Source: Hydrogenothermaceae bacterium
GTDB taxonomy: Bacteria; Aquificota; Aquificia; Aquificales; Hydrogenothermaceae
Direction of reading: 5' to 3'
Assembly (NCBI GenBank): GCA_015519975.1
Contig: WIAL01000006.1
Location: 1-64,000 of the forward strand
DNA: 64,000 nucleotides
Part shown: in pieces, positions 1-64,000 of the stretch
How the letters are laid out: the number at the start of each line of letters is the position of its first letter
How positions within the stretch are numbered: the stretch's first letter is position 1
The notes under the pieces: generated by a model
What the model was told of the DNA's origin: nothing
Database searches by the model: none
What the model saw: the letters and a program-made list of their open reading frames with translations, nothing else
Made by a program: the position numbers and the translations under genes

Positions 1-279
1 AACAACATGTTTCAGCCCAAGTTTTTTTACAGCATTTGATATATTTTCTGGCTCAAAAGGGTCTAAAGGTTTTGGCTTTCCATGGGAAACATCACAGTAT
101 GGGCAGTTCCTTGTACAGGTATCTCCCATTATCATAAATGTTGCTGTTTTCCTTGAAAAACATTCTCCAATGTTTGGGCAGGAGGCTTCTTCACAAACTG
201 TGTGTAAATTAAGTGTCCTGAGAAGTTTCTTAACATAAGTAACTTCTTCTGATAAAGGCGATTTTACTTTTGGTTTCAT
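1..279 (-). CDS. lipA: Lipoyl synthase, 3' part outside window
   Basis: Radical SAM enzyme that inserts two sulfurs into octanoyl groups on lipoyl domains. The first 93 residues are visible and the frame runs off the left edge. The N-terminal auxiliary cluster motif [12 protein letters not shown] (residues 29-40) and the radical SAM motif CTRNCPYC (residues 55-62) are both present and together are diagnostic of LipA. The ATG at 277-279 follows an AAGGA site. It is divergent from the CoA-binding gene at 364, and the intergenic space holds a perfect AT palindrome. Target lipoylated complexes are not in this window. Confidence 0.95.
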
Positions 280-311
280 TATATTATCCTTATGGTTTAA
301 ATCATCATTGT

Positions 312-337
312 TTTTATTTTAAAATTTTAAAATAAAA
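312..337. repeat. 26-bp perfect AT-only palindrome in divergent intergenic region
   Basis: Each arm is TTTTATTTTAAAA followed by its exact reverse complement, with no spacer. It sits midway between the divergent starts of lipA (279) and the CoA-binding gene (364). It could be a regulator site or a bidirectional promoter element (the arms contain TATTTT/TAAAAT-like -10 sequences). Only A and T are present, so chance and DNA-melting explanations are possible. Confidence 0.5.
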
Positions 338-363
338 GTAGCAAATTAATAAGAGGTGATAAC

Positions 364-783
364 ATGCCTATTTTAGAAACAGACGAAGAAATAAAAAAAG
401 TGCTAGATGAAAGTAAAAATGTTGCAGTAATTGGAATATCAAAAGATCCTTCAAGACCAAGCTATTTTGTATCTGAAGTTTTAAAAAGATGTGGGTATAA
501 ACTATTTTTTGTAAACCCAAAATATGCAGGTGAAGAAATACTTGGGGAGAAAGTTTACAAATCCCTTCTAGATATAGAAGAAAATATAGATGTTGTTGAT
601 GTATTCAGAAGGCCTGCAGATGTAAAATTTACAGCTGAAGATGCTGTGAAAAAAGGTTTTAAAACATTTTGGTTTCAGCCCGGAACCTATAATGAAGAGG
701 TAGCAAAAGAGCTGGATAAAAAAGGTTATAATGTGGTTGTTAATAAATGTATGAAAGTAGAATGTGCAAGACTAAAAGATTAA
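364..783 (+). CDS. CoA-binding domain protein (YccU/CoA_binding_2 family)
   Basis: 139-residue single-domain protein with a Rossmann-like fold of the CoA-binding family. The N-terminal segment VAVIGISKDPSRPSYFV (from about residue 20) is the nucleotide-binding loop typical of the family. The later IDVVDVFRRP and FWFQPG segments also match, as does a conserved Cys near the C-terminus (NKCMKVE). Length is typical of the family. The biochemical role of these small proteins is poorly defined; CoA or a related nucleotide is the presumed ligand. The ATG follows AAGAGGTGAT. It is the first gene of a run that continues into folE and queE. Confidence 0.85.
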   Translation: MPILETDEEIKKVLDESKNVAVIGISKDPSRPSYFVSEVLKRCGYKLFFVNPKYAGEEILGEKVYKSLLDIEENIDVVDVFRRPADVKFTAEDAVKKGFKTFWFQPGTYNEEVAKELDKKGYNVVVNKCMKVECARLKD

Positions 784-793
784 GGAGTAAAAG

Positions 794-1126
794 ATGATTA
801 AATTTACCAAGTTTTTTGCCATTACAATGTTTTTTCTTCTCATTTTAGCAGTAGGTTCTATGTATATAAGTATCGTAAATAATGAAGGGGTTATAAGACC
901 GGCAGCTGTTGTATTTTATACGATAGTGCTTTTAGGATATTCATTTACACTTTTTTATGTATGGAACAGGGAAAAACAGGTTGAGATTGAGCAAATAGAA
1001 CTTGAGAAAAAACTTGCTTTAGAAGAGTTAGAAAAACATAAAAATGAGCTTGAAAAACATAAAAAAGAACTTGAAGAAGTAAAGAAAAAATTTGAGGAAT
1101 ATGAAAAGAAAATAAAGGAGTCTTAA
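794..1126 (+). CDS. Small membrane protein with C-terminal coiled coil
   Basis: 110 residues. Two hydrophobic segments (about residues 6-27 and 37-57) form a membrane hairpin. After residue 60 the chain is almost entirely charged heptads rich in Glu, Lys and Leu (ELEKHKNELEKHKKELEEV), which predicts a coiled coil on the cytoplasmic side. This architecture resembles LapA-type membrane anchors, but I do not recognise a specific family. It lies 10 bases after the CoA-binding gene and directly abuts folE, so it is probably co-transcribed with both. Confidence 0.65.
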   Translation: MIKFTKFFAITMFFLLILAVGSMYISIVNNEGVIRPAAVVFYTIVLLGYSFTLFYVWNREKQVEIEQIELEKKLALEELEKHKNELEKHKKELEEVKKKFEEYEKKIKES

Positions 1127-2746
1127 ATGTCAATAGATGAAAATAAATTAAGACAATCTATAAAACTATTTCTAGAAGCTATAGGAGAAAATCCAGATAG
1201 AGAAGGCTTAAAGGAAACTCCAGATAGAATTGTAAGACTTTGGAAAGAATTTAAATCCCATGAAAATTTTAATATGACAGTTTTTGAAGATATTGGTGAT
1301 TATGATGAAATGGTAGTTGTTAGAGATATTCAGTTTTACAGCTTGTGCGAACATCACCTCCTTCCATTTTTTGGAAAAGCTCATATAGCTTATATTCCTG
1401 ATGGGAAAGTATGCGGACTTTCTAAACTTGTAAGGGTAGTAAATAAGTTTTCATATAGACCTCAGGTTCAGGAAAGATTGACAGCAGAAATAGCCGAGTA
1501 TTTGGAAAAAGAGTTAAACCCAAAAGGTGTGGCAGTTGTATTGGAGGCCGAGCACTTATGCTATTCTGCAGATACTGAAATATTAACAGATAAAGGATGG
1601 AAGTATTTTAAGGATTTAAATATAGAAGATAAAGTAGCTCAGGTTAATCCAGATACACTGGAAATTTCATTCACAAAGCCTGCAAATTACATAAAATATC
1701 CATTTAAAGGAATGATGATTAATTTTAAAAGTAAATCTGTAGATTTATTAGTTTCTCCAGACCATAAAATGCTTTACTCTACAGAATGGATTTTTTATAA
1801 GTCTAAAAATAAAAAATGGCTTTCAAAAAAAGCTTATGAAATTAAAGATATTCCTAAAATTATTATACCTCAAGCAGGAAAAATGCAAGGAAAAGAACTG
1901 AAATATATAGAGATAGAAGAAGACTACGATAAAGTTTATTTTGGAAATGTAGTAACAAAAACTAAAAAGAAAGTAAGAATAAAGGCTGACACTTTTCTTA
2001 AATTTTTAGGTATTTATCTTTCAGAAGGTTCTTATTATATAAAAGGCAAAAAGCAATATAAAGTTAGAATAGTTCAAAAAGCTAACACTGCTTCAGCAAA
2101 AAAAATAGAAGAAGCTATTAAAGAAATGCCGTTTAATTATAATGTTGTAAAAAGAAAGAATGGAACTGTTGAATACGTAATAAATTCTAAAATTTTGACT
2201 AAATACGTAGAAAAATTTGGAAAATCTAAAGATAAATATATTCCTGAATTTATTTATTCTTTATCAGAAAAACAGAAAAAACTATTCTTAGAGTATTTTA
2301 TACTAGGAGATGGATATTTGAAACCAGACGGTAAAACTTATCATTTTGTAAGTAAGTCAAAAAAATTAATAGATGGAATTCAGGCATTATATGCAACAAT
2401 TGGCATATCATCTACTGTATACGAACAGAAGTATAAAGATGGGAATGTATACTACAGATTAGAAACTAGAAAAGATAAGAAAGGAAATGATAAATATTAT
2501 TCTATAGTCAGAGAAGTGAAAGATGTACCATATAATGATTATATATACTCTGTAACTGTTCCAGAAGGTTATTTATTAGTAAGGAGAAACAACAAGATTG
2601 CCATATCAGGAAATTGTATGTCCATGCGGGGAGTAAAAAATCCAAGTTCCTATACTGTTACAAGTAAATTAACAGGTGTTTTCAAAGAAAATGAAAAAAC
2701 AAGAAATGAGTTTTTAAATCTAATAAATTCTCCAAGAAATATTTAA
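1127..2746 (+). CDS. folE: GTP cyclohydrolase I precursor interrupted by an intein
   Basis: Converts GTP to 7,8-dihydroneopterin triphosphate for folate and queuosine synthesis. The 539-residue frame contains two extein parts: residues 1-144 and 497-539. Joined, they give 187 residues, the normal length of bacterial FolE. Zinc ligands are Cys74 and His77 (in [11 protein letters not shown]) and Cys497 in the CMSMRGV segment. The intein interrupts the AEHL-CMSMRGV active-site segment, with the +1 residue being the zinc-binding Cys, so the precursor cannot form a normal metal site before splicing. Translation is continuous with no stop. queE starts inside the stop codon (TAATG), suggesting that this FolE feeds queuosine synthesis. 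Confidence 0.95.
1559..2614 (+). mobile_element. Intein with LAGLIDADG homing endonuclease domain in folE
   Basis: In-frame insertion of 352 residues (precursor residues 145-496). Splicing block A is [14 protein letters not shown] with Cys1. Block B includes [10 protein letters not shown] with His213. The C-terminal block is [10 protein letters not shown] ... IAISGN followed by Cys+1. The penultimate residue is Gly rather than the usual His, a recognised minority variant. Two dodecapeptide motifs typical of DOD endonucleases lie between: [11 protein letters not shown] (about 293-303) and [13 protein letters not shown] (about 386-398). Both keep an acidic residue near the motif end (Glu300 and Asp395), so the endonuclease may be active. 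Exact boundaries follow from the FolE alignment I know and from Cys/Asn junction rules. Confidence 0.93.
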
Positions 2747-3393
2747 TGGAAAAAATTAAAATAATTGAGATATTTGATTCCATAGAAGGTGAGGGTAGTC
2801 TTATAGGCTATCCTGTCACTTTTATAAGACTCGAAGGATGTAATCTAAGATGTAGCTGGTGTGATACTAAATACTCTTATGATACTGAAAATTACAAGTT
2901 GTTGTCTCTTTCAGAAATAATGCTTTTAATTAAAGAGTTTTCAAATAAAAGAGTATGTTTAACTGGAGGTGAGCCTTTTTATAATAAAGGCTTTAGGGTA
3001 CTTTTTGAGGAAATACTTAAAGAAAATTATTTTTTAATTGTAGAAACAAATGGAACATTATTTGACAGCATAATTAAAGAGCTTTGGGATAACTACAAAA
3101 ATAAAATACACCTAGTATGCTCTCCAAAGCCATTTAGTGATTTTTATATAAATGAAAAATTAATTCCTTACATTAAAGAACTTAAATTTATTGTTGATGA
3201 GTTTTTGAAAATTGAAAATATTTTAGATGTTTTAGATAATTTTAAAACCGATTTAAGCTTGATTTTACAGCCTGAAAGCAATAGACAAGATATGTTTGAA
3301 AAAGCAAGGAAGCTCCAGAAGGAGCTTTTATTAAAAAATAATTTGGAATTTAGAATAATTCCACAGGTTCACAAAATATTTAATATTGATTAA
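2746..3393 (+). CDS. queE: 7-carboxy-7-deazaguanine synthase
   Basis: Radical SAM enzyme that contracts 6-carboxy-tetrahydropterin to 7-carboxy-7-deazaguanine, the deazapurine precursor of queuosine. It carries the cluster motif CNLRCSWC (Cys32, Cys36, Cys39), with three residues between the first two Cys as in canonical QueE. The N-terminal EIFDSIEGEGSLIG segment and the GGEP motif (LTGGEPFYN) are also typical. The 215-residue length is normal. Its ATG overlaps the folE stop by one base, so the two are translationally coupled. QueD and QueC are not in the window. The 3' end overlaps the convergent ino1 by 4 bases. Confidence 0.92.
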   Translation: MEKIKIIEIFDSIEGEGSLIGYPVTFIRLEGCNLRCSWCDTKYSYDTENYKLLSLSEIMLLIKEFSNKRVCLTGGEPFYNKGFRVLFEEILKENYFLIVETNGTLFDSIIKELWDNYKNKIHLVCSPKPFSDFYINEKLIPYIKELKFIVDEFLKIENILDVLDNFKTDLSLILQPESNRQDMFEKARKLQKELLLKNNLEFRIIPQVHKIFNID

Positions 3394-4499
3394 CGTTCCC
3401 TTTCACCTTTTATAAATTCTTCTACCATTTCTTTAGCCTTCCAGTCAGGATATTGAATAGGAGGGTGTTTCATAGTGTATGCAGAAATTGAGTATAAAGG
3501 TCCAGCAATTCCTCTATCCCTTGCAATTTTTGCACATCTGATAGCGTCAATTGCAGAACCGGCGCTGTTTGGAGAGTCTTCAACATCAAGTCTAAGCTCA
3601 ATATTCATTGGAACATCACCAAACAATCTTCCTTCAAGTCTAATAAATGCTACCTTTTTATCTTTAAGCCATGGGACAAAATCACTTGGTCCAATATGTG
3701 CATTACCCCATCCTATGTCGTAACCAAGTAAAGAGGTAACGGCTTCAGTTTTTGATATTTTTTTAGTTTTAAGTCTTGCTCTTTCAAGCATATTTAAGAA
3801 GTCTGTATTGCCGCCCACATTTAACTGATAAGTTCTATCCAGTTTTACACCCCTATCAAGTAAAAGCTGTGTTAGCACTCTGTGGGTTATTGTAGCTCCT
3901 ACCTGAGACTTAATATCATCACCAACAACAGGTATTCCTGCATCTTCAAATTTTTTAGCCCACTCTTCATCGGAAACTATAAATGTAGGCATACAATTTA
4001 CAAAAGAAACTCCTGCTTTCAAACAAGCTTCAGCATAAAATCTTGCAGCTTTTTCTGCCCCAACAGGAACATAGTTTATTAAAACGTCTGCTCCGCTTTC
4101 TTTTAAAACATTCACAACAGTATCTAAATCATCTTCTGGAGCGTCAGAAACAACAAACCTTATATCTTCAGGATATTCATCCATATGCTTAGCATATCCA
4201 TCTAAAACAGGTCCTTTTCTAACAATAGCTCCTGTTTTGGGTACATTTTTATAAAAAACTGTTGTACAGTTCGGCTTTTCAAAAATTGCATCAGCAACAT
4301 CTTTGCCAACTTTTCTCTTATCAATATCCCACGCAGCTACAACTTCTATATCCCACGGCTTATATCCTGCTAAATCTAAATGCATTAATCCACTTGATTC
4401 AATATCCTGTTTTTCTCTGTAATAATGAAGTCCTTGAACTAAAGCACTTGCACAGTTTCCAACTCCAGCAATGGCAAGTTTAATTTTATTATCGGACAT
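3390..4499 (-). CDS. ino1: Inositol-3-phosphate synthase
   Basis: NAD-dependent conversion of glucose 6-phosphate to myo-inositol phosphate. The 369-residue length is that of the short prokaryotic form. The NAD-binding loop GVGNCASALVQGLHYY is at about residues 11-26. DDIKSQVGATITHR and LNVGGNTDF are further family signatures. Aquificales are known to make phosphatidylinositol-type phospholipids, so a lipid role is likely. The ATG follows AAGGAGGG. A TATAAT -10 is visible on the minus strand at 4530-4535. It is an isolated transcription unit, between queE (convergent) and the terminator of the upstream por operon. Confidence 0.92.
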   Translation of the reverse strand: MSDNKIKLAIAGVGNCASALVQGLHYYREKQDIESSGLMHLDLAGYKPWDIEVVAAWDIDKRKVGKDVADAIFEKPNCTTVFYKNVPKTGAIVRKGPVLDGYAKHMDEYPEDIRFVVSDAPEDDLDTVVNVLKESGADVLINYVPVGAEKAARFYAEACLKAGVSFVNCMPTFIVSDEEWAKKFEDAGIPVVGDDIKSQVGATITHRVLTQLLLDRGVKLDRTYQLNVGGNTDFLNMLERARLKTKKISKTEAVTSLLGYDIGWGNAHIGPSDFVPWLKDKKVAFIRLEGRLFGDVPMNIELRLDVEDSPNSAGSAIDAIRCAKIARDRGIAGPLYSISAYTMKHPPIQYPDWKAKEMVEEFIKGERER

Positions 4500-4548
4500 T
4501 AGAACCCTCCTTGATGTAATACAGAAACTATTATACTATAAAACAAAA

Positions 4549-4569
4549 AAACCCCCTAAATGGGGGTTT
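4549..4569 (-). terminator. Intrinsic terminator of the first por cluster
   Basis: AAACCCCC / GGGGGTTT, an 8-bp stem with a 5-base loop. On the minus strand it is followed by TTTTTGTTTT. It lies 36 bases downstream of the gamma-subunit stop codon and upstream of the ino1 promoter. Confidence 0.88.
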
Positions 4570-4604
4570 CTAAAAAGAGAATATTTTTAATAAAAACTGT
4601 AAAA

Positions 4605-5321
4605 TTAAGCTACTTTTTCCTGTGCAGGTGGTGGCGGTAAGAACGGTTCTAGACCCTGTGAAATAGCCCATTCTCTAGCCAAGTCATAAGCTGCAGATGC
4701 AGTAGCAAGGTTTTTCTCAATTAATTCAAGTTTTTTCTTGAACTTTCTTTCAATAGCAGAGTCAAGTGATGCTGTACCTCCAGATGCAACATATTTCTTT
4801 AAAAATCTATCTTTAATACCCTGTTCAATAGATTCTTTACTTACAACACCCATTGCTCCAAAAAGTGCACCAAGCATTGCCATGTTTGTAGCAAGCTCCG
4901 TTCCTGCTATTTCTAAAGCAAATTTAGTAAAGTCTTTAGATAAAACTTTAACATTTAAAGAATCTAAGAACTGCGCATCTTCTGTAGAAAGTAGATTTTC
5001 TTCACTGTTTATAAGAATAAGACCATTTTTCTTAATTCCAGAATAAAAAGGCATTGTATAAGATTTACCCATTGTAATAACCTGTGGGTGGAAAACCATT
5101 ATTACGTCAGGATAAACAACCTCTCCTCTATCAAAGATAGGTTCGATTCCTATTCTTGCATAACTTTCAGAAGGAGCCATCCTTTTTTCTGCACCAAAGA
5201 ACGGGTTTGAAACAGCGTAGTATCCTTCATAGTCAGCTGCTGTAGCAATAATATGAGCAGCAGTAACAGCACCCTGCCCACCAAGAGCAGGCATTCTTAT
5301 ACTTACTAGATTTCTTTGCAT
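4605..5321 (-). CDS. porG: 2-oxoacid:ferredoxin oxidoreductase, gamma subunit (cluster 1)
   Basis: Gamma subunit of a pyruvate-family ferredoxin oxidoreductase (POR/KGOR gamma domain). This domain helps bind CoA and completes the complex that reductively carboxylates acyl-CoA in the reductive TCA cycle. Markers are RMPALGGQGAVTAAHIIATAA near residue 8, FGAEKRMAPSESYARI and GTASLDSAIERKFKKK. It is paralogous over its whole length to the gene at 15491. The N-terminal ATG overlaps the beta-subunit stop (5321). It is last in the operon, followed by a terminator. The C-terminus ends in a proline-rich tail absent from the paralogue. Whether the substrate is pyruvate or 2-oxoglutarate cannot be decided from sequence by eye. 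Confidence 0.88.
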   Translation of the reverse strand: MQRNLVSIRMPALGGQGAVTAAHIIATAADYEGYYAVSNPFFGAEKRMAPSESYARIGIEPIFDRGEVVYPDVIMVFHPQVITMGKSYTMPFYSGIKKNGLILINSEENLLSTEDAQFLDSLNVKVLSKDFTKFALEIAGTELATNMAMLGALFGAMGVVSKESIEQGIKDRFLKKYVASGGTASLDSAIERKFKKKLELIEKNLATASAAYDLAREWAISQGLEPFLPPPPAQEKVA

Positions 5322-6181
5322 TATAATAAGCCCTCCTCTTTGTATTTAGCAATAACTTCTTCAGCTTCAGGAGTTTTATATTCAAAGAATTTAAATCTTT
5401 CTTTATCTCTTGATCTCATTTCATCAAGACCATCATCAGAGTTAAGACCAATTTCAAGGATACATGGAGTATAAAGATGAACGTATGTAGGTCCAACCTC
5501 TCTAGCTACATAAATAGCTTCTTTTATTACTTTCTCAACTCTTTTTGGAGAAGAAACAGTTAATCTTGCAACATAGTGACATCCAGAATCTATAGCAAGC
5601 TGCCACATAGGAACTTTTTCAAACTGCTTTCCTTTAGGAGCCATTTTAAATACATGTCCTTTAGGAGTTAATCCTGATTCCTGTCCACCTGTGTTTGCAT
5701 AAACCTCGTTATCAAAACATATTGTAGTTATTTTCTCTTGTCTAAAGAATGACTGCAGTGTATAGTCAAGTCCAATATCAACAGTAGCACCATCACCAGC
5801 AAGAACAACAACATCTTTAACTTTATCAGGGAATCTCCATTCTAAAGTTCTTTTAATTCCTGTAGCGACTGAGTTTTGGTTTCCAAATAATGAGTGAACT
5901 GTATGGAGTGCAATATGCGGAAACATTAATGAAGTACAACCTGTAGAGTTAACTATTATTGTATCTTCAGGATTAGGAAGTGATGCAAGTATATATCTTA
6001 AAGCTGCTGCTTCAGGACATCCTGCACAAAGTGAGTGCTCTTCAAGAAGCTCTTTTGCGACTGGTAAATCCATAACACCTCTTTTAGGATTTCCCCAGGT
6101 TGCATTTTCTTGAAGTGCAACTATCTCTTGTGGAACAATATTTTTAAATTCTTCGTTTAACTCGTATATTTTAAGTGACAT
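5321..6181 (-). CDS. porB: 2-oxoacid:ferredoxin oxidoreductase, beta subunit (cluster 1)
   Basis: Thiamine diphosphate-binding catalytic subunit, 286 residues. CAGC (residues 52-55) supplies Cys ligands of the proximal 4Fe-4S cluster. GDG (129-131) with downstream DNEVYANTGGQESG forms the TPP/Mg site. The family signature LTPKGHVFKMAPKGKQ also fits. The paralogue is at 16189-17055. It overlaps the gamma gene by one base and starts 6 bases after the alpha stop, so the subunits are translated as a block. Acting with alpha, gamma and a ferredoxin-like delta, it would fix CO2 onto acetyl-CoA or succinyl-CoA. Substrate is uncertain. Confidence 0.9.
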   Translation of the reverse strand: MSLKIYELNEEFKNIVPQEIVALQENATWGNPKRGVMDLPVAKELLEEHSLCAGCPEAAALRYILASLPNPEDTIIVNSTGCTSLMFPHIALHTVHSLFGNQNSVATGIKRTLEWRFPDKVKDVVVLAGDGATVDIGLDYTLQSFFRQEKITTICFDNEVYANTGGQESGLTPKGHVFKMAPKGKQFEKVPMWQLAIDSGCHYVARLTVSSPKRVEKVIKEAIYVAREVGPTYVHLYTPCILEIGLNSDDGLDEMRSRDKERFKFFEYKTPEAEEVIAKYKEEGLL

Positions 6182-6187
6182 ATTTTA

Positions 6188-7393
6188 TTACCTCCTTGCT
6201 GGAATAATTTCTAATACTTCTTTTACTATTGCTTCTTTTGGCATTGTCATACCACCTGCAACTCTAGGTGTTCCAATAATTTCTGCATCTGATTTTTTAT
6301 AAAGTGCTCTTCTAACTTCTCTTTCAAGCCATCCAACTACGTTAAATTCTGGAACAAATATATATTTTGCATTTTTAGTTGCTTCTAAAAGTTCTTCGTA
6401 AGGGAAAGGTCTAATTGTTTTGAGCTTTACAACTTTAGCTTTAATACCTTCTTCAGCTTCTAGAACTCTAACTGCTTCTTTAGCCTGAGATGCTGCTGTT
6501 CCACAGGCAACAAATACTATTTCAGCATCTTTGTCACCAAATTCTTCAGTTAATCCTTTTAAGTAGTGTTTTGCATAAGGTCTTGATCTTTCTATTGCTG
6601 CTCTAACTTCAAACTGCCAGCTTGCATGAGTTGCGTATGAAATGTAGTTAGATTTCATAACAAACGGATCTCTTAAAAATCTTCCTGGTGGAACTTCTGC
6701 ATCTATTGCAGGCATTGGGGCTTTATATGGATCATATGGTGGAAGTGCAATATCATCTGGTGGTAAGTAAATAGCTTCTCTTGTATGTGAAACAAAGAAA
6801 CCATCAACAGCGGTAATTACAGGAACGTGAACATCAGGCTGTTCTGCAACAACAAAACCTGCAAGTATCATATCAAAAAGTTCTTGAACGTTTTCTGCAT
6901 ACCAGATCATACATCCTGTATCTAATAAGAATGAAACCTCAAGGTTATCTGGCTGAATTGTTAAAGGTGCGTTAATACCCCTTGCCATTAGAACAAGCTG
7001 CATAGCTGCTCTTGTTCCAGACCACATTGGGAAGTTTTCCATTGCTCTGAGTGTTCCAGGACCTGAAGTTGTAGTAATAGTTCTTGCTCCAGCTATTGAA
7101 CATCCTGCAACCTCTGACATAACACCAAACTCGTTTTCTCCTCTAAAGTAAACACCTACATAACCTTCTGCCCAGAGCTCCCCAATTAAGTGAGCAGCTT
7201 CTGACTGAGGTGTAATTGGGTAAGAAACAGAAGCATCAACAGTTGCTCTTTTAACAGCTTCTTTAACTGCTTCTGAACCTGTCATAAAGTGTTTTTCTCT
7301 TGGAGCTTCAAAAAGTAAATAGTCAGGAGAAACTATCTTCTGACCAGCTCTATTCTTTTGCTCCTTAGATTCTTTATTTGCTATTGGACTCAT
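6188..7393 (-). CDS. porA: 2-oxoacid:ferredoxin oxidoreductase, alpha subunit (cluster 1)
   Basis: 401-residue alpha subunit. The pyrimidine-binding domain starts near residue 38 (TGSEAVKEAVKRATVDASVS, then YPITPQSEAAHLIGEL, with the catalytic-region YPITPQ motif). TTSGPGTLRAMENFPMWSG and the C-terminal transketolase-like domain (IRPFPYEEL) follow. The N-terminus has a charged extension (NKESKEQKNRAGQK) not seen in the paralogue at 17093. The ATG is preceded by AGGAGGT. It lies 24 bases downstream of the epsilon-like gene. No gene for a delta (ferredoxin) subunit occurs in this cluster. Confidence 0.9.
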   Translation of the reverse strand: MSPIANKESKEQKNRAGQKIVSPDYLLFEAPREKHFMTGSEAVKEAVKRATVDASVSYPITPQSEAAHLIGELWAEGYVGVYFRGENEFGVMSEVAGCSIAGARTITTTSGPGTLRAMENFPMWSGTRAAMQLVLMARGINAPLTIQPDNLEVSFLLDTGCMIWYAENVQELFDMILAGFVVAEQPDVHVPVITAVDGFFVSHTREAIYLPPDDIALPPYDPYKAPMPAIDAEVPPGRFLRDPFVMKSNYISYATHASWQFEVRAAIERSRPYAKHYLKGLTEEFGDKDAEIVFVACGTAASQAKEAVRVLEAEEGIKAKVVKLKTIRPFPYEELLEATKNAKYIFVPEFNVVGWLEREVRRALYKKSDAEIIGTPRVAGGMTMPKEAIVKEVLEIIPARR

Positions 7394-7417
7394 GATAAAT
7401 ACCTCCTGTTTAGATAA

Positions 7418-7990
7418 TTAAGCTAAACCTAATTCTTTTTTTACTTCTTTTGCAATTTCGATGAATTTCTCTAAGTCTTCAGAATGTTGATCTCTAACTG
7501 TAATCATTGCATCTTCATGACCTGCCATACTACACATTGCTATTGTAAAGCAGTCTGTTTCACTTCTGATAATTTTTAAAGCAACATTAGCATAGTGACA
7601 GTGAACACCTATGAATATACATGCTTTAATTTTATTGTGCCAAATTGTTAAGTTTGGATGGTTAGGGTTTATTTCTATATCCGGATCAATTTTTGGATAT
7701 TTTGGCCTATAATCATACATAGGGATGATTTTTGCATTTAAAACTTCAGCCATTTCTTTTATGAGCTTTGCTTTTTTCTTGGCTTCTTCATTCCATGCGT
7801 ATAAAACCTGAGGTCCCGGAAATATTGTAGCATTTTCTCTTGTGAGCATTGCCTTAGCTGCTTCTCTCATAGCTGTTTCTTCATCAACAATATCGTTGAA
7901 TAAGAGAGCTTTTCCAGGGGGTGGATTAAGAACTCCTTCATAGACAGCAACTGGATAAGGAGAGTATTGTGCTGGTCCTAATTTTGCCAT
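7418..7990 (-). CDS. Epsilon-like subunit of 2-oxoacid:ferredoxin oxidoreductase (cluster 1)
   Basis: 190-residue protein that leads the cluster, matching the extra subunit (PorE/ForE type) known from five-subunit ferredoxin oxidoreductases of Hydrogenobacter and relatives. It is collinear with the protein at 18293. Shared segments include EETAMREAAKAMLTR, FPGPQVL, YRPKYPKIDP and INPNHPNLTI. FIGVHCHYAN carries a His-Cys-His that could bind metal. No known fold is obvious to me, and its biochemical role is not settled. The ATG follows GGAGGAC. The promoter must lie in the 318-base space shared with the divergent dab operon. Confidence 0.78.
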   Translation of the reverse strand: MAKLGPAQYSPYPVAVYEGVLNPPPGKALLFNDIVDEETAMREAAKAMLTRENATIFPGPQVLYAWNEEAKKKAKLIKEMAEVLNAKIIPMYDYRPKYPKIDPDIEINPNHPNLTIWHNKIKACIFIGVHCHYANVALKIIRSETDCFTIAMCSMAGHEDAMITVRDQHSEDLEKFIEIAKEVKKELGLA

Positions 7991-8308
7991 AATGTCCTCC
8001 TATTGATAAAAATTTGTTAATATACTTATTTAGACTATTAATATAAATGAAAAAAAATATTAATTCAACTAAAAGCTAACTTTTAAAGTAAATGTATATC
8101 AATACTTTAAAAATGATTTTTATCAGGAAAATAAAACGCTGTTATATTTTATAATTCAAAATAATTTAAGGATAAATTTAAAGCCATTTTTTGCTTTATT
8201 TTATTTTTTTATAACGATGTTTTAAAAAATATTTATATATAACATTGTTATATAATTATATAAAATTGCTATAGCTTATATTTTTCAAAAAAATTTTGAG
8301 GTAAAAAT
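7991..8308. other. 318-base divergent intergenic region between por cluster 1 and the dab operon
   Basis: No credible coding frame. Very AT-rich. It holds three copies of the recurring 15-bp dyad (8132-8146, 8210-8224, 8238-8252), all nearer to dabB than to the por cluster, so it must carry the promoters of both operons. On the minus strand a TATATT hexamer lies upstream of 7990. On the plus strand several TATAAT-like hexamers lie at 8251-8275. I could not fix a start site for either. Confidence 0.7.
8132..8252. promoter_or_regulatory. Three 15-bp dyad operators upstream of dabB
   Basis: TAAAACGCTGTTATA at 8132-8146, TATAACGATGTTTTA at 8210-8224 and TATAACATTGTTATA at 8238-8252. The last is a perfect palindrome around one central base. 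The last two are 28 bases apart, start to start. The same AAC-N3-GTT core with A/T-rich flanks recurs at 19048, 19077, 22806 and 28774, always ahead of central-carbon operons. The binding protein is unknown. Confidence 0.6.
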
Positions 8309-9913
8309 ATGGAAAAAACAGTCTTATTAATACCTTTTATACCAGTATTAATAGCTTTTCTGATAAGTTTTGTAAATAATAAAGAAGCCATACCTAAAAT
8401 AAGTATGTATTTCTCTTCTCTAATAGCCGTTTTAGGATTAGTCGGAGCTTCTTACGTAATTTATTATGACAAAAATATATATGGATTTAATAATCTCTTA
8501 GTTTTTAATGAACTGTCTGCAATATTAGTTGTATATGTTGCCATACTTGGTGTTGTTATTCGTAAATACAGCTCTAAATATATGATGGATGAAATAGGAT
8601 TCAAAAGATTTTTCATATTATTAAACTTTATCTTTTCTGCAATTTACTTACTTGTAATGAGTAATAATTTAATAGTTCTTGCAATTGCATGGCAGATAAT
8701 GAGTCTTGTCCTTTACTTTCTTGTTTCCTTTAAAATTGAAGATAAACCTGCAGTTAGATATGGTGGATGGACAATACTAATACATAAAGCTGCAGATTTA
8801 CTATTTATTACAGCAATTATTTTCGTTTACAAAACATTTGGCACTTTTAATTTGTCGGAACTTTCTGATATTTGGCTGAAAAAGTATGAAGCTGGTATTT
8901 TAGCTGACACCAATATATATATTATTGGATTTTTATTTCTATTTGCAGCAATGATGAAATCATCAATAATTCCTTTCCATATATGGCTTCCTTATACATC
9001 AGCAGCACCAACACCTGTTTCTGCACTTATGCATGCCGGTGTTGTTAATGTAGGAGGAATAGTCCTTAATAAACTTGCGTTTTTACTTCTCCTGACACCA
9101 CTGGTTTTAAACACAGCTTTTGTTTTTGGATTAATAACTGCTATTTTTGCTTCTGTTATAATGCTTGCTGTCCCTGATATTAAAAGATCTCTTGGTTACT
9201 CAACTGTTGGTCAGATGGGCTACATGATAATGGAAGTTGGTCTTGGAGCTTTTAGCTTAGCTATTTATCACTTAATGGTTCACGGAATATTTAAAGCTTC
9301 TTTATTTTTAGAGTCTGGAAGTTTAATACATTATGCAAGACATGATCCAAATATTCCTAAAAAAGTATCTTACGAGGTTTACTGGGAAGAAAAGGCAGAG
9401 TTTTCAAAAAGCTTTTACTGGCTAATAGCACTGTTTACAATACTTCCTGTAATTATTTTTTCTGCTATAAAGTTTTTCATAAGTGAAGAGTTTTTCCACT
9501 TTAATGCTGCAATTGTTATACTTGCTTTTGCATGGCTTACAAGTACACAGCTATTTTTATCGTTTTTTAAAGTTTCAAAATCTGATTCTTTAAAAGTTAT
9601 TTTTGGACTTATAAGCTCATTCATTCTTGTTGTATTTACATATGAGTTCTTTGGTAGTCTAATTGAAAAGTTCTTGTACGGAGAATATGCATCACATTTT
9701 TATAAAGTCGCATCTTTAAATATTTCTATAGTTATAGGGCTTTTAATAATGTTTTTAATTGTTGCTGTTGGGTGGTTATTTATGTATAAACAGCATTTTG
9801 TAGATATAGAAATAAATGGTGAAAAACCAAATAAAATTAAATGGGTATTTTACAAACTGATAGCAAAAGAAGCTTATTTTCCTCAACTTCTGAGTAAGTT
9901 CAAAATATTCTAA
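8309..9913 (+). CDS. dabB: DAB inorganic carbon transporter membrane subunit (NuoL-like)
   Basis: 534-residue polytopic membrane protein of the proton-conducting antiporter family (PF00361-type). About 14 hydrophobic segments. The central signature MMKSSIIPFHIWLPYTSAAPTPVSALMHAG contains the conserved Lys, PFHxWLP and PTPVSALxHA elements. In DAB complexes this subunit is thought to couple a cation gradient to CO2 hydration by DabA. Pairing with a DUF2309/DabA gene downstream identifies it as DabB rather than a complex I subunit, and no other nuo genes are near. Its start follows TTTGAGGTAA. It probably heads a dabB-x-dabA-hemerythrin operon under the dyad operators. Confidence 0.88.
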   Translation: MEKTVLLIPFIPVLIAFLISFVNNKEAIPKISMYFSSLIAVLGLVGASYVIYYDKNIYGFNNLLVFNELSAILVVYVAILGVVIRKYSSKYMMDEIGFKRFFILLNFIFSAIYLLVMSNNLIVLAIAWQIMSLVLYFLVSFKIEDKPAVRYGGWTILIHKAADLLFITAIIFVYKTFGTFNLSELSDIWLKKYEAGILADTNIYIIGFLFLFAAMMKSSIIPFHIWLPYTSAAPTPVSALMHAGVVNVGGIVLNKLAFLLLLTPLVLNTAFVFGLITAIFASVIMLAVPDIKRSLGYSTVGQMGYMIMEVGLGAFSLAIYHLMVHGIFKASLFLESGSLIHYARHDPNIPKKVSYEVYWEEKAEFSKSFYWLIALFTILPVIIFSAIKFFISEEFFHFNAAIVILAFAWLTSTQLFLSFFKVSKSDSLKVIFGLISSFILVVFTYEFFGSLIEKFLYGEYASHFYKVASLNISIVIGLLIMFLIVAVGWLFMYKQHFVDIEINGEKPNKIKWVFYKLIAKEAYFPQLLSKFKIF

Positions 9914-9923
9914 GGGGTAGAAA

Positions 9924-10655
9924 ATGCAGTTAATGGAAATAGTACTATTTATACTTTTAGCTGGTCTGCCGTATTACTTTTTACTTAGGAAATTTATAAG
10001 CTACGATAAGATATTTATAATTTCCACTTTACTTCTCTTAGTTGGATTATTTATAAAATTTCAAACTGGACTGCAGTGCAGCTGGGCATGTATAACAATA
10101 TCTCTGATTTCAGCATTAATTACATTTTATGTGGCTTTAAAAACTACAAACTTATACAGACTTTCTTATCATTTTTTATTTATAAATGCCCCTGTTTTTC
10201 TTTTAATAGATATTAAATACAGTATTTATTATGCAGTTGCTTTAATAATTACATTGATTGGACTATATTTTATTGGAACGTATTACAAAAGAAACTATGG
10301 AAGTGCTAACTTTGCAAACATATCAGGTCTTGCTATAAAAACACCTTTTGTAGGATTTGTTTTAAGAATTTATCTTATTTCTTTAGCACTTTATCCGCCA
10401 TTTCCCAACTCTGTATTTTTATTCAACAGTTTTTTAAAAAATGAAACAAGCTATATGTGGTATGTAGTTTTAGCTATTGTTATATTCTCAAACTTTTTTA
10501 TTGCTATGAGAATTTTAACTAATACAGTTTTTGGAAAACCAAACAAAATAATCTTCTACAGTGATATAAAAGGAAAGGAAAGACTGGCCCACTTTTTCAT
10601 TATTATTCTCCTTACAATTTGGGGTCTTAACGGACTTATGGAGGTTTTAAGATGA
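9924..10655 (+). CDS. Uncharacterised membrane protein of the dab operon
   Basis: 243 residues, roughly eight hydrophobic segments and no signal peptide. I do not recognise a named family. The segment IYLISLALYPPFPNSVFLFNSFL resembles the proline-rich loop found in the second half of NuoL/M/N antiporter proteins, which suggests a reduced antiporter-like subunit. It lies 10 bases after dabB behind AAGGGGTAG, and its stop overlaps the dabA start by 4 bases, so it is tightly coupled to both. A third membrane subunit of the bicarbonate/CO2 complex is a reasonable inference, not shown. Confidence 0.6.
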   Translation: MQLMEIVLFILLAGLPYYFLLRKFISYDKIFIISTLLLLVGLFIKFQTGLQCSWACITISLISALITFYVALKTTNLYRLSYHFLFINAPVFLLIDIKYSIYYAVALIITLIGLYFIGTYYKRNYGSANFANISGLAIKTPFVGFVLRIYLISLALYPPFPNSVFLFNSFLKNETSYMWYVVLAIVIFSNFFIAMRILTNTVFGKPNKIIFYSDIKGKERLAHFFIIILLTIWGLNGLMEVLR

Positions 10656-13522
10656 TAAAAGAGAATATAAATAAAGTTAAGCATATTATCCCCCATTACT
10701 GGCCTATAAAAACATTTATACATCATAATCCTTTAAAAGCCTTTGAAAAGCTAAAATTTAAAGATGCAGTAGAAAAAGCAAAAGAAATATTTGAAAGTAA
10801 CGTTTACATGGATCCTCAATATTATATTGATTTATATATGTCAGGAACTATAAGAGAAGATATATTTGAGAAAATATTAACTGAATTTTTAGAAAAACAT
10901 GGATATGAAAAATATTTTTATGAAGCAAAGCAGTTTTTAATTGAGATAAGTCCTCTTTGGGAAAAGTATAAATATCTAGAACCTGAAATATCAGACGGCA
11001 AAGATTTTCTAAAAAGATGTCTTTATGAACAGCTAAAAGAAAAAGAAGATGATGAACTTTTAAAAGATCTAACAAAAAGTATGACCTTTTATGAAATACA
11101 TGATGCATTATTTGATACAAATTTAAAAGAACTTATTGAAAAAGACATTATTGAATATATAACTAGATTTTTAGATGAAGAACAAACAACCCTTTCAATG
11201 TATCAAAGAAATCTGGGGATGTTTAATACTTTTAAATATTTTGAAGGTGTCAATATTCCAGAAAACGCTGAAGAGTTTATTGAAAAATCATTAAATAAAC
11301 TAAAGGTAAAAGATAAAGAAAAATACATTTTAAACCATCTATTAAAACAGGCTGGCTGGGCAGGTTTCATAGGTTATAGAGAAGAAGATAAGCTTTATCC
11401 ATTCCAGCAAGAATATCCAGCATCAACTATTGATTACCTTGCAGTAAGATTTTTCTACGAAGATAAATATATTTCAAAACAAAAAATAAATGATTTTGAA
11501 AAACTTAATGAATATATAAATAAAAATAAAAGTTTATCAATATTAAAACTACTAAAATATAAAGGAGTTTTACTACCAAAGTATGTGGATTTATTAGAGT
11601 CAGGTAAAGATCCTGAATATATACTTAAACTTTACAAAGATGAACAGTTTGATCTTAAAATAAATCAAATACTAAATATAAGACAAATAATTTCAAGATT
11701 TGATAAAGGCATAGTAGATTTTGCAAAGTTTATGTATCTTTTGAAGGAAAACGAAGGATACATATGGCTTAAATCCCTTGAAGATAGCTACATACACTTT
11801 TATGTGGCTGAATTTAAATCAAATTTAAAAACAAGAGAAAAACCTTATTTAGCAGCCTCTGTATTTTGTATAGATGTGAGATCTGAATCTATTAGAAGAT
11901 ATATAGAGAAGATAGGACCATATTCAACCTATGGTGCAGCAGGCTTTTTTGGAGTTCCTATTACATTTATTGAGTTTGACAAAGGACACGAGCAGTTCTT
12001 ATGTCCTGCGATAGTTAAACCAAGCAATGTTGTATTTGAGCTTCCCAAAAAAGGTTATGAAGAATATAAAACCAGGAAAAAAGCCTTTAAAGTACTTAAA
12101 AGCGTATTAAATGATTTGAAAAATAACCCTTACACACCATTTATAATGGTTGAAGCTGTTGGATGGCTTTTCGGTATTAACTTATTTGGAAAAACATTGG
12201 CACCTTTAAAAATAGAAAGATTTTTTTCAAAGTTTAGACCTAAAAAACCAAAAACGGTATATACCTTAGATAAGCTATCCGAAAAAGAAGTTGAAGAATT
12301 TGCAGTGAAAATCCATCTAAAAATAATACATGAAGTATTAATTTCAAAATTAAAAAGAGCTGTTTCAAACGAAGAAATAACAAATGTGTGGAAACATATT
12401 ATATTCGGTGAACCGCTCAATGTGAAAGATGTTGATGATGTTTTAATAGAAATACTGAAAACAAAATACAATATAACAAAGGAAGATTTTGAAGAACAAA
12501 AAGCCAAATTAAGGCAGGTTGGCTTTACTTTAGAAGAAAAAGTTAATTTTGTTAAAAACTTCTTATTCTCAATTGGCTTAACTAAGGAATTTCCTAAATT
12601 TGTGTTTGTATTTGGTCATGGGAGTAAATCTGATAACAACCCGTTTGAATCAGCCCTTGACTGCGGTGCATGCGGTGGTAATGTTGGTATAGTTAACGCA
12701 AGAGTCATCTCAATGATGGCAAATGATGAAAAAGTAAGGGAAAAACTGAAGGAAGAAGGAATAGACGTACCTGAGTACACAAAATTTATTCCTGGAATGC
12801 ACAATACAACTACTGACGAACTTGAGCTAGAAGATATTGAAATACTAAACAAAGAGGAGAAAGAACTTCTTAAGAAAGTAAAAGAAGATTTTGATAAAGC
12901 CTCTTCAAAATCAAGACTTGAAAGGGCAAAAACACTTCCAAATACTAAAACTGAAGAAGATATTTTTACAAAGTCCTGCGATTGGTCTGAGCCAAGACCT
13001 GAATGGGGACTTTCAAAAAACATGGCATTTTATATAGGTAAAAGGGAAACTACAAAAAACATTCCATTATTTAACAGATTTTTCCTGCACTCTTATAACT
13101 GGGAAGAAGACCTAAAAGGAGATATTCTCACAAATATATTTTCTGGACCACTTGTTGTTGGAGAATGGATAAATATGGAACATTACTTTTCAACTGTAGA
13201 CAATGAAATTTACGGAGCTGGTTCAAAGGTTTATCATAATATTGTTTCAAAAGTTGGTGTATTTTTTGGAAATTACAGTGATTTGAGAATAGGACTTCCT
13301 GAACAAACAGTAAATTTAGAAGATAAAGCTTATCATGAACCTGTAAGATTAATCACTTTTGTGGAAGCACCTTTAGAAATAGTAAAAAAAGCAATGCAAA
13401 AATCTGCCTTTTCTAATCCTTTAATAAAAAATGAATGGGTAAGGTTAATAGTTATAGACAAAGAAAAAAATAAGATTTATTTATACGAGAATGAAGATTT
13501 TAAATTTTTAACTAGCTTATAA
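10652..13522 (+). CDS. dabA: DAB inorganic carbon transporter catalytic subunit (DUF2309)
   Basis: 956-residue beta-carbonic-anhydrase-like subunit of the DAB CO2-trapping complex. The N-terminal IIPHYWPIKTFIHHNPL is the family hallmark. Expected zinc-site residues are present: Cys406 and Asp408 (FCIDVRSES), His656 (FGHGSKS) and Cys671 (LDCGACGG). The His-to-Cys spacing of 15 equals that of characterised DabA. The C-terminal domain (HEPVRLITFVEAPLEIV) also fits. It contains no membrane segments and is expected to sit on the cytoplasmic face of DabB. It accumulates inorganic carbon for the CO2-fixing oxidoreductases around it. Confidence 0.93.
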   Translation: MIKENINKVKHIIPHYWPIKTFIHHNPLKAFEKLKFKDAVEKAKEIFESNVYMDPQYYIDLYMSGTIREDIFEKILTEFLEKHGYEKYFYEAKQFLIEISPLWEKYKYLEPEISDGKDFLKRCLYEQLKEKEDDELLKDLTKSMTFYEIHDALFDTNLKELIEKDIIEYITRFLDEEQTTLSMYQRNLGMFNTFKYFEGVNIPENAEEFIEKSLNKLKVKDKEKYILNHLLKQAGWAGFIGYREEDKLYPFQQEYPASTIDYLAVRFFYEDKYISKQKINDFEKLNEYINKNKSLSILKLLKYKGVLLPKYVDLLESGKDPEYILKLYKDEQFDLKINQILNIRQIISRFDKGIVDFAKFMYLLKENEGYIWLKSLEDSYIHFYVAEFKSNLKTREKPYLAASVFCIDVRSESIRRYIEKIGPYSTYGAAGFFGVPITFIEFDKGHEQFLCPAIVKPSNVVFELPKKGYEEYKTRKKAFKVLKSVLNDLKNNPYTPFIMVEAVGWLFGINLFGKTLAPLKIERFFSKFRPKKPKTVYTLDKLSEKEVEEFAVKIHLKIIHEVLISKLKRAVSNEEITNVWKHIIFGEPLNVKDVDDVLIEILKTKYNITKEDFEEQKAKLRQVGFTLEEKVNFVKNFLFSIGLTKEFPKFVFVFGHGSKSDNNPFESALDCGACGGNVGIVNARVISMMANDEKVREKLKEEGIDVPEYTKFIPGMHNTTTDELELEDIEILNKEEKELLKKVKEDFDKASSKSRLERAKTLPNTKTEEDIFTKSCDWSEPRPEWGLSKNMAFYIGKRETTKNIPLFNRFFLHSYNWEEDLKGDILTNIFSGPLVVGEWINMEHYFSTVDNEIYGAGSKVYHNIVSKVGVFFGNYSDLRIGLPEQTVNLEDKAYHEPVRLITFVEAPLEIVKKAMQKSAFSNPLIKNEWVRLIVIDKEKNKIYLYENEDFKFLTSL

Positions 13523-13543
13523 ATATACATGGAGGTATTTTAA

Positions 13544-13945
13544 ATGTTAATTGACAAAAGATCCATACCGCAGGTTTCAAACATTGAGATGAACATGATA
13601 CATGCAGATGAAGTTGATATTGTAAACCAGTTATACGATACTTTAAAATCTGGAGATATTAAAGAATCTAATAGGCTGTTTGAAGAGTTTTTAAAAAGTG
13701 TAGAAGAACATTTCTTTGAAGAAGAACAAATGATGTTAGAAGGAAGATACTGGGCAAGAGCAATGCATAAATCAGAACACGATACTATGAGAGAAAAATT
13801 ACACAATTTATATGAAAACTGGAAGAAAAATAAAAATCCTCAGGAAGTTATAGAGTTTTTAGAAAAAGAATACGCTCCCTGGCTAAATCTTCATATATCA
13901 AGATGGGATGCAGAAACTGCTATGCATATTGGTGACACTGCATAA
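13544..13945 (+). CDS. Bacteriohemerythrin-like protein
   Basis: 133-residue O2-binding diiron protein candidate. All ligands of the hemerythrin signature are in place with normal spacing: His20, His56 with Glu60 (HFFEE), His75 and His79 (HKSEH), and His117 with Asp122 (HISRWD). No membrane segment or fused signalling domain, so it is a free cytoplasmic protein. It lies 21 bases after dabA behind a GGAGG site, hence likely in the dab operon. A role in buffering O2 near oxygen-sensitive ferredoxin oxidoreductases is inferred. The 3' end abuts the convergent CobW-family gene. Confidence 0.88.
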   Translation: MLIDKRSIPQVSNIEMNMIHADEVDIVNQLYDTLKSGDIKESNRLFEEFLKSVEEHFFEEEQMMLEGRYWARAMHKSEHDTMREKLHNLYENWKKNKNPQEVIEFLEKEYAPWLNLHISRWDAETAMHIGDTA

Positions 13946-14875
13946 TTAATTTAGTTTTATTATGTTTTGATTTTCTAAACCAGAACCTATAAATACTAGG
14001 AAGGATTTACCATTATATTCTGGAAATTCTTCAAATGTTAAATCCCCAAAAGAATAATTTACAATAAGAGGATTTGGAATGTCTTTTAATTTAACAATCC
14101 CTTTTATTCTATAAATATTTTTAGGTACATTTGACAGTAATTTATCAAGTTCTTTGAATTCCATTGTGTCTGGCAAATATATTATTTTTTGGGAAAATTT
14201 ATCATCATAAATATGAGTAGAAGGCATTGTATTCTCAGGTAGTTTGGAAACTTTTTCCAGATCAGCAACACCTAAAAATATTTCTTCAGGTAGTACACCG
14301 TATTTCGTTTTAAACAATACATAATTTTTAAAAATTGGCTGACCTGTTAAAATGTTTTTAACGTTGTATTTTTCTTTTATTTCTCTAACTTCATTTTCAA
14401 CTCTTTTCAAAGTATCTTCATCAACAAGGTCTATTTTATTTAAAACAAGTATATTAGATCCGCCAATTTGATATTTTGCTGTGCTGTGGTCTTTATAATT
14501 ATCAAAATTTTTTGTATCTATGACGCAAATTACACCATCAACTGAAATACCTAAATTTTGAAGTGACATAAATATTGGAAATGGCTCTGAAGTTCCTGAT
14601 GTTTCTACAAATATTATTTCTGGATTGTAATTTTGAATTATTTCTCTTACGCCTTTTTCAAATTCTTCAGATAATTTACAGCAAATACATCCTTCAGATA
14701 TTTCTAAAACTTCACTGTATACGTTTTTTAGTATTGTTCCGTCAACACCAACTTCACCAAATTCATTAATAACTATAGCTACTTTTTTATCTTGAAAGTA
14801 ATTTTTTACAGTATTAATAAGAAGGGTGGTTTTACCCACCCCTAAAAAACCTGTTATAACAAAAGATGAAATCAT
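13946..14875 (-). CDS. CobW/P47K-family G3E GTPase
   Basis: 309-residue metal-chaperone-type GTPase. The Walker A loop GFLGVGKT spans residues 9-16, the metal-binding GCICC motif has Cys63, Cys65 and Cys66, and the G4 motif is NKID. The C-terminal CobW_C-like domain is divergent. Family members deliver zinc or other metals. It is adjacent to zinc-dependent dabA but convergent, and downstream of the second por cluster, so a link to DabA metallation is only a suggestion. It starts 8 bases after the 102-residue gene. Confidence 0.87.
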   Translation of the reverse strand: MISSFVITGFLGVGKTTLLINTVKNYFQDKKVAIVINEFGEVGVDGTILKNVYSEVLEISEGCICCKLSEEFEKGVREIIQNYNPEIIFVETSGTSEPFPIFMSLQNLGISVDGVICVIDTKNFDNYKDHSTAKYQIGGSNILVLNKIDLVDEDTLKRVENEVREIKEKYNVKNILTGQPIFKNYVLFKTKYGVLPEEIFLGVADLEKVSKLPENTMPSTHIYDDKFSQKIIYLPDTMEFKELDKLLSNVPKNIYRIKGIVKLKDIPNPLIVNYSFGDLTFEEFPEYNGKSFLVFIGSGLENQNIIKLN

Positions 14876-14883
14876 CTTAGATC

Positions 14884-15192
14884 TTATTCGCCGCCGTACT
14901 CAACAGAGTCAATTTCTTCCATAAATTGTTCAATATAGAAAGTTACAAGATTTGCTAAATCTTCTGGAGTTTTTTCTAAATACTTTCTTCTTAACTTAAT
15001 CTTTCTTTCATGAACATCATGTTCTTCTGTGACATACTTAACTATAATGTAAGGCTCTCCACTTGCATCACATTTGTCAGATGTAGTTGCAACTTCCGGA
15101 ATACAGTAATCAATATCAATATCCGGGTCAACCATGTCGTTATTAACAAGCTCAACAACTTTTTGTAATTTTTCTTTAAGTTCTTTTTCCAT
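14884..15192 (-). CDS. Hypothetical protein of por cluster 2
   Basis: 102 residues, acidic, no membrane segment, two Cys (DYCIPE and DKCDAS, about residues 29 and 40). I do not recognise the family. It follows the ferredoxin-like delta gene after 54 bases that contain a hairpin, and precedes the GTPase gene by 8 bases. Its ATG follows GGAGGGC. Position suggests an accessory or assembly protein for the oxidoreductase, without direct evidence. Confidence 0.6.
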   Translation of the reverse strand: MEKELKEKLQKVVELVNNDMVDPDIDIDYCIPEVATTSDKCDASGEPYIIVKYVTEEHDVHERKIKLRRKYLEKTPEDLANLVTFYIEQFMEEIDSVEYGGE

Positions 15193-15215
15193 AATTGCCC
15201 TCCATATTTTTATAA

Positions 15216-15237
15216 AGTGGGAGGAATAACCCCCACT
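15216..15237 (-). terminator. Hairpin between porD and the 102-residue gene
   Basis: AGTGGG / CCCACT arms around a 10-base loop that allows further G-C pairing. On the minus strand it is followed by TTATAAAAATAT, only a weak U-tract. It may partly terminate or stabilise the upstream por transcript, lowering expression of the two downstream genes. Confidence 0.45.
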
Positions 15238-15246
15238 AATATGTAA

Positions 15247-15468
15247 TTACTCTGTAGTAACCATTTCCATAGTTATACAATCTCTTTTCAATAAATCAGA
15301 ACATACGTATACACATAAAGCACATCCTTTACATCTTGGCTCATTTACATAAGCACTATTTTTCTTTTCATCAAACATTAAAGTGTTTGCTTCTGGACAG
15401 AAAAGTGTGCACTGCTTACAGTTATAAGTTGCACATTTTTCCTCATCTACTCTAGCAACATAGTACAT
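15247..15468 (-). CDS. porD: 2-oxoacid:ferredoxin oxidoreductase, delta (ferredoxin) subunit
   Basis: 73-residue 2[4Fe-4S] polyferredoxin subunit that passes electrons between ferredoxin and the catalytic subunits. Cys12, Cys17, Cys20 and Cys24 (followed by Pro) form the first motif, with an unusual C-x4-C opening instead of C-x2-C. Cys46, Cys49, Cys52 and Cys56 form the second motif and end in Asp-containing CSD rather than CP. Start ATG follows GGAGGTTT. It directly follows the gamma gene of cluster 2. Cluster 1 lacks an equivalent, so this subunit may serve both complexes. Confidence 0.85.
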   Translation of the reverse strand: MYYVARVDEEKCATYNCKQCTLFCPEANTLMFDEKKNSAYVNEPRCKGCALCVYVCSDLLKRDCITMEMVTTE

Positions 15469-15490
15469 ATTAAAACCTCCGTTTATTTAA

Positions 15491-16189
15491 TTAAGCATTA
15501 ACTGGCTGTTTTTCCTCAGTCCATCCTTGTTCTTCAACAATTTCAAATGCTTTTCTAATAACTTGCATATTCTTTTCAAGAAGTTCCACTTTTCTTTTAA
15601 ACTTCTTCTCAATAGCCGAGTCAAGTGATGCAGTACCACCTGATGCAACAAACGTATTACCTAAAAATCTTTCTCTAACAGCTTGCTCAATATGCTCAAA
15701 ACTAACAAGCTTAGTTATTCCAAAGAAAAATCCAAGCATTGCCATATTTGTAGCAAGTTCAGTTCCTGCTATATCCATAGCAAGCCCAGTAGCATTATAC
15801 ATTACAATTTGCGTATTCAAGTCGTCAAGTACTTTTTTATCTTCGTCAGTTAAAATGTCAACATCCGTATTTATTATAACAATACCATTCTCCTTAAGTC
15901 CAGAGTAAAATGGCATAGTGTAAGATTTACCATGAGTAATAACCTGAGGATGATAAATCATAATAACATTTGGATAAACAACCTCACCAACTTCATAAAT
16001 TGGCTCATCAGATGCTCTTACATAAGCTTCAACTGGAGCCATCCTTTTCTCTGAACCAAAAAATGGAACAAGTGAAGCATATTTCCCAGCAGCAGACATA
16101 GCATTACCAAGGATGTGGGCAGAGGTAACAACTCCCTGACCACCAACACCAGCGATTCTTATATTATATCTTTTTGTTTTAGTTGCCAT
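15491..16189 (-). CDS. porG: 2-oxoacid:ferredoxin oxidoreductase, gamma subunit (cluster 2)
   Basis: 232-residue gamma subunit, paralogous to the gene at 4605. RIAGVGGQGVVTSAHILGNAM near the N-terminus, FFGSEKRMAPVEAYVR, IMIYHPQVITHGKSYTMPFYSG and GGTASLDSAIEKKFKRK are nearly shared between the two paralogues, which suggests duplication of a whole cluster. Its start overlaps the beta stop by one base, as in cluster 1. Role: part of the low-potential enzyme that carboxylates an acyl-CoA in the reductive TCA cycle. Confidence 0.88.
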   Translation of the reverse strand: MATKTKRYNIRIAGVGGQGVVTSAHILGNAMSAAGKYASLVPFFGSEKRMAPVEAYVRASDEPIYEVGEVVYPNVIMIYHPQVITHGKSYTMPFYSGLKENGIVIINTDVDILTDEDKKVLDDLNTQIVMYNATGLAMDIAGTELATNMAMLGFFFGITKLVSFEHIEQAVRERFLGNTFVASGGTASLDSAIEKKFKRKVELLEKNMQVIRKAFEIVEEQGWTEEKQPVNA

Positions 16190-17055
16190 TATGCTCTAAC
16201 CTCCTTTTTCTTCTTCTCTATTTCCTCGAAGAAAGCTCTAACTTCATCAGTCATGTACTCTTCAAATCCAAAGTCTTTTTTCTCCCTTTCTCTAGCATCT
16301 TTAAGAACTTCTTCAGTTGGTATAGAGTATTCAATATTACAAGAAGTATAAGCATGTATAAATGTCGGCCCAAAATGTCTTGCAGCAAGTATAGCCCTCT
16401 TTATAACTTTAGAAAGTCTCTTAATGTTAGTTGGAGCAATTTTTACTACATATACACAACCTGCTAATTTAGCAAGTTCTGTCGCTGGAAGTTTATCAAA
16501 CTTTTTACCTTTAGGAGCCATTTTTAATTGAACTCCTTTAGGAGACATTCCTGATTCCTGTCCACCTGTGTTCCCGTAAACCTCGTTGTCAACCATAATA
16601 GTTGTGAATTTTTCTCTTCTAAACCATGAATGCATTGTCATACTAAATCCGATATCCATTAATCCACCGTCACCTGCAATTGCAACAACATCTTTTTGTT
16701 TATCAGGGAATCTTAAATTTAAAGCTCTAGTTAACCCAGAAGCAACTGCATTTGTATCACCATAGTTTCCATATATAAATGGCACAGCAGCCTGAGAAAG
16801 TGCAAGCCTAGCACATCCTGCTGTTCCAAGAACTATAGTATCTTCAGGGTTTGGAAGTGATGCATAGAAAACTCTTACAAAGTAGGCCATCCAGCATCCA
16901 GCACACATTGGATGCTCTTCTAAAATCTCTTTAAATTGTCCCAGTTGTGAAGCATCTACTTCTTTTCCAAAAGGTCCAAAATCTATTAAATCAACATAAT
17001 CCTTTGGTAAATATTGTTTAAATCCTGGTGCTGGTTGTACATATCTTAAACCCAT
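16189..17055 (-). CDS. porB: 2-oxoacid:ferredoxin oxidoreductase, beta subunit (cluster 2)
   Basis: 288-residue TPP- and Fe-S-binding catalytic subunit. CAGC lies at residues 51-54, GDG at 128-130, and DNEVYGNTGGQESGMSPKG follows. It is collinear with the cluster 1 beta subunit, but the N-terminal 40 residues and the substrate-side segments diverge, consistent with a different 2-oxoacid. Start ATG follows AGGAGGTA. It is separated from alpha by 37 bases. One of the two paralogous enzymes is likely pyruvate:ferredoxin oxidoreductase, and I cannot say which. Confidence 0.9.
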   Translation of the reverse strand: MGLRYVQPAPGFKQYLPKDYVDLIDFGPFGKEVDASQLGQFKEILEEHPMCAGCWMAYFVRVFYASLPNPEDTIVLGTAGCARLALSQAAVPFIYGNYGDTNAVASGLTRALNLRFPDKQKDVVAIAGDGGLMDIGFSMTMHSWFRREKFTTIMVDNEVYGNTGGQESGMSPKGVQLKMAPKGKKFDKLPATELAKLAGCVYVVKIAPTNIKRLSKVIKRAILAARHFGPTFIHAYTSCNIEYSIPTEEVLKDAREREKKDFGFEEYMTDEVRAFFEEIEKKKKEVRA

Positions 17056-17092
17056 AATTAATACCTCCTACAATTTTTAAATTAAATTTTTA

Positions 17093-18262
17093 TTAAATTA
17101 CTACTTTTTTCTCTTGTTTTATTCCAAGAATTTTGTAAATTTCTTCCATGATAAGTTCTACTGGTAATGTCATACCGCCATAAACTCTTGGACCGTCTAC
17201 AACTATTCCACTATTTGGAATTGCTGCCTTAACTTCTTTAGAAAGCCATCCTTCAATATTATGTTCAGGAATTACTACACCTTTTGCATTTTTTAAAGCA
17301 TCTCTAACTTCTTTAGTTGGGAATGGTCTGATTGATTTAATTTTGACAAGACCAACATTTAACCCTTCTTCTTGAGCATATCTTACAGCTTCTCTTCCCT
17401 GTGCTGCAGCACAACCTGAAGCAACAACAAAAACATCAGCATCTGGATTAACAACTTCTATTGGTCCATTTAAATATTTGTAGATATATTTCATTGCTCT
17501 TTGAGTTGAAGACCATACCTCTTGCTGCCATACAGCGTGAATTAAGTAACTCATGAAGTTCGATTTTTGAACAGGAGCATCTCTCTGAATTCTTGCAGGA
17601 GGAACTTCATTATCTGTAACAGGAACTGGTGCTTTGTAAGGATCTCTTGGAGGAAGTTTCATATCTTCAGGTGTCATATCAACATAACCTTTTGCATGTG
17701 TTACGAAGAAACCTTCGGTAGCAACAGCTACAGGAATATAAACATCTACCATTTCCGATATTGCAAAAGCTGCCAATGTCATATCAAAAACATCTTGCTG
17801 ATTTTCAGCGTGAAGTAAAACTACTCCACTATGAAGAAGATAAGCTAACTCAATATTATCAGGCTGAATTGAAAGAGGAGCATTAACAACTCTTGTTAAA
17901 ACACCCAGTACAGCAGGTATTCTATGCCCGGGCCATGAAGCAATAGCTTCTATACCTCTAAGTAATCCAGGTCCAGAAGTTGCAGTAAATACTCTAACTC
18001 CTGCTCTTGATGCACCTGCAATAGCAGACATCGTTCCATACTCTTCTTCCGCCCTATAGTAGTCTTTTAAATATCCTTGTGCGTATAAATCACCAACTAA
18101 GTGCATAACTTCTGATTGTGGCGTAATTGGATAAGCTATAGCCATATCAACATTAGCTCTTTTTACAGCTTCAGCCATTGCCTGGGCACCTGTTATAAAG
18201 TGTCTTTCTCTTGGTGCTTCTTTAAATAAATAATCTATATCTACAACTTTTTGCTCTGGCAT
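17093..18262 (-). CDS. porA: 2-oxoacid:ferredoxin oxidoreductase, alpha subunit (cluster 2)
   Basis: 389-residue alpha subunit. TGAQAMAEAVKRANVDMAIA leads into YPITPQSEVMHLVGDL, then TATSGPGLLRGIEAI and IRPFPTKEVRDAL. It is similar along its length to the 401-residue paralogue at 6188 but lacks that protein's charged N-terminal extension. Where the paralogue has MENFPMWSGTRAAMQLV, this one has IEAIASWPGHRIPAVLG, a region near the active site, so substrate preference may differ. Start ATG follows GGAGGTTATAAG. Confidence 0.9.
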   Translation of the reverse strand: MPEQKVVDIDYLFKEAPRERHFITGAQAMAEAVKRANVDMAIAYPITPQSEVMHLVGDLYAQGYLKDYYRAEEEYGTMSAIAGASRAGVRVFTATSGPGLLRGIEAIASWPGHRIPAVLGVLTRVVNAPLSIQPDNIELAYLLHSGVVLLHAENQQDVFDMTLAAFAISEMVDVYIPVAVATEGFFVTHAKGYVDMTPEDMKLPPRDPYKAPVPVTDNEVPPARIQRDAPVQKSNFMSYLIHAVWQQEVWSSTQRAMKYIYKYLNGPIEVVNPDADVFVVASGCAAAQGREAVRYAQEEGLNVGLVKIKSIRPFPTKEVRDALKNAKGVVIPEHNIEGWLSKEVKAAIPNSGIVVDGPRVYGGMTLPVELIMEEIYKILGIKQEKKVVI

Positions 18263-18292
18263 TCTTATAACCTCCTAAATTTAAAAATTTTA

Positions 18293-19015
18293 TTATTCTG
18301 TTTCTGTAACGTTTTCAGTTCCCTTTCTAGGGATAATCATATGTAAATAATCACCATAATCTGCAGGATTTAAAGCTTCCCACTCTTCTTTTGGAAGTGA
18401 AGGATTTGTAGGTGGTGCTTTTGGAGTCCACTGTATTCCAAGTTCATTTCTAACTTGTACGAGAACATCTTTAAATCTTCTAATATCATCAGCGTGAACA
18501 TCTCTTAAAGAAGCCATTGCTTCTTCGTGACCAAGTTCTGCACAAAGGGCTATTGTATAACAGTTTGTACCTGCTCTAATCATTCTAAGTGAGAGGTTAG
18601 CATAGTGACAATGAACACCAACAAATATACAAGCTTCAATTCTGTTGTGAAGTATTGTTAAGTTCGGGTGGTTAGGGTTAATTTCTGCTTCTGGATCAAT
18701 TTTTGGATATTTTGGTCTATAGTCAGGCATTGGAATTATTCTACAGTTAGGTATTTCAGATGCGAGTTCTAATATAGCCTGTGCTTTATCTGCAACATCA
18801 TCTCTCCAGTCCCATAAAACCTGAGGTCCGGGAAATATTGTAGGATTTTTTCTTGTAAGCATTGCTTTAGCTGCTTCTCTCATAGCTGTTTCTTCGTCAA
18901 CTATTTCGCCGTAAAGAAGAGCTTTTCCCTCAGGTGGAAGTTCTACACCCATAAATACAGCAGGTGTTGGCATATAACCTGCCGGTCCTGGAACAATTTT
19001 CTTTTCTTCCGACAT
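18293..19015 (-). CDS. Epsilon-like subunit of 2-oxoacid:ferredoxin oxidoreductase (cluster 2)
   Basis: 240 residues, first gene of cluster 2. It is collinear with the 190-residue protein at 7418 through DEETAMREAAKAMLTR, FPGPQVL, YRPKYPKIDP, INPNHPNLTI and FVGVHCHYANLSLR. It has a further 45-residue C-terminal extension rich in Pro and Trp (QWTPKAPPTNPSLPKEEWE). It matches the PorE/ForE type of extra subunit. Cys and His in VHCHYAN are conserved between the copies and could bind metal. Transcription probably starts just upstream, where two dyad operators lie 33-76 bases before the ATG. Confidence 0.78.
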   Translation of the reverse strand: MSEEKKIVPGPAGYMPTPAVFMGVELPPEGKALLYGEIVDEETAMREAAKAMLTRKNPTIFPGPQVLWDWRDDVADKAQAILELASEIPNCRIIPMPDYRPKYPKIDPEAEINPNHPNLTILHNRIEACIFVGVHCHYANLSLRMIRAGTNCYTIALCAELGHEEAMASLRDVHADDIRRFKDVLVQVRNELGIQWTPKAPPTNPSLPKEEWEALNPADYGDYLHMIIPRKGTENVTETE

Positions 19016-19047
19016 ACTTAAGTCCTCCTTAAAATAATTTTAATATC

Positions 19048-19091
19048 TATAACGATGTTTTAAAATTAAAATTTTTTATAACATTGTTTGA
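19048..19091. promoter_or_regulatory. Two dyad operators upstream of por cluster 2
   Basis: TATAACGATGTTTTA at 19048-19062 (identical to the copy at 8210) and TATAACATTGTTTGA at 19077-19091, 29 bases apart start to start. The pair closely repeats the arrangement at 8210/8238 ahead of dabB. On the minus strand an AT-rich -10-like stretch (TATTAAAAT) lies between the proximal site and the ATG, so the proximal site would overlap the -35 region. Confidence 0.6.
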
Positions 19092-19229
19092 TTTTATTAT
19101 CAAATAAAAAAAAGTTTTAAAATATGATTTAAATTAGGGTAGCAGGTCTTAATATTTGATATTCAGTGAGAGGATTGAAATTGAAGCAGAATTTTAAAGA
19201 GTGTTTTGATAAGAAAAATCAAAAAGAAA

Positions 19230-19250
19230 ATATCCCTTTATAAGGGATAT
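19230..19250 (-). terminator. Intrinsic terminator of the pentapeptide-repeat gene
   Basis: ATATCCCTT / AAGGGATAT, a 9-bp stem with a 3-base loop. On the minus strand it is followed by TTTCTTTTTGATTTTTC. It lies 26 bases past the stop codon of the gene at 19276. Confidence 0.8.
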
Positions 19251-19275
19251 AAAGTTTGAAGTTTATATTTTAATT

Positions 19276-19908
19276 TTAATCTCCGTAATTTCTTGGTAGA
19301 ATCTGGTCATATCTTACATTAGCTTTTGAGCCCTCAAGCCAAGGTTTTCTGCCGTATATAAGAACATCTTCAGCCTCTACATTTTCAAACCATGCACCTG
19401 ACAGTTTAGTTTTTCTAAAATCACTATAGCTAAACTTAGTTTTAATAAAACTTGCTTTTTGAAGGTCTGCACCTCTAAAATTTGACTGTCTCATATCTGC
19501 ATAATCAAAATTTGCTTCTTGCAAATTAGAATCTTCAAATCTTGTATTTACCATATATGCGTTTTTAAAATTGGCTTTTTGAAGATTAGATACCATTATT
19601 TGCGTTCTGAAAAGATTAGAGTTTTCAAAATTAGAATTTCTTAAATTTACCCTTTGAAAAACACTTCTTGTAATTTCTGCATTTTTAAAATTTGTATTGT
19701 TCAATTCAGCGTCAGCTATAAAAATATTATCCATTTTACAGTTTTCAAAGTTTGCACCGTTTAAATTTGCACCTGTAAAAGAAGTATTTGATAAATCAAG
19801 ACCAGAAAAATCTATTCCTTCCAAATCTGCAAAAGAAAAATCCATTCCTCTTAAATCTTTTCCTTCTTTTATCATTTTTTCAACTTCTTCTTTCGTGTAA
19901 GTCTGCAT
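19276..19908 (-). CDS. Pentapeptide repeat protein
   Basis: 210 residues. From about residue 19 to 175 the chain is a run of A(D/N)LXX-type five-residue repeats (for example DLSNTSFTGANLNGANFENC and NLQKANFKNAYMVNTRF). This predicts a right-handed quadrilateral beta helix of about 30 repeats. No catalytic domain or membrane segment. Some members mimic DNA and inhibit gyrase, but most have no known function. It is monocistronic with its own terminator, and separates the por cluster 2 and korAB operons. The ATG follows GGAGGACTTT. Confidence 0.9.
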   Translation of the reverse strand: MQTYTKEEVEKMIKEGKDLRGMDFSFADLEGIDFSGLDLSNTSFTGANLNGANFENCKMDNIFIADAELNNTNFKNAEITRSVFQRVNLRNSNFENSNLFRTQIMVSNLQKANFKNAYMVNTRFEDSNLQEANFDYADMRQSNFRGADLQKASFIKTKFSYSDFRKTKLSGAWFENVEAEDVLIYGRKPWLEGSKANVRYDQILPRNYGD

Positions 19909-19993
19909 TTAAAGTCCTCCATCAATAATTGAACAGGAAAAAGATATGTTAGATAAAGAAATATTGTTATGATTAAAATTAGATACAAAATAA

Positions 19994-20018
19994 AAAAGCC
20001 CCCTTTAAGGGGGCTTTT
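19994..20018 (-). terminator. Intrinsic terminator of korAB
   Basis: AAAAGCCCCC / GGGGGCTTTT stem with a 5-base loop. On the minus strand it is followed by TTTTTTATTTTG. It sits 12 bases past the korB stop. Confidence 0.9.
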
Positions 20019-20029
20019 CAAGCTAGTTA

Positions 20030-20941
20030 TCAAACCTTATATTGATTTAAGATATCATCCCAGACTGTCTCTGGATTTTCAGGCTTGTATTTTTCTTTTA
20101 ATGCAGCAACTTTTTCTTCAAATGTTGGAACTTCTTCTGTTTTGTAGAAAATTCCTATAGGAACTTTAGCTTCAGGATCCCAATCTGCATCAAGTGCGTG
20201 TGATGCATGCTCAAGGGCTTTTGCTTTATCAGATGGATCATGTCCAAGATCTTTATTAATATCTACAAGTCTTCCTTTATAGAATTTAAATGTATCTATT
20301 TTATTATATGTTGGACAAGGAGAAAGAATATTTACAAAAGCAAATCCTTTATGTTCAATAGCTGCTTCAATAATTTCTGTCATATGTTTTGGATTTCCTG
20401 CATAAGTTTGAGCAACAAAAGTAGCACCGCATGCAATTGCAAAATCTAAAACATTAAATGGATTATCAAGGTTTCCATAAGGAGTTAAAGAACCTTTATA
20501 ACCAGTTCTTGATGTTGGAGAAACCTGATTTTTAGTTAAAGCATACATTCTGTTATCCATAGAAATAACAACCATATCAAAATTCTTTCTAGCTGCGTGC
20601 GGGAAGTGCTCCATACCAATTGAGAATAAATCACCATCACCTGCTGTTACAATTGTAGGGATTTCAGGTTTTGCAAGTCTAACACCAACAGCTGCAGGAA
20701 TGGCCCTTCCATGACAAGAGTGTAATCCAAATGCATTCATCCAGAGCGGAAGTCTTGAAGAACATCCAATTCCAGAAACTAAAGACAACGCTGTTGGATC
20801 AAGTTTTTCTTCAGAAAAAGCTCTTGTTAATGCAGTAACAACACCAAAGTCTCCACAACCTGGGCACCATGTAGCCTCAAGGTCTGATTTGTACTCTCTT
20901 GGTGGTAATTTTTCTTCAAGTCTTACATATTGTATATCCAT
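20030..20941 (-). CDS. korB: 2-oxoglutarate:ferredoxin oxidoreductase, beta subunit
   Basis: 303-residue TPP-binding subunit of the two-subunit KOR type. WCPGCGDFG (Cys26, Cys29) provides Fe-S ligands. GDGDLFSIGMEHFPHAARKN is the TPP motif, and DNRMYALTKNQVSPTS is typical of the two-subunit enzymes. With korA it reductively carboxylates succinyl-CoA to 2-oxoglutarate in the reductive TCA cycle. Pairing with the succinyl-CoA ligase genes directly upstream supports that substrate. It starts 26 bases after korA behind AAGGAGGA. Confidence 0.9.
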   Translation of the reverse strand: MDIQYVRLEEKLPPREYKSDLEATWCPGCGDFGVVTALTRAFSEEKLDPTALSLVSGIGCSSRLPLWMNAFGLHSCHGRAIPAAVGVRLAKPEIPTIVTAGDGDLFSIGMEHFPHAARKNFDMVVISMDNRMYALTKNQVSPTSRTGYKGSLTPYGNLDNPFNVLDFAIACGATFVAQTYAGNPKHMTEIIEAAIEHKGFAFVNILSPCPTYNKIDTFKFYKGRLVDINKDLGHDPSDKAKALEHASHALDADWDPEAKVPIGIFYKTEEVPTFEEKVAALKEKYKPENPETVWDDILNQYKV

Positions 20942-20967
20942 AATTATTCCTCCTTTTTAAAATTTAA

Positions 20968-22773
20968 TTAAGCCTGTACTTTTTTTCCAAGTATTTCTTC
21001 AACTTTTTCTTCGATTTCTTTAGGTATAAATGGCTCACCTCTATAGATGTTGTATTGAACAATTTTTTCAGCAGGTATAGATGTAAACATTCTAATAAAT
21101 TTAGCTAAATGTCCAAGGTAGTTTGCTTCAGGTACAAGTAATATATCAGACATAGAAGCAACTTTTTCAATAGCTTTGCTTGGAAGTGGATAAATAAGTT
21201 TTGGATATAAAGCAGCTACTTTTATTCCTTTATTTCTAAGTCTTTGGATAGCTTCTTTAGCAATAGATGCAGTTAATCCCCATGTTACTATAGAAATATC
21301 TGCTTTTTCTCCTTCTTTTAAGTCTCCTAAGTCCCATTCTACAAGATGTGGATTTTCATCTTCTATATTTTCAAGTTTTTTAAATCTTTTTTCCATCATT
21401 TCAGTTCTTTCTTTTGGAGTTGTTCTTGGATAAGAGTTCTCTCCGTGCTCAAGACCAGTAGCTGTATATGGCTTTGGAGACTCTCCAGGAGCTAAGAATG
21501 GAGAAATTCCGTTTTCAGTTATTTGATATCTGAATAAATGTTCTAATTCCTCAGGAGAAACTTCACCTTTTTTAATGATAGGTCTTTCTATAAGTTTTGA
21601 CTGAATTTCTTTTATGTTTGGAGTAGGTATTGCTTCTGCCCTTAATGAAAGTGAAGCGTCTGTTAAGAATAAAACAGGAACCTGATATTTTTCAGACATG
21701 TTGAATGATTCAATAGTTAAATAGAAGTTTTCTTCAACGTTTGTAGGTGCTATTACTATTCTCTGATCGTCACCGTGTCCTCCAAGTGCTGCAGCAAAAA
21801 GATCAGCTTGATCGTGTTTTGTAGGCATTCCTGTAGAAGGTCCACCTCTTTGTACGTCAACAATAACAGCTGGAGTTTCAGTCATTGAAGCAAGTCCAAT
21901 TAATTCCTGCATTAAGGAAACTCCAGGTCCAGAAGTTGCAGTCATAGCTTTAACACCTGCAAAAGATGCACCAATAACTATTGCCATAGAAGATATTTCA
22001 TCTTCTGCCTGATAAACATATCCACCAGTTTTTAATATTATTGGAGCAAGATAGTTACCAACAGTTGTTGCTGGTGTGATTGGATATGCTGCAAACACCT
22101 TAACTCCTGCAGCAGCAGCACCAAGAGCAATAGCTTCATTTCCTTCTACTATAATTACATCCTTTTTAGGCAGTGGTCCAGGAACTTTATATGGATCAAT
22201 TTTCTTTATGTTTTCTCTAACATACTGCTGTGCAACTTCTATTGCTTTAAAGTTTAAATCAACTACTTCCTGACCTTTTTTGGAAAACTTAGCTACGATT
22301 TCTTCTTTTAATGCTTCTATAGGCATTCCAAGGAGCTCAAAAGTAGCAGCCATTGCAACAACGTTTTTAGTTATGTATGCTCCAACCTCCTGTTTCGCAA
22401 GTTTAGACATTGGAACTGCATACATTATTACGCCTTTCTTTTCAAGCTCTTCAAATTCTGGTTCAAAATCTCCGCCTTCTGGACCATCCCATATTAAAAC
22501 AGTTCCTTCTCTAAGTAATGGCTTATTTACCTCATAAGCTTCTCCGTTAAAGGCAACTAAAATGTCAAAGCCATCACCTTGAGAAAGTATTTTTTTATCA
22601 GACATTCTAACTTGTGACAATGCATATCCACCTTTAATTTCCGCAGGGAATGATTTAAATGTTACAACTTCATATCCAAGTTTAGCAGCAGCTTTCATAG
22701 TAAAGTCACCGGAAGATATGACACCTTCACCACCTTCACCTGCATATTTTACTGTTAAATCAAATGACGCCAT
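20968..22773 (-). CDS. korA: 2-oxoglutarate:ferredoxin oxidoreductase, fused gamma-alpha subunit
   Basis: 601 residues. The gamma domain comes first (YAGEGGEGVISSGDFTMKAAA, residues 10-190). It is fused to the alpha domain (VEGNEAIALGAAAAGVKVFAAYPITPATT from about 209, then TATSGPGVSLMQELIGLA). The fusion order and length are those of two-subunit 2-oxoglutarate synthases. A clear minus-strand sigma-70 promoter lies upstream with a dyad operator inside its spacer. The RBS is AGGAGGAT. Expected partner: ferredoxin reduced during hydrogen or sulfur oxidation. Confidence 0.92.
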   Translation of the reverse strand: MASFDLTVKYAGEGGEGVISSGDFTMKAAAKLGYEVVTFKSFPAEIKGGYALSQVRMSDKKILSQGDGFDILVAFNGEAYEVNKPLLREGTVLIWDGPEGGDFEPEFEELEKKGVIMYAVPMSKLAKQEVGAYITKNVVAMAATFELLGMPIEALKEEIVAKFSKKGQEVVDLNFKAIEVAQQYVRENIKKIDPYKVPGPLPKKDVIIVEGNEAIALGAAAAGVKVFAAYPITPATTVGNYLAPIILKTGGYVYQAEDEISSMAIVIGASFAGVKAMTATSGPGVSLMQELIGLASMTETPAVIVDVQRGGPSTGMPTKHDQADLFAAALGGHGDDQRIVIAPTNVEENFYLTIESFNMSEKYQVPVLFLTDASLSLRAEAIPTPNIKEIQSKLIERPIIKKGEVSPEELEHLFRYQITENGISPFLAPGESPKPYTATGLEHGENSYPRTTPKERTEMMEKRFKKLENIEDENPHLVEWDLGDLKEGEKADISIVTWGLTASIAKEAIQRLRNKGIKVAALYPKLIYPLPSKAIEKVASMSDILLVPEANYLGHLAKFIRMFTSIPAEKIVQYNIYRGEPFIPKEIEEKVEEILGKKVQA

Positions 22774-22803
22774 GATTAATCCTCCTAAAAATTTTCTAGA
22801 AAA

Positions 22804-22832
22804 AATATAACACTGTTTTAAATCATAGTCAA
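22804..22832 (-). promoter_or_regulatory. korAB promoter with embedded dyad operator
   Basis: On the minus strand TTGACT (22827-22832), a 17-base spacer, then TATATT (22804-22809). The dyad TATAACACTGTTTTA (22806-22820, plus strand) covers the -10 and half the spacer. A regulator bound there would be expected to block RNA polymerase, so repression is the simplest reading. The ATG is 31 bases past the -10. Confidence 0.72.
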
Positions 22833-22851
22833 TATACCCTTATTAAAATTA

Positions 22852-22875
22852 ATATTTATTATTAATAATAAATAT
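22852..22875. promoter_or_regulatory. 24-bp perfect palindrome upstream of korAB
   Basis: ATATTTATTATT followed immediately by its reverse complement. It lies about 20 bases upstream of the korAB -35. The inner 14 bases TATTATTAATAATA are identical to the palindrome upstream of the encapsulin operon (33565-33578). The form resembles Fur/PerR-family boxes, but the regulator is unknown. Confidence 0.5.
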
Positions 22876-22911
22876 AATTAGTTATTATAAACTAACTTAA
22901 ACTATTTAAAG

Positions 22912-22934
22912 AAAAAAAATACCCCATAAGGGGC
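22912..22934 (-). terminator. Intrinsic terminator of the mdh-fum-sucCD operon
   Basis: CCCC / GGGG stem with ATAA loop (22922-22933), short but followed on the minus strand by eight T residues. It lies 36 bases past the sucD stop. A second 8-bp inverted repeat, TAACATAT / ATATGTTA (22946-22972), overlaps the stop codon. Confidence 0.7.
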
Positions 22935-22969
22935 ATATATATTTGTAACATATGAGGATAATATATATG

Positions 22970-23848
22970 TTATCCTTTTAAAATCTTCTCTACAACTTCA
23001 CCTATTGTAGAAATATTTTTAACAGTTGTAACTCCTGCAGATTCTAATGCTTTGTATTTTTCCTCAGCTGTTCCTTTTCCACCAGCAATAATAGCTCCAG
23101 CGTGTCCCATTCTTTTACCTGGAGGAGCTGTAACTCCTGCTATGTAAGCTACTACAGGCTTTGTTACATACTCTTTTATAAACTCTGCAGCTTCTTCTTC
23201 TGCGGTTCCACCAATTTCACCAATCATAACAATAGCTTCTGTTTCTGGGTCATCTTGAAACCATTTTAAAACATCTGAGAAAACTGTTCCTGGAACAGGG
23301 TCTCCACCAATTCCTACAGCCGTAGACTGTCCTATTCCTCTTTGTGTTAATTGATAAGCTGCTTCATAAGTTAATGTTCCAGACCTTGAAACAAGTCCAA
23401 CATTTCCTTTCTTAAATATATGTCCAGGCATAATTCCTATTTTTGCCTCTTCTGGAGTAATTACACCAGGGCAGTTTGGTCCTATTAAAACAGTTTCTGG
23501 ATAATAAGTTTTTATGTAATTTTTAACAGGTATCATATCATTAACAGGAATTCCTTCTGTAATACAAATAACAGTTTTCACTCCAGCATCAACAGCTTCT
23601 ACAATAGCATCTGCTGCAAATGGAGGAGGAACAAAGATTAAAGAGCAATCTGCTCCTGTGTTATCTACAGCTTCTTTAACACTATCAAAAACAGGAATTC
23701 CTTCTACTTCCTGTCCTCCTTTCCCTGGAGTTACACCACCAACAACCTGCGTTCCATATGCTTTACATTGAGTTGCGTGGAAAGAACCTTCTCTTCCTGT
23801 TATTCCCTGAACAATAACTTTAGTATCTTTGTTAACTAATACGCTCAT
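22970..23848 (-). CDS. sucD: Succinyl-CoA ligase (ADP/GDP-forming), alpha subunit
   Basis: 292 residues, standard length. The N-terminal CoA-binding Rossmann domain contains [37 protein letters not shown] and the phosphohistidine loop near [20 protein letters not shown] (His in GHAGA) are all intact. In the reductive TCA direction it makes succinyl-CoA for korAB, whose operon follows. It starts 24 bases after sucC behind GGAGGTAA and is last in a seven-gene operon. Confidence 0.95.
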
Positions 23849-23872
23849 TTATGTTACCTCCTTAATTTCTTC

Positions 23873-25042
23873 TTAATTTTGACCTTTTGCTGCTTCTACA
23901 GCTTTAACAGCACCTTCCCACATTGTATCTGCAGTAATTAAGTTTAAACCTGACTCTTCAAGCATTTTCTTACCAAGTTCAACATTAGTTCCTTCCATTC
24001 TAACTACGATTGGAACATGAGGTTTTACTTCTTCAGAAGCTTTAATGATACCTTCTGCAAGTCTATCGCATCTTAAAATTCCACCAAAGATATTGATAAA
24101 TATTGCTTTTACATTAGGGTCTGAAAGGATAATTTTGAATGCGTTTGCTATTTGCTCAGCATTAGCAGAACCACCGACATCTAAAAAGTTAGCTGGCTCT
24201 CCACCTGCAAGTTTAATTGTATCCATTGTTGCCATTGCAAGACCAGCACCATTAACCATACAAGCAATGTTTCCATCAAGCTTAATATAGTTAAGGTTGT
24301 ACTGCTTAGCTTTTACTTCTAATTCTGATTCCTGTGTTGGATCTTCCATTTCCATAATGTCAGGATGTCTGTATAATGCGTTATCATCAAAATCAACTTT
24401 AGCATCAAGTACTACAACATTTCCTTCTTTTGTTAAAACAAGTGGATTAATTTCAACCATAGAAGCATCTTCATTCATATAAACTTCGTAAAGTTTTACA
24501 AAAATAGATGCAACTTTGTTGATTAAGTTTTTAGGAAATCCAAGTTTTAAAGCTATATTTCTAGCCTGAAAAGGTCTTAAACCAAGGAATGGATCAATTA
24601 CTTCTGTAATAATTGCATCTGGGTTTGTAGCTGCAACTTCTTCAATTTCCATTCCACCTTCAGCAGAAGCCATTATGATAAGTTTTGATTTACTTCTATC
24701 AAGGGTAATTGCTACATAGTACTCTTTATCAATATTTGTTCCTTCTTCAATATATATTCTGCTTACCGGAAGACCTTCTGGCCCAGTTTGGAAAGTAACA
24801 AGAGTCTTTCCTAAAAGCTCTGCAGCATACTGCTGAACTTCATCTAAATTTTTAGCAAGCTTAACTCCACCTGCTTTTCCTCTACCACCTGCATGGATTT
24901 GAGCTTTTACAACAACTGGAAACTTTCCAATTTGCTGTGCTGCTTCAACAGCTTCTTCTACAGTAAATGCTGGATACCCTTGAGGGACTGGAAGTCCATA
25001 TTTTCTAAAAATTTCTTTCGCCTGATGTTCATGTACTTTCAT
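23873..25042 (-). CDS. sucC: Succinyl-CoA ligase (ADP/GDP-forming), beta subunit
   Basis: 389 residues with an ATP-grasp domain ([40 protein letters not shown]) and a C-terminal ligase-CoA domain ([43 protein letters not shown]). It provides nucleotide specificity and completes the sucCD heterodimer. The start ATG follows AGGAGG, 16 bases after the DUF488 gene. Organisation with mdh and fumarase in one transcript matches a reductive TCA operon. Confidence 0.95.
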
Positions 25043-25058
25043 AGGCTTCCTCCTGTAT

Positions 25059-25649
25059 TTATTTGAATAAACTTAAGTTCTCAAGTTTTTTGGGAAATTT
25101 TTCTTCTCTTTTATTATCAATTTTATATACCTTATTTAATCTTTGAAAAATAAGATTTTCATCAGAAATATTTAAAGTTTGAATGTTATTTTTTTCTTTC
25201 CACCAGTTTACTGTTTCTTCAAAGGATAAAACATTATTTTCTATAATATTTTTCACTTCAACATCAGTATAAAAATGAATTAAACTGCCGACAGCTAAAA
25301 ATCTATGGCAGTCAAAAGGGGATTTTTCAGCACACATTATTGCCACATTTTTTTCTCTTGAAATTTTATAGATATAGTTAAGGCCAGTTTTAAACTGACC
25401 GTCTTTTGTTAAATCTTTTAAGTTTGAGATTCCATCTCTTACTAAAGTTTTAACTTTTAAACCACCTAAATAATCACCTAAAAATTTATAATTAAAAACT
25501 TTTTCTAAATTTTCTTTATTGTACTGAGGAAAAGCATTAGAATATGGAAATGTCCTAATATCAAAAAGGATTGAAATATTATTTTCATCTAACTTATTAA
25601 TAAGCTTTTCAACCTCAAAAAAAGAGGAATATCCTATTGTAAATAGCAT
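25059..25649 (-). CDS. DUF488 family protein
   Basis: 196 residues. It opens with [20 protein letters not shown] and contains [14 protein letters not shown] and [15 protein letters not shown], the hallmark segments of DUF488. Function is unknown; the conserved Cys and His in CAE..DCHR suggest chemistry or metal binding. It lies one base after the fumarase beta stop and 16 bases before sucC, so it is carried on the central-carbon transcript without an obvious metabolic link. Confidence 0.85.
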
Positions 25650-25650
25650 T

Positions 25651-26226
25651 TTAGATTGAGCAGTTAAGATCTATCTCTCTATATTTAGCCTGTCCTTCCT
25701 CAAAAATATCACCACCGTAAATATCATTTGCAACAATTACAGGAAAATCTTTAAAGACAAGCTTTCTAATAGCCTCAGGACCTAAATCTTCATATGCTAC
25801 AATTTTGGCAGATACTATATGTTTTGAGAGAAGAGCTGCCGTTCCGCCGTAAGCTGCAAAGTATACAGCTTTATATTTTTTTAATGCTTCTTTTACTGGC
25901 TGGGTTCTAAATCCTTTTCCAATTGTAGCTTTTAATCCAAGTTCGTGAAGTTTTGGAGTGTATTTGTCCATTCTATATGCTGTTGTTGGTCCTGCCGAAC
26001 CTATAACTTGTCCTGGTTTTGGAGGGGTAGGCCCAACATAGTAAATAACCTGTCCTTTTATATCTATTGGAAGTTTCCCTGTTTTTTCATATTCTTCTAA
26101 CATTCTTTTATGGGCAGCGTCCCTTGCTGTATAAACTACTCCATTTAATAAAACTCTATCTCCAACTCTTAAATCTTCGATAACTTCGTCCGTTAAAGGT
26201 GTAGTTATTCTTTTTACTTCAGACAT
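25651..26226 (-). CDS. Class I fumarate hydratase, beta subunit
   Basis: 191-residue C-terminal part of the two-subunit, oxygen-sensitive 4Fe-4S fumarase. Motifs are LLNGVVYTARDAAHKRM, YYVGPTPPKPGQVIGSAGPTTAYRMD, IGKG and FAAYGGTAALLSKHI. It interconverts malate and fumarate between mdh and fumarate reductase in the reductive TCA cycle. Its partner alpha subunit lies upstream but is separated by a 207-codon Uma2-type gene. It starts one base after that gene. Confidence 0.92.
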   Translation of the reverse strand: MSEVKRITTPLTDEVIEDLRVGDRVLLNGVVYTARDAAHKRMLEEYEKTGKLPIDIKGQVIYYVGPTPPKPGQVIGSAGPTTAYRMDKYTPKLHELGLKATIGKGFRTQPVKEALKKYKAVYFAAYGGTAALLSKHIVSAKIVAYEDLGPEAIRKLVFKDFPVIVANDIYGGDIFEEGQAKYREIDLNCSI

Positions 26227-26227
26227 T

Positions 26228-26851
26228 TTATTCTTCCTCTTCCATTAATTTTTTTAAATTAAATTTTATGCTATCCATTACAGGAATATCATAATCAAAA
26301 TCAACTATAAGCCAAGGTTTTTTATTTTCTGCTATCCAGATTTTTTTATCTTTAGTAAAAATCCAGATAACTTTTTTTACCCCACTATCCAGTAAATCCT
26401 GAGTTTTTCTATGGAAATAATCCTGAGGATTTTCAAACTTTCTTAGATCTGCCTTTGTGTCTATCTCTACAACTACCTCTGGAGCAACAGGTATTAATTT
26501 ATTTTCTTTTAGATAAGGCTTTACTTTCTCTTTGTTCCATATTGCTATATCTAGGTTATACCAGCTTCTTGGGGCAAATTTGTATCCTATTTCTCCTGTA
26601 CCTAGAAAATATTTTTTTTCATCTAAATTTTCCAAAATAAGCTTTATTAAAGCTAGTAATAACCAAGAATGTAATCCACTGCTTCCCATTACCGCCTCCA
26701 GAGGTAGTTCGCCGGCCAATACCTTATCGTAATCTCTGTAGTAAATAGGAGAGCCCTTTCTCATTTCATATACAAGGGCTTTTGGTATCTTAGGTCTTTT
26801 AGCTTGCTTTTTTCTCTTATTTTTAAGCTGATTTTTTGCTAGTGTTGTCAT
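26228..26851 (-). CDS. Uma2-family (DUF820) putative endonuclease
   Basis: 207 residues with a PD-(D/E)XK-type nuclease core: NLDIAIWNKE, then PEVVVEIDTKADLRKFENPQDYFHRKTQDLLDSGVKKVIWIF, matching the acidic plus E-x-D/K pattern of Uma2/DUF820. The N-terminus is strongly basic. Biological role is unknown; such genes are often present in many copies and some may act within mobile elements. It sits between the fumarase alpha and beta genes with spacings of only 2 and 1 bases. No inverted repeats or target duplications are visible at its edges. Confidence 0.82.
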   Translation of the reverse strand: MTTLAKNQLKNKRKKQAKRPKIPKALVYEMRKGSPIYYRDYDKVLAGELPLEAVMGSSGLHSWLLLALIKLILENLDEKKYFLGTGEIGYKFAPRSWYNLDIAIWNKEKVKPYLKENKLIPVAPEVVVEIDTKADLRKFENPQDYFHRKTQDLLDSGVKKVIWIFTKDKKIWIAENKKPWLIVDFDYDIPVMDSIKFNLKKLMEEEE

Positions 26852-26853
26852 TT

Positions 26854-27702
26854 TTATAGCTCTATTTCCTTATGTCTTGCTGCATGGCACTGTATATTTA
26901 CCGCTACAGGAAGCGATGCAATATGAACAGGAGCGACCTCTATTTTTACATCAACTGCAGTTGTAGAACCACCAAATCCAAGTGGACCAACACCAAGTTT
27001 ATTCGCCTCTTCTATTAATTCTTCTTCTAGTTTTGCAATTCTAGGATCGGGATGTCTTTCTCCAATATGTCTGAATAATGCTTTTTTTGCTAAAACAGTT
27101 GAATAATCAAATGTACCTCCTATTCCAACCCCTACTGTAAACGGAGGGCAAGCATTTGGTCCTGCATTTGCAATAGCACATAAAATGAACTCTTTTACAC
27201 CTTCCCATCCATCAGAAGGTTTTAACATTTTTTGTTTACTTTGGTTTTCAGAACCACCGCCTTTAGCAGCAAATTTTATTTTTATTTTATCTCCCGGAAC
27301 AATGTTATAGTAGATTAATGCAGGAGTATTATCTCCGGTGTTTTTTCTATCTATAATAGGATCGTATGCCAGTGATGCCCTTAAGTATCCTTCTTTCGTA
27401 GCCTCTCTAACTGCTTCATTTATAGCATCTGTTATATTTCCACCAACAACATGAACATCCTGTCCTATATCTACAAAAAATACTGGATATCCAGTATCCT
27501 GACAGTACGCTACTTCCTCATCTGCTGCCACTTTTGCATTTTCAAGTATTGTTTTTAATATTTCTTTACCCATTTCTGATTTTTCAGTTTCAACAGATTT
27601 TTCAATAGCCTGTATAAAATCAGATGGAAGGAAATATTCTGCATCAAGAACTAACGCTTTTACAGTTTCTTTTATTTCATTGGCATGAATTTCTCTTACC
27701 AT
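26854..27702 (-). CDS. Class I fumarate hydratase, alpha subunit
   Basis: 282-residue N-terminal part of 4Fe-4S fumarase. Cluster ligands are visible in AYCQDTGYPVFF, NAGPNACPPFTVGVGIGG and IQCHAARHKEIEL. GPLGFGGSTTAVDVKIE is another family signature. It acts with the beta subunit at 25651. It starts 11 bases after mdh. Oxygen sensitivity of this enzyme class fits the nearby O2- and iron-handling genes. Confidence 0.93.
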   Translation of the reverse strand: MVREIHANEIKETVKALVLDAEYFLPSDFIQAIEKSVETEKSEMGKEILKTILENAKVAADEEVAYCQDTGYPVFFVDIGQDVHVVGGNITDAINEAVREATKEGYLRASLAYDPIIDRKNTGDNTPALIYYNIVPGDKIKIKFAAKGGGSENQSKQKMLKPSDGWEGVKEFILCAIANAGPNACPPFTVGVGIGGTFDYSTVLAKKALFRHIGERHPDPRIAKLEEELIEEANKLGVGPLGFGGSTTAVDVKIEVAPVHIASLPVAVNIQCHAARHKEIEL

Positions 27703-27713
27703 TTTTACACCTC

Positions 27714-28703
27714 TTAAATTAATCCAAGTTCTTTAATTCTATTTATTCCTGCTTTTACAGATTGCACTGATTTACGCCAGTTTTCTCTTTCTGCTTCATT
27801 TAGTGGTATTTTTTCAACTTCTTCAACACCATTTTTACCAAGTTTAACCGGCACTCCAATATATATGTCATCTGCTTCATAATACTGAGCATCTTCACCT
27901 TCAAGATAAACAGAACAAGGCAGAACTTCTTTTTTATCTTTTAAAATTGCCTCAACCATATAAGCAGTGGAAGAACCTGGGGCATGATAAGCTGATGTTC
28001 CCATGTAGTTTACAATTTCACCACCGCCAAATTTTGTTCTTTCAACAATTTCATTTAATCTATCTTCAGGAATTAAATCTTTTAGAGGAATCCCAGCTAC
28101 ATTTGAAACAGTTAAAACAGGAACCATTTCATCACCGTGTCCACCTAAAACATAAGCATTTATACTTTTAACTGAAACATTAAGCTCTTGAGATAAAAAT
28201 GTTTTAAATCTTGCTGTATCTAAAACCCCTGCCATCCCTATAACTCTATTTTTAGGGAATCCTGTTATTTTAAATGCAGCGTAAGCCATAACATCAACAG
28301 GGTTTGAAACTACTATAACTATTGCATTTGGAGCAAACTGTTTTATTCTTTCAGAAACTGTTCTTATAATTCCAACATTTTTTGATAAAAGATCATCTCT
28401 GCTCATTCCAGGTCTTCTTGGAAATCCAGCTGTAACTACAATAATATCAGAGCCTTCAAGTGGTTCATATCCATCACCTTCAGGTGTTACTGTAAAACCT
28501 TCAACATTAACATCTTTCCCAAGTGAAGTTGCCATTTGTTTGATATCTAATGCTTTTCCTTTTACAATTTCAAATACTTTATCTTCAGTTTTTCGTGCAA
28601 GGTCAAACATTCTAACATCTGCAAGTTCATTTATAGCAATAATATTTGCAACGTGCTCTCCAACATTTCCGGCCCCTACAATTGAAACGACAGGTCTTGA
28701 CAT
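27714..28703 (-). CDS. mdh: Malate dehydrogenase (LDH-like type)
   Basis: 329 residues. NAD loop VGAGNVGEHVANII at residues 9-22, substrate Arg loop GFPRRPGMSRDDLL, VVSNPVD, and catalytic VLGGHGDEMVPV. The arginine-rich loop supports malate rather than lactate as substrate. First gene of the mdh-fumA-uma2-fumB-DUF488-sucC-sucD operon. A minus-strand promoter with a dyad operator over its -35 lies upstream. The length is slightly above the usual 310, with the excess in two small insertions. Confidence 0.93.
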   Translation of the reverse strand: MSRPVVSIVGAGNVGEHVANIIAINELADVRMFDLARKTEDKVFEIVKGKALDIKQMATSLGKDVNVEGFTVTPEGDGYEPLEGSDIIVVTAGFPRRPGMSRDDLLSKNVGIIRTVSERIKQFAPNAIVIVVSNPVDVMAYAAFKITGFPKNRVIGMAGVLDTARFKTFLSQELNVSVKSINAYVLGGHGDEMVPVLTVSNVAGIPLKDLIPEDRLNEIVERTKFGGGEIVNYMGTSAYHAPGSSTAYMVEAILKDKKEVLPCSVYLEGEDAQYYEADDIYIGVPVKLGKNGVEEVEKIPLNEAERENWRKSVQSVKAGINRIKELGLI

Positions 28704-28748
28704 TAGACTCCTCCATTTGCGTTAAATCATATTAAAGATTTGATAAAT

Positions 28749-28788
28749 AGTCTATAATTTAATAAAAAGTTTGTCAAACAACGTTTGA
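28749..28788 (-). promoter_or_regulatory. mdh operon promoter with dyad operator over the -35
   Basis: Minus strand TTGACA (28772-28777), 17 bases, then TAGACT (28749-28754). The dyad TCAAACAACGTTTGA (28774-28788) overlaps the -35. It keeps the AAC-N3-GTT core of the other sites but has TCA/TGA outer arms, as does the copy at 19077 on one side. Confidence 0.6.
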
Positions 28789-28805
28789 TTTTGAGAGGTT
28801 TAGAG

Positions 28806-29726
28806 GTGAATTGGATAAAATTAACAAGATCTAAAATAAAAGTTTATGGTAAAAAAAGTAAACTTGCCATAAAAGGAGTAGCTGAAGAACATAAAGCATT
28901 TTTACACGGACTTTTTACAAATGACATAAACGGTCTTCTGCCTGATCATTTTAACTACAACCTTAGACTAAATGGAAAAGGTTTTCCTGTTCAGGATTTT
29001 TTCGTTTTTAATTTTGGTAATTACTTTATTTTAGATACAGAAGAAGATGCCAATAAAATTATTGAAGAATTTACAAAACTTAAGCTTTCTATGCAGGTAT
29101 TTTTTGAAGATTTAACTGAAAAAAACGAGCATATTTACATCTTTGGAGAAAATGCTGGCAAGTTTGTAGAGGAAAATTTTAATATTTCATTAAAACCTTT
29201 TGAATTTAAAACAGTTGAAAACTTTACTATCGCAAGAAACTTTTTAAGAAATGGTGAAAACGGATATGACTTTTTTGGTAACTTGAAAAAAGTCAAAACT
29301 CTTTTGAAAAAAGAAAATGAGATTTCACAGGAAGAATTTGAAAATATAAGAATTAAAAACTGCATACCAAAAATACATAAAGAGTTAAAAGAAGGATACC
29401 TTCCCCTTGAAACGCCGATAACCCCATATGCAATAAGTTTTACAAAAGGATGCTATATAGGACAAGAAGTAATAGCAAGGGTTCACTACAGAGGAAAACC
29501 CCCAAGAACATTAGTAAAATTTGAAGTTGATAATCAAAAAGTCAAAGAAGGTGAAAAGATAATTGATGGAGATAAAAAAATAGGAGAGGTAACATCTGTT
29601 TCTAAACTGGAAAATATAGCTTTAGGTTTTATCTTAAAAGCCAAATTAAATGAAAATGAATTTAAAACGGAAAAGGAAAACAAAATTAAACTCATAAATG
29701 AGTGTGAGATTAAACATCCTGAATAA
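28806..29726 (+). CDS. ygfZ: YgfZ/GcvT-like folate-binding protein
   Basis: Folate-dependent protein needed for assembly or repair of certain Fe-S enzymes. The diagnostic motif is KGCYIGQEVIARVHYRG (about residues 218-234). The N-terminal domain is GcvT-like (FLHGLFTNDINGL). I choose the GTG at 28806, with GAGAGG about 8 bases upstream. An in-frame TTG at 28785 lacks an RBS and lies inside the mdh operator. The result is 306 residues. Its stop overlaps the next gene in TAATG. Divergent from mdh. Confidence 0.88.
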   Translation: MNWIKLTRSKIKVYGKKSKLAIKGVAEEHKAFLHGLFTNDINGLLPDHFNYNLRLNGKGFPVQDFFVFNFGNYFILDTEEDANKIIEEFTKLKLSMQVFFEDLTEKNEHIYIFGENAGKFVEENFNISLKPFEFKTVENFTIARNFLRNGENGYDFFGNLKKVKTLLKKENEISQEEFENIRIKNCIPKIHKELKEGYLPLETPITPYAISFTKGCYIGQEVIARVHYRGKPPRTLVKFEVDNQKVKEGEKIIDGDKKIGEVTSVSKLENIALGFILKAKLNENEFKTEKENKIKLINECEIKHPE

Positions 29727-30856
29727 TGATAATTTTAGAAGAAAATTACTGGAAAGAAATAGATGCTTTTAAAAATGTAGATAAAGAAAACTGGGAAAAC
29801 TGGAAATGGCAAATAGCAAATAGATTAACAGCTTTAGAAGAAATAAGTAAAATATTTCCTGTTTCAGATAAGCTAAAAGAAGCTTTTTTAAAAACTACTG
29901 AAATTTTCCATTTTGGAACTACTCCTTACTATTTATCTTTAATTAAAGAATTTTCCTATGATAATCCCATTTTTAGACAAATATTTCCAAGTTTAGATGA
30001 AATTGATGAAGAAAAACAAAAACACTCTTATGAAGATCCTTTTTTAGAAGATACTTTATCCCCAGTTTCTGGGCTTACCCACAGATATCCTGATAGGGTC
30101 TTAATGAGAGCAACAAATTTTTGCAGTGTCTACTGCCGTCACTGCATGAGAAAAAGAATGTTTTTAGAAGAGGAAAGGGCAAGGACAAAGGAAGAATACG
30201 AAAAAATGTTTCAGTACATAAGGGAAAATAAGCAAATAAAAGAGGTTTTAATATCCGGAGGCGACCCTTTAACACTTCCAAATAAAAAAATTGAGTATAT
30301 TTTAAAAAATTTATATGAAATAGAGCATTTAGACATTATAAGAATAGGCAGCAGGGAACTTGTTGTAAATCCTTACAGATTTTTTGATGAAGGGCTTCTA
30401 GAGATTTTTTATAAGTATGACAAAGTATGGCTTGTAACACATTTCAATCACCCAGATGAAATAACAAACATTACAAAAAAGGCAGTTAAAAATATACTTT
30501 CTACCGGAACACCTGTTTTAAACCAAACTGTTTTGATGAAAGGAATAAATGACAGTAAGGAAACCATAGAAACTTTAATGAGGAGCCTTTTAAAAGTTAA
30601 AATAAAGCCTTATTATCTTTTTTACTGCGATCCTGTAAAAGGAACTCTTCATTTCAGAACAGATATAAAAAAAGGTGTTGAAATATTAGAGCATTTAAGA
30701 GGAAGGGTTTCAGGTCTTGCAACTCCTATATATGCTGTTGATCTTGAAAATGGACTTGGTAAAGTTCCTGTTTTTCCAAACTACATAGTTGAAGAAGCTG
30801 AAGATTATATAATATTTAGAAATTATGAAGGCAGGACGGTTAAACAAAGGAGATAA
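29726..30856 (+). CDS. KamA-family radical SAM protein (lysine 2,3-aminomutase / EpmB-like)
   Basis: 376 residues. The radical SAM motif is FCSVYCRHCMRKR (Cys, three residues, Cys, two residues, Cys). Upstream HRYPDRVLMRATN and downstream LISGGDPLTL are typical of the lysine 2,3-aminomutase family. The C-terminal Cys region of clostridial KamA is weak (YLFYCDPVKGTLHFR is present). Either lysine 2,3-aminomutase or the EF-P lysine aminomutase EpmB is possible; no EF-P gene is near. Translationally coupled to ygfZ, a possible helper for its Fe-S cluster. Confidence 0.82.
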   Translation: MIILEENYWKEIDAFKNVDKENWENWKWQIANRLTALEEISKIFPVSDKLKEAFLKTTEIFHFGTTPYYLSLIKEFSYDNPIFRQIFPSLDEIDEEKQKHSYEDPFLEDTLSPVSGLTHRYPDRVLMRATNFCSVYCRHCMRKRMFLEEERARTKEEYEKMFQYIRENKQIKEVLISGGDPLTLPNKKIEYILKNLYEIEHLDIIRIGSRELVVNPYRFFDEGLLEIFYKYDKVWLVTHFNHPDEITNITKKAVKNILSTGTPVLNQTVLMKGINDSKETIETLMRSLLKVKIKPYYLFYCDPVKGTLHFRTDIKKGVEILEHLRGRVSGLATPIYAVDLENGLGKVPVFPNYIVEEAEDYIIFRNYEGRTVKQRR

Positions 30857-30859
30857 ATT

Positions 30860-31762
30860 TTGGAAGATATAACAACGAAAAAGAAAATCCTTTTTACAGC
30901 TATTGTCCTTAATATGATAATTGTTATCTCCCAAATCATTTTTGGAATACTAAGCCACTCTATTGCTCTTATAACAGATGCTGTTCATAACTTTCAGGAT
31001 GTTCTTTCTTTAATTATTGCTTATATTGCTGCTATTTTCTTTGCAAAAAAGCCTACGGAAAGAATGACCTTTGGTTATTTAAGGGCTGAGGCTATGGCAG
31101 GCTTTATAAATTCAGCATTTTTAGTTGGTGCAATTGTTTTACTTATTGTGATGGGAATAGAAAGACTGTTGTATCCTCAACCTGTAGAAAGTTTAACTGT
31201 AATTATTGTTGGAGCTATTGCTTTTGTAGTTAATTCTATATCTGCCTTTTTACTTGGATTTCATCACAATCACGAAGATGAACACGGTCATGCTCATGAT
31301 GAGGATTTAAATATAAAGGCTGCTTACCTGCATCTTTTAAGTGATGCTTTGATTTCCCTTGGTGTAGTAATTGGCGGAATTTTTATGTACTTTTTCTCAA
31401 TATATTGGCTTGATCCTGCTCTATCTATAATCTTTTCTTTATATATATTAAAGGAAACAATACCTGTATTAAAGAAAACATTTAATATTTTAATGGAAGC
31501 AGCTCCTTCTGAAATAAATACAGCTACTATAAAAAAATTAATTTTAAATTTTCCTGAAGTTATTGACGTACATGATATTCATGTTTGGGCATTATCTTCA
31601 AAAGATTTATATTTAACAGGACATATTGTAGTTGATGAAAAATACCTTGAAAAAGCAGACAGTATTATTAAAAATATAGAAAAAAAGCTTAGAGAAAAGG
31701 GTATAAACCATATTACCCTTCAACCTGAAACCAAAAATTTCAAATGTGAAAATGTTTATTGA
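30860..31762 (+). CDS. Cation diffusion facilitator metal exporter
   Basis: 300 residues, six membrane segments, and cytoplasmic His-rich loop HHNHEDEHGHAHDED (about residues 135-149) between the fourth and fifth. The first HSIALITDAVHNFQD and the later HLLSDALISLGV carry the paired metal-site acids and His typical of the Zn/Cd/Co exporters (CzcD-like). The C-terminal cytoplasmic domain ends in HITLQPE. A TTG start behind GGAG is used, 4 bases after the previous gene. The 3' end overlaps the convergent ferritin-like gene by 7 bases. Confidence 0.93.
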   Translation: MEDITTKKKILFTAIVLNMIIVISQIIFGILSHSIALITDAVHNFQDVLSLIIAYIAAIFFAKKPTERMTFGYLRAEAMAGFINSAFLVGAIVLLIVMGIERLLYPQPVESLTVIIVGAIAFVVNSISAFLLGFHHNHEDEHGHAHDEDLNIKAAYLHLLSDALISLGVVIGGIFMYFFSIYWLDPALSIIFSLYILKETIPVLKKTFNILMEAAPSEINTATIKKLILNFPEVIDVHDIHVWALSSKDLYLTGHIVVDEKYLEKADSIIKNIEKKLREKGINHITLQPETKNFKCENVY

Positions 31763-32685
31763 TTTTTCTTAAATAAACTTCCAACTGTTAAAGCTGATAT
31801 AACTTTTGCTATATCCTGATCTGTAGTCTCAGGTCTCTTTAAAAACTCTTCTAAATCTGTGTAATGTATTTCCCTTTTTGCTATTCTTTCAAGAATCCAT
31901 TTTAAATCCCTGTCTTCCACATTTTTTGCAATTTCTTCAACTTCTTTTGGAAATTCCTGCTGATCTTTAATCTGATAATTAATTATCTCTCTTTCATCTT
32001 CTACTTTCTTAATTTGAGGTAAATCCATATTTGGTTTTGCTCCAGCTTCAGCAACTTCTTCAGCAACCCAGCCAAAATGCTTCATCTTATCAATAGCCCG
32101 TTGTTCAAGCTCATCACTTAAGTGTGGATTTTTATGCCTTGTTACAAATGACTGGTATAAACTTTCAAGGATTTTTTCGTACTGCTTTTGAAGATAAATG
32201 TTTAAAAGATTAACTATTTTTAGTTTATTTTCATCAATTACAGATTTTTCTCCATTTTCTGCTATTTTTTCTTTTACTTTTTCCTGCAGGTCGTTAAAAA
32301 TCTTAAAATGAGCAGTTTCATCATTGATAGCCCTTTCCAGAATCCTTTGAACTTTTTTATCAGATATCTCTTTCAACTGCCGTGAGTATTCATCTATTGC
32401 CATTTTTTCTGCATCTATATCAAACTGAAGCAGTTCTACTGCATTAGGTGCCTCTAAAAAAACGGAAGCTCTTTTATCTATTGCAGGTATTCCTCCAAGA
32501 TCAACAACTGCATGGGCAAACATTCTAAGATGTTTCATTTCTTCTCTTGCTATCTCTTCAAGTTCATTTTCTATAGACTCTTCTCCAATAGTATAAGCGT
32601 GGAAAAGATACTGAATGATAGCTGAGTGCTCAAGAGATATATTGTAATTTAAATAATCAATGGCTTTTTTTATTTCTATATCCAT
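31756..32685 (-). CDS. Tandem ferritin-like protein with encapsulin cargo-loading tail
   Basis: 309 residues from the ATG at 32685, chosen because AGGGAGG lies just upstream; an in-frame ATG 24 bases earlier has no such site. The first ferritin/rubrerythrin-like domain (1-140) has diiron ligands: Glu19, Glu49/His52, Glu93 or Glu99, and Glu123/His126. The second helical domain (155-283) repeats the pattern in degenerate form (DKMKH, REIHY lack the exact ExxH). A linker leads to the C-terminal LTVGSLFKK (299-307), which matches the encapsulin cargo-loading consensus. It follows the shell gene directly and is expected to store or oxidise iron inside the compartment. Confidence 0.87.
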   Translation of the reverse strand: MDIEIKKAIDYLNYNISLEHSAIIQYLFHAYTIGEESIENELEEIAREEMKHLRMFAHAVVDLGGIPAIDKRASVFLEAPNAVELLQFDIDAEKMAIDEYSRQLKEISDKKVQRILERAINDETAHFKIFNDLQEKVKEKIAENGEKSVIDENKLKIVNLLNIYLQKQYEKILESLYQSFVTRHKNPHLSDELEQRAIDKMKHFGWVAEEVAEAGAKPNMDLPQIKKVEDEREIINYQIKDQQEFPKEVEEIAKNVEDRDLKWILERIAKREIHYTDLEEFLKRPETTDQDIAKVISALTVGSLFKKNQ

Positions 32686-32698
32686 CTTGGATCCTCCC

Positions 32699-33535
32699 TT
32701 ACTCTGCAACTACAACTGCCGATGGATTTTTAATTCTAAAGGCAATAAGTTCAAAAACTCTGAAGTAGTGATCCATATTTTCATAAGCAAGATAAGCAGT
32801 GATTATGTCCTGAACAATAAATAAATCCATATTTTCAATTCCTGTAGAAAGTGCCACAACTTTACCTTCTGGAACAGCATAACTTGAGAATACTCCCACA
32901 TCGAAAAGTTCTTTAATATGGTTAATTTCAAGTACACCGCTATTTCCGTATATTCTATAAGCTTTTGCCTGATCTTTAGGGTTTAAAACAAAAACGAGAT
33001 TTGAACCAAACCCTTGAGAGTTTAAAGTTTCTACACATTTAACAGCTGTTTTAAATATCCCGCCTTCCTCATCAAAATTTTCTTTTTCAATTTCATTTCT
33101 ACCTTCCACATTTAAAAGACCTGGATATCCAAGCTGAGGATCACCATTAAAAATAAACATATCCTCTGCCAATGCCACCTGACGGGCCGCTGCTGCTGCA
33201 ACAGCTGTATCTAAAGGAACTCCAAGTTTCTTGCTGGTTTCTATATCTCTCCAGTGGATTTTAAAATCCTTATAAATTTGTGGTACAGGAAGAAATTTCC
33301 TGTTCTCAACTTTTACAATATCACACTCTTTATCTCCAAAAAGACCACATGCTCCACTGTCAGCTGAAGATATAACATCATAAGCAACAGATTGAATAGC
33401 TGGATCTGATGCAGGAGTTATTTCAATAAATCTTCTTCCAACAAGGTTTGCTTTTGCAGTATTTATCACTGTATTATCTATTAAATTCCACTGATCCTGA
33501 GTTAATGGTGCTTCTTCTCTATGTAGAAATTCCAT
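32699..33535 (-). CDS. Encapsulin nanocompartment shell protein (family 1)
   Basis: 278 residues of HK97-like fold. The opening MEFLHREEAPLTQDQWNLID is the family 1 encapsulin N-terminal signature, which forms the cargo-binding pocket. The C-terminus IAFRIKNPSAVVVAE also fits. Compared with the Thermotoga shell there is an inserted E-loop-side segment with two Cys (SGACGLFGDKECD). Probable operon with the ferritin-like cargo, 13 bases apart. The ATG follows AAGGAGGGA. A Fur/PerR-like palindrome lies about 30 bases upstream. Confidence 0.92.
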   Translation of the reverse strand: MEFLHREEAPLTQDQWNLIDNTVINTAKANLVGRRFIEITPASDPAIQSVAYDVISSADSGACGLFGDKECDIVKVENRKFLPVPQIYKDFKIHWRDIETSKKLGVPLDTAVAAAAARQVALAEDMFIFNGDPQLGYPGLLNVEGRNEIEKENFDEEGGIFKTAVKCVETLNSQGFGSNLVFVLNPKDQAKAYRIYGNSGVLEINHIKELFDVGVFSSYAVPEGKVVALSTGIENMDLFIVQDIITAYLAYENMDHYFRVFELIAFRIKNPSAVVVAE

Positions 33536-33564
33536 CTTGAATCCCTCCTTAAATTAATAATGAT

Positions 33565-33578
33565 TATTATTAATAATA
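33565..33578. promoter_or_regulatory. Fur/PerR-like palindrome upstream of the encapsulin operon
   Basis: TATTATTAATAATA, a perfect 14-bp palindrome inside a longer run resembling Fur-family boxes (TAATGATTATTATTAATAAT). The same 14 bases form the core of the 24-bp palindrome upstream of korAB. Iron- or peroxide-responsive control of the encapsulin operon is inferred. Confidence 0.5.
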
Positions 33579-33671
33579 GTTATTGCTAAATTAATTGTCA
33601 ATGTTTATTTTTTTATCTTATATGTTTTTTCAATTTTTTCCTTTAGTTAATTTTAAATCTAAGGAGATTAA

Positions 33672-36335
33672 TTAAGTTAAATTAATCAACTTTTCAACTT
33701 CTTCTTCAGGCAAAGGTTTTGCAAAATAAAAACCCTGCACATAATCAACATCCATCTCTTTAAGCATATTGTACTGTGTTTCTGTTTCTACCCCTTCTGC
33801 TAAAGTTTTCATTCCAAAGGATTTTGCTAAAGTTATAATTGCCTGAACCACAGCTTTTGCTTTTTTATCTTCCACCATCGCTCTAACAAAAGATATATCT
33901 ACTTTTAAAATATCTGCGTTTATATCTTTTAAATAAGAAAGAGAAGAATAACCTGTCCCAAAATCATCTATTGCTATTTTTATATTTTTACACTTTTTTA
34001 ATCTTTCTATTATTTTTTCAGATTTTTCAGGTTCATCCATGTAAAGTCTTTCTGTTATCTCAAGTATAAATGAAGCAGGTAATTCTTTTATGTATTTAAA
34101 AACTTCTTCTGGAAAATTTGGATCTTTAAATGTTTTAGCAGAAATATTTATACTTATAGGTTTTTCCCATTTTATTATTTTTTGTGATACTTCTTGCAAA
34201 GCCCAGTTTGTAAACTCATCTAAAAAAATAGATTTTTCAAGTAAATCTATGAACTCGTTTGGATAATGAATTTTTCCATTTTTATCTTTAATTCTTATTA
34301 AAGCTTCAAATCCTGCCAGCTTTTTTGTTTTTGCATCAAAATAAGGTTGATAATGAAATACAAAAAGGTTTTCTCTTATTGCCTTTTGTATTAAATCTTC
34401 AGCTAAGACCCTTGATTTTATTTTTTCCTCTATATTTTTGTTGAAAAGTTTTATTACATTTATCCCTTCTTCTTTTGCATCTTTTAAGGCAATACTTGCA
34501 TTTTGGAGAAGTTGTTTAAAATTTTTACCATCATCAGGATAAACTGCTATTCCTCCATGGTAATGAATACCAATATTTTTACCGTTGATTTTAAAAATGG
34601 TTTCTCTATTTAATATATTTTTTAGCCTTTCTATAATTAAATACAAATCCTCTCTTTGTTTTAAATCTTTTATAAATATACCAAATTCATCTCCACCTAT
34701 TCTTCCAATAATATCATCTTTTTTAAAGTAATTTTTCAAAACTTTTGCAATATTCCTTAAAAGTTCATCCCCGATTTCTACAGAATATGTTTTATTTATA
34801 TAAGAAAAATTAGCAATATCTATAATAATTAAAGCTGACAGAATTTCTGGATTATGTATTAAATAATCATCTATTTTTACAGCAAAACCATTAAAGTTAT
34901 ATACATTGGTTAATATATCAAAAAACCTAAGCCGTTCATTTTCCTCTTGAAGATGGATCTCCTGGGTTATATCCCTTCCTAAAGAAACAAACTTTAATTC
35001 TCCATGAGGAAGTTTGACTGGTATTATTCTTTCGTCTATATAAAAAATTTCTCCATTTTTCTTTCTGTTTACAAAAACTGCTTCAAACTCCTTGCCCGAT
35101 AATATTGTTTTCCATAATTTTTCATAAAACTCTTTAGGTTGATATCCAGATTTAAAAATCCTTGGATTTTGCCCCATTAGCTCTTCCCTTGTATATCCTG
35201 TTAGCTCACATACATAATCATTTACATACTCTATATTTCCATTTTTATCTGTTATAATCACCCATTCAGATGACTTTTCAACAGCATTTTTTAGCAACAT
35301 GCTATCTTTTATGGTTTCTATTTTTTCAAGGGCAAAACTTAAATCTCTCTCAAGTTCTTCAAGTAAAGTTTTGTTCTCTTCCTCAAAATAGTAAGGTTCT
35401 GTTGCATATATATTTAAAACTGCTGCTACTTTTCCCTTTTTCTTTAACGGAATTGCTGCTGATGATAAAAATCCTCTTTTTAGCATCTCTTCTTTCCACG
35501 GCTTCATTACCGGATTGTTTTTTGTGTCTGCATTTATGAATATTTTCCCTTCTCTGTAAGCGCTTCCTGTTGGTCCTTTTCCTTCTGGGTATTTTGACCC
35601 TGTTGATATTGTTATAACATCTAAATATCCTTCATCTTTTCCGCATTGGTAAACTTTTTCAAAATGTCTTTTATTTTCATCAGGTTTTCCAATCCACACG
35701 AATTTAATATCAAGTTCTTTTACTAAGGTCTCACATACGGTTTTGTAAAGTTCTTCTTCTGTTAGAATTGTAGTTATTGCTTTATTTATGTTTCTTAAGG
35801 CTTTATATAGTTTCTCATATCTTTTTTGCTTTGTTATATCTACTACAAACACAAAACCTGCATGTCCTTCTTTATAAAGGATAGTATTTGAAAAAATAAT
35901 TGCATAACGATAGGAACCACTTTTAGTTTTAAGTTTTAACTCATCATAAATTTGAGAAAAATATTCACCTTTTAATCTTTTTTGAATTATTTCCTTTATT
36001 TTTTCTCTATGTTCCTTTGCTACAAGTTTATCTGGAGTCATTTTCTTTAGTTCTTCCAGAGAATATCCAGAAAGTTTTTGAAAATATTGATTTGCATAAA
36101 CAACCTTATCTTGATATATCATTAATCCAACAAAAGGAATTTCATAAACAGCTTTAGACGTATCGTAAAATTCTTTTATTTTTAGCAGAGATTGTATAGG
36201 CAGATCTGTAGTCAAATGATTTAAAAATTCATCTTCAGATATCTCTTCAAATATCTCAAATCTATTTAAAACATTTTTTATCTTTTCATAGTGATTAGGT
36301 TTTACCATGAAAAAATGAGAAAGATTTGTTGGCAT
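33672..36335 (-). CDS. PAS-GAF-PAS-GGDEF-EAL cyclic-di-GMP signalling protein, frame-shifted from upstream sensor
   Basis: 887 residues: PAS (about 60-170, YSLEELKKMTP), GAF (180-340), PAS (350-465, YTREELMGQNP and ITQEIHLQEENERL), GGDEF (RIGGDEFGIFI intact) and EAL (FEALIRI, IDDFGTGYSSL, LKVDISFVRAM, LAEGVETE). Both catalytic domains look active; no RxxD inhibition site precedes GGDEF. The first 25 residues (NLSHFFMVKPNHYEKIKNVL) read as the missing end of the PhnD-like domain in the preceding gene, and the ATG has no Shine-Dalgarno site. A -1 shift at A7 (36335-36341) would join the two into one protein of about 1060 residues. Confidence 0.85.
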   Translation of the reverse strand: MPTNLSHFFMVKPNHYEKIKNVLNRFEIFEEISEDEFLNHLTTDLPIQSLLKIKEFYDTSKAVYEIPFVGLMIYQDKVVYANQYFQKLSGYSLEELKKMTPDKLVAKEHREKIKEIIQKRLKGEYFSQIYDELKLKTKSGSYRYAIIFSNTILYKEGHAGFVFVVDITKQKRYEKLYKALRNINKAITTILTEEELYKTVCETLVKELDIKFVWIGKPDENKRHFEKVYQCGKDEGYLDVITISTGSKYPEGKGPTGSAYREGKIFINADTKNNPVMKPWKEEMLKRGFLSSAAIPLKKKGKVAAVLNIYATEPYYFEEENKTLLEELERDLSFALEKIETIKDSMLLKNAVEKSSEWVIITDKNGNIEYVNDYVCELTGYTREELMGQNPRIFKSGYQPKEFYEKLWKTILSGKEFEAVFVNRKKNGEIFYIDERIIPVKLPHGELKFVSLGRDITQEIHLQEENERLRFFDILTNVYNFNGFAVKIDDYLIHNPEILSALIIIDIANFSYINKTYSVEIGDELLRNIAKVLKNYFKKDDIIGRIGGDEFGIFIKDLKQREDLYLIIERLKNILNRETIFKINGKNIGIHYHGGIAVYPDDGKNFKQLLQNASIALKDAKEEGINVIKLFNKNIEEKIKSRVLAEDLIQKAIRENLFVFHYQPYFDAKTKKLAGFEALIRIKDKNGKIHYPNEFIDLLEKSIFLDEFTNWALQEVSQKIIKWEKPISINISAKTFKDPNFPEEVFKYIKELPASFILEITERLYMDEPEKSEKIIERLKKCKNIKIAIDDFGTGYSSLSYLKDINADILKVDISFVRAMVEDKKAKAVVQAIITLAKSFGMKTLAEGVETETQYNMLKEMDVDYVQGFYFAKPLPEEEVEKLINLT

Positions 36336-36841
36336 TTTTTTATAATTGGAACTTTATCTTTATCTTTTATTGCATAATAATTATCTTCGTACATTACTCC
36401 AAAGTCAGCTTTGCCTTCTTTAACAGAATAGTAAATGTCTTCTTGGGTTGGAACATATTCTATTTTAGTTCTTAAAAAATCAAACTCATTTAAATAAAGA
36501 ATAGGTAAAATATGGGTTTCAAGATATATGGTAGTTACTGTAATAGTATCTTTTTCTTTTGTAGGATCATATCCTATAAGGATAAAATCATCATTATGAT
36601 TTTTTAATTTTACGACAGGTATATAGCCTCTCTGATACAACCTAAAAGCAGTTATTGGGTTTGCATAATATAAATCGATATCCTCTTTACTTAAAGAAAG
36701 CCTTTCTTCAAAATAATCTTTAAATTTTATAAATTTGATTTTTTCATTTAATTTTTCTTCAAGTTCTTGAGAAAAATTCTCCCAAAATTTTAAACCCTCT
36801 TCTGTTTCAACATCATGCGGACAAATTGCAAAAGTTAACAA
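36302..36841 (-). CDS. PhnD-like periplasmic-binding domain, N-terminal part of a split sensor
   Basis: 179 residues of the phosphate/phosphonate-binding-protein fold: FAICPHD at the start, DLYYANPITAFRLYQRGYIPVV, and VKEGKADFGVMYEDNYYAI. No signal peptide or membrane segment, so it would act in the cytoplasm. It uses a TTG start behind AAGGAG. It lacks the last part of the domain, which is encoded in the -1 frame at the start of the GGDEF-EAL gene, overlapping by 34 bases. Best explained as the sensor domain of one signalling protein, by programmed slippage, mutation or a homopolymer sequencing error. Confidence 0.75.
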   Translation of the reverse strand: MLTFAICPHDVETEEGLKFWENFSQELEEKLNEKIKFIKFKDYFEERLSLSKEDIDLYYANPITAFRLYQRGYIPVVKLKNHNDDFILIGYDPTKEKDTITVTTIYLETHILPILYLNEFDFLRTKIEYVPTQEDIYYSVKEGKADFGVMYEDNYYAIKDKDKVPIIKKCQQIFLIFSW

Positions 36842-36842
36842 A

Positions 36843-37049
36843 TCAAACTCCTTTAATTAGTTTATAAAGCCACCAAGCTACAATGAATAGCCCCCAAAAA
36901 ATTAAGACAAAAACTAACGTAAACTTTAATGTTTTGAAAAATAGAGCTATTACCATAAAGATAGTATAAGGCAAAGCTACAAGCAACATTAAAAATAAAA
37001 CAGCCAGTATAAAAACTACAGTTAAAGCTATAGCTTTTTGTTTATTCAT
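36843..37049 (-). CDS. Small two-helix membrane protein
   Basis: 68 residues. Two hydrophobic segments (about 7-36 and 43-62) ending in the basic tail YKLIKGV. No recognised family. It overlaps the mqnE stop by 8 bases and ends one base before the PhnD-like start, so it belongs to the mqnE-signalling operon. Confidence 0.55.
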   Translation of the reverse strand: MNKQKAIALTVVFILAVLFLMLLVALPYTIFMVIALFFKTLKFTLVFVLIFWGLFIVAWWLYKLIKGV

Positions 37050-38160
37050 AAATTTTTATTGGATTATAGAGAGTATCTCTTTCTACAGGTATTTTATCGG
37101 CTTCTTTTATTAGCTTGATAAGTCTTTCTTTTTGCTGCTGAGTTGGCGATTTTGCTCCTGCAAAATGGGCTATTTTTTCTTCCATAACAGTCCCGTCCAT
37201 ATCATCAGCACCAAAATTTAAAGCTATCTGGGCTATTTTTTCGCCAAGCATTACCCAGTAAGATTTTATGTGAGGAACATTATCAAGTAAAAGTCTTGAA
37301 ACTGCTATAGTTTTCAAATCGTCTATTCCTGAAGTGTGTTCAGTTTTCCCAAGGTCATTATTCTCTGGCTGAAAAGCAAGAGGTATAAAACAGGTAAATC
37401 CTCCTGTTTCGTCTTGAGCTTCTCTTATTTTTAAAATATGGTCAACCCTTTCCTCTATTGTTTCAACATGTCCATAAAGCATAGTAGTTGTAGATTTTAA
37501 CCCGAGTTTATGGGCTGTTTTATGTATTTCAAGATATTTTTTCCATCCTATCTTTTCAGGGGCTATTATTCTTCTTACTCTTGGTGAAAATATTTCAGCT
37601 CCGCCTCCTGGAAGACTTCCAAGGCCTGCTTCTTTTAATGCAGTAAGTGTTTCTTCATAAGAAAGTTTTGAAAGATTTGAAAGATAGTCTATCTCAACAG
37701 CAGTAAAAGCTTTTATATGAAGCTGAGGAAAATTTTCTTTTAATGTTTTTACTATGTTTAGATAATCTTCAAATTTCCAATCTGGATGTAGCCCTCCTAC
37801 TATGTGAACTTCTGATGCTCCCTGTGAAACTGCGTATTTTGCTTTTTCAATTATTTCATCCATTGTCATTTCATAAGCTTTTGGGTCATTTTTATCAATT
37901 GTAGCAAAAGCGCAGAATTTACAATCTAAAGTACATATATTTGTAGGATTTATCTGCCTGTTTATAACAAAATAAACATATTTCCCGCTTTTTTCTTCTT
38001 TTTTAAGATTTGCAAGTGTTCCAAGAGTAAGTAAATCATTTGTATTAAAAAGTTTTACTCCATCTTCGAAGGAAAGTCTTTCTCCATTTAGAACTTTATC
38101 TATAATAGGATATAAATTTTTGTCAGTACAAAAATCAATCAAATCTTTCTCTATTTTCAA
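37042..38160 (-). CDS. mqnE: Aminodeoxyfutalosine synthase
   Basis: Radical SAM enzyme of the futalosine menaquinone pathway. 372 residues. NPTNICTLDCKFCAFA carries the C-x3-C-x2-C cluster motif. VGGLHPDWKFEDYL and LGSLPGGGAEIFSPRVRRII fit MqnE. The related MqnC shares the PGGGAE element but usually has a different first loop, so MqnE is preferred. A TTG start lies behind GAGGTAGAG. Menaquinone use fits anaerobic or microaerobic respiration in Aquificota. Confidence 0.85.
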   Translation of the reverse strand: MKIEKDLIDFCTDKNLYPIIDKVLNGERLSFEDGVKLFNTNDLLTLGTLANLKKEEKSGKYVYFVINRQINPTNICTLDCKFCAFATIDKNDPKAYEMTMDEIIEKAKYAVSQGASEVHIVGGLHPDWKFEDYLNIVKTLKENFPQLHIKAFTAVEIDYLSNLSKLSYEETLTALKEAGLGSLPGGGAEIFSPRVRRIIAPEKIGWKKYLEIHKTAHKLGLKSTTTMLYGHVETIEERVDHILKIREAQDETGGFTCFIPLAFQPENNDLGKTEHTSGIDDLKTIAVSRLLLDNVPHIKSYWVMLGEKIAQIALNFGADDMDGTVMEEKIAHFAGAKSPTQQQKERLIKLIKEADKIPVERDTLYNPIKIYE

Positions 38161-38218
38161 TTCTCTACCTCTTTAAGACTACTTTTATAGTTCATAAAAA
38201 AATTGTATCATTTTAATT

Positions 38219-38983
38219 ATGAAAAGATTAACGATGATATTAATATTACTTTTTATTGGAGTTTCAATGGCTAAAGAGATTGAAATAAAAACCGATGATG
38301 GTTTTATCCTTAAAGGATTTTTAGACTATCCTACTGTTAAAAAAGAAAAATATCCTGTTATTGTTTTTGCACATCAATTTGGGACAACCCATAGAATCTG
38401 GTCTGAATTTGCAAAAGAGTGTAGAGATAGAGGTTATGCCACCCTGTTAATAGATTTAAGAGGACACGGTCTTTCTATTTATCAAAATGGAAAAGAAAAT
38501 AAAATAGTTTTTCCAAAAAATGAAAATTTTTCACTAATTGATTTAATAGCATCTTTCAAAAAAAGTGCTGTAAAAGTGAATTTTAAGAAAATCCCTGACG
38601 ATATTTCTTTATGGATAGATTACCTACTGGATAATGAAAAAATAGATCCAGATAATGTTTACCTCATAGGTGCTTCGCTTGGAGCAATATCAATAATTCC
38701 TGTCGTTCTTACACAAGATATAAAAGCTTTAGTTTCCATTTCTCCTGGATCACCTGCTATAATGGGAGAAGAAAAGGTAAAGCTTGCCTTGACTTCTTAT
38801 GAAAATCCAATACTTTTTATTGCATCAAATGAAGACCCAATAGGAAGTGGAAAGGTAGTTTTGAAACTTTTAAAAGAAAGTATAAATGGTCAGGTAATAC
38901 TTTTAAAAGGAAAAGGTCACGGAGTAATACTTCTTGATAAAGTAAAAAGCTATATATTCACTTTCTTAGAAGAAAATAAATGA
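38219..38983 (+). CDS. Exported alpha/beta hydrolase
   Basis: 254 residues. N-terminal signal peptide (MKRLTMILILLFIGVSMA). The hydrolase fold has nucleophile elbow GASLGA (Ser at about residue 155), an oxyanion-side HQFGTTHRIW, and catalytic His near GKGHGVILL. The substrate is unknown (dienelactone-hydrolase/peptidase S9-like). Its stop overlaps the RluA-type start (ATGA). No clear Shine-Dalgarno precedes the ATG. Confidence 0.82.
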   Translation: MKRLTMILILLFIGVSMAKEIEIKTDDGFILKGFLDYPTVKKEKYPVIVFAHQFGTTHRIWSEFAKECRDRGYATLLIDLRGHGLSIYQNGKENKIVFPKNENFSLIDLIASFKKSAVKVNFKKIPDDISLWIDYLLDNEKIDPDNVYLIGASLGAISIIPVVLTQDIKALVSISPGSPAIMGEEKVKLALTSYENPILFIASNEDPIGSGKVVLKLLKESINGQVILLKGKGHGVILLDKVKSYIFTFLEENK

Positions 38984-39810
38984 AAAAACTTGCAGTAAAA
39001 AATCAAGAAAACTTAAAGGATTTTATTGCAAAAAATCTGAAAATATCAAAAAGTAAAGCTAAGGCACTTATAGATTCTAAAAATGTTCTTGTTAATGGAA
39101 ATAGAGTCTGGATAGCCACCCATACCTTAAATAAAGGTGATATTGTAGAAATACTTGAAAGCAAACCTGTAGAAAACAAAAACATAACTATTTCCCAAAA
39201 GGATATAATATATGAAGATAATTTTATAATAGCCGTAAATAAACCTGCATTTTTAATATCAGAAAGTAAGAAAAACTCTGTAGAAGACCAGCTAAAGAAA
39301 ATAAAAGGAAAAAATATAAAAGCAATTCACAGGCTTGATAAAGAAACATCTGGTGTATTACTTTTTGCAAAATCTTATTCAATTTTTGAAAAATTTAAGA
39401 AACTCTGGGAAGATAAAAACGTAAAAAAAATATACAGAGCAGTTTCGCACGGAAAAGCTTATTTTAAAAATAAAATAATAAATTTCAATATAGACGGCAA
39501 ATATGCAAAATCGGAAGTAAAAACATTAAAGACTACTAATAATTATTCATATTTTGAAGTAGACATCAAAACAGGAAGAAAACATCAAATAAGGATACAT
39601 CTCTCAAAAATAGGACATCCAATTGTTGGTGATAAAGATTACGGTAAAAAATTTATAGACGATCCTATTGCAAAAATTGTAAATAGACAGTTACTTCATG
39701 CTTATTCTATAGCCTTTTTTCATCCATATTTAAAGAAAAAAGTTATAATAAATGCTCCTATTCCATCAGATTTTAAAAATTTTTTAAAAAAGGTAAATTT
39801 ACATAAATGA
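38980..39810 (+). CDS. RluA-family pseudouridine synthase
   Basis: 276 residues. The N-terminal S4 RNA-binding domain (KNLKISKSKAKALIDSKNVLVNGNRV) is followed by the catalytic domain with IHRLDKETSGVLLFAK, where Asp is the nucleophile. GRKHQIRIHLSKIGHPIVGDKDYG is the second RluA signature. It modifies uridine in rRNA or tRNA; the exact position is not predictable. Overlaps neighbours by 4 bases on both sides. Confidence 0.92.
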   Translation: MKKLAVKNQENLKDFIAKNLKISKSKAKALIDSKNVLVNGNRVWIATHTLNKGDIVEILESKPVENKNITISQKDIIYEDNFIIAVNKPAFLISESKKNSVEDQLKKIKGKNIKAIHRLDKETSGVLLFAKSYSIFEKFKKLWEDKNVKKIYRAVSHGKAYFKNKIINFNIDGKYAKSEVKTLKTTNNYSYFEVDIKTGRKHQIRIHLSKIGHPIVGDKDYGKKFIDDPIAKIVNRQLLHAYSIAFFHPYLKKKVIINAPIPSDFKNFLKKVNLHK

Positions 39811-40886
39811 AACTTTTAGATAGATATATTTTAAAAAAGCTTTTTACAATATTTTTTATTGTAATTCCGGCTTTTGCTTTTATATCTGTTTTAATTCAGA
39901 TAATTGAAAAGATTAAAAATATCAAAGTTTTTGAACCTTTAAATTTTTTAATTTATCTTGCAACATCACTCCCAGAAAAACTTTATTACGTTATACCTAT
40001 TGCTGCAGTTATTTCTTTTTTTATTGTATACAGGGAACTTATAGTTTCACGAAAAGTTTACCCAATTTTTCTAAATGGAATTTCACTAAAATATCTTATT
40101 ATTCCGGCAGTTTTATTTTCAACGGCTGTTTTTATTATACAAGTTGTTAATAACCTTATAATAATGCCTAAATCAAAGGAACTTTCAATGAAGTATTACA
40201 AAACCCTTAAAGGAGGTAAGTTAAAAAGTGAAGAAGATAAGTATATTTTCATATCCAATCAATGGATAAAAATTGACAATTTTACATTTGCCTATTTTGG
40301 ATTTCTTGATCTAAATAACTACATAGGAAGAAATTTTATATACTTGAAACTTGATAATAAAGACTTTTATCCATTATTTAGAATTGAAGCAGAAAAAGTT
40401 TCTATAAAGAAAGGAAAACTTAAACTTTTTAACGGTAGAATTGTTTCACTTGCAGATGTTATAAACTTTGATTATTCAAAATTTGACAAACTAGATTATC
40501 CTGTAAAAATTGATACTGAGAACTTAAAAAAATTAGTTAAAATTAAAAAACCTGTATCTATATTACAGTTTTATGAAAAAGCTGTAATTGCTGATAGATT
40601 TGGATACCCTTCTGGATATTTTTGGAGCAGATTTTTTTCATATTTAACAACAATTTTTTCACCAATAGTATTAATTATTTTCATTTATCCATGGATATGG
40701 ATAAAAAGAAGAGAAAAATACATTGTTATATTCGGTTCTATTTTGTTTTACTGGTATGCAGTTTCTGCAATTGCATCGCTTTCTGAAACAGGAGCTGTTC
40801 CTTATTTCTTACCTACTTTTGTAAATTTCATATATTTAGCTATAGGTTTAGTACTGCTTTTTAGAATTAAGTTTGTTGAGCTTTAG
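39807..40886 (+). CDS. LptF/LptG-family permease (YjgP/YjgQ)
   Basis: 359 residues. Three N-terminal membrane helices, a periplasmic beta-jellyroll-like middle domain (about 110-255), and three C-terminal helices. It opens with MKLLDRYILKKLFTIFFIVI, the family signature. It would pair with LptB in lipopolysaccharide export from the inner membrane. LptF and LptG are not distinguishable by eye. The 3' end overlaps convergent pheA by 20 bases. Confidence 0.87.
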   Translation: MKLLDRYILKKLFTIFFIVIPAFAFISVLIQIIEKIKNIKVFEPLNFLIYLATSLPEKLYYVIPIAAVISFFIVYRELIVSRKVYPIFLNGISLKYLIIPAVLFSTAVFIIQVVNNLIIMPKSKELSMKYYKTLKGGKLKSEEDKYIFISNQWIKIDNFTFAYFGFLDLNNYIGRNFIYLKLDNKDFYPLFRIEAEKVSIKKGKLKLFNGRIVSLADVINFDYSKFDKLDYPVKIDTENLKKLVKIKKPVSILQFYEKAVIADRFGYPSGYFWSRFFSYLTTIFSPIVLIIFIYPWIWIKRREKYIVIFGSILFYWYAVSAIASLSETGAVPYFLPTFVNFIYLAIGLVLLFRIKFVEL

Positions 40887-41979
40887 GATAAGATCCAAGT
40901 ATTTTAAAATAAGGGGATTTTTGTTTCAGTTCTTCTAAAGCCTCTTTTACATTTTTATCTTCAATATGCCCTTCAATATCTGTAAAAAATATATAGTCCC
41001 ACGCACCTTTTTTTGACGGTCTTGACTCAATTTTAGTCATATTTATTTTTCTTCTGTATAAAGGTTCCAAAGTTTTATACAAAGCTCCAACTTCATTTTT
41101 AACTGAAAAAATAAATGTTGTTTTATCATTTCCTGTAGGCTGTGGTATTTTATCTTCATTTCCTATAATTAAAAATCTCGTAAAGTTGTGAAGGTGTTTA
41201 TCAATTTTTCTCTCTATTATATGAAGACCGTAAATATCTGCTGCTGCTTCACTTGCTATTGCAACAGCTTCAAAATCATCCTTTGCCATTTCAGCTGCCT
41301 TTGCTGTACTTTCAACTTCAATAAGCTGTGCATCAGGTAAATTTTTGTGGAGCCAGTCTCTACATTCTGCCAGAGCATGTCTGTGAGAATAAACCCTTTC
41401 CACTTCGTTTAAATTAGGATTTATCCCCATTAGATGAAGAGAAATTTCAAGAATAATTTCTCCTGTTATGTAAAGAGGATAATCTATAAGCATATCAAGG
41501 GTATAATTAACAACTCCTTCAATTGTATTTTCAACAGGTACAACTCCAAAATCAACTTTTTCTTTTACTATTTCTTCAAAAACATCCTTTATTGTAGAAA
41601 CCGGGATATGCTCAACAGCCTGACCAAAATACTGGATACTAGCCTGATGTGTGAAGGTAGCACGGGGACCTAGATAAGCAACTTTTATATTCTCTTCTGT
41701 TGATCTACAAGCAGATATTATTTCTCTAAATACAGGTTTAATAGCATCAGTTGGAAACTCCCCGTACTGCTCATTTAATCTTTGAAGCCTTTCAAAAATT
41801 TCTTGTTCTCTACTTGGAACGTATATCGGCAGGTTGTACTGCTTTTTTATATGTCCAACTTCTTTTGCGAGCTTTGCCCTTTCATTTAAAAGTTTAACTA
41901 TAGTTTCATCTATTTCATCTATTTTTTTCCTAAGCTGTGAAAGTTTTTCCTTTGCTTCCAATGGTATATTACTGCTCAT
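40867..41979 (-). CDS. pheA: Bifunctional chorismate mutase / prephenate dehydratase
   Basis: 370 residues. AroQ chorismate mutase domain (1-95, LRKKIDEIDETIVKLLNERAKLAKEVG). Prephenate dehydratase domain (about 98-275, AYLGPRATFTHQA, VPVENTIEGVVNYTLD, THRFLI-like NFTRFLIIG). C-terminal ACT domain with ESRPSKKGAWDYIFF, which senses phenylalanine. Makes phenylpyruvate for Phe synthesis. The ATG follows AAGGAAAAAGGG. Confidence 0.95.
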   Translation of the reverse strand: MSSNIPLEAKEKLSQLRKKIDEIDETIVKLLNERAKLAKEVGHIKKQYNLPIYVPSREQEIFERLQRLNEQYGEFPTDAIKPVFREIISACRSTEENIKVAYLGPRATFTHQASIQYFGQAVEHIPVSTIKDVFEEIVKEKVDFGVVPVENTIEGVVNYTLDMLIDYPLYITGEIILEISLHLMGINPNLNEVERVYSHRHALAECRDWLHKNLPDAQLIEVESTAKAAEMAKDDFEAVAIASEAAADIYGLHIIERKIDKHLHNFTRFLIIGNEDKIPQPTGNDKTTFIFSVKNEVGALYKTLEPLYRRKINMTKIESRPSKKGAWDYIFFTDIEGHIEDKNVKEALEELKQKSPYFKILGSYPKAQQT

Positions 41980-42052
41980 CCCTTTTTCCTTTTGAGTTAA
42001 TCTGAATACTATTATAAAATATTTTAAAACCTAAAGCTGATAAGAGGCCACA

Positions 42053-42835
42053 TTGATAAAAGATTATAAAGTAGAAATAACTGAAAATAGATTTATTTCT
42101 GGAATAACATGGCTTTTAAAATTTAAAAACAAAGAAATTGCTGAAAAAGCAAAACCAGCCCACTTTGTTATGGTTAGACCTACATCTGAACATCAGTATG
42201 ATCCTATGATGAGAAGAGCTTTTGCAATAGCAGATGTGGTAGATGATGAAATATGGATTTATTACGATGTTTATGGAAGAGGAACAAAAACATTAACTGA
42301 GAAAAAAGTTGGAGATGAGATAGAAGTCCTTGCTCCTTTAGGAAAGAATTTGTTTCCTGAAAATTTTGATTATTATCTTTTAGTTGGCGGTGGTATTGGT
42401 TTTGCCGGACTTTCATATTTAATGAAAAAATTAAGAGAAAAAAATAAACCTTTTAAAGCTATATATGGAGTAAGAAGAAAAGAACAGCTGTCAATGCTTG
42501 ACTGGATAAAAGAAAACGATTTCGAAAATAATGTAATTATTTACACAGAAGATGGAAGTTACGGAAAAAAAGGACTTGTTACAAGAGATTTAAAAGAGCT
42601 CGCTCTTGAGAATGAAAATACCGCAATTTTTACCTGTGGGCCTCACGGAATGATGAAAGCAGTTGATAAAATTGCAAAAGAAATAAAAGTTCCTTGTTAT
42701 GCTTCTTTAGAAAGTAAAATGGCGTGCGGATTTGGTATTTGTATAGGATGCGTAATTAAAGATGTGGAAAAAGATTCTTACGTAAGGGTTTGTTACGAAG
42801 GGCCTGTTTTTGACACTTACAAAATAGAGCTTTAA
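42053..42835 (+). CDS. pyrK: Dihydroorotate dehydrogenase electron transfer subunit
   Basis: 260 residues, ferredoxin-reductase-like. FAD-binding RRAFAIADV region, NAD domain (LLVGGGIGFAGL), and the 2Fe-2S site near the C-terminus: CGPHGMM then LESKMACGFGICIGCVIK plus a final Cys (VRVCYEG). It transfers electrons from type 1B dihydroorotate dehydrogenase to NAD. pyrD is not adjacent, in line with the scattered operons of Aquificota. A TTG start lies behind AAGAGG. The 3' end overlaps the convergent antiporter by 4 bases. Confidence 0.88.
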   Translation: MIKDYKVEITENRFISGITWLLKFKNKEIAEKAKPAHFVMVRPTSEHQYDPMMRRAFAIADVVDDEIWIYYDVYGRGTKTLTEKKVGDEIEVLAPLGKNLFPENFDYYLLVGGGIGFAGLSYLMKKLREKNKPFKAIYGVRRKEQLSMLDWIKENDFENNVIIYTEDGSYGKKGLVTRDLKELALENENTAIFTCGPHGMMKAVDKIAKEIKVPCYASLESKMACGFGICIGCVIKDVEKDSYVRVCYEGPVFDTYKIEL

Positions 42836-44043
42836 TCTTCCTCCTTAAATAACCATCTTAGTAAAATAGGTGGAAGCAAGGTAGTTATAATTATTACAAA
42901 AACTAAAACAGCATAAATATCTGCCTTTAAAATACCAGAAGTTCTGCCAAGTTCTGCAAATATTAATCCAACTTCTCCTCTTGGAACCATAGCAGTACCT
43001 ATTATAATTCTTTTAAGAACTGAAATTTTTGTTATTAAAAATGAACCAATTATTTTTCCAACAACTGCAATTAATAAAAGTAAAAATCCTGTTATCCATA
43101 AAGTAGAAGAAGTTAAATCAATTACATTTAAATCTATTGATATTCCAACAAGTACAAAAAATATTGGAACAAATATATTTGAGATTGGTTTTAAATAAGA
43201 TTCTATTTTATTAAGGAAATCAGGGTCTGTTTGAAATGCAATACCAAAAGGTAGGAAAAATCTTCTAGATAATGCTATACCTGCCGTAAAAGCACCAAGT
43301 ATTTCTGGAGCATTGAAAAAATGTGAAATATAAGCAAAGATAAGTATTAAGCTAATAATTGTAGTTACAACAAAACCATCAGACCGGGAAAATTTTTTGT
43401 CGTAAAGGTATATAACTTTTGATAAAAATTTTGCCAAAACTGGAGCAAGTGCAAAAAATACAGCTATTAAAAATAAAATTCTAAGCAGATTGTATATATT
43501 TACTTCACCTGTTATAACAAAATCATAAATTGTGATTAACAAAATAACCCCAAGAATATCATCAACAACAGCAGCACCAAGAACTATCTGGGCAACTCCA
43601 GTCCTATGTTTACCAATATCTTTTAACGCCCTTATTGTTATACCAATACTTGTAGCAGTTAATGCCCCTCCTATAAAAAGAGAAACAACAATAGGAAGAT
43701 TAAATACATAATAGCTAACTGCTGCTCCTAAAACAAAAGGGAAAAAAGCTCCTGCAACAGCTACAATAAAAGCTTTCAATCCAGCCTTTTTTAATTTATA
43801 CATATCAGTTTCAAGACCAACTTCAAAAAGAAGAAGAATAATACCTATTTCAGCAAGTATTTTTAGAATAAAATTTGTTTCAACAATACCAAGAAAACTC
43901 GGTCCGATAATAAGCCCAGCAAAAACCTCACCAATTACAGTAGGAAGTTTTAAATAAGCAAATATTTCTCCAAAGATTTTGGCTGAAAGTAAAATTACTG
44001 CAAGTATAAGAAAAAAATCATGAACTGGTATCTGAGCTTCCAT
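42832..44043 (-). CDS. CPA2-type monovalent cation:proton antiporter
   Basis: 403 residues, about 12-13 membrane helices. LPTVIGEVFAGLIIGPSFLG and LLLFEVGLETD are Na+/H+ exchanger (KefB/NapA-type) signatures. GAAVVDDILGVILL contains the paired Asp of the ion site. No C-terminal TrkA-N domain. Exchanges Na+ or K+ for protons. Its first 26 bases lie inside nrdR. Confidence 0.88.
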   Translation of the reverse strand: MEAQIPVHDFFLILAVILLSAKIFGEIFAYLKLPTVIGEVFAGLIIGPSFLGIVETNFILKILAEIGIILLLFEVGLETDMYKLKKAGLKAFIVAVAGAFFPFVLGAAVSYYVFNLPIVVSLFIGGALTATSIGITIRALKDIGKHRTGVAQIVLGAAVVDDILGVILLITIYDFVITGEVNIYNLLRILFLIAVFFALAPVLAKFLSKVIYLYDKKFSRSDGFVVTTIISLILIFAYISHFFNAPEILGAFTAGIALSRRFFLPFGIAFQTDPDFLNKIESYLKPISNIFVPIFFVLVGISIDLNVIDLTSSTLWITGFLLLLIAVVGKIIGSFLITKISVLKRIIIGTAMVPRGEVGLIFAELGRTSGILKADIYAVLVFVIIITTLLPPILLRWLFKEED

Positions 44044-44509
44044 TATCTATTTCATTTTGTCTTTTTTGAAATTCTTCAAGGGTTTTTTGGAAATCTTTAA
44101 GGTCTTTAAATTCGTTATAAACTGATTTGAATCTAATATAGGTAATAATATCTATATTTTTTAGATGCTGTTGAACTAAATCTCCTATTTCTGTAGATTC
44201 TACAAGAAGTTTTCCTTCATCTATTAAAAATCTTTCTATATCTTCTGCTATATCTTCCGCCTGTTTTTGAGAAACAGGTCTATTTTTGGCAGCAAGCATT
44301 ATACCTCTAATAATTTTATTTTTTTCGAAAGGTTGTGTTTCTCCGCTTTTTTTCTTAACTATTATTTTTTCTTCTTCTAGTCTTTCATAGGTTGTAAAAC
44401 GGGTTCCACATTCTACACATTCCCTTCTTCTTCTAATAACAGTTGCATCTTTTGACTGTCTTGTGTCTATCACTTTATCGTGAAGTGAGCCACATTTTGG
44501 ACATTTCAT
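44018..44509 (-). CDS. nrdR: Transcriptional repressor NrdR
   Basis: 163 residues. N-terminal zinc ribbon MKCPKCGSLHDKVIDTR and CVECGTRFTTYE, then an ATP-cone (VKKKSGETQPFEKNKIIRGIMLAA). It represses ribonucleotide reductase genes in response to (d)ATP. No nrd genes are present here. The C-terminus is slightly longer than in most homologues and runs into the antiporter start. Confidence 0.95.
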   Translation of the reverse strand: MKCPKCGSLHDKVIDTRQSKDATVIRRRRECVECGTRFTTYERLEEEKIIVKKKSGETQPFEKNKIIRGIMLAAKNRPVSQKQAEDIAEDIERFLIDEGKLLVESTEIGDLVQQHLKNIDIITYIRFKSVYNEFKDLKDFQKTLEEFQKRQNEIDNGSSDTSS

Positions 44510-44512
44510 AAT

Positions 44513-44920
44513 TTACTCCTTTTCTGTATAGCCTAAACCGTAATAAATAAATTCTCCTTTTATTTTGTTGTCCTTATCAAGGAAAAATTTAACCATCGCA
44601 TCTGTATAGGCTTTTTTATCTTTATCAGGATAAATAAAATACTCTAAAATTGCCTCGGCCCCACCTATTTTTTGTTTAATCCAGAGTCCTGCAGGTTTTA
44701 TCTGAATATTAGGAAAAAGTAAAAATATTGTTTTTAGATAATCTTCTATTTCTTCCTTTCCTTTTACAAAAAGTTCTTTTTTATCTGGCATAAGTTCTTT
44801 TATTTTTGGGTCATAAATTTCTGCATCTTCTGTATAGTTTTGAACTATCTTTTCAATGTTATGATCATTCCATCCTTCTATCCAGGTATCAACAGCTATC
44901 TGTATAGGATTTTTTTCCAT
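44513..44920 (-). CDS. SnoaL/NTF2-like domain protein
   Basis: 135 residues of the cone-shaped NTF2 fold: VDTWIEGWNDHNIEKIVQNYTEDAEIYDP at the start, IEDYLKTIFLLFPNIQIKP, and WIKQKIGGAEAILEYFIYP. Members include isomerases and binding proteins; the ligand is unknown. Its ATG overlaps the hemL stop by one base, and nrdR follows 3 bases later, so it is part of a hemL-nrdR transcript. Confidence 0.75.
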   Translation of the reverse strand: MEKNPIQIAVDTWIEGWNDHNIEKIVQNYTEDAEIYDPKIKELMPDKKELFVKGKEEIEDYLKTIFLLFPNIQIKPAGLWIKQKIGGAEAILEYFIYPDKDKKAYTDAMVKFFLDKDNKIKGEFIYYGLGYTEKE

Positions 44921-46206
44921 TATGTTAACTCCTTAAATGTTTTTTCTACAGCTTCTAAAGTTTTATTTAAATCTTCTTCGCTGTGCGCTGTGCTTAAAAA
45001 TGATGCTTCAAACTGGGAAGGTGCAAGATAAACTCCTTTTTCTATCATCTTCCAGAAAAATTTATTGAACATTTCCAAATCACTGCTTTTTGCATCCTGA
45101 AAGTTTTTAACTTCTTTATCTGTAAAGAACATAGTTATCATTGAACCTACTCTATTTACTGTGGCTTTAATATTATATTTATTTATAAGGTCTTTTAAGC
45201 CTTTTTCAAGTATTTCACCTTTTTTATCAAGTTCAGGATAAGGATTTTTTTCTTTTAGAATTTGAAGTTGTCTTAATCCCGCTGCCATGGCAAGTGGATT
45301 TCCTGAAAGTGTTCCTGCTTGATAAACAGGTCCTTCAGGTGCAACATGTTTCATAATTTCAGCTTTTCCGCCGTAAGCTCCAACAGGAAGACCTGCCCCT
45401 ATAACTTTTCCTAAGGTTGTAAGGTCCGGGTCTATCCCATAAAGCTCCTGTGCACCTCCAAGGGCAAGTCGAAAGCCAGTCATAACCTCATCCCATATTA
45501 AAAGTGAACCATATTCTTTTGTTATTTCTCTTAATCTCTGGTGATACTCTTTAGATGGAGCAACTACTCCCATATTTCCGGCAACAGGTTCAATAATTAC
45601 GCAGGCAATGTCATCACCATGTTTTCTGAAAGCTTCTTCAACTGCTTCTATGTCGTTATATGGAAGGACTATTGTTAAGCTTGCAAGTTCTTCGGGTATT
45701 CCTGGAGTTCCTGGTATTCCAAGAGTTGCGACTCCTGATCCTGCTGAAACAAGCAGGCTATCTCCATGTCCGTGATAACAGCCGTCAAATTTAACAATTT
45801 TCTTTCTTCCTGTATATCCTCTTGCAAGCCTTATTGCAGACATTGTTGCTTCTGTGCCTGAGTTTACAAATCTTATCATTTCAATTGAAGGGACAGCTTC
45901 AACAACAGCCTTTGCCATTTCAACTTCAAGCTCTGTTGGTGCTCCAAAGCTTGTCCCGTAATTTGACACCTGCTTTATTGCATTTATAATTTGATCGTTT
46001 GCATGCCCAAGAATTAAAGGTCCCCACGACAGTACGTAATCTATATACTCATTTCCATCAACATCCCAAACTCTACTTCCTTTTCCTCTTTCTATAAAGA
46101 TAGGCGTCCCGCCCAAAGCTTTAAACGCTCTAACAGGTGAGTTTACACCGCCTACTAAATATTTTTGTGCTTCTTCAAACAGCTTTTTAGATTTCTCAAA
46201 CCCCAT
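44920..46206 (-). CDS. hemL: Glutamate-1-semialdehyde 2,1-aminomutase
   Basis: 428 residues, typical length. PLP-dependent conversion of glutamate-1-semialdehyde to 5-aminolevulinate in C5 haem synthesis. [23 protein letters not shown] at the start, [10 protein letters not shown], and the PLP lysine in [36 protein letters not shown] is also characteristic. First gene of the run into the NTF2-like gene, nrdR and the antiporter. Confidence 0.96.
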
Positions 46207-46264
46207 ACTAATCTCCTGAAATATAGTAATTATAAAAATTATATCAGATTTGAATATTAGAATA

Positions 46265-47149
46265 TTAATCGTAGATGTTTTCAGGCTGTCCTTTTGGGCG
46301 GGTTTTCCATCTTTTATGAACCCAGAAATACTGGTCTGGATGTTTTTTTACTGCTTCTTCTATTTTTTTTGTGTATGCCTGAGTTAACTCCTTTAGATCT
46401 TTTTCATAGTTTCCTGTTGGAGTAAAATCAATCTTTTCTATTTCACACAAATATTTTTTTGTTTCATAATCAAAATAGGAAAATCCAAAAAGGACCTCTT
46501 TGTTATATTTTAATGCAAGTTTTGCCGGAAAGGTTACAGTAGAAGCCTCAAGACCAAAAAAATCAACAAATATTCCTCTATGGGCTAAAGCATTCTGATC
46601 TGCTAAAAATGTTATAACTTTCCCTTCTTTTAGTGCCTTTATAAAATCCTTTAGAGGTTGATCGTGAAATATTATCTTTATACCTGAAGACTGCCTGATA
46701 TTTGTAATTAAATCATTTAATTTTTTATTTTTTAATCTATAAGCAAGATCAACTATACCTTCAACGTTATATGCAAGACCAGCTCCACCAAGTTCCCAGT
46801 TTCCAATATGGGCAGATATAAGAATTTTACCTTCTTTTCTATCTTGAAGAAGTTCTTTACCTTTTTTTATTTCAAAAATTTCATTTATGTAGCCTGACTT
46901 TACATAATCAGGTATTTTAGGAAATTCTGTTAAAACTTTCCCAATATTTTGAAGTGATTTTTTCCCAATTTCTAATTTCCATTCTCTGGACTTTTCAGGA
47001 AAGGCAATGTCAAGATTCCTAAGAATAACTTCTTTCCGATAGCCTAAATACCAAAAAAGAGAGCCTATAAGCTCTCCTGTTTTTAAATTTATATTTCTGG
47101 GCAGTGTCTTAGTAAAAGAAAAAAAAGCTTTAGCAAGCAAATAGGACAT
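46265..47149 (-). CDS. Lipid A biosynthesis acyltransferase (LpxL/HtrB-like)
   Basis: 294 residues. N-terminal membrane anchor region, then catalytic [12 protein letters not shown] (H-x4-E motif) and [23 protein letters not shown]. It adds a secondary acyl chain to a lipid A precursor or another envelope glycolipid. Matches the LptF/G-type gene nearby in indicating a Gram-negative outer membrane. Its ATG overlaps the Nudix gene stop by one base. Confidence 0.88.
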
Positions 47150-47580
47150 TAAATTTCACCTAGCTTTTGCAGCTCCTTTACAGCTTTTTCAAACATTTCT
47201 TTATCTGTTGGATAAGAAAGTGTTTTTTCAACTTCCTCAATTGGAAGGAATTTAGCTTCATCAATTTCTTCTTTCTGAGGAACTATTTCTCCTCCAACAT
47301 ATCTCATTAGGTAATAATATACAAATTTATGGATTCTTACTGAACCTGAGCTGTACCAGTAATCAACTTCTCCAAGATAGGTAATAATCTCTGCATCTAC
47401 TCCAGTTTCTTCTTTCACCTCTCTTAGAGCTGCTTTGTCTTTAGGTTCTCCTTTTTCAATATTACCTTTTGGAAAACTCCATCTGTTTTTTACTCTGATA
47501 AGTAAAATTTCTACTTTTCCTTCTTCATTTTTTCTGTAAACTATTCCACCAGCCGAAAATTCCCATTCAGTTTTTGTCAT
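47149..47580 (-). CDS. Nudix hydrolase
   Basis: 143 residues. The Nudix box GNIEKGEPKDKAALREVKEETGV is complete. SAGGIVYRKNEEGKVEILLIRVK at the N-terminus resembles Ap4A/bis(5'-nucleosyl)-tetraphosphate hydrolases. The substrate is otherwise open. Lies between the DASS transporter and the acyltransferase genes in one transcript. Confidence 0.92.
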   Translation of the reverse strand: MTKTEWEFSAGGIVYRKNEEGKVEILLIRVKNRWSFPKGNIEKGEPKDKAALREVKEETGVDAEIITYLGEVDYWYSSGSVRIHKFVYYYLMRYVGGEIVPQKEEIDEAKFLPIEEVEKTLSYPTDKEMFEKAVKELQKLGEI

Positions 47581-47589
47581 TTACTTACC

Positions 47590-49038
47590 TCACATATGTA
47601 TTATTACGAACAAAGTTAAAATTATACTGCCGATAATATTTAAAAAGAAACCTAATTTTACCATTTTTGAAATTTTTATCAACCCACTGCCATAAATTAT
47701 GGCATTAGGAGGAGTTGCTATTGGAAGCATAAAAGCAAAACTTGCAGCAATTATTATAGCAATAATCGGGTAGAATATGTCAATATTCATAGCCTGAAGT
47801 GTCCCAATCATTATTGGAACAAATGTTATAGCAGTAGCAGTGTTTGAGCTTATTTCTGTCAAAAATACCATAGAAAGTATAACAATAAAAATAAATAACA
47901 ATGCAAAGTTAGGATCAATCAATGATGCAATTTGCGTTCCAATATATTTTGCAAGGCCTGTACTAACAATAATTTTACCAAGGGCTATACCACCTGCAAA
48001 TAAAAGCACTGTATCCCAGTCTATCTGTTTTAGATCTTCTGTATCAAGGGTGGATTTTCCTTTTTCAACAGGCAGTAAAAACAGCAAAATTGCAGCAAGT
48101 ACTGCAACTATTCCTTCTGGAAAATGGGATTTTAAAAAAGTATAAGCAGTTTTATTCCCTAAAAGATTTGCTATTCCTGGAAGTATCCATAAGATAACAG
48201 CTAAAGAAAATACAATTAAAGTATTCTTTTCCCCTTTGGAAAGTTTTTTTAGTTTTTTCTTTTCTTCAAGTATTATCTGCTTAACCTGACTGTAGTCAAA
48301 CTTAAAATTTCTAATATGAAACCTTATATACAGCAGTAAAATAATAAACATTGCAAATGATACAGGTGATACAATTAAAAACCACTGTAAGAAATCTATT
48401 TTATATCCTGCTTCTTCTAAAAATCCAACACCAACTAAATTAGTAGGAGTTCCAATAAGAGTTGCCGTTCCACCTATTGATGCTGTATAAGCTATGGCAA
48501 TTAAAAGATAAACACCAAACTCTTTTGAGTTCTTTATTTTATTATGTGTAAACAAAGTTATTATCCCAATAGCAAGAGGTAGAAGCATGGCCGTTGTTGC
48601 CGTGTTGCTTATCCACATTGAAAGAAAAAACGCAATCAAAGTAAAGCCAACTAAAACTCTGAAAGGTGACTTTAAAAATACATCTTTAGATAAAAGATTT
48701 AATGCTATTCTCTCATCAAGACCATATTTTGTCATTGACTGGGCTATTAAGAAACTTCCAATAAATAAAAGAATAACAGGATGTCCCATACTTAAAAATG
48801 CTTTTTTGGCAGAAATTATCCCAAATACTACTGCAAGAGAAACACCTAAAAACGCTGTTATTCCAAGGGGAAGTACTTCAAGAAGCCAGAAAACCATACA
48901 AAAAACCATTATGGAAAGGATAATTTTGCCATCTGTGTTTAAAGATAGTGGCAGTAAGAAGGTTAAAATAGCTAGTGTAGGTGCTAAAAATAATCCTATT
49001 TTCTTTTTTTCTTGCTGGAGTTTTTTAAAGCTATCCAT
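47590..49038 (-). CDS. DASS-family (SLC13) anion/dicarboxylate transporter
   Basis: 482 residues, about 12 membrane helices. The two family motifs are SNTATTAMLLPLAIGI and SSNTATAITFVPIMI (the SNT motifs that bind Na+ and carboxylate). LPIATPPNAIIYGSG is the C-terminal signature. Substrate may be a C4-dicarboxylate, sulfate or phosphate. Starts in the last base of the MNT gene stop. Confidence 0.9.
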   Translation of the reverse strand: MDSFKKLQQEKKKIGLFLAPTLAILTFLLPLSLNTDGKIILSIMVFCMVFWLLEVLPLGITAFLGVSLAVVFGIISAKKAFLSMGHPVILLFIGSFLIAQSMTKYGLDERIALNLLSKDVFLKSPFRVLVGFTLIAFFLSMWISNTATTAMLLPLAIGIITLFTHNKIKNSKEFGVYLLIAIAYTASIGGTATLIGTPTNLVGVGFLEEAGYKIDFLQWFLIVSPVSFAMFIILLLYIRFHIRNFKFDYSQVKQIILEEKKKLKKLSKGEKNTLIVFSLAVILWILPGIANLLGNKTAYTFLKSHFPEGIVAVLAAILLFLLPVEKGKSTLDTEDLKQIDWDTVLLFAGGIALGKIIVSTGLAKYIGTQIASLIDPNFALLFIFIVILSMVFLTEISSNTATAITFVPIMIGTLQAMNIDIFYPIIAIIIAASFAFMLPIATPPNAIIYGSGLIKISKMVKLGFFLNIIGSIILTLFVIIHM

Positions 49039-49355
49039 TAATATATCCTTACTCCTGTTTCCTTTGCCTCTTTAGATATAAAATCTGTGCTGTCAAAAGG
49101 CTTTATTACCAAATCTACTTTTTGTTCTCCTATTTTTTTATCAAGCTGGACTAAAAAATCAAGTTTTTTATCCAAAATGTCTTTATATTCTTTTACTTCC
49201 AAGTATATATCTATATCTCCACCTTTTGCCTTCGGGTTTACCCTTGAGCCAAAAATCCAGACTTTAGCTTCATCTCCAAAATATTTTTTAGCAAGTTCTA
49301 TAATAGTTTTTATCACTTCTTCAGGAAGTCTAATATTTTTAAATGTTCCTTGCAT
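49038..49355 (-). CDS. MNT-type nucleotidyltransferase (putative antitoxin)
   Basis: 105 residues with a minimal nucleotidyltransferase core: IFGSRVNPKAKGGDIDIYLE (Gly36-Ser37, Asp47, Asp49) and a third acid in KVDLVI. In HEPN/MNT modules this protein AMPylates or binds the HEPN toxin. Overlaps the HEPN gene by 17 bases, toxin first. The GSR-(9)-D-I-D spacing keeps the catalytic acids. Confidence 0.88.
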   Translation of the reverse strand: MQGTFKNIRLPEEVIKTIIELAKKYFGDEAKVWIFGSRVNPKAKGGDIDIYLEVKEYKDILDKKLDFLVQLDKKIGEQKVDLVIKPFDSTDFISKEAKETGVRIY

Positions 49356-49791
49356 TTAAGAATTCCTTAATTTTTAAAATTATATTTTTAATTGTTTCAA
49401 CTTCTACTAAAGCTTTTTTAACAGCCTCTATTTTTAAATCTGTTTCCCAAGGATATATATGGACAAACTCATTTCTTAATTTTCTTATTTTATTCCAGCT
49501 TTCTGCATTTTCTAAAAATCTATACTTTTCAAGGGTATTTAAAATGTCTATAAATGAAACTTCTGTATAACTTTTTCCTGTCAAAATTTCAAAAAATAAA
49601 GGAAATAATTTCTCTCCAACTGCACTTTGAAGTTTTATAAATCTAAAAATAAACGCATCTAAAAGGATTATAGTTTCATAATCTAATAAATCTTTTTTAT
49701 CTAAATTTAAACTTTCTATTTTTTCTTTTTCATACTCTAATGTGTTTAGATGTTTATCTATCTCTTCAAGAATTAATTTAATCTTCTTCAT
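49339..49791 (-). CDS. HEPN-domain protein (putative RNase toxin)
   Basis: 150 residues, all helical. The HEPN RNase motif R-x4-H is present: Arg106 to His111 in RKLRNEFVHIYPW. The combination with an overlapping MNT gene defines a HEPN/MNT toxin-antitoxin pair. It starts 14 bases inside the hom stop region, so the pair is embedded in the hom-DASS transcript rather than standing alone. Confidence 0.85.
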   Translation of the reverse strand: MKKIKLILEEIDKHLNTLEYEKEKIESLNLDKKDLLDYETIILLDAFIFRFIKLQSAVGEKLFPLFFEILTGKSYTEVSFIDILNTLEKYRFLENAESWNKIRKLRNEFVHIYPWETDLKIEAVKKALVEVETIKNIILKIKEFLNARNI

Positions 49792-51103
49792 CTTCTACTC
49801 TGATAATTACAGTCTTTGCACCTGTTAGATTATTATCTTCAATCTCTTTAACTGCCTTTTGAAGATTATTTTCTGATGCTGTATGGGTTAATATCACAAG
49901 AGGAACAAGCTTTTCACTTATTTTTTCATATTTCTCTATAACTTTTTCTTTCTGCAGAACAGCTGCAATGCTTATGTCATATTTTGCAAAAATAGCTGCA
50001 ACTTTTGAAAGAATACCTGTAATATCAGGTACAGTAAATCTTACATAGTATCTTGTGTAAAAATCGCTTACTTTAGTTAAATTTAAATCTTTATGTTCCC
50101 AGTTCATTGAGGTAATTTCAATTTCCCGTCCAACTCCAAGGGATATACTTTTCGCAATATCTACAACGTCGCTAACAACTGCACTTGCCGTTGGTAAACT
50201 TCCAGCCCCTCTTCCGTAAAACATTGTTTCTCCAACACTGTCCCCTTCAACCATTACTGCGTTAAACACCCCATCTACCTTTGCAAGCTGGTGGTCTGAA
50301 GGTAAAAATGTAGGATGGACTCTAACTTCAACCTCACCGTTATGGGATTTTGCTATTGCAAGAAGTTTCAACGTGTATCCAAGTTCTTTTGCAAGTTCTA
50401 TATCCATCAAATTAATATCTTCAATTCCTTCTATGTGAACCTTTGAAAAATCCAAAAATCCACCGTAAGACAAAGAAGCAAGTATTGCTATTTTATGGGC
50501 TGCATCCGTTCCATTTATATCAAGTGTTGGGTCGGCCTCTGCATATCCAAGTTCTTTAGCTTCTTCAAGAGCTGTTTTAAAGTCTTTTCCTTCTTTAAAC
50601 ATTGAAGTTAGAATGTAATTCGTTGTTCCGTTTAGGATTCCATATATTTTATTAATTTTATTTCCAACAAGTCCTTCCCTTAATGCTCTTATAATAGGTA
50701 TCCCACCTGCAACAGCTGCCTCATACCCTATTCTTATATTTTTCTCTTCAGCTTTTAGGAATATATCTTTTCCTTTTTCTGCAAGAAGTGCCTTGTTTGC
50801 AGTTACTATATGTTTTCCTTTTTCTATAGCTTTTAATGCAAGCTCATAGGGAAAATCTATGCCGCCAGTTAGCTCAATAATTATTTTTATATCTTTATCA
50901 TTTAAAATTTCATCTAAAGAATTTGCCTTTTGATTTTCTTTTAAAGGAAATTCAAATTTTTTATTCCAGTTCCTTGTAAAAACTTTTTTTAGATTTATTT
51001 CAACCCCTGCTCTTTTTTTTAAAATCTCTTTTTTTTCTTCTAAAATTTTTGCAGTTCCATTTCCAACTACGCCGTATCCAACTATTGCAACATCTACTTT
51101 CAA
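49778..51103 (-). CDS. hom: Homoserine dehydrogenase
   Basis: 441 residues. NAD(P) loop VAIVGYGVVGNGTAKIL (residues 4-20), ANKALLAEKG, GILNGTTNYILTSM, the LGYAEADPTLDINGTDAAHKIAIL catalytic segment, and a C-terminal ACT domain (FTVPDITGILSKVAAIFAKYDISIAAV) for feedback control. Reduces aspartate semialdehyde to homoserine for Thr/Met synthesis. The ATG follows AAGGAGGT. The Dcd-like gene lies 11 bases upstream. Confidence 0.95.
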   Translation of the reverse strand: MKVDVAIVGYGVVGNGTAKILEEKKEILKKRAGVEINLKKVFTRNWNKKFEFPLKENQKANSLDEILNDKDIKIIIELTGGIDFPYELALKAIEKGKHIVTANKALLAEKGKDIFLKAEEKNIRIGYEAAVAGGIPIIRALREGLVGNKINKIYGILNGTTNYILTSMFKEGKDFKTALEEAKELGYAEADPTLDINGTDAAHKIAILASLSYGGFLDFSKVHIEGIEDINLMDIELAKELGYTLKLLAIAKSHNGEVEVRVHPTFLPSDHQLAKVDGVFNAVMVEGDSVGETMFYGRGAGSLPTASAVVSDVVDIAKSISLGVGREIEITSMNWEHKDLNLTKVSDFYTRYYVRFTVPDITGILSKVAAIFAKYDISIAAVLQKEKVIEKYEKISEKLVPLVILTHTASENNLQKAVKEIEDNNLTGAKTVIIRVEDEED

Positions 51104-51114
51104 GCCAACCTCCT

Positions 51115-51588
51115 TTAATCAACTTTATGAAAAGTTAAATGGCATATTTTCATGTCTTTAAAAATTCTTACAGGAAAATCGTTTGTATTATAGAGTATAA
51201 ATGTTATATTTCCTTCAAACCCTGCATCAATCATTCCTGCATTAATAAGATGAAGACCCATTTGTGAAAGTCTAAGTTTTGGAGATATTGATACTGCTAT
51301 AGAAGGGTCTGTTTTTATGTACTCATTTGACTGGGCTATAAAAATTTTGTTTTTTTCTATTACCATTCCTGAATCAGTTATTCTATCCTTTTCTAAAACA
51401 TTAAAGTAAGGATTTTTTAAATCAAGCATTTCAACTGGGTACAAAATTTCTTCTGAATACCTGTAAAAGTTTTCAGAAAGGGTTAAATCAACAAAAATAC
51501 CATTTAATTGATACTCTAAATCAAAGGGCTCAATTTCTATGAGCCCATTTTCTAAACTTTCCTTTATTTTATTTTCACTTAAAATCAA
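51115..51588 (-). CDS. dcd: dCTP deaminase/dUTPase-fold protein, divergent active site
   Basis: 157 residues. The overall pattern matches dCTP deaminase: GIFVDLTLSENF, IFIAQSNEYIKTDP, MGLHLINAGMIDAGFEGNITFILYN, and the PVRIFKDMKICHLTFHKV end. In the catalytic stretch IDPGWxGxLxLE of the family, the position of the Glu appears to be Ile131. The SSxxRLG Arg/Ser loop (about 103-111) is replaced by PKLRLSQMG. It may therefore be an inactive or repurposed homologue. It sits upstream of hom and downstream of elbB in the same direction. Confidence 0.7.
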   Translation of the reverse strand: MILSENKIKESLENGLIEIEPFDLEYQLNGIFVDLTLSENFYRYSEEILYPVEMLDLKNPYFNVLEKDRITDSGMVIEKNKIFIAQSNEYIKTDPSIAVSISPKLRLSQMGLHLINAGMIDAGFEGNITFILYNTNDFPVRIFKDMKICHLTFHKVD

Positions 51589-51590
51589 TA

Positions 51591-52250
51591 TTACTCTCCT
51601 TTTGCAAGTCTTAAAACTTCATTTACGAGTTTTTCAATACCTTCTGCAACGTCTTTTATTGTTTTTCCTTCCATGTATGCAGGCGTTGAAACAATTTTAT
51701 TTTCTTCGTCAACTAAAGCCTCAGAAACTGGGCACACCAAATGCTGTTGTCCCATTGCTTCTATAGCTTTTGCCACTTCTTCATCACTACCAATTGTAAG
51801 TTTTGCTTTTGCTTCTTTTAAAGCTGCTGCAACTATTACCGGAGAAATACATACTGCTCCAATTGGTTTTTTCTTTTCAAACATTTCAACAAGAAGTCTT
51901 TTAACTTCTGGAATCACATCAGCCTCTGCTCCTTTTTCTAAAAAGTTTGAGAAATTCTTTGCAACTCCATATCCACCTGGCATAATTAAAGCATCTATAT
52001 CATCAGCAGAAACTTCATTTATATCCTTTATATTCCCTCTTGCTATTCTAGCAGCTTCAACTAAAACATTTCTTGTTTCATCAGTTTTCTCACCAGTGAG
52101 ATGGTTAATAACTTCTTTTTGAGGAATATTTGGAGCCATGCAAACTATTTGAGCACCAGCTTTATCTAAAAAATATAATGTAAGTGTTGCTTCATGTATT
52201 TCAGCACCGTCAAAAACACCACATCCTGCAAGTAAAACTCCAACTTTCAT
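51591..52250 (-). CDS. elbB: Isoprenoid biosynthesis glyoxalase ElbB
   Basis: 219 residues of the DJ-1/PfpI superfamily. The opening VGVLLAGCGVFDGAEIHEATLTL and MPGGYGVAKNFSNF are ElbB hallmarks. The nucleophilic Cys lies in GAVCISPVI. Glyoxalase activity has been reported for the E. coli protein; physiological role is unclear. It precedes the Dcd-like gene by 2 bases. Divergent from atpC. Confidence 0.92.
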   Translation of the reverse strand: MKVGVLLAGCGVFDGAEIHEATLTLYFLDKAGAQIVCMAPNIPQKEVINHLTGEKTDETRNVLVEAARIARGNIKDINEVSADDIDALIMPGGYGVAKNFSNFLEKGAEADVIPEVKRLLVEMFEKKKPIGAVCISPVIVAAALKEAKAKLTIGSDEEVAKAIEAMGQQHLVCPVSEALVDEENKIVSTPAYMEGKTIKDVAEGIEKLVNEVLRLAKGE

Positions 52251-52327
52251 GATACTACCCTCCTTCTTTAAAATTTATACAAACTATTGTAAACTAATTT
52301 ATTGAATAATTTAAATGGAGGCAAGGT

Positions 52328-52744
52328 ATGTACAAGCTTGAAATAGTGACACCTGAAGGAATAGTTTACAGCGACGAAGTATATCAGACAGTTGTAAACA
52401 CAGCTGATGGTGAAATGGGAATACTTGAAAACCATATGCTTGTTTTGACTAATGTTATTCCTGGGAAAATTACAATAGAAAAAGAAGGACAGGAGCCTAT
52501 TGAATATGCATCAACTTACGGTGTAATAGATGTTGTAGGAGATAAAGTAATAATTCTCGCCGAAGAAATATATGAAATAGATAAGATTGACGGTGAAAAG
52601 GAAACAAAACTTTTAGAAGAAGCTGAAATGAAACTTGAAACTGAAGAACTTTCAGAAGAAGAAAGAGAAAGATATGAAAAACAAAAGTTTAGAGCAGAAA
52701 CTTTATTAAGAATATTAGAAGAAGCAAAACATAAAGTTGGATAA
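52328..52744 (+). CDS. atpC: ATP synthase F1 epsilon subunit
   Basis: 138 residues. N-terminal beta-sandwich domain (LEIVTPEGIVYSDEVYQTVVNTADGEMGILENHMLVLTNV) followed by two C-terminal helices. Conformational regulator of F1 that links gamma to the c-ring. It stands alone here, with no other atp genes in the window, as in other genomes with dispersed ATP synthase genes. The ATG follows GGAGGCAAG. Overlaps the next gene by 8 bases. Confidence 0.92.
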   Translation: MYKLEIVTPEGIVYSDEVYQTVVNTADGEMGILENHMLVLTNVIPGKITIEKEGQEPIEYASTYGVIDVVGDKVIILAEEIYEIDKIDGEKETKLLEEAEMKLETEELSEEERERYEKQKFRAETLLRILEEAKHKVG

Positions 52745-53459
52745 TCCAAAACCTTCCCCTTTTATTCGGGGGAAGATCCATTTATTTCAACCTGAAAAAG
52801 GTTACCGCTTCAACATCGATTCAGTCCTTCTTGCAAGTTTTGTCAATGTAAAAGAAAAAGGTAAATTAATTGATCTTGGAACAGGATCTGGGATTTTAAT
52901 CCTTCTTTTAAATCTTAAATATAAAAACATAGATTACTGGGCTTTAGAAGTACAGGATGAGCTTTATGATATTGCTAAAAAAAATTTTGAATTAAATAGC
53001 GTTAAAGTTAATCTAATCAAAGAAAATGTAAAAAACATAAAAAAAATATTCAAACCAAATAGCTTTGACTATGTAATTACAAATCCACCTTATTTTAAAG
53101 AGTATAAAGGAGAAAATTTAAGTATAAAAATAGCAAGAAGTGAATATCTCGCATCTATTGATGATTTTATAAAAGCAGGTAAGTATCTTTTAAAAGACAA
53201 AGGTAAGTTTTTTCTTGTATTTCCGTCTTCTAGATTGTCAGAAATAACCTATAAAATAAAAAAAGAGAATTTACAGCCAAAAAGATGGAGATTTATCCAT
53301 TCATCATTAAAAGAAAAAGCAAGTCATTTTTTAGTTGAGGCTGTAAAAAATGCAAAAGAAGGTGGAGAAATAGTAGAAAACCCATTAATTATTTACACTG
53401 ATCCTAAAAAAAGGAAATATACAGACGAAATTAAATATATCCTAGAAAAATTTTGCTGA
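52737..53459 (+). CDS. TrmN6-like tRNA/N6-adenine methyltransferase
   Basis: 240 residues, class I SAM-dependent methyltransferase. N-terminal GYRFNIDSVLLASF, SAM loop LIDLGTGSGILILLL, and catalytic NPPY (ITNPPYFK) identify the TrmN6 (YfiC) family that makes m6A37 in tRNA-Val. TTG start inside atpC; RBS is weak. Basic C-terminus fits RNA binding. Confidence 0.85.
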   Translation: MDNPKPSPFIRGKIHLFQPEKGYRFNIDSVLLASFVNVKEKGKLIDLGTGSGILILLLNLKYKNIDYWALEVQDELYDIAKKNFELNSVKVNLIKENVKNIKKIFKPNSFDYVITNPPYFKEYKGENLSIKIARSEYLASIDDFIKAGKYLLKDKGKFFLVFPSSRLSEITYKIKKENLQPKRWRFIHSSLKEKASHFLVEAVKNAKEGGEIVENPLIIYTDPKKRKYTDEIKYILEKFC

Positions 53460-53464
53460 TAATG

Positions 53465-53507
53465 TTGACAAAATAAAGTACAAATTATAACCTTATTAGA
53501 TAATAAG
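53465..53507 (+). promoter_or_regulatory. Promoter with 16-bp inverted repeat upstream of the receiver-like gene
   Basis: TTGACA at 53465-53470, then a TATAAC -10-like hexamer at 53486-53491 (15-base spacer, short). Directly after it CTTATTA-GA-TAATAAG (53492-53507) forms a perfect inverted repeat. The ATG is at 53522 behind GGGAGGAAT. The repeat covers the expected start site and could be an operator. Confidence 0.5.
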
Positions 53508-53521
53508 ATGGGAGGAATAAA

Positions 53522-54466
53522 ATGAATATAGCATTAATAACCTATGATGAAAAAATAAAAAATGAACTCGTGAATAAACTAGCTGGAAATTATGTAAAAA
53601 CCTATGTGGACAGTATATCAATGCTTAAAGATTTAGATGAATTTAATCCAAGTATAATTATATATGATGCTTCTGCAGGAGATTTTGCTTTTGATGATTT
53701 AAAATTCTTAATTTCACGGGATAAAGTAAAAGGTAAAAAATTTAAAGTGCTTTACTCAAAGTTAAACCCTTTGAATGAGGATAATTTTGCAGGAGAAAAT
53801 TTAGAATTTTATGTAAAAGAAGATGATATAGATAGATTAGCAGACGAAATTTTGAAAGAAGAAAGCAGTTTTACAGAGGAAGTTCCTGAGTTTGAAGAAC
53901 CTACTTCTTCTTTTTCACCAGAAGATATAGAAACCTTTTATCAAACAAATGAAACTTCTGAAGAAATCCCCGAGTTTGAGGAAATGTTCTCAAATACTCC
54001 AGAAAGTGAAGTAGAAGAACTTCAACAACCACAAACTTTAGAAGAGTTTCAAATGGAACCTGAAATTGAAATTCCTGAAATGCCACCTGAAATAAAACAA
54101 GAAGAGCCTGTTTTTGAAGCTGTGGAAGAGGAAAAGCCATCAACATCCACAATAAATATATCTTTTGACCTAGATGATATAAAGAAAGGAATTGTTATGG
54201 TTGCTGTTGATAAACTTGTTGAGAATATAAAAAATGAGCCAGAAATAAAAGAACTAACTGATAATATTGCAAGAGATTTTGTAGATAGAATAGAAGAAGA
54301 ACTAGAAAGCTTAAAAGAAGAAATCAAAAAAGAGGTTAGAGAAAACATATTTTCAAAGCTTGAGGAAGAAATAACAAATATTTTAAAACAAGATTTAAAA
54401 AATTATATTGCTGAAATAACTTCAAAAATAGTAAAAGAAAAATTAGATCAGATATTTAATAAATAA
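53522..54466 (+). CDS. Receiver-like protein with acidic linker and C-terminal helical domain
   Basis: 314 residues. The N-terminal 115 resemble a response-regulator receiver (MNIALITYDEKIKNELV; possible phospho-site Asp in IIIYDASAGD; Lys in VLYSKLNP), but only part of the usual acidic pair is kept. Residues 120-205 are a Glu/Pro-rich disordered linker. Residues 208-314 are amphipathic helices (EEELESLKEEIKKEVRE, then IFSKLEEEITNILKQ) likely to oligomerise. The layout recalls polar scaffold proteins such as PopZ, but no homology is claimed. Monocistronic. Confidence 0.6.
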   Translation: MNIALITYDEKIKNELVNKLAGNYVKTYVDSISMLKDLDEFNPSIIIYDASAGDFAFDDLKFLISRDKVKGKKFKVLYSKLNPLNEDNFAGENLEFYVKEDDIDRLADEILKEESSFTEEVPEFEEPTSSFSPEDIETFYQTNETSEEIPEFEEMFSNTPESEVEELQQPQTLEEFQMEPEIEIPEMPPEIKQEEPVFEAVEEEKPSTSTINISFDLDDIKKGIVMVAVDKLVENIKNEPEIKELTDNIARDFVDRIEEELESLKEEIKKEVRENIFSKLEEEITNILKQDLKNYIAEITSKIVKEKLDQIFNK

Positions 54467-54467
54467 T

Positions 54468-55334
54468 TTACCGCTTTCTTAGAAATACGAAAGATATAAA
54501 AGCAAGTATAAGGGAAGATAAAAGCAAGAATATATGTACCATAGTTGATGAAAGCAGGGCTGTATCTTTATCTGCTCCAAGTAGTATTAAAAGTCCTGCA
54601 AATCCACCTTCATAAGTTCCTATTCCTGCAATTCCGTGAATTGGTAAAACAGTTGTAAGGTCGCCAGCAGATGATGCAAGAAAAAGCTCAGATAAGGAAA
54701 GATTAAGGGATTCAGGTAAAACAAAAAGAAACCCTGTAAACTTAAAAATTAAAGTAAAAACTGAAAGTAAATATAAAGTTAAAATATTTTTAATACTAAG
54801 TTTAGTTTTAGAAAATTCGTTAAATTTTTTTATTTTTAAAGATGTTGCCAGTCTAAAAAATGAAAATATAAAAAAAGGAAATAATAAAAGAGTAACAATA
54901 GATAAACCAATATATTGTTTATAAAGTAAAAAAGAAAAAACAAAAACTGCAATTAATGAAAAACCATCAAACAACCTGACTGTAATAAATGGAAGTAAAC
55001 TTTCAGAAAAACTTAAATTTTCTTTTTTCAGCATATAAAAAAAAGATAGTTCTCCTGTCCTAAAAGGCATAAAAATATTAAAAACAGTATTGTAAACTGT
55101 AATTTTAAAAAGTTTCAAAAAATCTTTTATATGAAGAGTAATAAACCATCTAAATGCTCTTGTTATATAACTTAATGTATAAAAGAAAAAAGCTATTAAT
55201 AAATCAAAAATAGAAAGCTGTTTAAAAAACTGTATAAGTTTATCAAATCCTATAACTTTATAAAAAAGATAAACAAATCCAGCCGAGATTAAAAAAGCAA
55301 CAAATAGCTCAAAGATTTTAAGACTCTTTTTCAA
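54468..55334 (-). CDS. Lysylphosphatidylglycerol synthase-type flippase-like membrane protein
   Basis: 288 residues, about 8 membrane helices. The family mark LPIHGIAGIGTYEGGFAGLLILLG and early ITRAFRWFI match the LPG_synthase_TM/UPF0104 family of presumed lipid flippases. Last gene in a five-gene overlapping operon and overlaps the glycosyltransferase by 17 bases; it probably moves the product of that enzyme or its lipid carrier. Confidence 0.82.
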   Translation of the reverse strand: MKKSLKIFELFVAFLISAGFVYLFYKVIGFDKLIQFFKQLSIFDLLIAFFFYTLSYITRAFRWFITLHIKDFLKLFKITVYNTVFNIFMPFRTGELSFFYMLKKENLSFSESLLPFITVRLFDGFSLIAVFVFSFLLYKQYIGLSIVTLLLFPFFIFSFFRLATSLKIKKFNEFSKTKLSIKNILTLYLLSVFTLIFKFTGFLFVLPESLNLSLSELFLASSAGDLTTVLPIHGIAGIGTYEGGFAGLLILLGADKDTALLSSTMVHIFLLLSSLILAFISFVFLRKR

Positions 55335-56280
55335 CTATTTCCTTTATAACGTAAGGTCTTTTATTTTGACTTTCATAATAAGTTCTTGTAATAAGCTCGG
55401 CTATTATTCCTGTAGAAATAAGCTGTATTCCAGTAAGGAAAAATAAAGTTCCAAATATTAAAAGTGGTCTATCACCTATATCCTGACCTGCGCAAAATTT
55501 CAAACAGGTAAGATATAAAAGGGTCAAGATTCCAACTAAAAGGAAAATTAAACCTGTTCCACCAAACACCCTAAGGGGTTTTGTTCTATAATCAAGCAAA
55601 AACTTTACTAAAAATAAATCCAGAATTACCTTAAATGTTCTTGAAATGCCGTATTTAGATTTTCCATAAAGCCTTGGATGGTGTTTAACGGGTATTTCAA
55701 TAACTTTTGCTCCAAGAGGCTTCGCAAGAGCAGGTAAAAATCTGTGCATTTCACCGTAATAATCTAAATTTTTTGCTATTTCTGACCTATATGCTTTCAG
55801 CGAACATCCATAATCGTGAAGATTTACACCTGTTACTTTTGAAATAAGCCAGTTTGCAATTCTTGAAGGTAAAGTTCTACTTATAAATGCATCTTTCCTA
55901 TCTTTTCTCCATCCACTAACTATGTCATAACCTTCTTCTATTTTTTCAAGAAGTTTTGGAATATCTTCAGGGTCATTTTGAAGATCTGCATCCATTGTTA
56001 TTATCACTTCACCATTTGCAACATCAAAACCTGCAGACATTGCAGCAGTTTGACCGTAATTTCTCCTAAAGTTCACTCCGATAACATGAGGATCTTTTTC
56101 TGCAAGCTCTTTTATAATTTTCCACGATCCGTCAGTACTGCCGTCATTTACAAAAATTATTTCATAACTTTTACCAAGGTTATCTAGAACTTTCTTTAGT
56201 TTTTCGTATAAAATTGGAAGGTTTTCTTCCTCATTATAAACTGGAATAACAATTGATAAATCAACCTTTTTCTGTTTCAC
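55318..56280 (-). CDS. Family 2 polyprenyl-phosphate glycosyltransferase
   Basis: 320 residues. GT-A domain (LSIVIPVYNEEENLPILYEKLKKV, DGSTDGSW, DADLQNDPEDIPKL with the metal DxD) and two C-terminal membrane helices (about 235-257, 270-295). Of the dolichol-phosphate-mannose synthase/ArnC/GtrB type, attaching a sugar to undecaprenyl phosphate. Its first 20 bases overlap the SPOR gene. Confidence 0.9.
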   Translation of the reverse strand: MKQKKVDLSIVIPVYNEEENLPILYEKLKKVLDNLGKSYEIIFVNDGSTDGSWKIIKELAEKDPHVIGVNFRRNYGQTAAMSAGFDVANGEVIITMDADLQNDPEDIPKLLEKIEEGYDIVSGWRKDRKDAFISRTLPSRIANWLISKVTGVNLHDYGCSLKAYRSEIAKNLDYYGEMHRFLPALAKPLGAKVIEIPVKHHPRLYGKSKYGISRTFKVILDLFLVKFLLDYRTKPLRVFGGTGLIFLLVGILTLLYLTCLKFCAGQDIGDRPLLIFGTLFFLTGIQLISTGIIAELITRTYYESQNKRPYVIKEIVEKES

Positions 56281-57559
56281 TTAACTTTACCCTTTTAAAT
56301 TTAATTATTCCTTTAAATCCTATTGGTTTAAGATTTTTTTTATAAAATCTTGAGGCTTTTAAATAACTATCAAAATAGCCAATATAGACAATATAAAATA
56401 TTGTACCATCAACATTTATCTTTTCAATTTTTGAAGTATAACCATAGAGTTTTAGCTTGGAACGAAGTTTAAGAGCCTCTTTTTTCGAAGAAAATGTTCC
56501 AAGATTTACGTAAAATCTTATTACCGTTTTTTCTTTTTTTTCAGGTTTTGTTTTCTTAACTATAATTTCTGACTCTTTACTTATATTTTTTGTGGATTTT
56601 TTATTACTTACTACTTCTTTTTTAATAGGTTCCCGCGGAATGTACTCTTTTTGATTTTTTGATATTCCTGGGAATATAATTATCTTTTCTTTTTCCTTTT
56701 CTTTTGTTTTTTCGGTAATATTACTTTCTTTTTCTATTATCACTTTTTTTTCTTCTTTTATAGCAACTTTTTTTATTTCAGGAGATTTTTTATGACTTTC
56801 TATTTTTGAAAGTAGTTTCTGAATTTCAATTTTTTTATTTAAATTTTCTTGAGAAAGAATCAAACCTTTTTTTAAATAATACTTGGCAAGCTTGAAATTG
56901 CCTTTTTTATAAAATATCAGACCTAGATTGTAATATATATCAGGTGATCCAAGACCTAATGATATAGCTTTTTCATATAACGTTTTTGCTTTATCGTACT
57001 CTTCTTGCTGCATATAATAGTTCCCAAGTTCTTCATAAGCAGGAAGGAAAAAATTATTATATGCAATCGCTTTTTTTAGAGATTCTTCATATTTTTCTAA
57101 ATTTCCAAGTTTTAAATAAACAAGTGCAAGGTTATAGTAGGCTTTTTCTTTATTTTTATAATTTGGATTTTTTATAGCCTTTTTAAAATATTCCTCTGCA
57201 GAACCATAATCTTTTTTCTTAGCAAGTAAGATACCTAAGTTTACGTAACTTTCTGCTTTTTTAGGATTAGATTGAATAGCTTTGAGAAAGTACTCTTGAG
57301 CTTTATCTAGTTCTCCTACCTTAGTATAGGCTATTCCAAGAGCATTTAAAATATCAGGGTCGTGGGGCTTTATCGTATAAGCTTGATTTAAATTATAAAT
57401 AGCTTCAGCCATATTACCACTATTTAAATAAGAAACTCCAACTTTAAAGTGGTATTGCGCTGTTTTTTCTAATTCCTCCTTTGAAACTTTTTTTGTCGCA
57501 CAGCTAAAAAATTCAAATGCTAAAGCTGAAAAGATTAATAAAATTATTGCTTTTTTCAT
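56261..57559 (-). CDS. TPR-repeat lipoprotein with SPOR domain
   Basis: 432 residues. Lipoprotein signal ending in Cys20 (EFFSC). About six TPR units (residues 30-240, e.g. PDILNALGIAYTKVGELDKAQEYF). A Lys/Glu-rich linker (260-340). A C-terminal SPOR domain (VNLGTFSSKKEALKLRSKL to 425) that binds denuded peptidoglycan. Likely at the periplasmic septum or cell wall. Its first 4 bases overlap the response regulator gene. Confidence 0.88.
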   Translation of the reverse strand: MKKAIILLIFSALAFEFFSCATKKVSKEELEKTAQYHFKVGVSYLNSGNMAEAIYNLNQAYTIKPHDPDILNALGIAYTKVGELDKAQEYFLKAIQSNPKKAESYVNLGILLAKKKDYGSAEEYFKKAIKNPNYKNKEKAYYNLALVYLKLGNLEKYEESLKKAIAYNNFFLPAYEELGNYYMQQEEYDKAKTLYEKAISLGLGSPDIYYNLGLIFYKKGNFKLAKYYLKKGLILSQENLNKKIEIQKLLSKIESHKKSPEIKKVAIKEEKKVIIEKESNITEKTKEKEKEKIIIFPGISKNQKEYIPREPIKKEVVSNKKSTKNISKESEIIVKKTKPEKKEKTVIRFYVNLGTFSSKKEALKLRSKLKLYGYTSKIEKINVDGTIFYIVYIGYFDSYLKASRFYKKNLKPIGFKGIIKFKRVKLSETEKG

Positions 57560-58920
57560 TTTATATTTAGATTCAACTCTTTAATTTTCTTATGTAAAGT
57601 ATTTCTATGAATTCCAAGTAAAACTGCTGCTTTTGAAATATTTCCTTTAGTGATTTTCAATGCTTCCTCTATTAGTATTTTTTCAAATTCGTTAATAACA
57701 TTATAGTATATATTTTTTTCATTATTTAATAATTTAAATTTAATTTCCTTTTTGAAAACTTCATAAATATTAAACTTATTATTTCTAGAAATATCTGGAG
57801 GAAGCAGATCTGGAGTTATAATTCTTTCTCTGTAAATAGAGATTAATTTACTTACAAGATTTTTAAGTTCTCTTATATTTCCTGGGAAATTATAATTTTT
57901 TAAAACTTCAATTGATTCTTCTGAAAATCCACCTTTTTTTAATCCTAATTTTTTCAACGTCTGCTTTGTGAAAAGTTTTACAAGCTCAGGTATATCTTCT
58001 TTCCTTTCTCTTAAAGGAGGCAGATTTATCTCAAATACAGAAAGTCTATAATAAAGATCCTCTCTAAAAAGACCTTTTTCAACGAGTTCTTTTAAATTTT
58101 CATTTGTTGCCGCTATTATTTTTACGTTAATTTTAACATTTTTTGCAGAGCCTAGAGGAGTTATCTCCTTTTCCTGTATTGCCCTAAGCAATTTTCCCTG
58201 AGCTTCATAAGGTAATTGATTAATTTCATCCAAGAATAATGTTCCACCATTTGCAAGCTCAAACTTTCCTTTTTTGGAAGATACAGCCCCTGTAAATGCT
58301 CCTTTTTCATATCCAAAAAGCTCACTTTCTATTAAATCAGCCGGTATAGCAGCACAGTTTATAGCTATAAAAGGTTTTTCAGAACGAGGGCTAAACTTAT
58401 GAATTAAATTTGCTATAACTTCCTTACCTGTACCGCTTTCTCCAGTTATTAAAACAGGTTCATCTGTTGTGGAAGCTCTCCCCACAAGTTTAAAAACATT
58501 TGCCATTAGAGGACTTTTCCCTACTATTTCACTTGAAACGTTTAACTCACTGCTTGGAGTTTCTACTGTTTCTTTTATTTCTTTAACTATTTTTTTTATT
58601 TTATCTATATCAAAAGGTTTTGGAATGTAATCGTAAGCACCGAGTTTCATAGCTTCAATAAGGTATTTATAGTCGTTGTATCCAGATATCATTACTACAA
58701 ATGGCTTTTCTTCAAAACTAGATATTTCTTTTAATATTTCTATACCATCGGTATCTTTTAAATTTATATCTAAAAATACAATGTCTGGCTTTATATCTTT
58801 GATAACGTTAACAGCGTTTTCTCCTTTTTCAAAGGTTTTAACATCTATATTTTCTTTCTTTAATATTTTTTTTATTACATTTAAAATTGTTCTCTCATCA
58901 TCGAATACAACAGCCTTCAT
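57556..58920 (-). CDS. NtrC-type sigma-54-dependent response regulator
   Basis: 454 residues. Receiver domain with Asp51. AAA+ domain with Walker A GESGTGKE, the sigma-54 loop GAFTGA and Walker [10 protein letters not shown]-terminal Fis-type helix-turn-helix ([19 protein letters not shown]). Activates sigma-54 promoters when phosphorylated by the sensor kinase gene that overlaps it by 4 bases. No clear sigma-54 promoter was recognised in this window. Confidence 0.93.
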
Positions 58921-59897
58921 TTTTCACCTTTTATTGGAAGTAGTATTTCAAATGTGGCATTTCCTATGTATCTTAACAGTCCTTTATGGGCTTTTACTAT
59001 TTTATACGAAATGGAAAGTCCCAGCCCCATGCCGTTTTTCTTTGTTGATGTTAGAGGATAAAAAAGTTTATCCTGCAGTTCTTTTGGTACACCTTTCCCA
59101 CTGTCTTTTATTCTGATAAATATTTTATCTCCTTTTGGAGAGTAAACTTTATCCCAGGAAATTCCCGTTTGAACTTCTATCCATCCTTTTTCTTTTATAG
59201 CCTCTACTGCATTTCTTATTAAATTTGTTAAAACCCTTGTAATTTGCTCTTCATCAACATATATATCAGGTAAACTTGGATCAAAAATTTCTCTGAATTT
59301 TATATTTTTATACTGTGTTTTACAGTTTTTTACTATTTTTCTAATTATTTTGTGTATATTGTGCAGCTCTTTTTTTAACAAGATATCCCTTGATAAAAAT
59401 GTTATCTCATTTATTAACCCTTCAAGTCTCTCTGATTCGTACAGAATATCATCTATAAGCTCTTTATCTTCAGGGTCTTCTTTTAAAAGCTGAGCACATG
59501 CCTTTATACCGCCTACAGGACCTTTCATCTCATGGAAAATTTCAGCAAGTATGCTGTTAACTGTAAATACTGAACCTTCCTTTTTCATTTTATCTTCAAG
59601 TTCAGTAAATCTTGTTATATCTCTTATAAGAACTGTATACAAATCTTTTCCAGTAATGGTTGAAATATCAATCAAATATTTACTACCATCAAGCTCCTTT
59701 AGTATACCTTTTACAGAGTAACCATTTTTTACAAATGGAATAGAAAGTGGGTACTTAACAAGTTGGGAAAATTTTGGAAGTCCTAAAAGTACTTTTAGTT
59801 CTTTAGCTGAAGAATTTAAATATTTTATATTTCCATCTTTATCTATTACAGATATAGGAAACTCTATGCTTTCAAGAATCTCTTTATGGTTAATCAT
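58917..59897 (-). CDS. NtrB-like PAS sensor histidine kinase
   Basis: 326 residues. PAS domain (5-100), H-box FHEMKGPVGGIKACAQ with His122, N-box NLIRNAVEAIKEKG, G-boxes DSGKGVPKE and GMGLGLSIS. Cytoplasmic, no membrane segment, so it senses an internal signal. The H-box has Gly-Pro where most have Asn-Pro (HE-x-N/K-x-P). First gene of the five-gene operon. Confidence 0.92.
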   Translation of the reverse strand: MINHKEILESIEFPISVIDKDGNIKYLNSSAKELKVLLGLPKFSQLVKYPLSIPFVKNGYSVKGILKELDGSKYLIDISTITGKDLYTVLIRDITRFTELEDKMKKEGSVFTVNSILAEIFHEMKGPVGGIKACAQLLKEDPEDKELIDDILYESERLEGLINEITFLSRDILLKKELHNIHKIIRKIVKNCKTQYKNIKFREIFDPSLPDIYVDEEQITRVLTNLIRNAVEAIKEKGWIEVQTGISWDKVYSPKGDKIFIRIKDSGKGVPKELQDKLFYPLTSTKKNGMGLGLSISYKIVKAHKGLLRYIGNATFEILLPIKGEK

Positions 59898-59931
59898 ATA
59901 TAAAATAATATACTATTGAATAAAAAAGTAA

Positions 59932-59947
59932 AGGGGCAAAAGCCCCT
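59932..59947 (-). terminator. Intrinsic terminator of thiC
   Basis: AGGGGC / GCCCCT stem with AAAA loop. The minus strand continues TTTACTTTTTTATTC. It lies just past the thiC stop at 59952. Confidence 0.88.
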
Positions 59948-59951
59948 ATTG

Positions 59952-61334
<1,383 letters not shown>

Positions 61335-61359
61335 TTAAAATTCTATATAAAATAAAAAA

Positions 61360-61412
61360 GCCACCTTTCTAAATAGGTAGAGTATACCTTTCTACCTGAT
61401 TAGAAAGATGGC
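61360..61412 (-). terminator. Riboswitch-controlled attenuator hairpin upstream of thiC
   Basis: Minus strand GCCATCTTTCTAA pairs with TTAGAAAGGTGGC (13 bp, one G-U), with an inner AGGTAG / CTACCT stem. It is followed by TTTTTTATTTTAT. Placed between aptamer and start codon, it is the expression platform. Confidence 0.88.
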
Positions 61413-61421
61413 CGTCCAGCA

Positions 61422-61509
61422 GCCCGCTTTCCCTACGGCGGTATTAACCGCATCAGGTTCCAAGGGTATACTCTCAAGCCCCTTTTAAAAGGGACTACCC
61501 CCAGCGGGA
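61422..61509 (-). ncRNA. TPP riboswitch (THI element) aptamer
   Basis: Read on the minus strand: closing stem CCCGC / GCGGG, the CTTGAGAGTATACCC box (usual CTGAGA variant), GAACCTGATGCGGTTAATACC, and CCGTAGGGAAAGC. All conserved elements of the thi-box aptamer occur in order. Thiamine pyrophosphate binding is expected to favour the terminator downstream and lower thiC expression. Confidence 0.96.
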
Positions 61510-61570
61510 AAACTTATTCTGTTTGTATTTAATTTATACTTATTATTCTACACTACAAGAATGATTTTTA

Positions 61571-62113
61571 TCAGTAAACTTTCTTGTATATTGCTCCCTT
61601 TGGAGTTAATATACTCTCTATAATATTTATCTGAATCTCATTCATACTACCTAAAGTCTTTCCTTCGTAATTTTTAACCATCTCAATAAATTTGTCTTTT
61701 TCTACGTATTTTGGACGTTTAATTGTTATATGAGGGATAAAAGGTTTACTATCTTTTTCAAATTCAAGTTCAGATAATTTATTTTCTATTTCTTCATGAA
61801 TTTTATTCAAAATATTTAACTTATCTTTAACTTTTATAAAAACTACTTTTGGATTTTCTAAATTTGGAAAAGCTGATATTCCCTGAAAAGTTAAGTTTAT
61901 TTTGATGTCTTCATTAATTGTGTCTTTTAGTACAGATTTTATTTCAAGTATTTTTTCCTCACTTACATTTCCTAAAAATTTATAGGTTATATGAAGATTT
62001 TTATTTATTGTCCATCTACCTTTTAGTATTCCACCAAAATCTTTTTTTAATTTTGTATAATTTTTGTAAATGTCTTTACCCTTTATAAAGGTTCCTATAA
62101 ATATCCTTTTCAA
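61571..62113 (-). CDS. thpR: RNA 2',3'-cyclic phosphodiesterase (2H family)
   Basis: 180 residues. Two H-x-T/S-x motifs, HITYKFLGN (about 46-54) and HITIKRPK (about 128-135), set the 2H phosphoesterase active site. It opens cyclic phosphates on RNA ends; the family was first described as a 2'-5' RNA ligase. Upstream of the thiC riboswitch in the same direction, possibly a separate transcript. Confidence 0.9.
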   Translation of the reverse strand: MKRIFIGTFIKGKDIYKNYTKLKKDFGGILKGRWTINKNLHITYKFLGNVSEEKILEIKSVLKDTINEDIKINLTFQGISAFPNLENPKVVFIKVKDKLNILNKIHEEIENKLSELEFEKDSKPFIPHITIKRPKYVEKDKFIEMVKNYEGKTLGSMNEIQINIIESILTPKGAIYKKVY

Positions 62114-62173
62114 GACTCACCTCACGCATTTTCCTTTATGTTATTATATAAACAAAAACGAGGTTTTCAACAA

Positions 62174-62848
62174 ATGGAAATTAGAAATATTTCACAAACA
62201 GCCCCTCAGGCTGAAAAATCATCTATCCTTGCAAAAACTTACGGACTTCTTACTGTAGGTTTTTTATTTATGGCAATTGGCACTTTAATTGGTCTTAATT
62301 TTGTTCCTCAAATGCTTTCACTTGGTAAATGGGGATTTTTACTTGTTTCTTTAGGGGTAACTATTGGTACAATGGTACTTGCTATGCTTAATCAGAAAAA
62401 TACATTAGGATATGTATTTTTTCTAGCTTTTACTTTTTCTGTTGGATTTTTTGATGCACCATCTATAGCAATAATATTTAGCTCCCCTCATTTGATTTCA
62501 ATTTTCCAGCAGGCATTTATACTAACAGCTGTAATAACAGGTAGCTTAACTGCCTATGTATTTATAACTAAAAAAGATTTTAGTTTTATGGGAGGTTTCC
62601 TTTTCACAGGCTTAATTATCGTTGTTGCAATGGTTGTTATAAGTCTTTTCTGGCAAAACAGAATGCTTGACTTTATGATTTCAGGAATGGGAGCTGTACT
62701 TTTTTCTTTATTTATACTCTATGACACATCAAGACTGATTCATGAAAAATCAACTCCTGTCGAAATTGCTATTGCACTATTTTTAGATATTGTTAACCTT
62801 TTCTGGATGCTTTTTAATCTTTTAAATATGCTAAAAGGAGAAGAATAG
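62174..62848 (+). CDS. Bax inhibitor-1/YccA family membrane protein
   Basis: 224 residues, seven membrane helices. C-terminal LFSLFILYDTSRLIHE and FLDIVNLFWMLFNLL are family signatures, with the Asp that forms the calcium/pH latch. I use the ATG at 62174, which has GAGG about 10 bases upstream; the frame opens at 62138 but the extra 12 residues lack an RBS. Homologues associate with FtsH or leak Ca2+. Confidence 0.88.
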   Translation: MEIRNISQTAPQAEKSSILAKTYGLLTVGFLFMAIGTLIGLNFVPQMLSLGKWGFLLVSLGVTIGTMVLAMLNQKNTLGYVFFLAFTFSVGFFDAPSIAIIFSSPHLISIFQQAFILTAVITGSLTAYVFITKKDFSFMGGFLFTGLIIVVAMVVISLFWQNRMLDFMISGMGAVLFSLFILYDTSRLIHEKSTPVEIAIALFLDIVNLFWMLFNLLNMLKGEE

Positions 62849-62859
62849 GGGGTATAAAA

Positions 62860-63585
62860 TTGAAATTTGTATTTATAATTGAAGATAAAAATGATTTGCC
62901 TCTGGTTGAAATTATAAAAGAAAACACCAAACACAAAAACATTGAATTTCTAATTTATACAATAGACGAAAGTTTAAAAGAAGAGAGTTTTAAATTTATC
63001 TCCTCAAATTTAGAAGAAACAATTAAGGAAATCTTAGAAGAAGAAGATCCTTACTTAATTATCTTACATAAGAAAAAAGTAGACCCATTTATAAGCATAA
63101 TATCAAAACCAGAATACATAAAAATCTTAGATAAATTTAAAAAAGCAAACTTTTTATTCTTAGACGAAAATGCAAAAAAAATAGAAAAAGTAGGGGTTAT
63201 TATAGATTTTGAAGAGGACGTTGATTATACACAGTTCTTAAAAGAAGCATATGAAATATCATCAATATTAGATGGTGAACCTGAATTTATATTTTCTTTC
63301 TATGAAGAATATTATGAAATGGCATTAATAAAAACTCATACTGAAGAAGAAGCTAAAGATATAATAAATCAAATGAGACAGGAAAAAGTGGAATTAATAA
63401 AGACGAAACTTGCCACTGCCCTTGATGGAAAACCTGCCAAATTAAAAATTTTAAGTGGGGATCCAAAAAAGAGAATTCCACTTTATCTTCACGAAAATAA
63501 ATTTGATCTTGCTATATTATCTCACAATACAAACCATTTGGATAATTATGTTTCAAACATAGAAATATCTATAGCAATAATATAA
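62860..63585 (+). CDS. UspA-like protein
   Basis: 241 residues. The second half (KKIEKVGVIIDFEEDVD to ILSHNTNHLDNYVSNIEISIAI) resembles a universal stress protein domain. The ATP-binding glycine loop G-x2-G-x9-G-S is not obvious, so it is probably a non-nucleotide form. The first half is a degenerate repeat of the same fold. TTG start behind AGGGGG, 11 bases after the previous gene and 12 bases before the transporter gene, so one operon. Confidence 0.6.
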   Translation: MKFVFIIEDKNDLPLVEIIKENTKHKNIEFLIYTIDESLKEESFKFISSNLEETIKEILEEEDPYLIILHKKKVDPFISIISKPEYIKILDKFKKANFLFLDENAKKIEKVGVIIDFEEDVDYTQFLKEAYEISSILDGEPEFIFSFYEEYYEMALIKTHTEEEAKDIINQMRQEKVELIKTKLATALDGKPAKLKILSGDPKKRIPLYLHENKFDLAILSHNTNHLDNYVSNIEISIAII

Positions 63586-63597
63586 AGGGGATAGATA

Positions 63598-64000
63598 ATG
63601 GAGCATCATACACTACTTGAAGTTTTTGGAATTCCTGTAAATCATACAATGCTTTTCTGGCTTTCGGTAGCAATTTTTGTTGGTACCTATGCAATGATTG
63701 TTGCTGAAAAGTTTTTTCATAGGGTCCCAGCTGCACTGTTTGGTGGTTTTTTAGCTGTATTTATAGGTCTTTTATCCCCAAAAATAGCATGGGAATCTAT
63801 TGACCACAACACTATATTTTTACTTCTTGGAATGATGGTAATAGTTTCTGTATTAATTGAAAGTGGTTTTTTCTCCATTTTATCTTTAAAAGCACTTCAA
63901 ATAACAAAAGGTGATCCTTTAAAAATATTAGTAGTTTTCACTCTTTTAACGGGGGTTTTATCTGCATTTTTAGATAACGTTACTACAGTTTTATTCATGA
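63598..64000 (+). CDS. NhaD/ArsB-type ion transporter, 5' part
   Basis: The first 134 residues are visible and the frame runs off the right edge. Hydrophobic with membrane segments at about residues 17-40, 46-62 and 69-92. The start is ATG behind AAGGGG. The segment GVLSAFLDNVTTVLFM is the conserved ion-site motif of NhaD/ArsB/DASS-type carriers, with Asp and Asn in the unwound helix. The substrate may be Na+/H+ or arsenite. Follows the UspA-like gene, a frequent partner of transporters. Confidence 0.85.
   Translation, partial: MEHHTLLEVFGIPVNHTMLFWLSVAIFVGTYAMIVAEKFFHRVPAALFGGFLAVFIGLLSPKIAWESIDHNTIFLLLGMMVIVSVLIESGFFSILSLKALQITKGDPLKILVVFTLLTGVLSAFLDNVTTVLFM

Follow-up and report, generated by a model that had tools for sequence, protein, structure and literature searches.

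The folE gene of the Hydrogenothermaceae bacterium studied here very probably harbours a class 1 intein with a homing endonuclease, which would be spliced out to leave a GTP cyclohydrolase I (FolE) of 187 residues. In the window, by which we mean the whole 64,000-nucleotide stretch of DNA that was analysed, folE and the insert share a single uninterrupted open frame of 539 codons (1127-2746), organised as follows in window coordinates.

1127-1558, + strand: N-extein, FolE residues 1-144, with the C-terminal sequence ...EAEHL (Pfam GTP_cyclohydroI, 3.9e-67; PDB GTPCH1 matches).
1559-2614, + strand: FolE intein, 352 residues, Cys1 to Asn352 (frame, Pfam, alignment of copies, AlphaFold/Foldseek).
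1559-1561, + strand: Cys1, putative splicing nucleophile, of the block [10 protein letters not shown] (invariant in the 11 full copies).
1754-1765, + strand: block B, S-P-D-H, residues 66-69, usually T-x-x-H (both Ser66 and His69 unchanged across 11 copies).
2003-2029, + strand: LAGLIDADG motif 1, FLGIYLSEG, with the catalytic Glu156 at 2024 (Glu kept in the window copy).
2288-2314, + strand: LAGLIDADG motif 2, LEYFILGDG, with the catalytic Asp251 at 2309 (Asp kept in the window copy).
2525-2614, + strand: blocks F and G, ...[16 protein letters not shown]...ISGN, with penultimate Gly351 and Asn352 (ISGN identical in 13 of 13 copies).
2615-2746, + strand: C-extein, from Cys+1 (the metal-ligand Cys of FolE, mature residue 145) to the stop (T. 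thermophilus GTPCH1 alignment; TIGR00063).
2746-3393, + strand: queE-like radical SAM gene, its start overlapping the folE stop (Pfam Radical_SAM; the best NCBIfam models are those of QueE, below their cut-offs).

FolE profiles match both flanks of the unspliced frame and end at the insert, the junction reading AEHL/CMSMRGV, and the frame, the homologues and these profiles show that the boundaries and the length of 352 residues given in a preliminary description of the sequence are exact. Excising the 41.2 kDa insert in silico yields a FolE of 187 residues and 21.65 kDa, in which residues 145-187 correspond to 2615-2743. This product matches the TIGR00063 folE model above its cut-off over positions 2-179 of 180, and the enzyme foreseen on removal of the insert is thus a full-length member of the family, with the metal ligands (C-x-x-H and Cys) and the full T-fold domain present.

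Sequence comparison and structure modelling support the reading of the insert as a full-length class 1 intein, combining a Hint splicing domain with a bipartite LAGLIDADG homing endonuclease. It matches the Pfam families LAGLIDADG_3 (1.4e-11) and LAGLIDADG_WhiA (1.3e-5), as well as Intein_splicing at 8.7e-7, which is under the curated cut-off, and weakly TIGR01445 intein_Nterm, and a sequence search of the PDB returned two inteins as its sole matches. In Foldseek, an AlphaFold model of the intein based on 13 homologues (pLDDT 84.3, pTM 0.86) aligns with the TliVMA, PhoVMA, PI-SceI and PI-PfuI inteins over the length of these, showing the Hint fold (E 1.8e-16 to TliVMA), and its endonuclease part matches I-DmoI. 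The end residues of class 1, Cys1, Asn352 and Cys+1, are all present and invariant, Cys+1 directly following the intein in every copy, and Cys1, Ser66, His69, Gly351 and Asn352 are identical across the full copies, 11 of 13, the other two being partial and situated at contig ends. The HK previously read in block B is present, but the block reads S-P-D-H-K, with Ser replacing the usual Thr, and this replacement, with the His retained, is common to all copies of the FolE intein; in block F the usual Asp is likewise replaced by Ser. The penultimate Gly, regarded as an oddity in the preliminary description, proves to be a fixed trait, occurring instead of His in all 13 copies as well as in related phage MuF and RNR inteins. 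A penultimate His is common in class 1 inteins without being universal or required, and such conservation of the Gly means that it should not be seen as a defect. MuF, anaerobic RNR and plasmid radical SAM inteins also end in Gly-Asn, which makes the penultimate Gly a trait of a wider group. Splicing could be slow or conditional, since block B Ser, block F Ser and the penultimate Gly all deviate. In the window copy both LAGLIDADG motifs have their acidic catalytic residues (Glu156 and Asp251), and its 41-kDa intein is probably splicing-capable with a live endonuclease; the earlier suggestion that the two motifs belong to an endonuclease that may still work draws support from homologues, fold and trees.

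By the mechanism we propose, the whole 539-residue frame would be translated as a precursor, in which Cys1 would form a thioester with Leu144 and the N-extein would then pass to Cys+1, and cyclisation of Asn352 would leave the two halves of FolE joined without a scar as the 187-residue enzyme. The free 41-kDa intein would cut intein-less folE alleles, the repair of which would copy the intein in. We infer from sequence and model that splicing and cleavage actually occur, and that folate and queuosine synthesis depend on the splicing of FolE.

The FolE intein is found in 13 of the 136 genomes of the phylum, always in folE and at an identical site. Twelve of these carriers, among which the window genome is counted, belong to the family of the window, Hydrogenothermaceae (f1, assigned by matching named records), and one belongs to another family (f2). 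Chance or misassembly is excluded, since the insert lies at the identical position in 12 further genomes, including one assembled as a single contig. Furthermore, folE is uninterrupted in at least 25 f1 genomes, two of them of the same genus as the window, and both the relatives with the insert and the empty sister sites that the preliminary description had proposed to look for thus exist. A GTDB-wide scan with patterns derived from this intein family, by which distant FolE inteins would be missed, detected the FolE intein in no records other than those of Aquificota MAGs with the names Hydrogenothermaceae, Persephonella or Aquificota.

The FolE host tree requires nine presence/absence changes of the intein, and the disagreement between intein and host trees indicates horizontal homing. 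The intein tree unites members of three genera (the window genome G000 of g1, G009 of g5 and G019 of g8), a grouping that is rejected by the FolE host data (AU p = 0.0001), and the g5 host clade is likewise disfavoured by the intein data (p = 0.026). Among three g5 genomes, identity is 52-56% for the inteins as against 91-94% for the exteins, and in every copy the GC content of the intein is below that of the extein (37% versus 51% in the f2 genome). Catalytic residues of the endonuclease are lost in four copies: G008 has lost the catalytic Glu of motif 1 (SKG), G009 has Asn for the catalytic Asp of motif 2 (GNG), and G016 and G022, with inteins of 322 and 326 residues, lack both motifs, and all four keep every splicing residue tested. 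dN/dS is about 0.04-0.1 for the splicing part, and for the endonuclease about 0.1 where both copies are intact but 0.3-0.5 in most pairings that involve the decayed G016 and G022, all of these values being rough since synonymous distances are near saturation. By this measure the splicing part is under strong purifying selection, and that the splicing residues outlast the loss of the endonuclease can be ascribed to splicing presumably being needed, with no regulation invoked. Taken together, the copies look as expected of a homing cycle caught in a snapshot, in which an intein is gained, its endonuclease decays and the intein is lost again.

The insertion falls directly before the metal-ligand Cys, as had been noted at the outset, and homologues and the alignment with T. 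thermophilus GTPCH1 agree on this, since Cys145 (Cys+1) aligns with chain position Cys179 and the CEHH segment (C74/H77) with positions 108 and 111. We take C74, H77 and C145 to be the three zinc ligands of GTP cyclohydrolase I, and the His two residues before Cys145 is presumably an active-site residue. Inteins are commonly inserted in conserved active-site segments of their hosts, and the insertion point is therefore the one expected for the class. Since the junction separates CEHH from Cys+1, the metal site would be split in the precursor, and as AEHL-C occurs at both positions the intein Cys1 takes the sequence place of the ligand Cys+1. It could be argued from the split site and the position of Cys1, from the conservation of the three deviating splicing residues and from the zinc inhibition of another intein through its nucleophile Cys (PMC7360933) that the intein is kept as a regulatory switch, with zinc, redox or temperature gating FolE output through conditional splicing. 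We consider this improbable, however, since the site is empty in those 25 or more genomes of the same family, same-genus species included, and since horizontal spread and endonuclease retention suit a selfish element. That the site is mostly empty speaks against any regulatory role of an obligatory kind, and the earlier idea of splicing as a control point is unsupported, since landing in an active site is the norm for inteins, most close relatives are without the insert and the distribution fits a selfish homing element.

It is likewise a long shot, argued by analogy, that the splice is zinc-gated, such that Cys74 and His77 of the N-extein together with Cys1, which follows ...AEHL at a metal-ligand position, could bind Zn and so keep the splicing nucleophile held; the metal state would in that case govern the maturation of FolE. 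In the M. smegmatis DnaBi1 intein zinc does bind the nucleophile Cys and block splicing (PMC7360933), but DnaBi1 is a class 3 intein and the FolE intein class 1, and the precedent serves as a model for a possible effect of zinc on the nucleophile.

That the insert no longer splices, so that FolE is broken and the pathway lost or fed by salvage, seems very doubtful, since the frame is open in 13 of 13 copies, since the catalytic splicing residues do not vary, not even in copies with a decayed endonuclease, and the splicing part is selected as described, and since the window genome carries PTPS-family and Pterin_bind (DHPS-type) genes. This genome, which is 99.97% complete, has one FolE, and neither FolE2 nor a second GTP cyclohydrolase I was found in it, so splicing is presumably required for growth. 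A myo-inositol-1-phosphate synthase gene (3390-4499, opposite strand; Pfam 7.8e-36) adjoins the folE-queE pair. An intron removed at the RNA level, or an assembly artefact, is scarcely credible, as the insert has no Rfam intron match and forms a continuous open frame with intein motifs, and as the same junction is seen in independent assemblies, that of the single-contig genome included.

In the part of the literature covered no description of a FolE intein was found, and FolE appears to be an unreported host for an element of known kind. Intein hosts are for the most part enzymes of DNA and nucleotides, and with FolE a small-molecule cofactor enzyme joins them; it is the product of the only GTP cyclohydrolase I gene found, serving folate and queuosine synthesis, in a heat-loving Aquificota bacterium. 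The set of allele states is unusually complete, since full, decaying and empty alleles occur together at one folE site in one bacterial family, which provides material for measuring the homing cycle. Furthermore, a thermophilic intein with a catalytic metal ligand at +1 offers a clean test of metal-gated splicing in a native host. The window genome can be called intein-rich, since three further inteins lie on its contigs C30 and C12 (L072, L073, L074), in genes which from reading of the ORF sequences encode DnaB, GyrA and DNA polymerase III alpha.

Outside FolE, near relatives are found among the inteins of anaerobic RNR, of an archaeal plasmid radical SAM gene and of MuF-type phage head genes (G004, G129), the MuF intein being one of the nearest found by sequence (37% over part, profile E = 1.6e-41). 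Mu F-like head genes with inteins of 370-371 residues occur in two Aquificota genomes (L032 785-3229 and L058 2-2077). The MuF intein, which starts CYSEDTEVLT, resembles the FolE intein in its SGN/C end and in its site after H-x-x before Cys, but differs in residing in a phage gene and in its 370 residues. An intein, reportedly without endonuclease, has also been described in the MuF gene of a Mu-like prophage of Methylococcus capsulatus (PMC517821). Carriage by phage is a plausible route by which the FolE intein may have spread; the G004 MuF intein was rejected as direct donor, since the FolE copies form a clade of their own apart from the MuF inteins in the intein tree and the G004 bin is about 7% contaminated. 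No close relative was found in viral contigs, and phage and plasmid records held only distant inteins, of at most about 29% identity among the full-length matches listed.

The RNR inteins share the penultimate Gly (AGN in NrdB of f2 genomes, CGN in NrdD of G113), and LAGLIDADG_3 is found in the NrdD intein as in that of FolE, but host and site are different, identity is 29% for NrdB, and the NrdD intein is followed by Ser. In two f2 genomes (L033, L034) the RNR small-subunit genes hold inteins of 345-346 residues ending AGN/C, and the anaerobic NrdD of G113 (L057 640-3993) has two intein-like inserts, one short and one full-length with LAGLIDADG. The LAGLIDADG class 1 inteins TliVMA, PhoVMA, PI-SceI and PI-PfuI, finally, share with the FolE intein the fold, the two-part build and Cys1, Asn and Cys+1, whereas the FolE host, the penultimate Gly and the block B Ser set it apart from them, as does a sequence identity of about 11-18% in structural alignments.

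Follow-up and report, generated by a model that had tools for sequence, protein, structure and literature searches.

Encapsulin ferroxidase cargos such as EncFtn and EncB/EncC consist of a two-helix subunit, and their site forms only on dimerising. A two-bundle layout is also known and makes up the 'Bfr' cargo class of encapsulins (Andreas & Giessen 2021, PMC8346489), named Bfr-like FLP, formerly 'Flp + Flp', in a 2024 review (PMC11202242). As described there, the first bundle of Bfr-like FLPs houses a single ferroxidase centre, the second varies and the C-terminus is disordered; the chain is likened to a Bfr homodimer and might form a 12-mer cage within the shell. PDB entry 9viw, deposited as 'Bacterioferritin', is a full-length Aquificales homologue of the cargo described below (E=1.3e-42). 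Over 295 residues, C-terminal FTIGGL tag included, it is identical to a protein of genome G029 (locus L020); no paper on this entry was found in a literature search. The locus studied here lies in a stretch of 64,000 nucleotides (the window) of contig WIAL01000006.1 from a Hydrogenothermaceae bacterium. A sequence-only reading had placed there an encapsulin gene and a gene for a two-domain ferritin-like protein, and had seen in them a possible new cargo layout. Both genes were confirmed at that place, on the minus strand. Novelty of the layout is ruled out, as it is already published (PMC8346489, PMC11202242), widespread in Aquificota and represented by the solved homologue 9viw. We propose that the gene pair is very probably an encapsulin iron-storage system, in which the tagged cargo would load the shell and oxidise Fe(II) at its first bundle.

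The shell gene (32699-33535, minus strand) encodes a 278-aa family 1 encapsulin of the M. xanthus EncA / Q. thermotolerans type and is followed by the gene of a 309-aa tandem bacterioferritin-like cargo (31756-32685, minus strand). The likely start of the latter, as read from the sequence, is the ATG at 32685. A TTG at 32709 was set aside, given the Shine-Dalgarno sequence GGGAGG (32693-32698, minus strand) located directly 3' of the shell TAA and the common use of this ATG by relatives. With this start the two genes do not overlap, and the succession of shell stop codon, GGGAGG and cargo ATG makes the pair read as a bicistronic operon. A promoter-like site of the operon, TTGACA-17-TATTAT (33573-33601, minus strand, 11/12 match), is overlapped by an AT-rich palindrome (33553-33584) resembling the Fur consensus at 15 of 19 positions. 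We do not claim a Fur box, as none was seen upstream of the operon in relatives and the shuffle p of 0.006 in the window is that of one of 17 tests. Flanking genes in the window are GcvT-like, radical SAM aminomutase-like, CDF transporter and GGDEF/EAL genes, with no phage genes among them. The cation diffusion facilitator gene (30860-31762, plus strand) faces the cargo gene tail to tail, with an overlap of 7 bases; it was not seen at 2 other operon loci inspected (L117, L118). Farther along the window, a TPP riboswitch was detected at 61412-61512 on the minus strand (RF00059, 68 bits).

The shell protein matches Pfam PF04454 (E=3.3e-58) and the curated family 1 encapsulin model NCBIfam NF041155 (234.4 bits for a cut-off of 100), and these matches, together with its HK97 fold and phage-free flanks, assign it to family 1. 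The fold closest to its AF2 model (pLDDT 89) is that of M. xanthus EncA (8vjo, TM 0.92, 40% identity), followed by the shells of B. methanolicus, D. quercicolus and Q. thermotolerans, T. maritima being farther. This ranking suggests a capsid larger than T=1, either T=3 or T=4. The E-loop (aa 55-77, 33305-33373, minus strand) contains Cys63 (33347-33349) and Cys71 (33323-33325), initially reported as an extra two-Cys insertion. The cysteine pair is real and invariant in 38/38 aligned Aquificales shells, taken from Hydrogenothermaceae and Aquificaceae, two families whose shells are otherwise about 40% identical. The insertion was ruled out: Hydrogenothermaceae shells align with EncA without any gap at this pair, which thus amounts to two substitutions; Aquificaceae shells have three additional residues between the two cysteines. 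The tip of the E-loop has low confidence in the AF2 model. It is a fair guess that Cys63 and Cys71 form a disulfide within or between E-loops, and such a putative staple is a tangible candidate for a feature that keeps the capsid of a thermophile stable at high temperature.

The cargo matches the ferritin family PF00210 over two stretches (E=1.2e-15) and its AlphaFold model (pLDDT 80.5) displays two four-helix bundles. Profile alignment of the two with hhalign shows that they are homologous (E=1.3e-16, 21% identity). The fused two-domain ferritin-like cargo announced for this lineage of thermophiles is thus borne out, and so is the degeneracy of its second domain. Bundle 1 (aa 3-143, 32257-32679, minus strand) has a complete di-iron site formed by E19, E49, H52, E93, E123 and H126, and these six bacterioferritin-type ferroxidase ligands are invariant in all 38 aligned homologues (38/38). 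In bundle 2 (aa 152-283, 31837-32232, minus strand), Glu ligands are replaced by Q168, K200 and R271, with M201, H203, E272 and H274 kept; homologues have Gln at position 168 (Glu in Aquificaceae), K, Q or S at 200 and R or Q at 271. These replacements identify bundle 2 as a degenerate ferritin domain. Its erosion has gone further in genus g21, where the cargo is 263-275 aa long (L119, L120), the helix-B His is gone and FTIGDL, the targeting motif, nevertheless persists at the C-terminus; we counted this retention of the tag in favour of the encapsulin-cargo reading. The decay of the catalytically degenerate half of the cargo can be followed in this way across Aquificota.

In the canonical single-domain bacterioferritin, a 24-mer, haem is held at the subunit interface between two Met52 residues. 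A methionine at the place equivalent to bacterioferritin Met52 is invariant in both bundles (M50 and M201), and this residue also occurs in haem-free ferritin-like proteins. That the chain is a self-contained bacterioferritin dimer with one haem between M50 and M201 that passes electrons for iron release, and that Cys63/Cys71 cross-link the E-loops of the surrounding shell, appears to us quite doubtful; if true, Aquificales would have an iron compartment of their own, wired by haem and stapled by disulfides. The single-bundle structural matches of the cargo model are bacterioferritins; 9viw was not among the matches listed in this search of the fold library. The likeness to bacterioferritins would fit a cage in a cage, with twelve tandem chains assembling into a bacterioferritin-like 24-bundle cage inside the encapsulin and iron being stored in the inner cage, and a modelled 12-mer cage of such a chain does fit T=1 or T=3 shells (PMC11202242). 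Other encapsulated FLPs, however, form no cages (PMC11202242), and nothing firm can be drawn from the 4 chains of the 9viw entry; this nested arrangement is conceivable, and we do not expect it.

The cargo chain ends in LTVGSLFKKNQ. The targeting peptide core LTVGSL (aa 299-304, 31774-31791, minus strand) lies within a disordered tail (aa 295-309), which upholds the cargo-loading consensus first noticed at this C-terminus. Its pattern has a single match in the window, against 0.06 expected. Taken alone the motif is weak, as a looser version gave 28 matches genome-wide and 28 in the reversed control. The position of LTVGSL at the C-terminus of a ferritin, the adjoining shell gene and the invariance of G302 and L304 in 35 aligned homologues nevertheless make it more than a chance occurrence. 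Further tagged cargos in the genome were rejected on the same counts: among motifs near an in-frame stop, that of the window cargo alone belongs to a convincing gene, an 83-aa protein ending in GITITVGKLLK (L067) being a weaker candidate. Inspection of about 5-6 kb around four unlinked shells yielded no other tagged genes.

Shell and tandem cargo were then compared across 136 Aquificota genomes, 71 of which have both, 4 the cargo only, 3 the shell only (these three are 65-87% complete) and 58 neither (Fisher p about 1e-29, a descriptive value since the genomes are related). In G016, in which no shell was found, a frameshift in an A-rich stretch at the end of the cargo gene (L123) removes the tag, and could be either true decay or a sequencing or assembly error; in G024, also with no shell found, the cargo is reduced to a remnant. 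Both cases of decayed cargo in shell-less genomes were counted for the encapsulin-cargo reading. Cargos with an intact tag and no detected shell in G076 and G109, whose assemblies are incomplete, were counted against it, as was the fact that shell and cargo genes are mostly unlinked in Aquificales: they were seen side by side in g1, g2 and g18 alone among the genera, and apart elsewhere. This lack of linkage in most Aquificales would be expected if the tail were a relic, the tandem ferritin being free in the cytosol and its neighbourhood to the shell gene incidental. However, both families have kept the tag despite the divergence of bundle 2, and the cargo is almost always accompanied by the shell; we regard a relic tail as highly improbable and retain the reading of an encapsulated cargo.

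The shell of g18, a genus of Aquificaceae according to the label of the genome set, is nested in the clade of the window (100/100 support), far from the other shells of its family, and the grouping of g18 with the window also appears in the cargo tree (support 83/98). The linked operon of the Aquificaceae genus, carried by genomes G068, G069 and G071 (loci L080-L082 and L096-L098), is close to the version in the window. This placement of a shell within the clade of another family suggests, on phylogenetic grounds, that the linked shell-cargo pair was transferred horizontally between families. Spread by plasmids was rejected, with 0 cargo matches and one distant shell in plasmids. The scan of genome contigs took in near relatives only.

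A strong single-domain ferritin, defined as a PF00210 match of about 65 bits or more in a short ORF (a threshold of our choosing), is found in 48 of the 136 genomes, only 3 of which also have a shell; 71 have the shell alone and 45 the ferritin alone, counted among the matches listed, down to about 37 bits, in genomes that are not phylogenetically independent. G002, which belongs to the genus of the window and is 99% complete, has a single-domain ferritin and neither shell nor tandem cargo. This near-exclusion, together with G002, supports the view that the encapsulin and its tandem cargo may serve as the main iron store. In Aquificota, an ordinary ferritin seems to take the place of the encapsulated tandem protein and vice versa, even between members of a single genus. 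Such a complementary distribution points to iron storage and argues against a cargo acting mainly as a rubrerythrin-like di-iron peroxidase or oxygen scavenger in oxidative stress, with storage as a secondary role. This alternative draws on the additional Pfam matches of bundle 1 to PF02915 rubrerythrin and COQ7 and on the oxidative-stress roles proposed for encapsulated FLPs (PMC11202242). No rubredoxin domain was matched in the cargo by Pfam, and a primarily protective function seems to us unlikely. The genome also encodes a small Bfd-like [2Fe-2S] domain protein in an 81-aa frame lacking the targeting motif (L133, G000 C24:20203-20328), a possible partner for iron release.

From the gene pair, the fold, the intact and lost ligands, the conserved tag and the co-occurrence of shell and cargo, we infer how the iron-storage system may work. 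The shell protein would form an icosahedral compartment of HK97 fold, whose size would probably be at least T=3, as in the most closely related shells. The two four-helix bundles of one cargo chain would together resemble a bacterioferritin subunit dimer, and the flexible C-terminal LTVGSL tag would bind the inner shell wall, thereby loading the cargo. Fe(II) would enter through the shell pores and be oxidised at the sole complete di-iron site, that of bundle 1, and ferric mineral would accumulate inside the shell. Bundle 2, a former ferritin domain that presumably lost catalysis, would act as a built-in dimer partner and as a spacer to the tag. The pair in the window offers a favourable natural system in which to ask what purpose a bacterioferritin has when enclosed by another shell. 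The co-occurrence of shell and tandem cargo across the phylum, the mapping of the operon transfer, the complementary distribution and the stepwise decay of bundle 2 are added here and may interest specialists.

Among known systems, the shells of M. xanthus EncA (T=3) and Q. thermotolerans (T=4) have the same fold as that of the window (TM about 0.9, 38-40% identity), whereas both cysteines of the Aquificales E-loop pair are absent from EncA and from D. quercicolus. EncFtn of Rhodospirillum rubrum and Haliangium and EncB/EncC of M. xanthus are likewise ferroxidase cargos of family 1 shells with a C-terminal targeting peptide. Their site needs a dimer, in contrast to the window cargo, each chain of which contains a whole site. 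The window cargo scores far below the cut-offs of the EncB/EncFtn models (28.6 of 90 bits for NF058679 and 21 of 125 bits for TIGR04535). It also falls short of the canonical bacterioferritin model TIGR00754 (19.4 bits against 125.55), its chain being twice as long. 9viw is about 34-36% identical to it and retains more Glu residues in bundle 2. The closest match is the encapsulated Bfr-like FLP class (PMC8346489, PMC11202242), characterised by two consecutive four-helix bundles, a linker, a centre in the first bundle and a long, disordered, tagged tail, and reported in Aquificae among other phyla. With its two homologous bundles, a complete centre in bundle 1 only and a disordered tagged tail, the window cargo is a member of this class, from which it differs in nothing essential.
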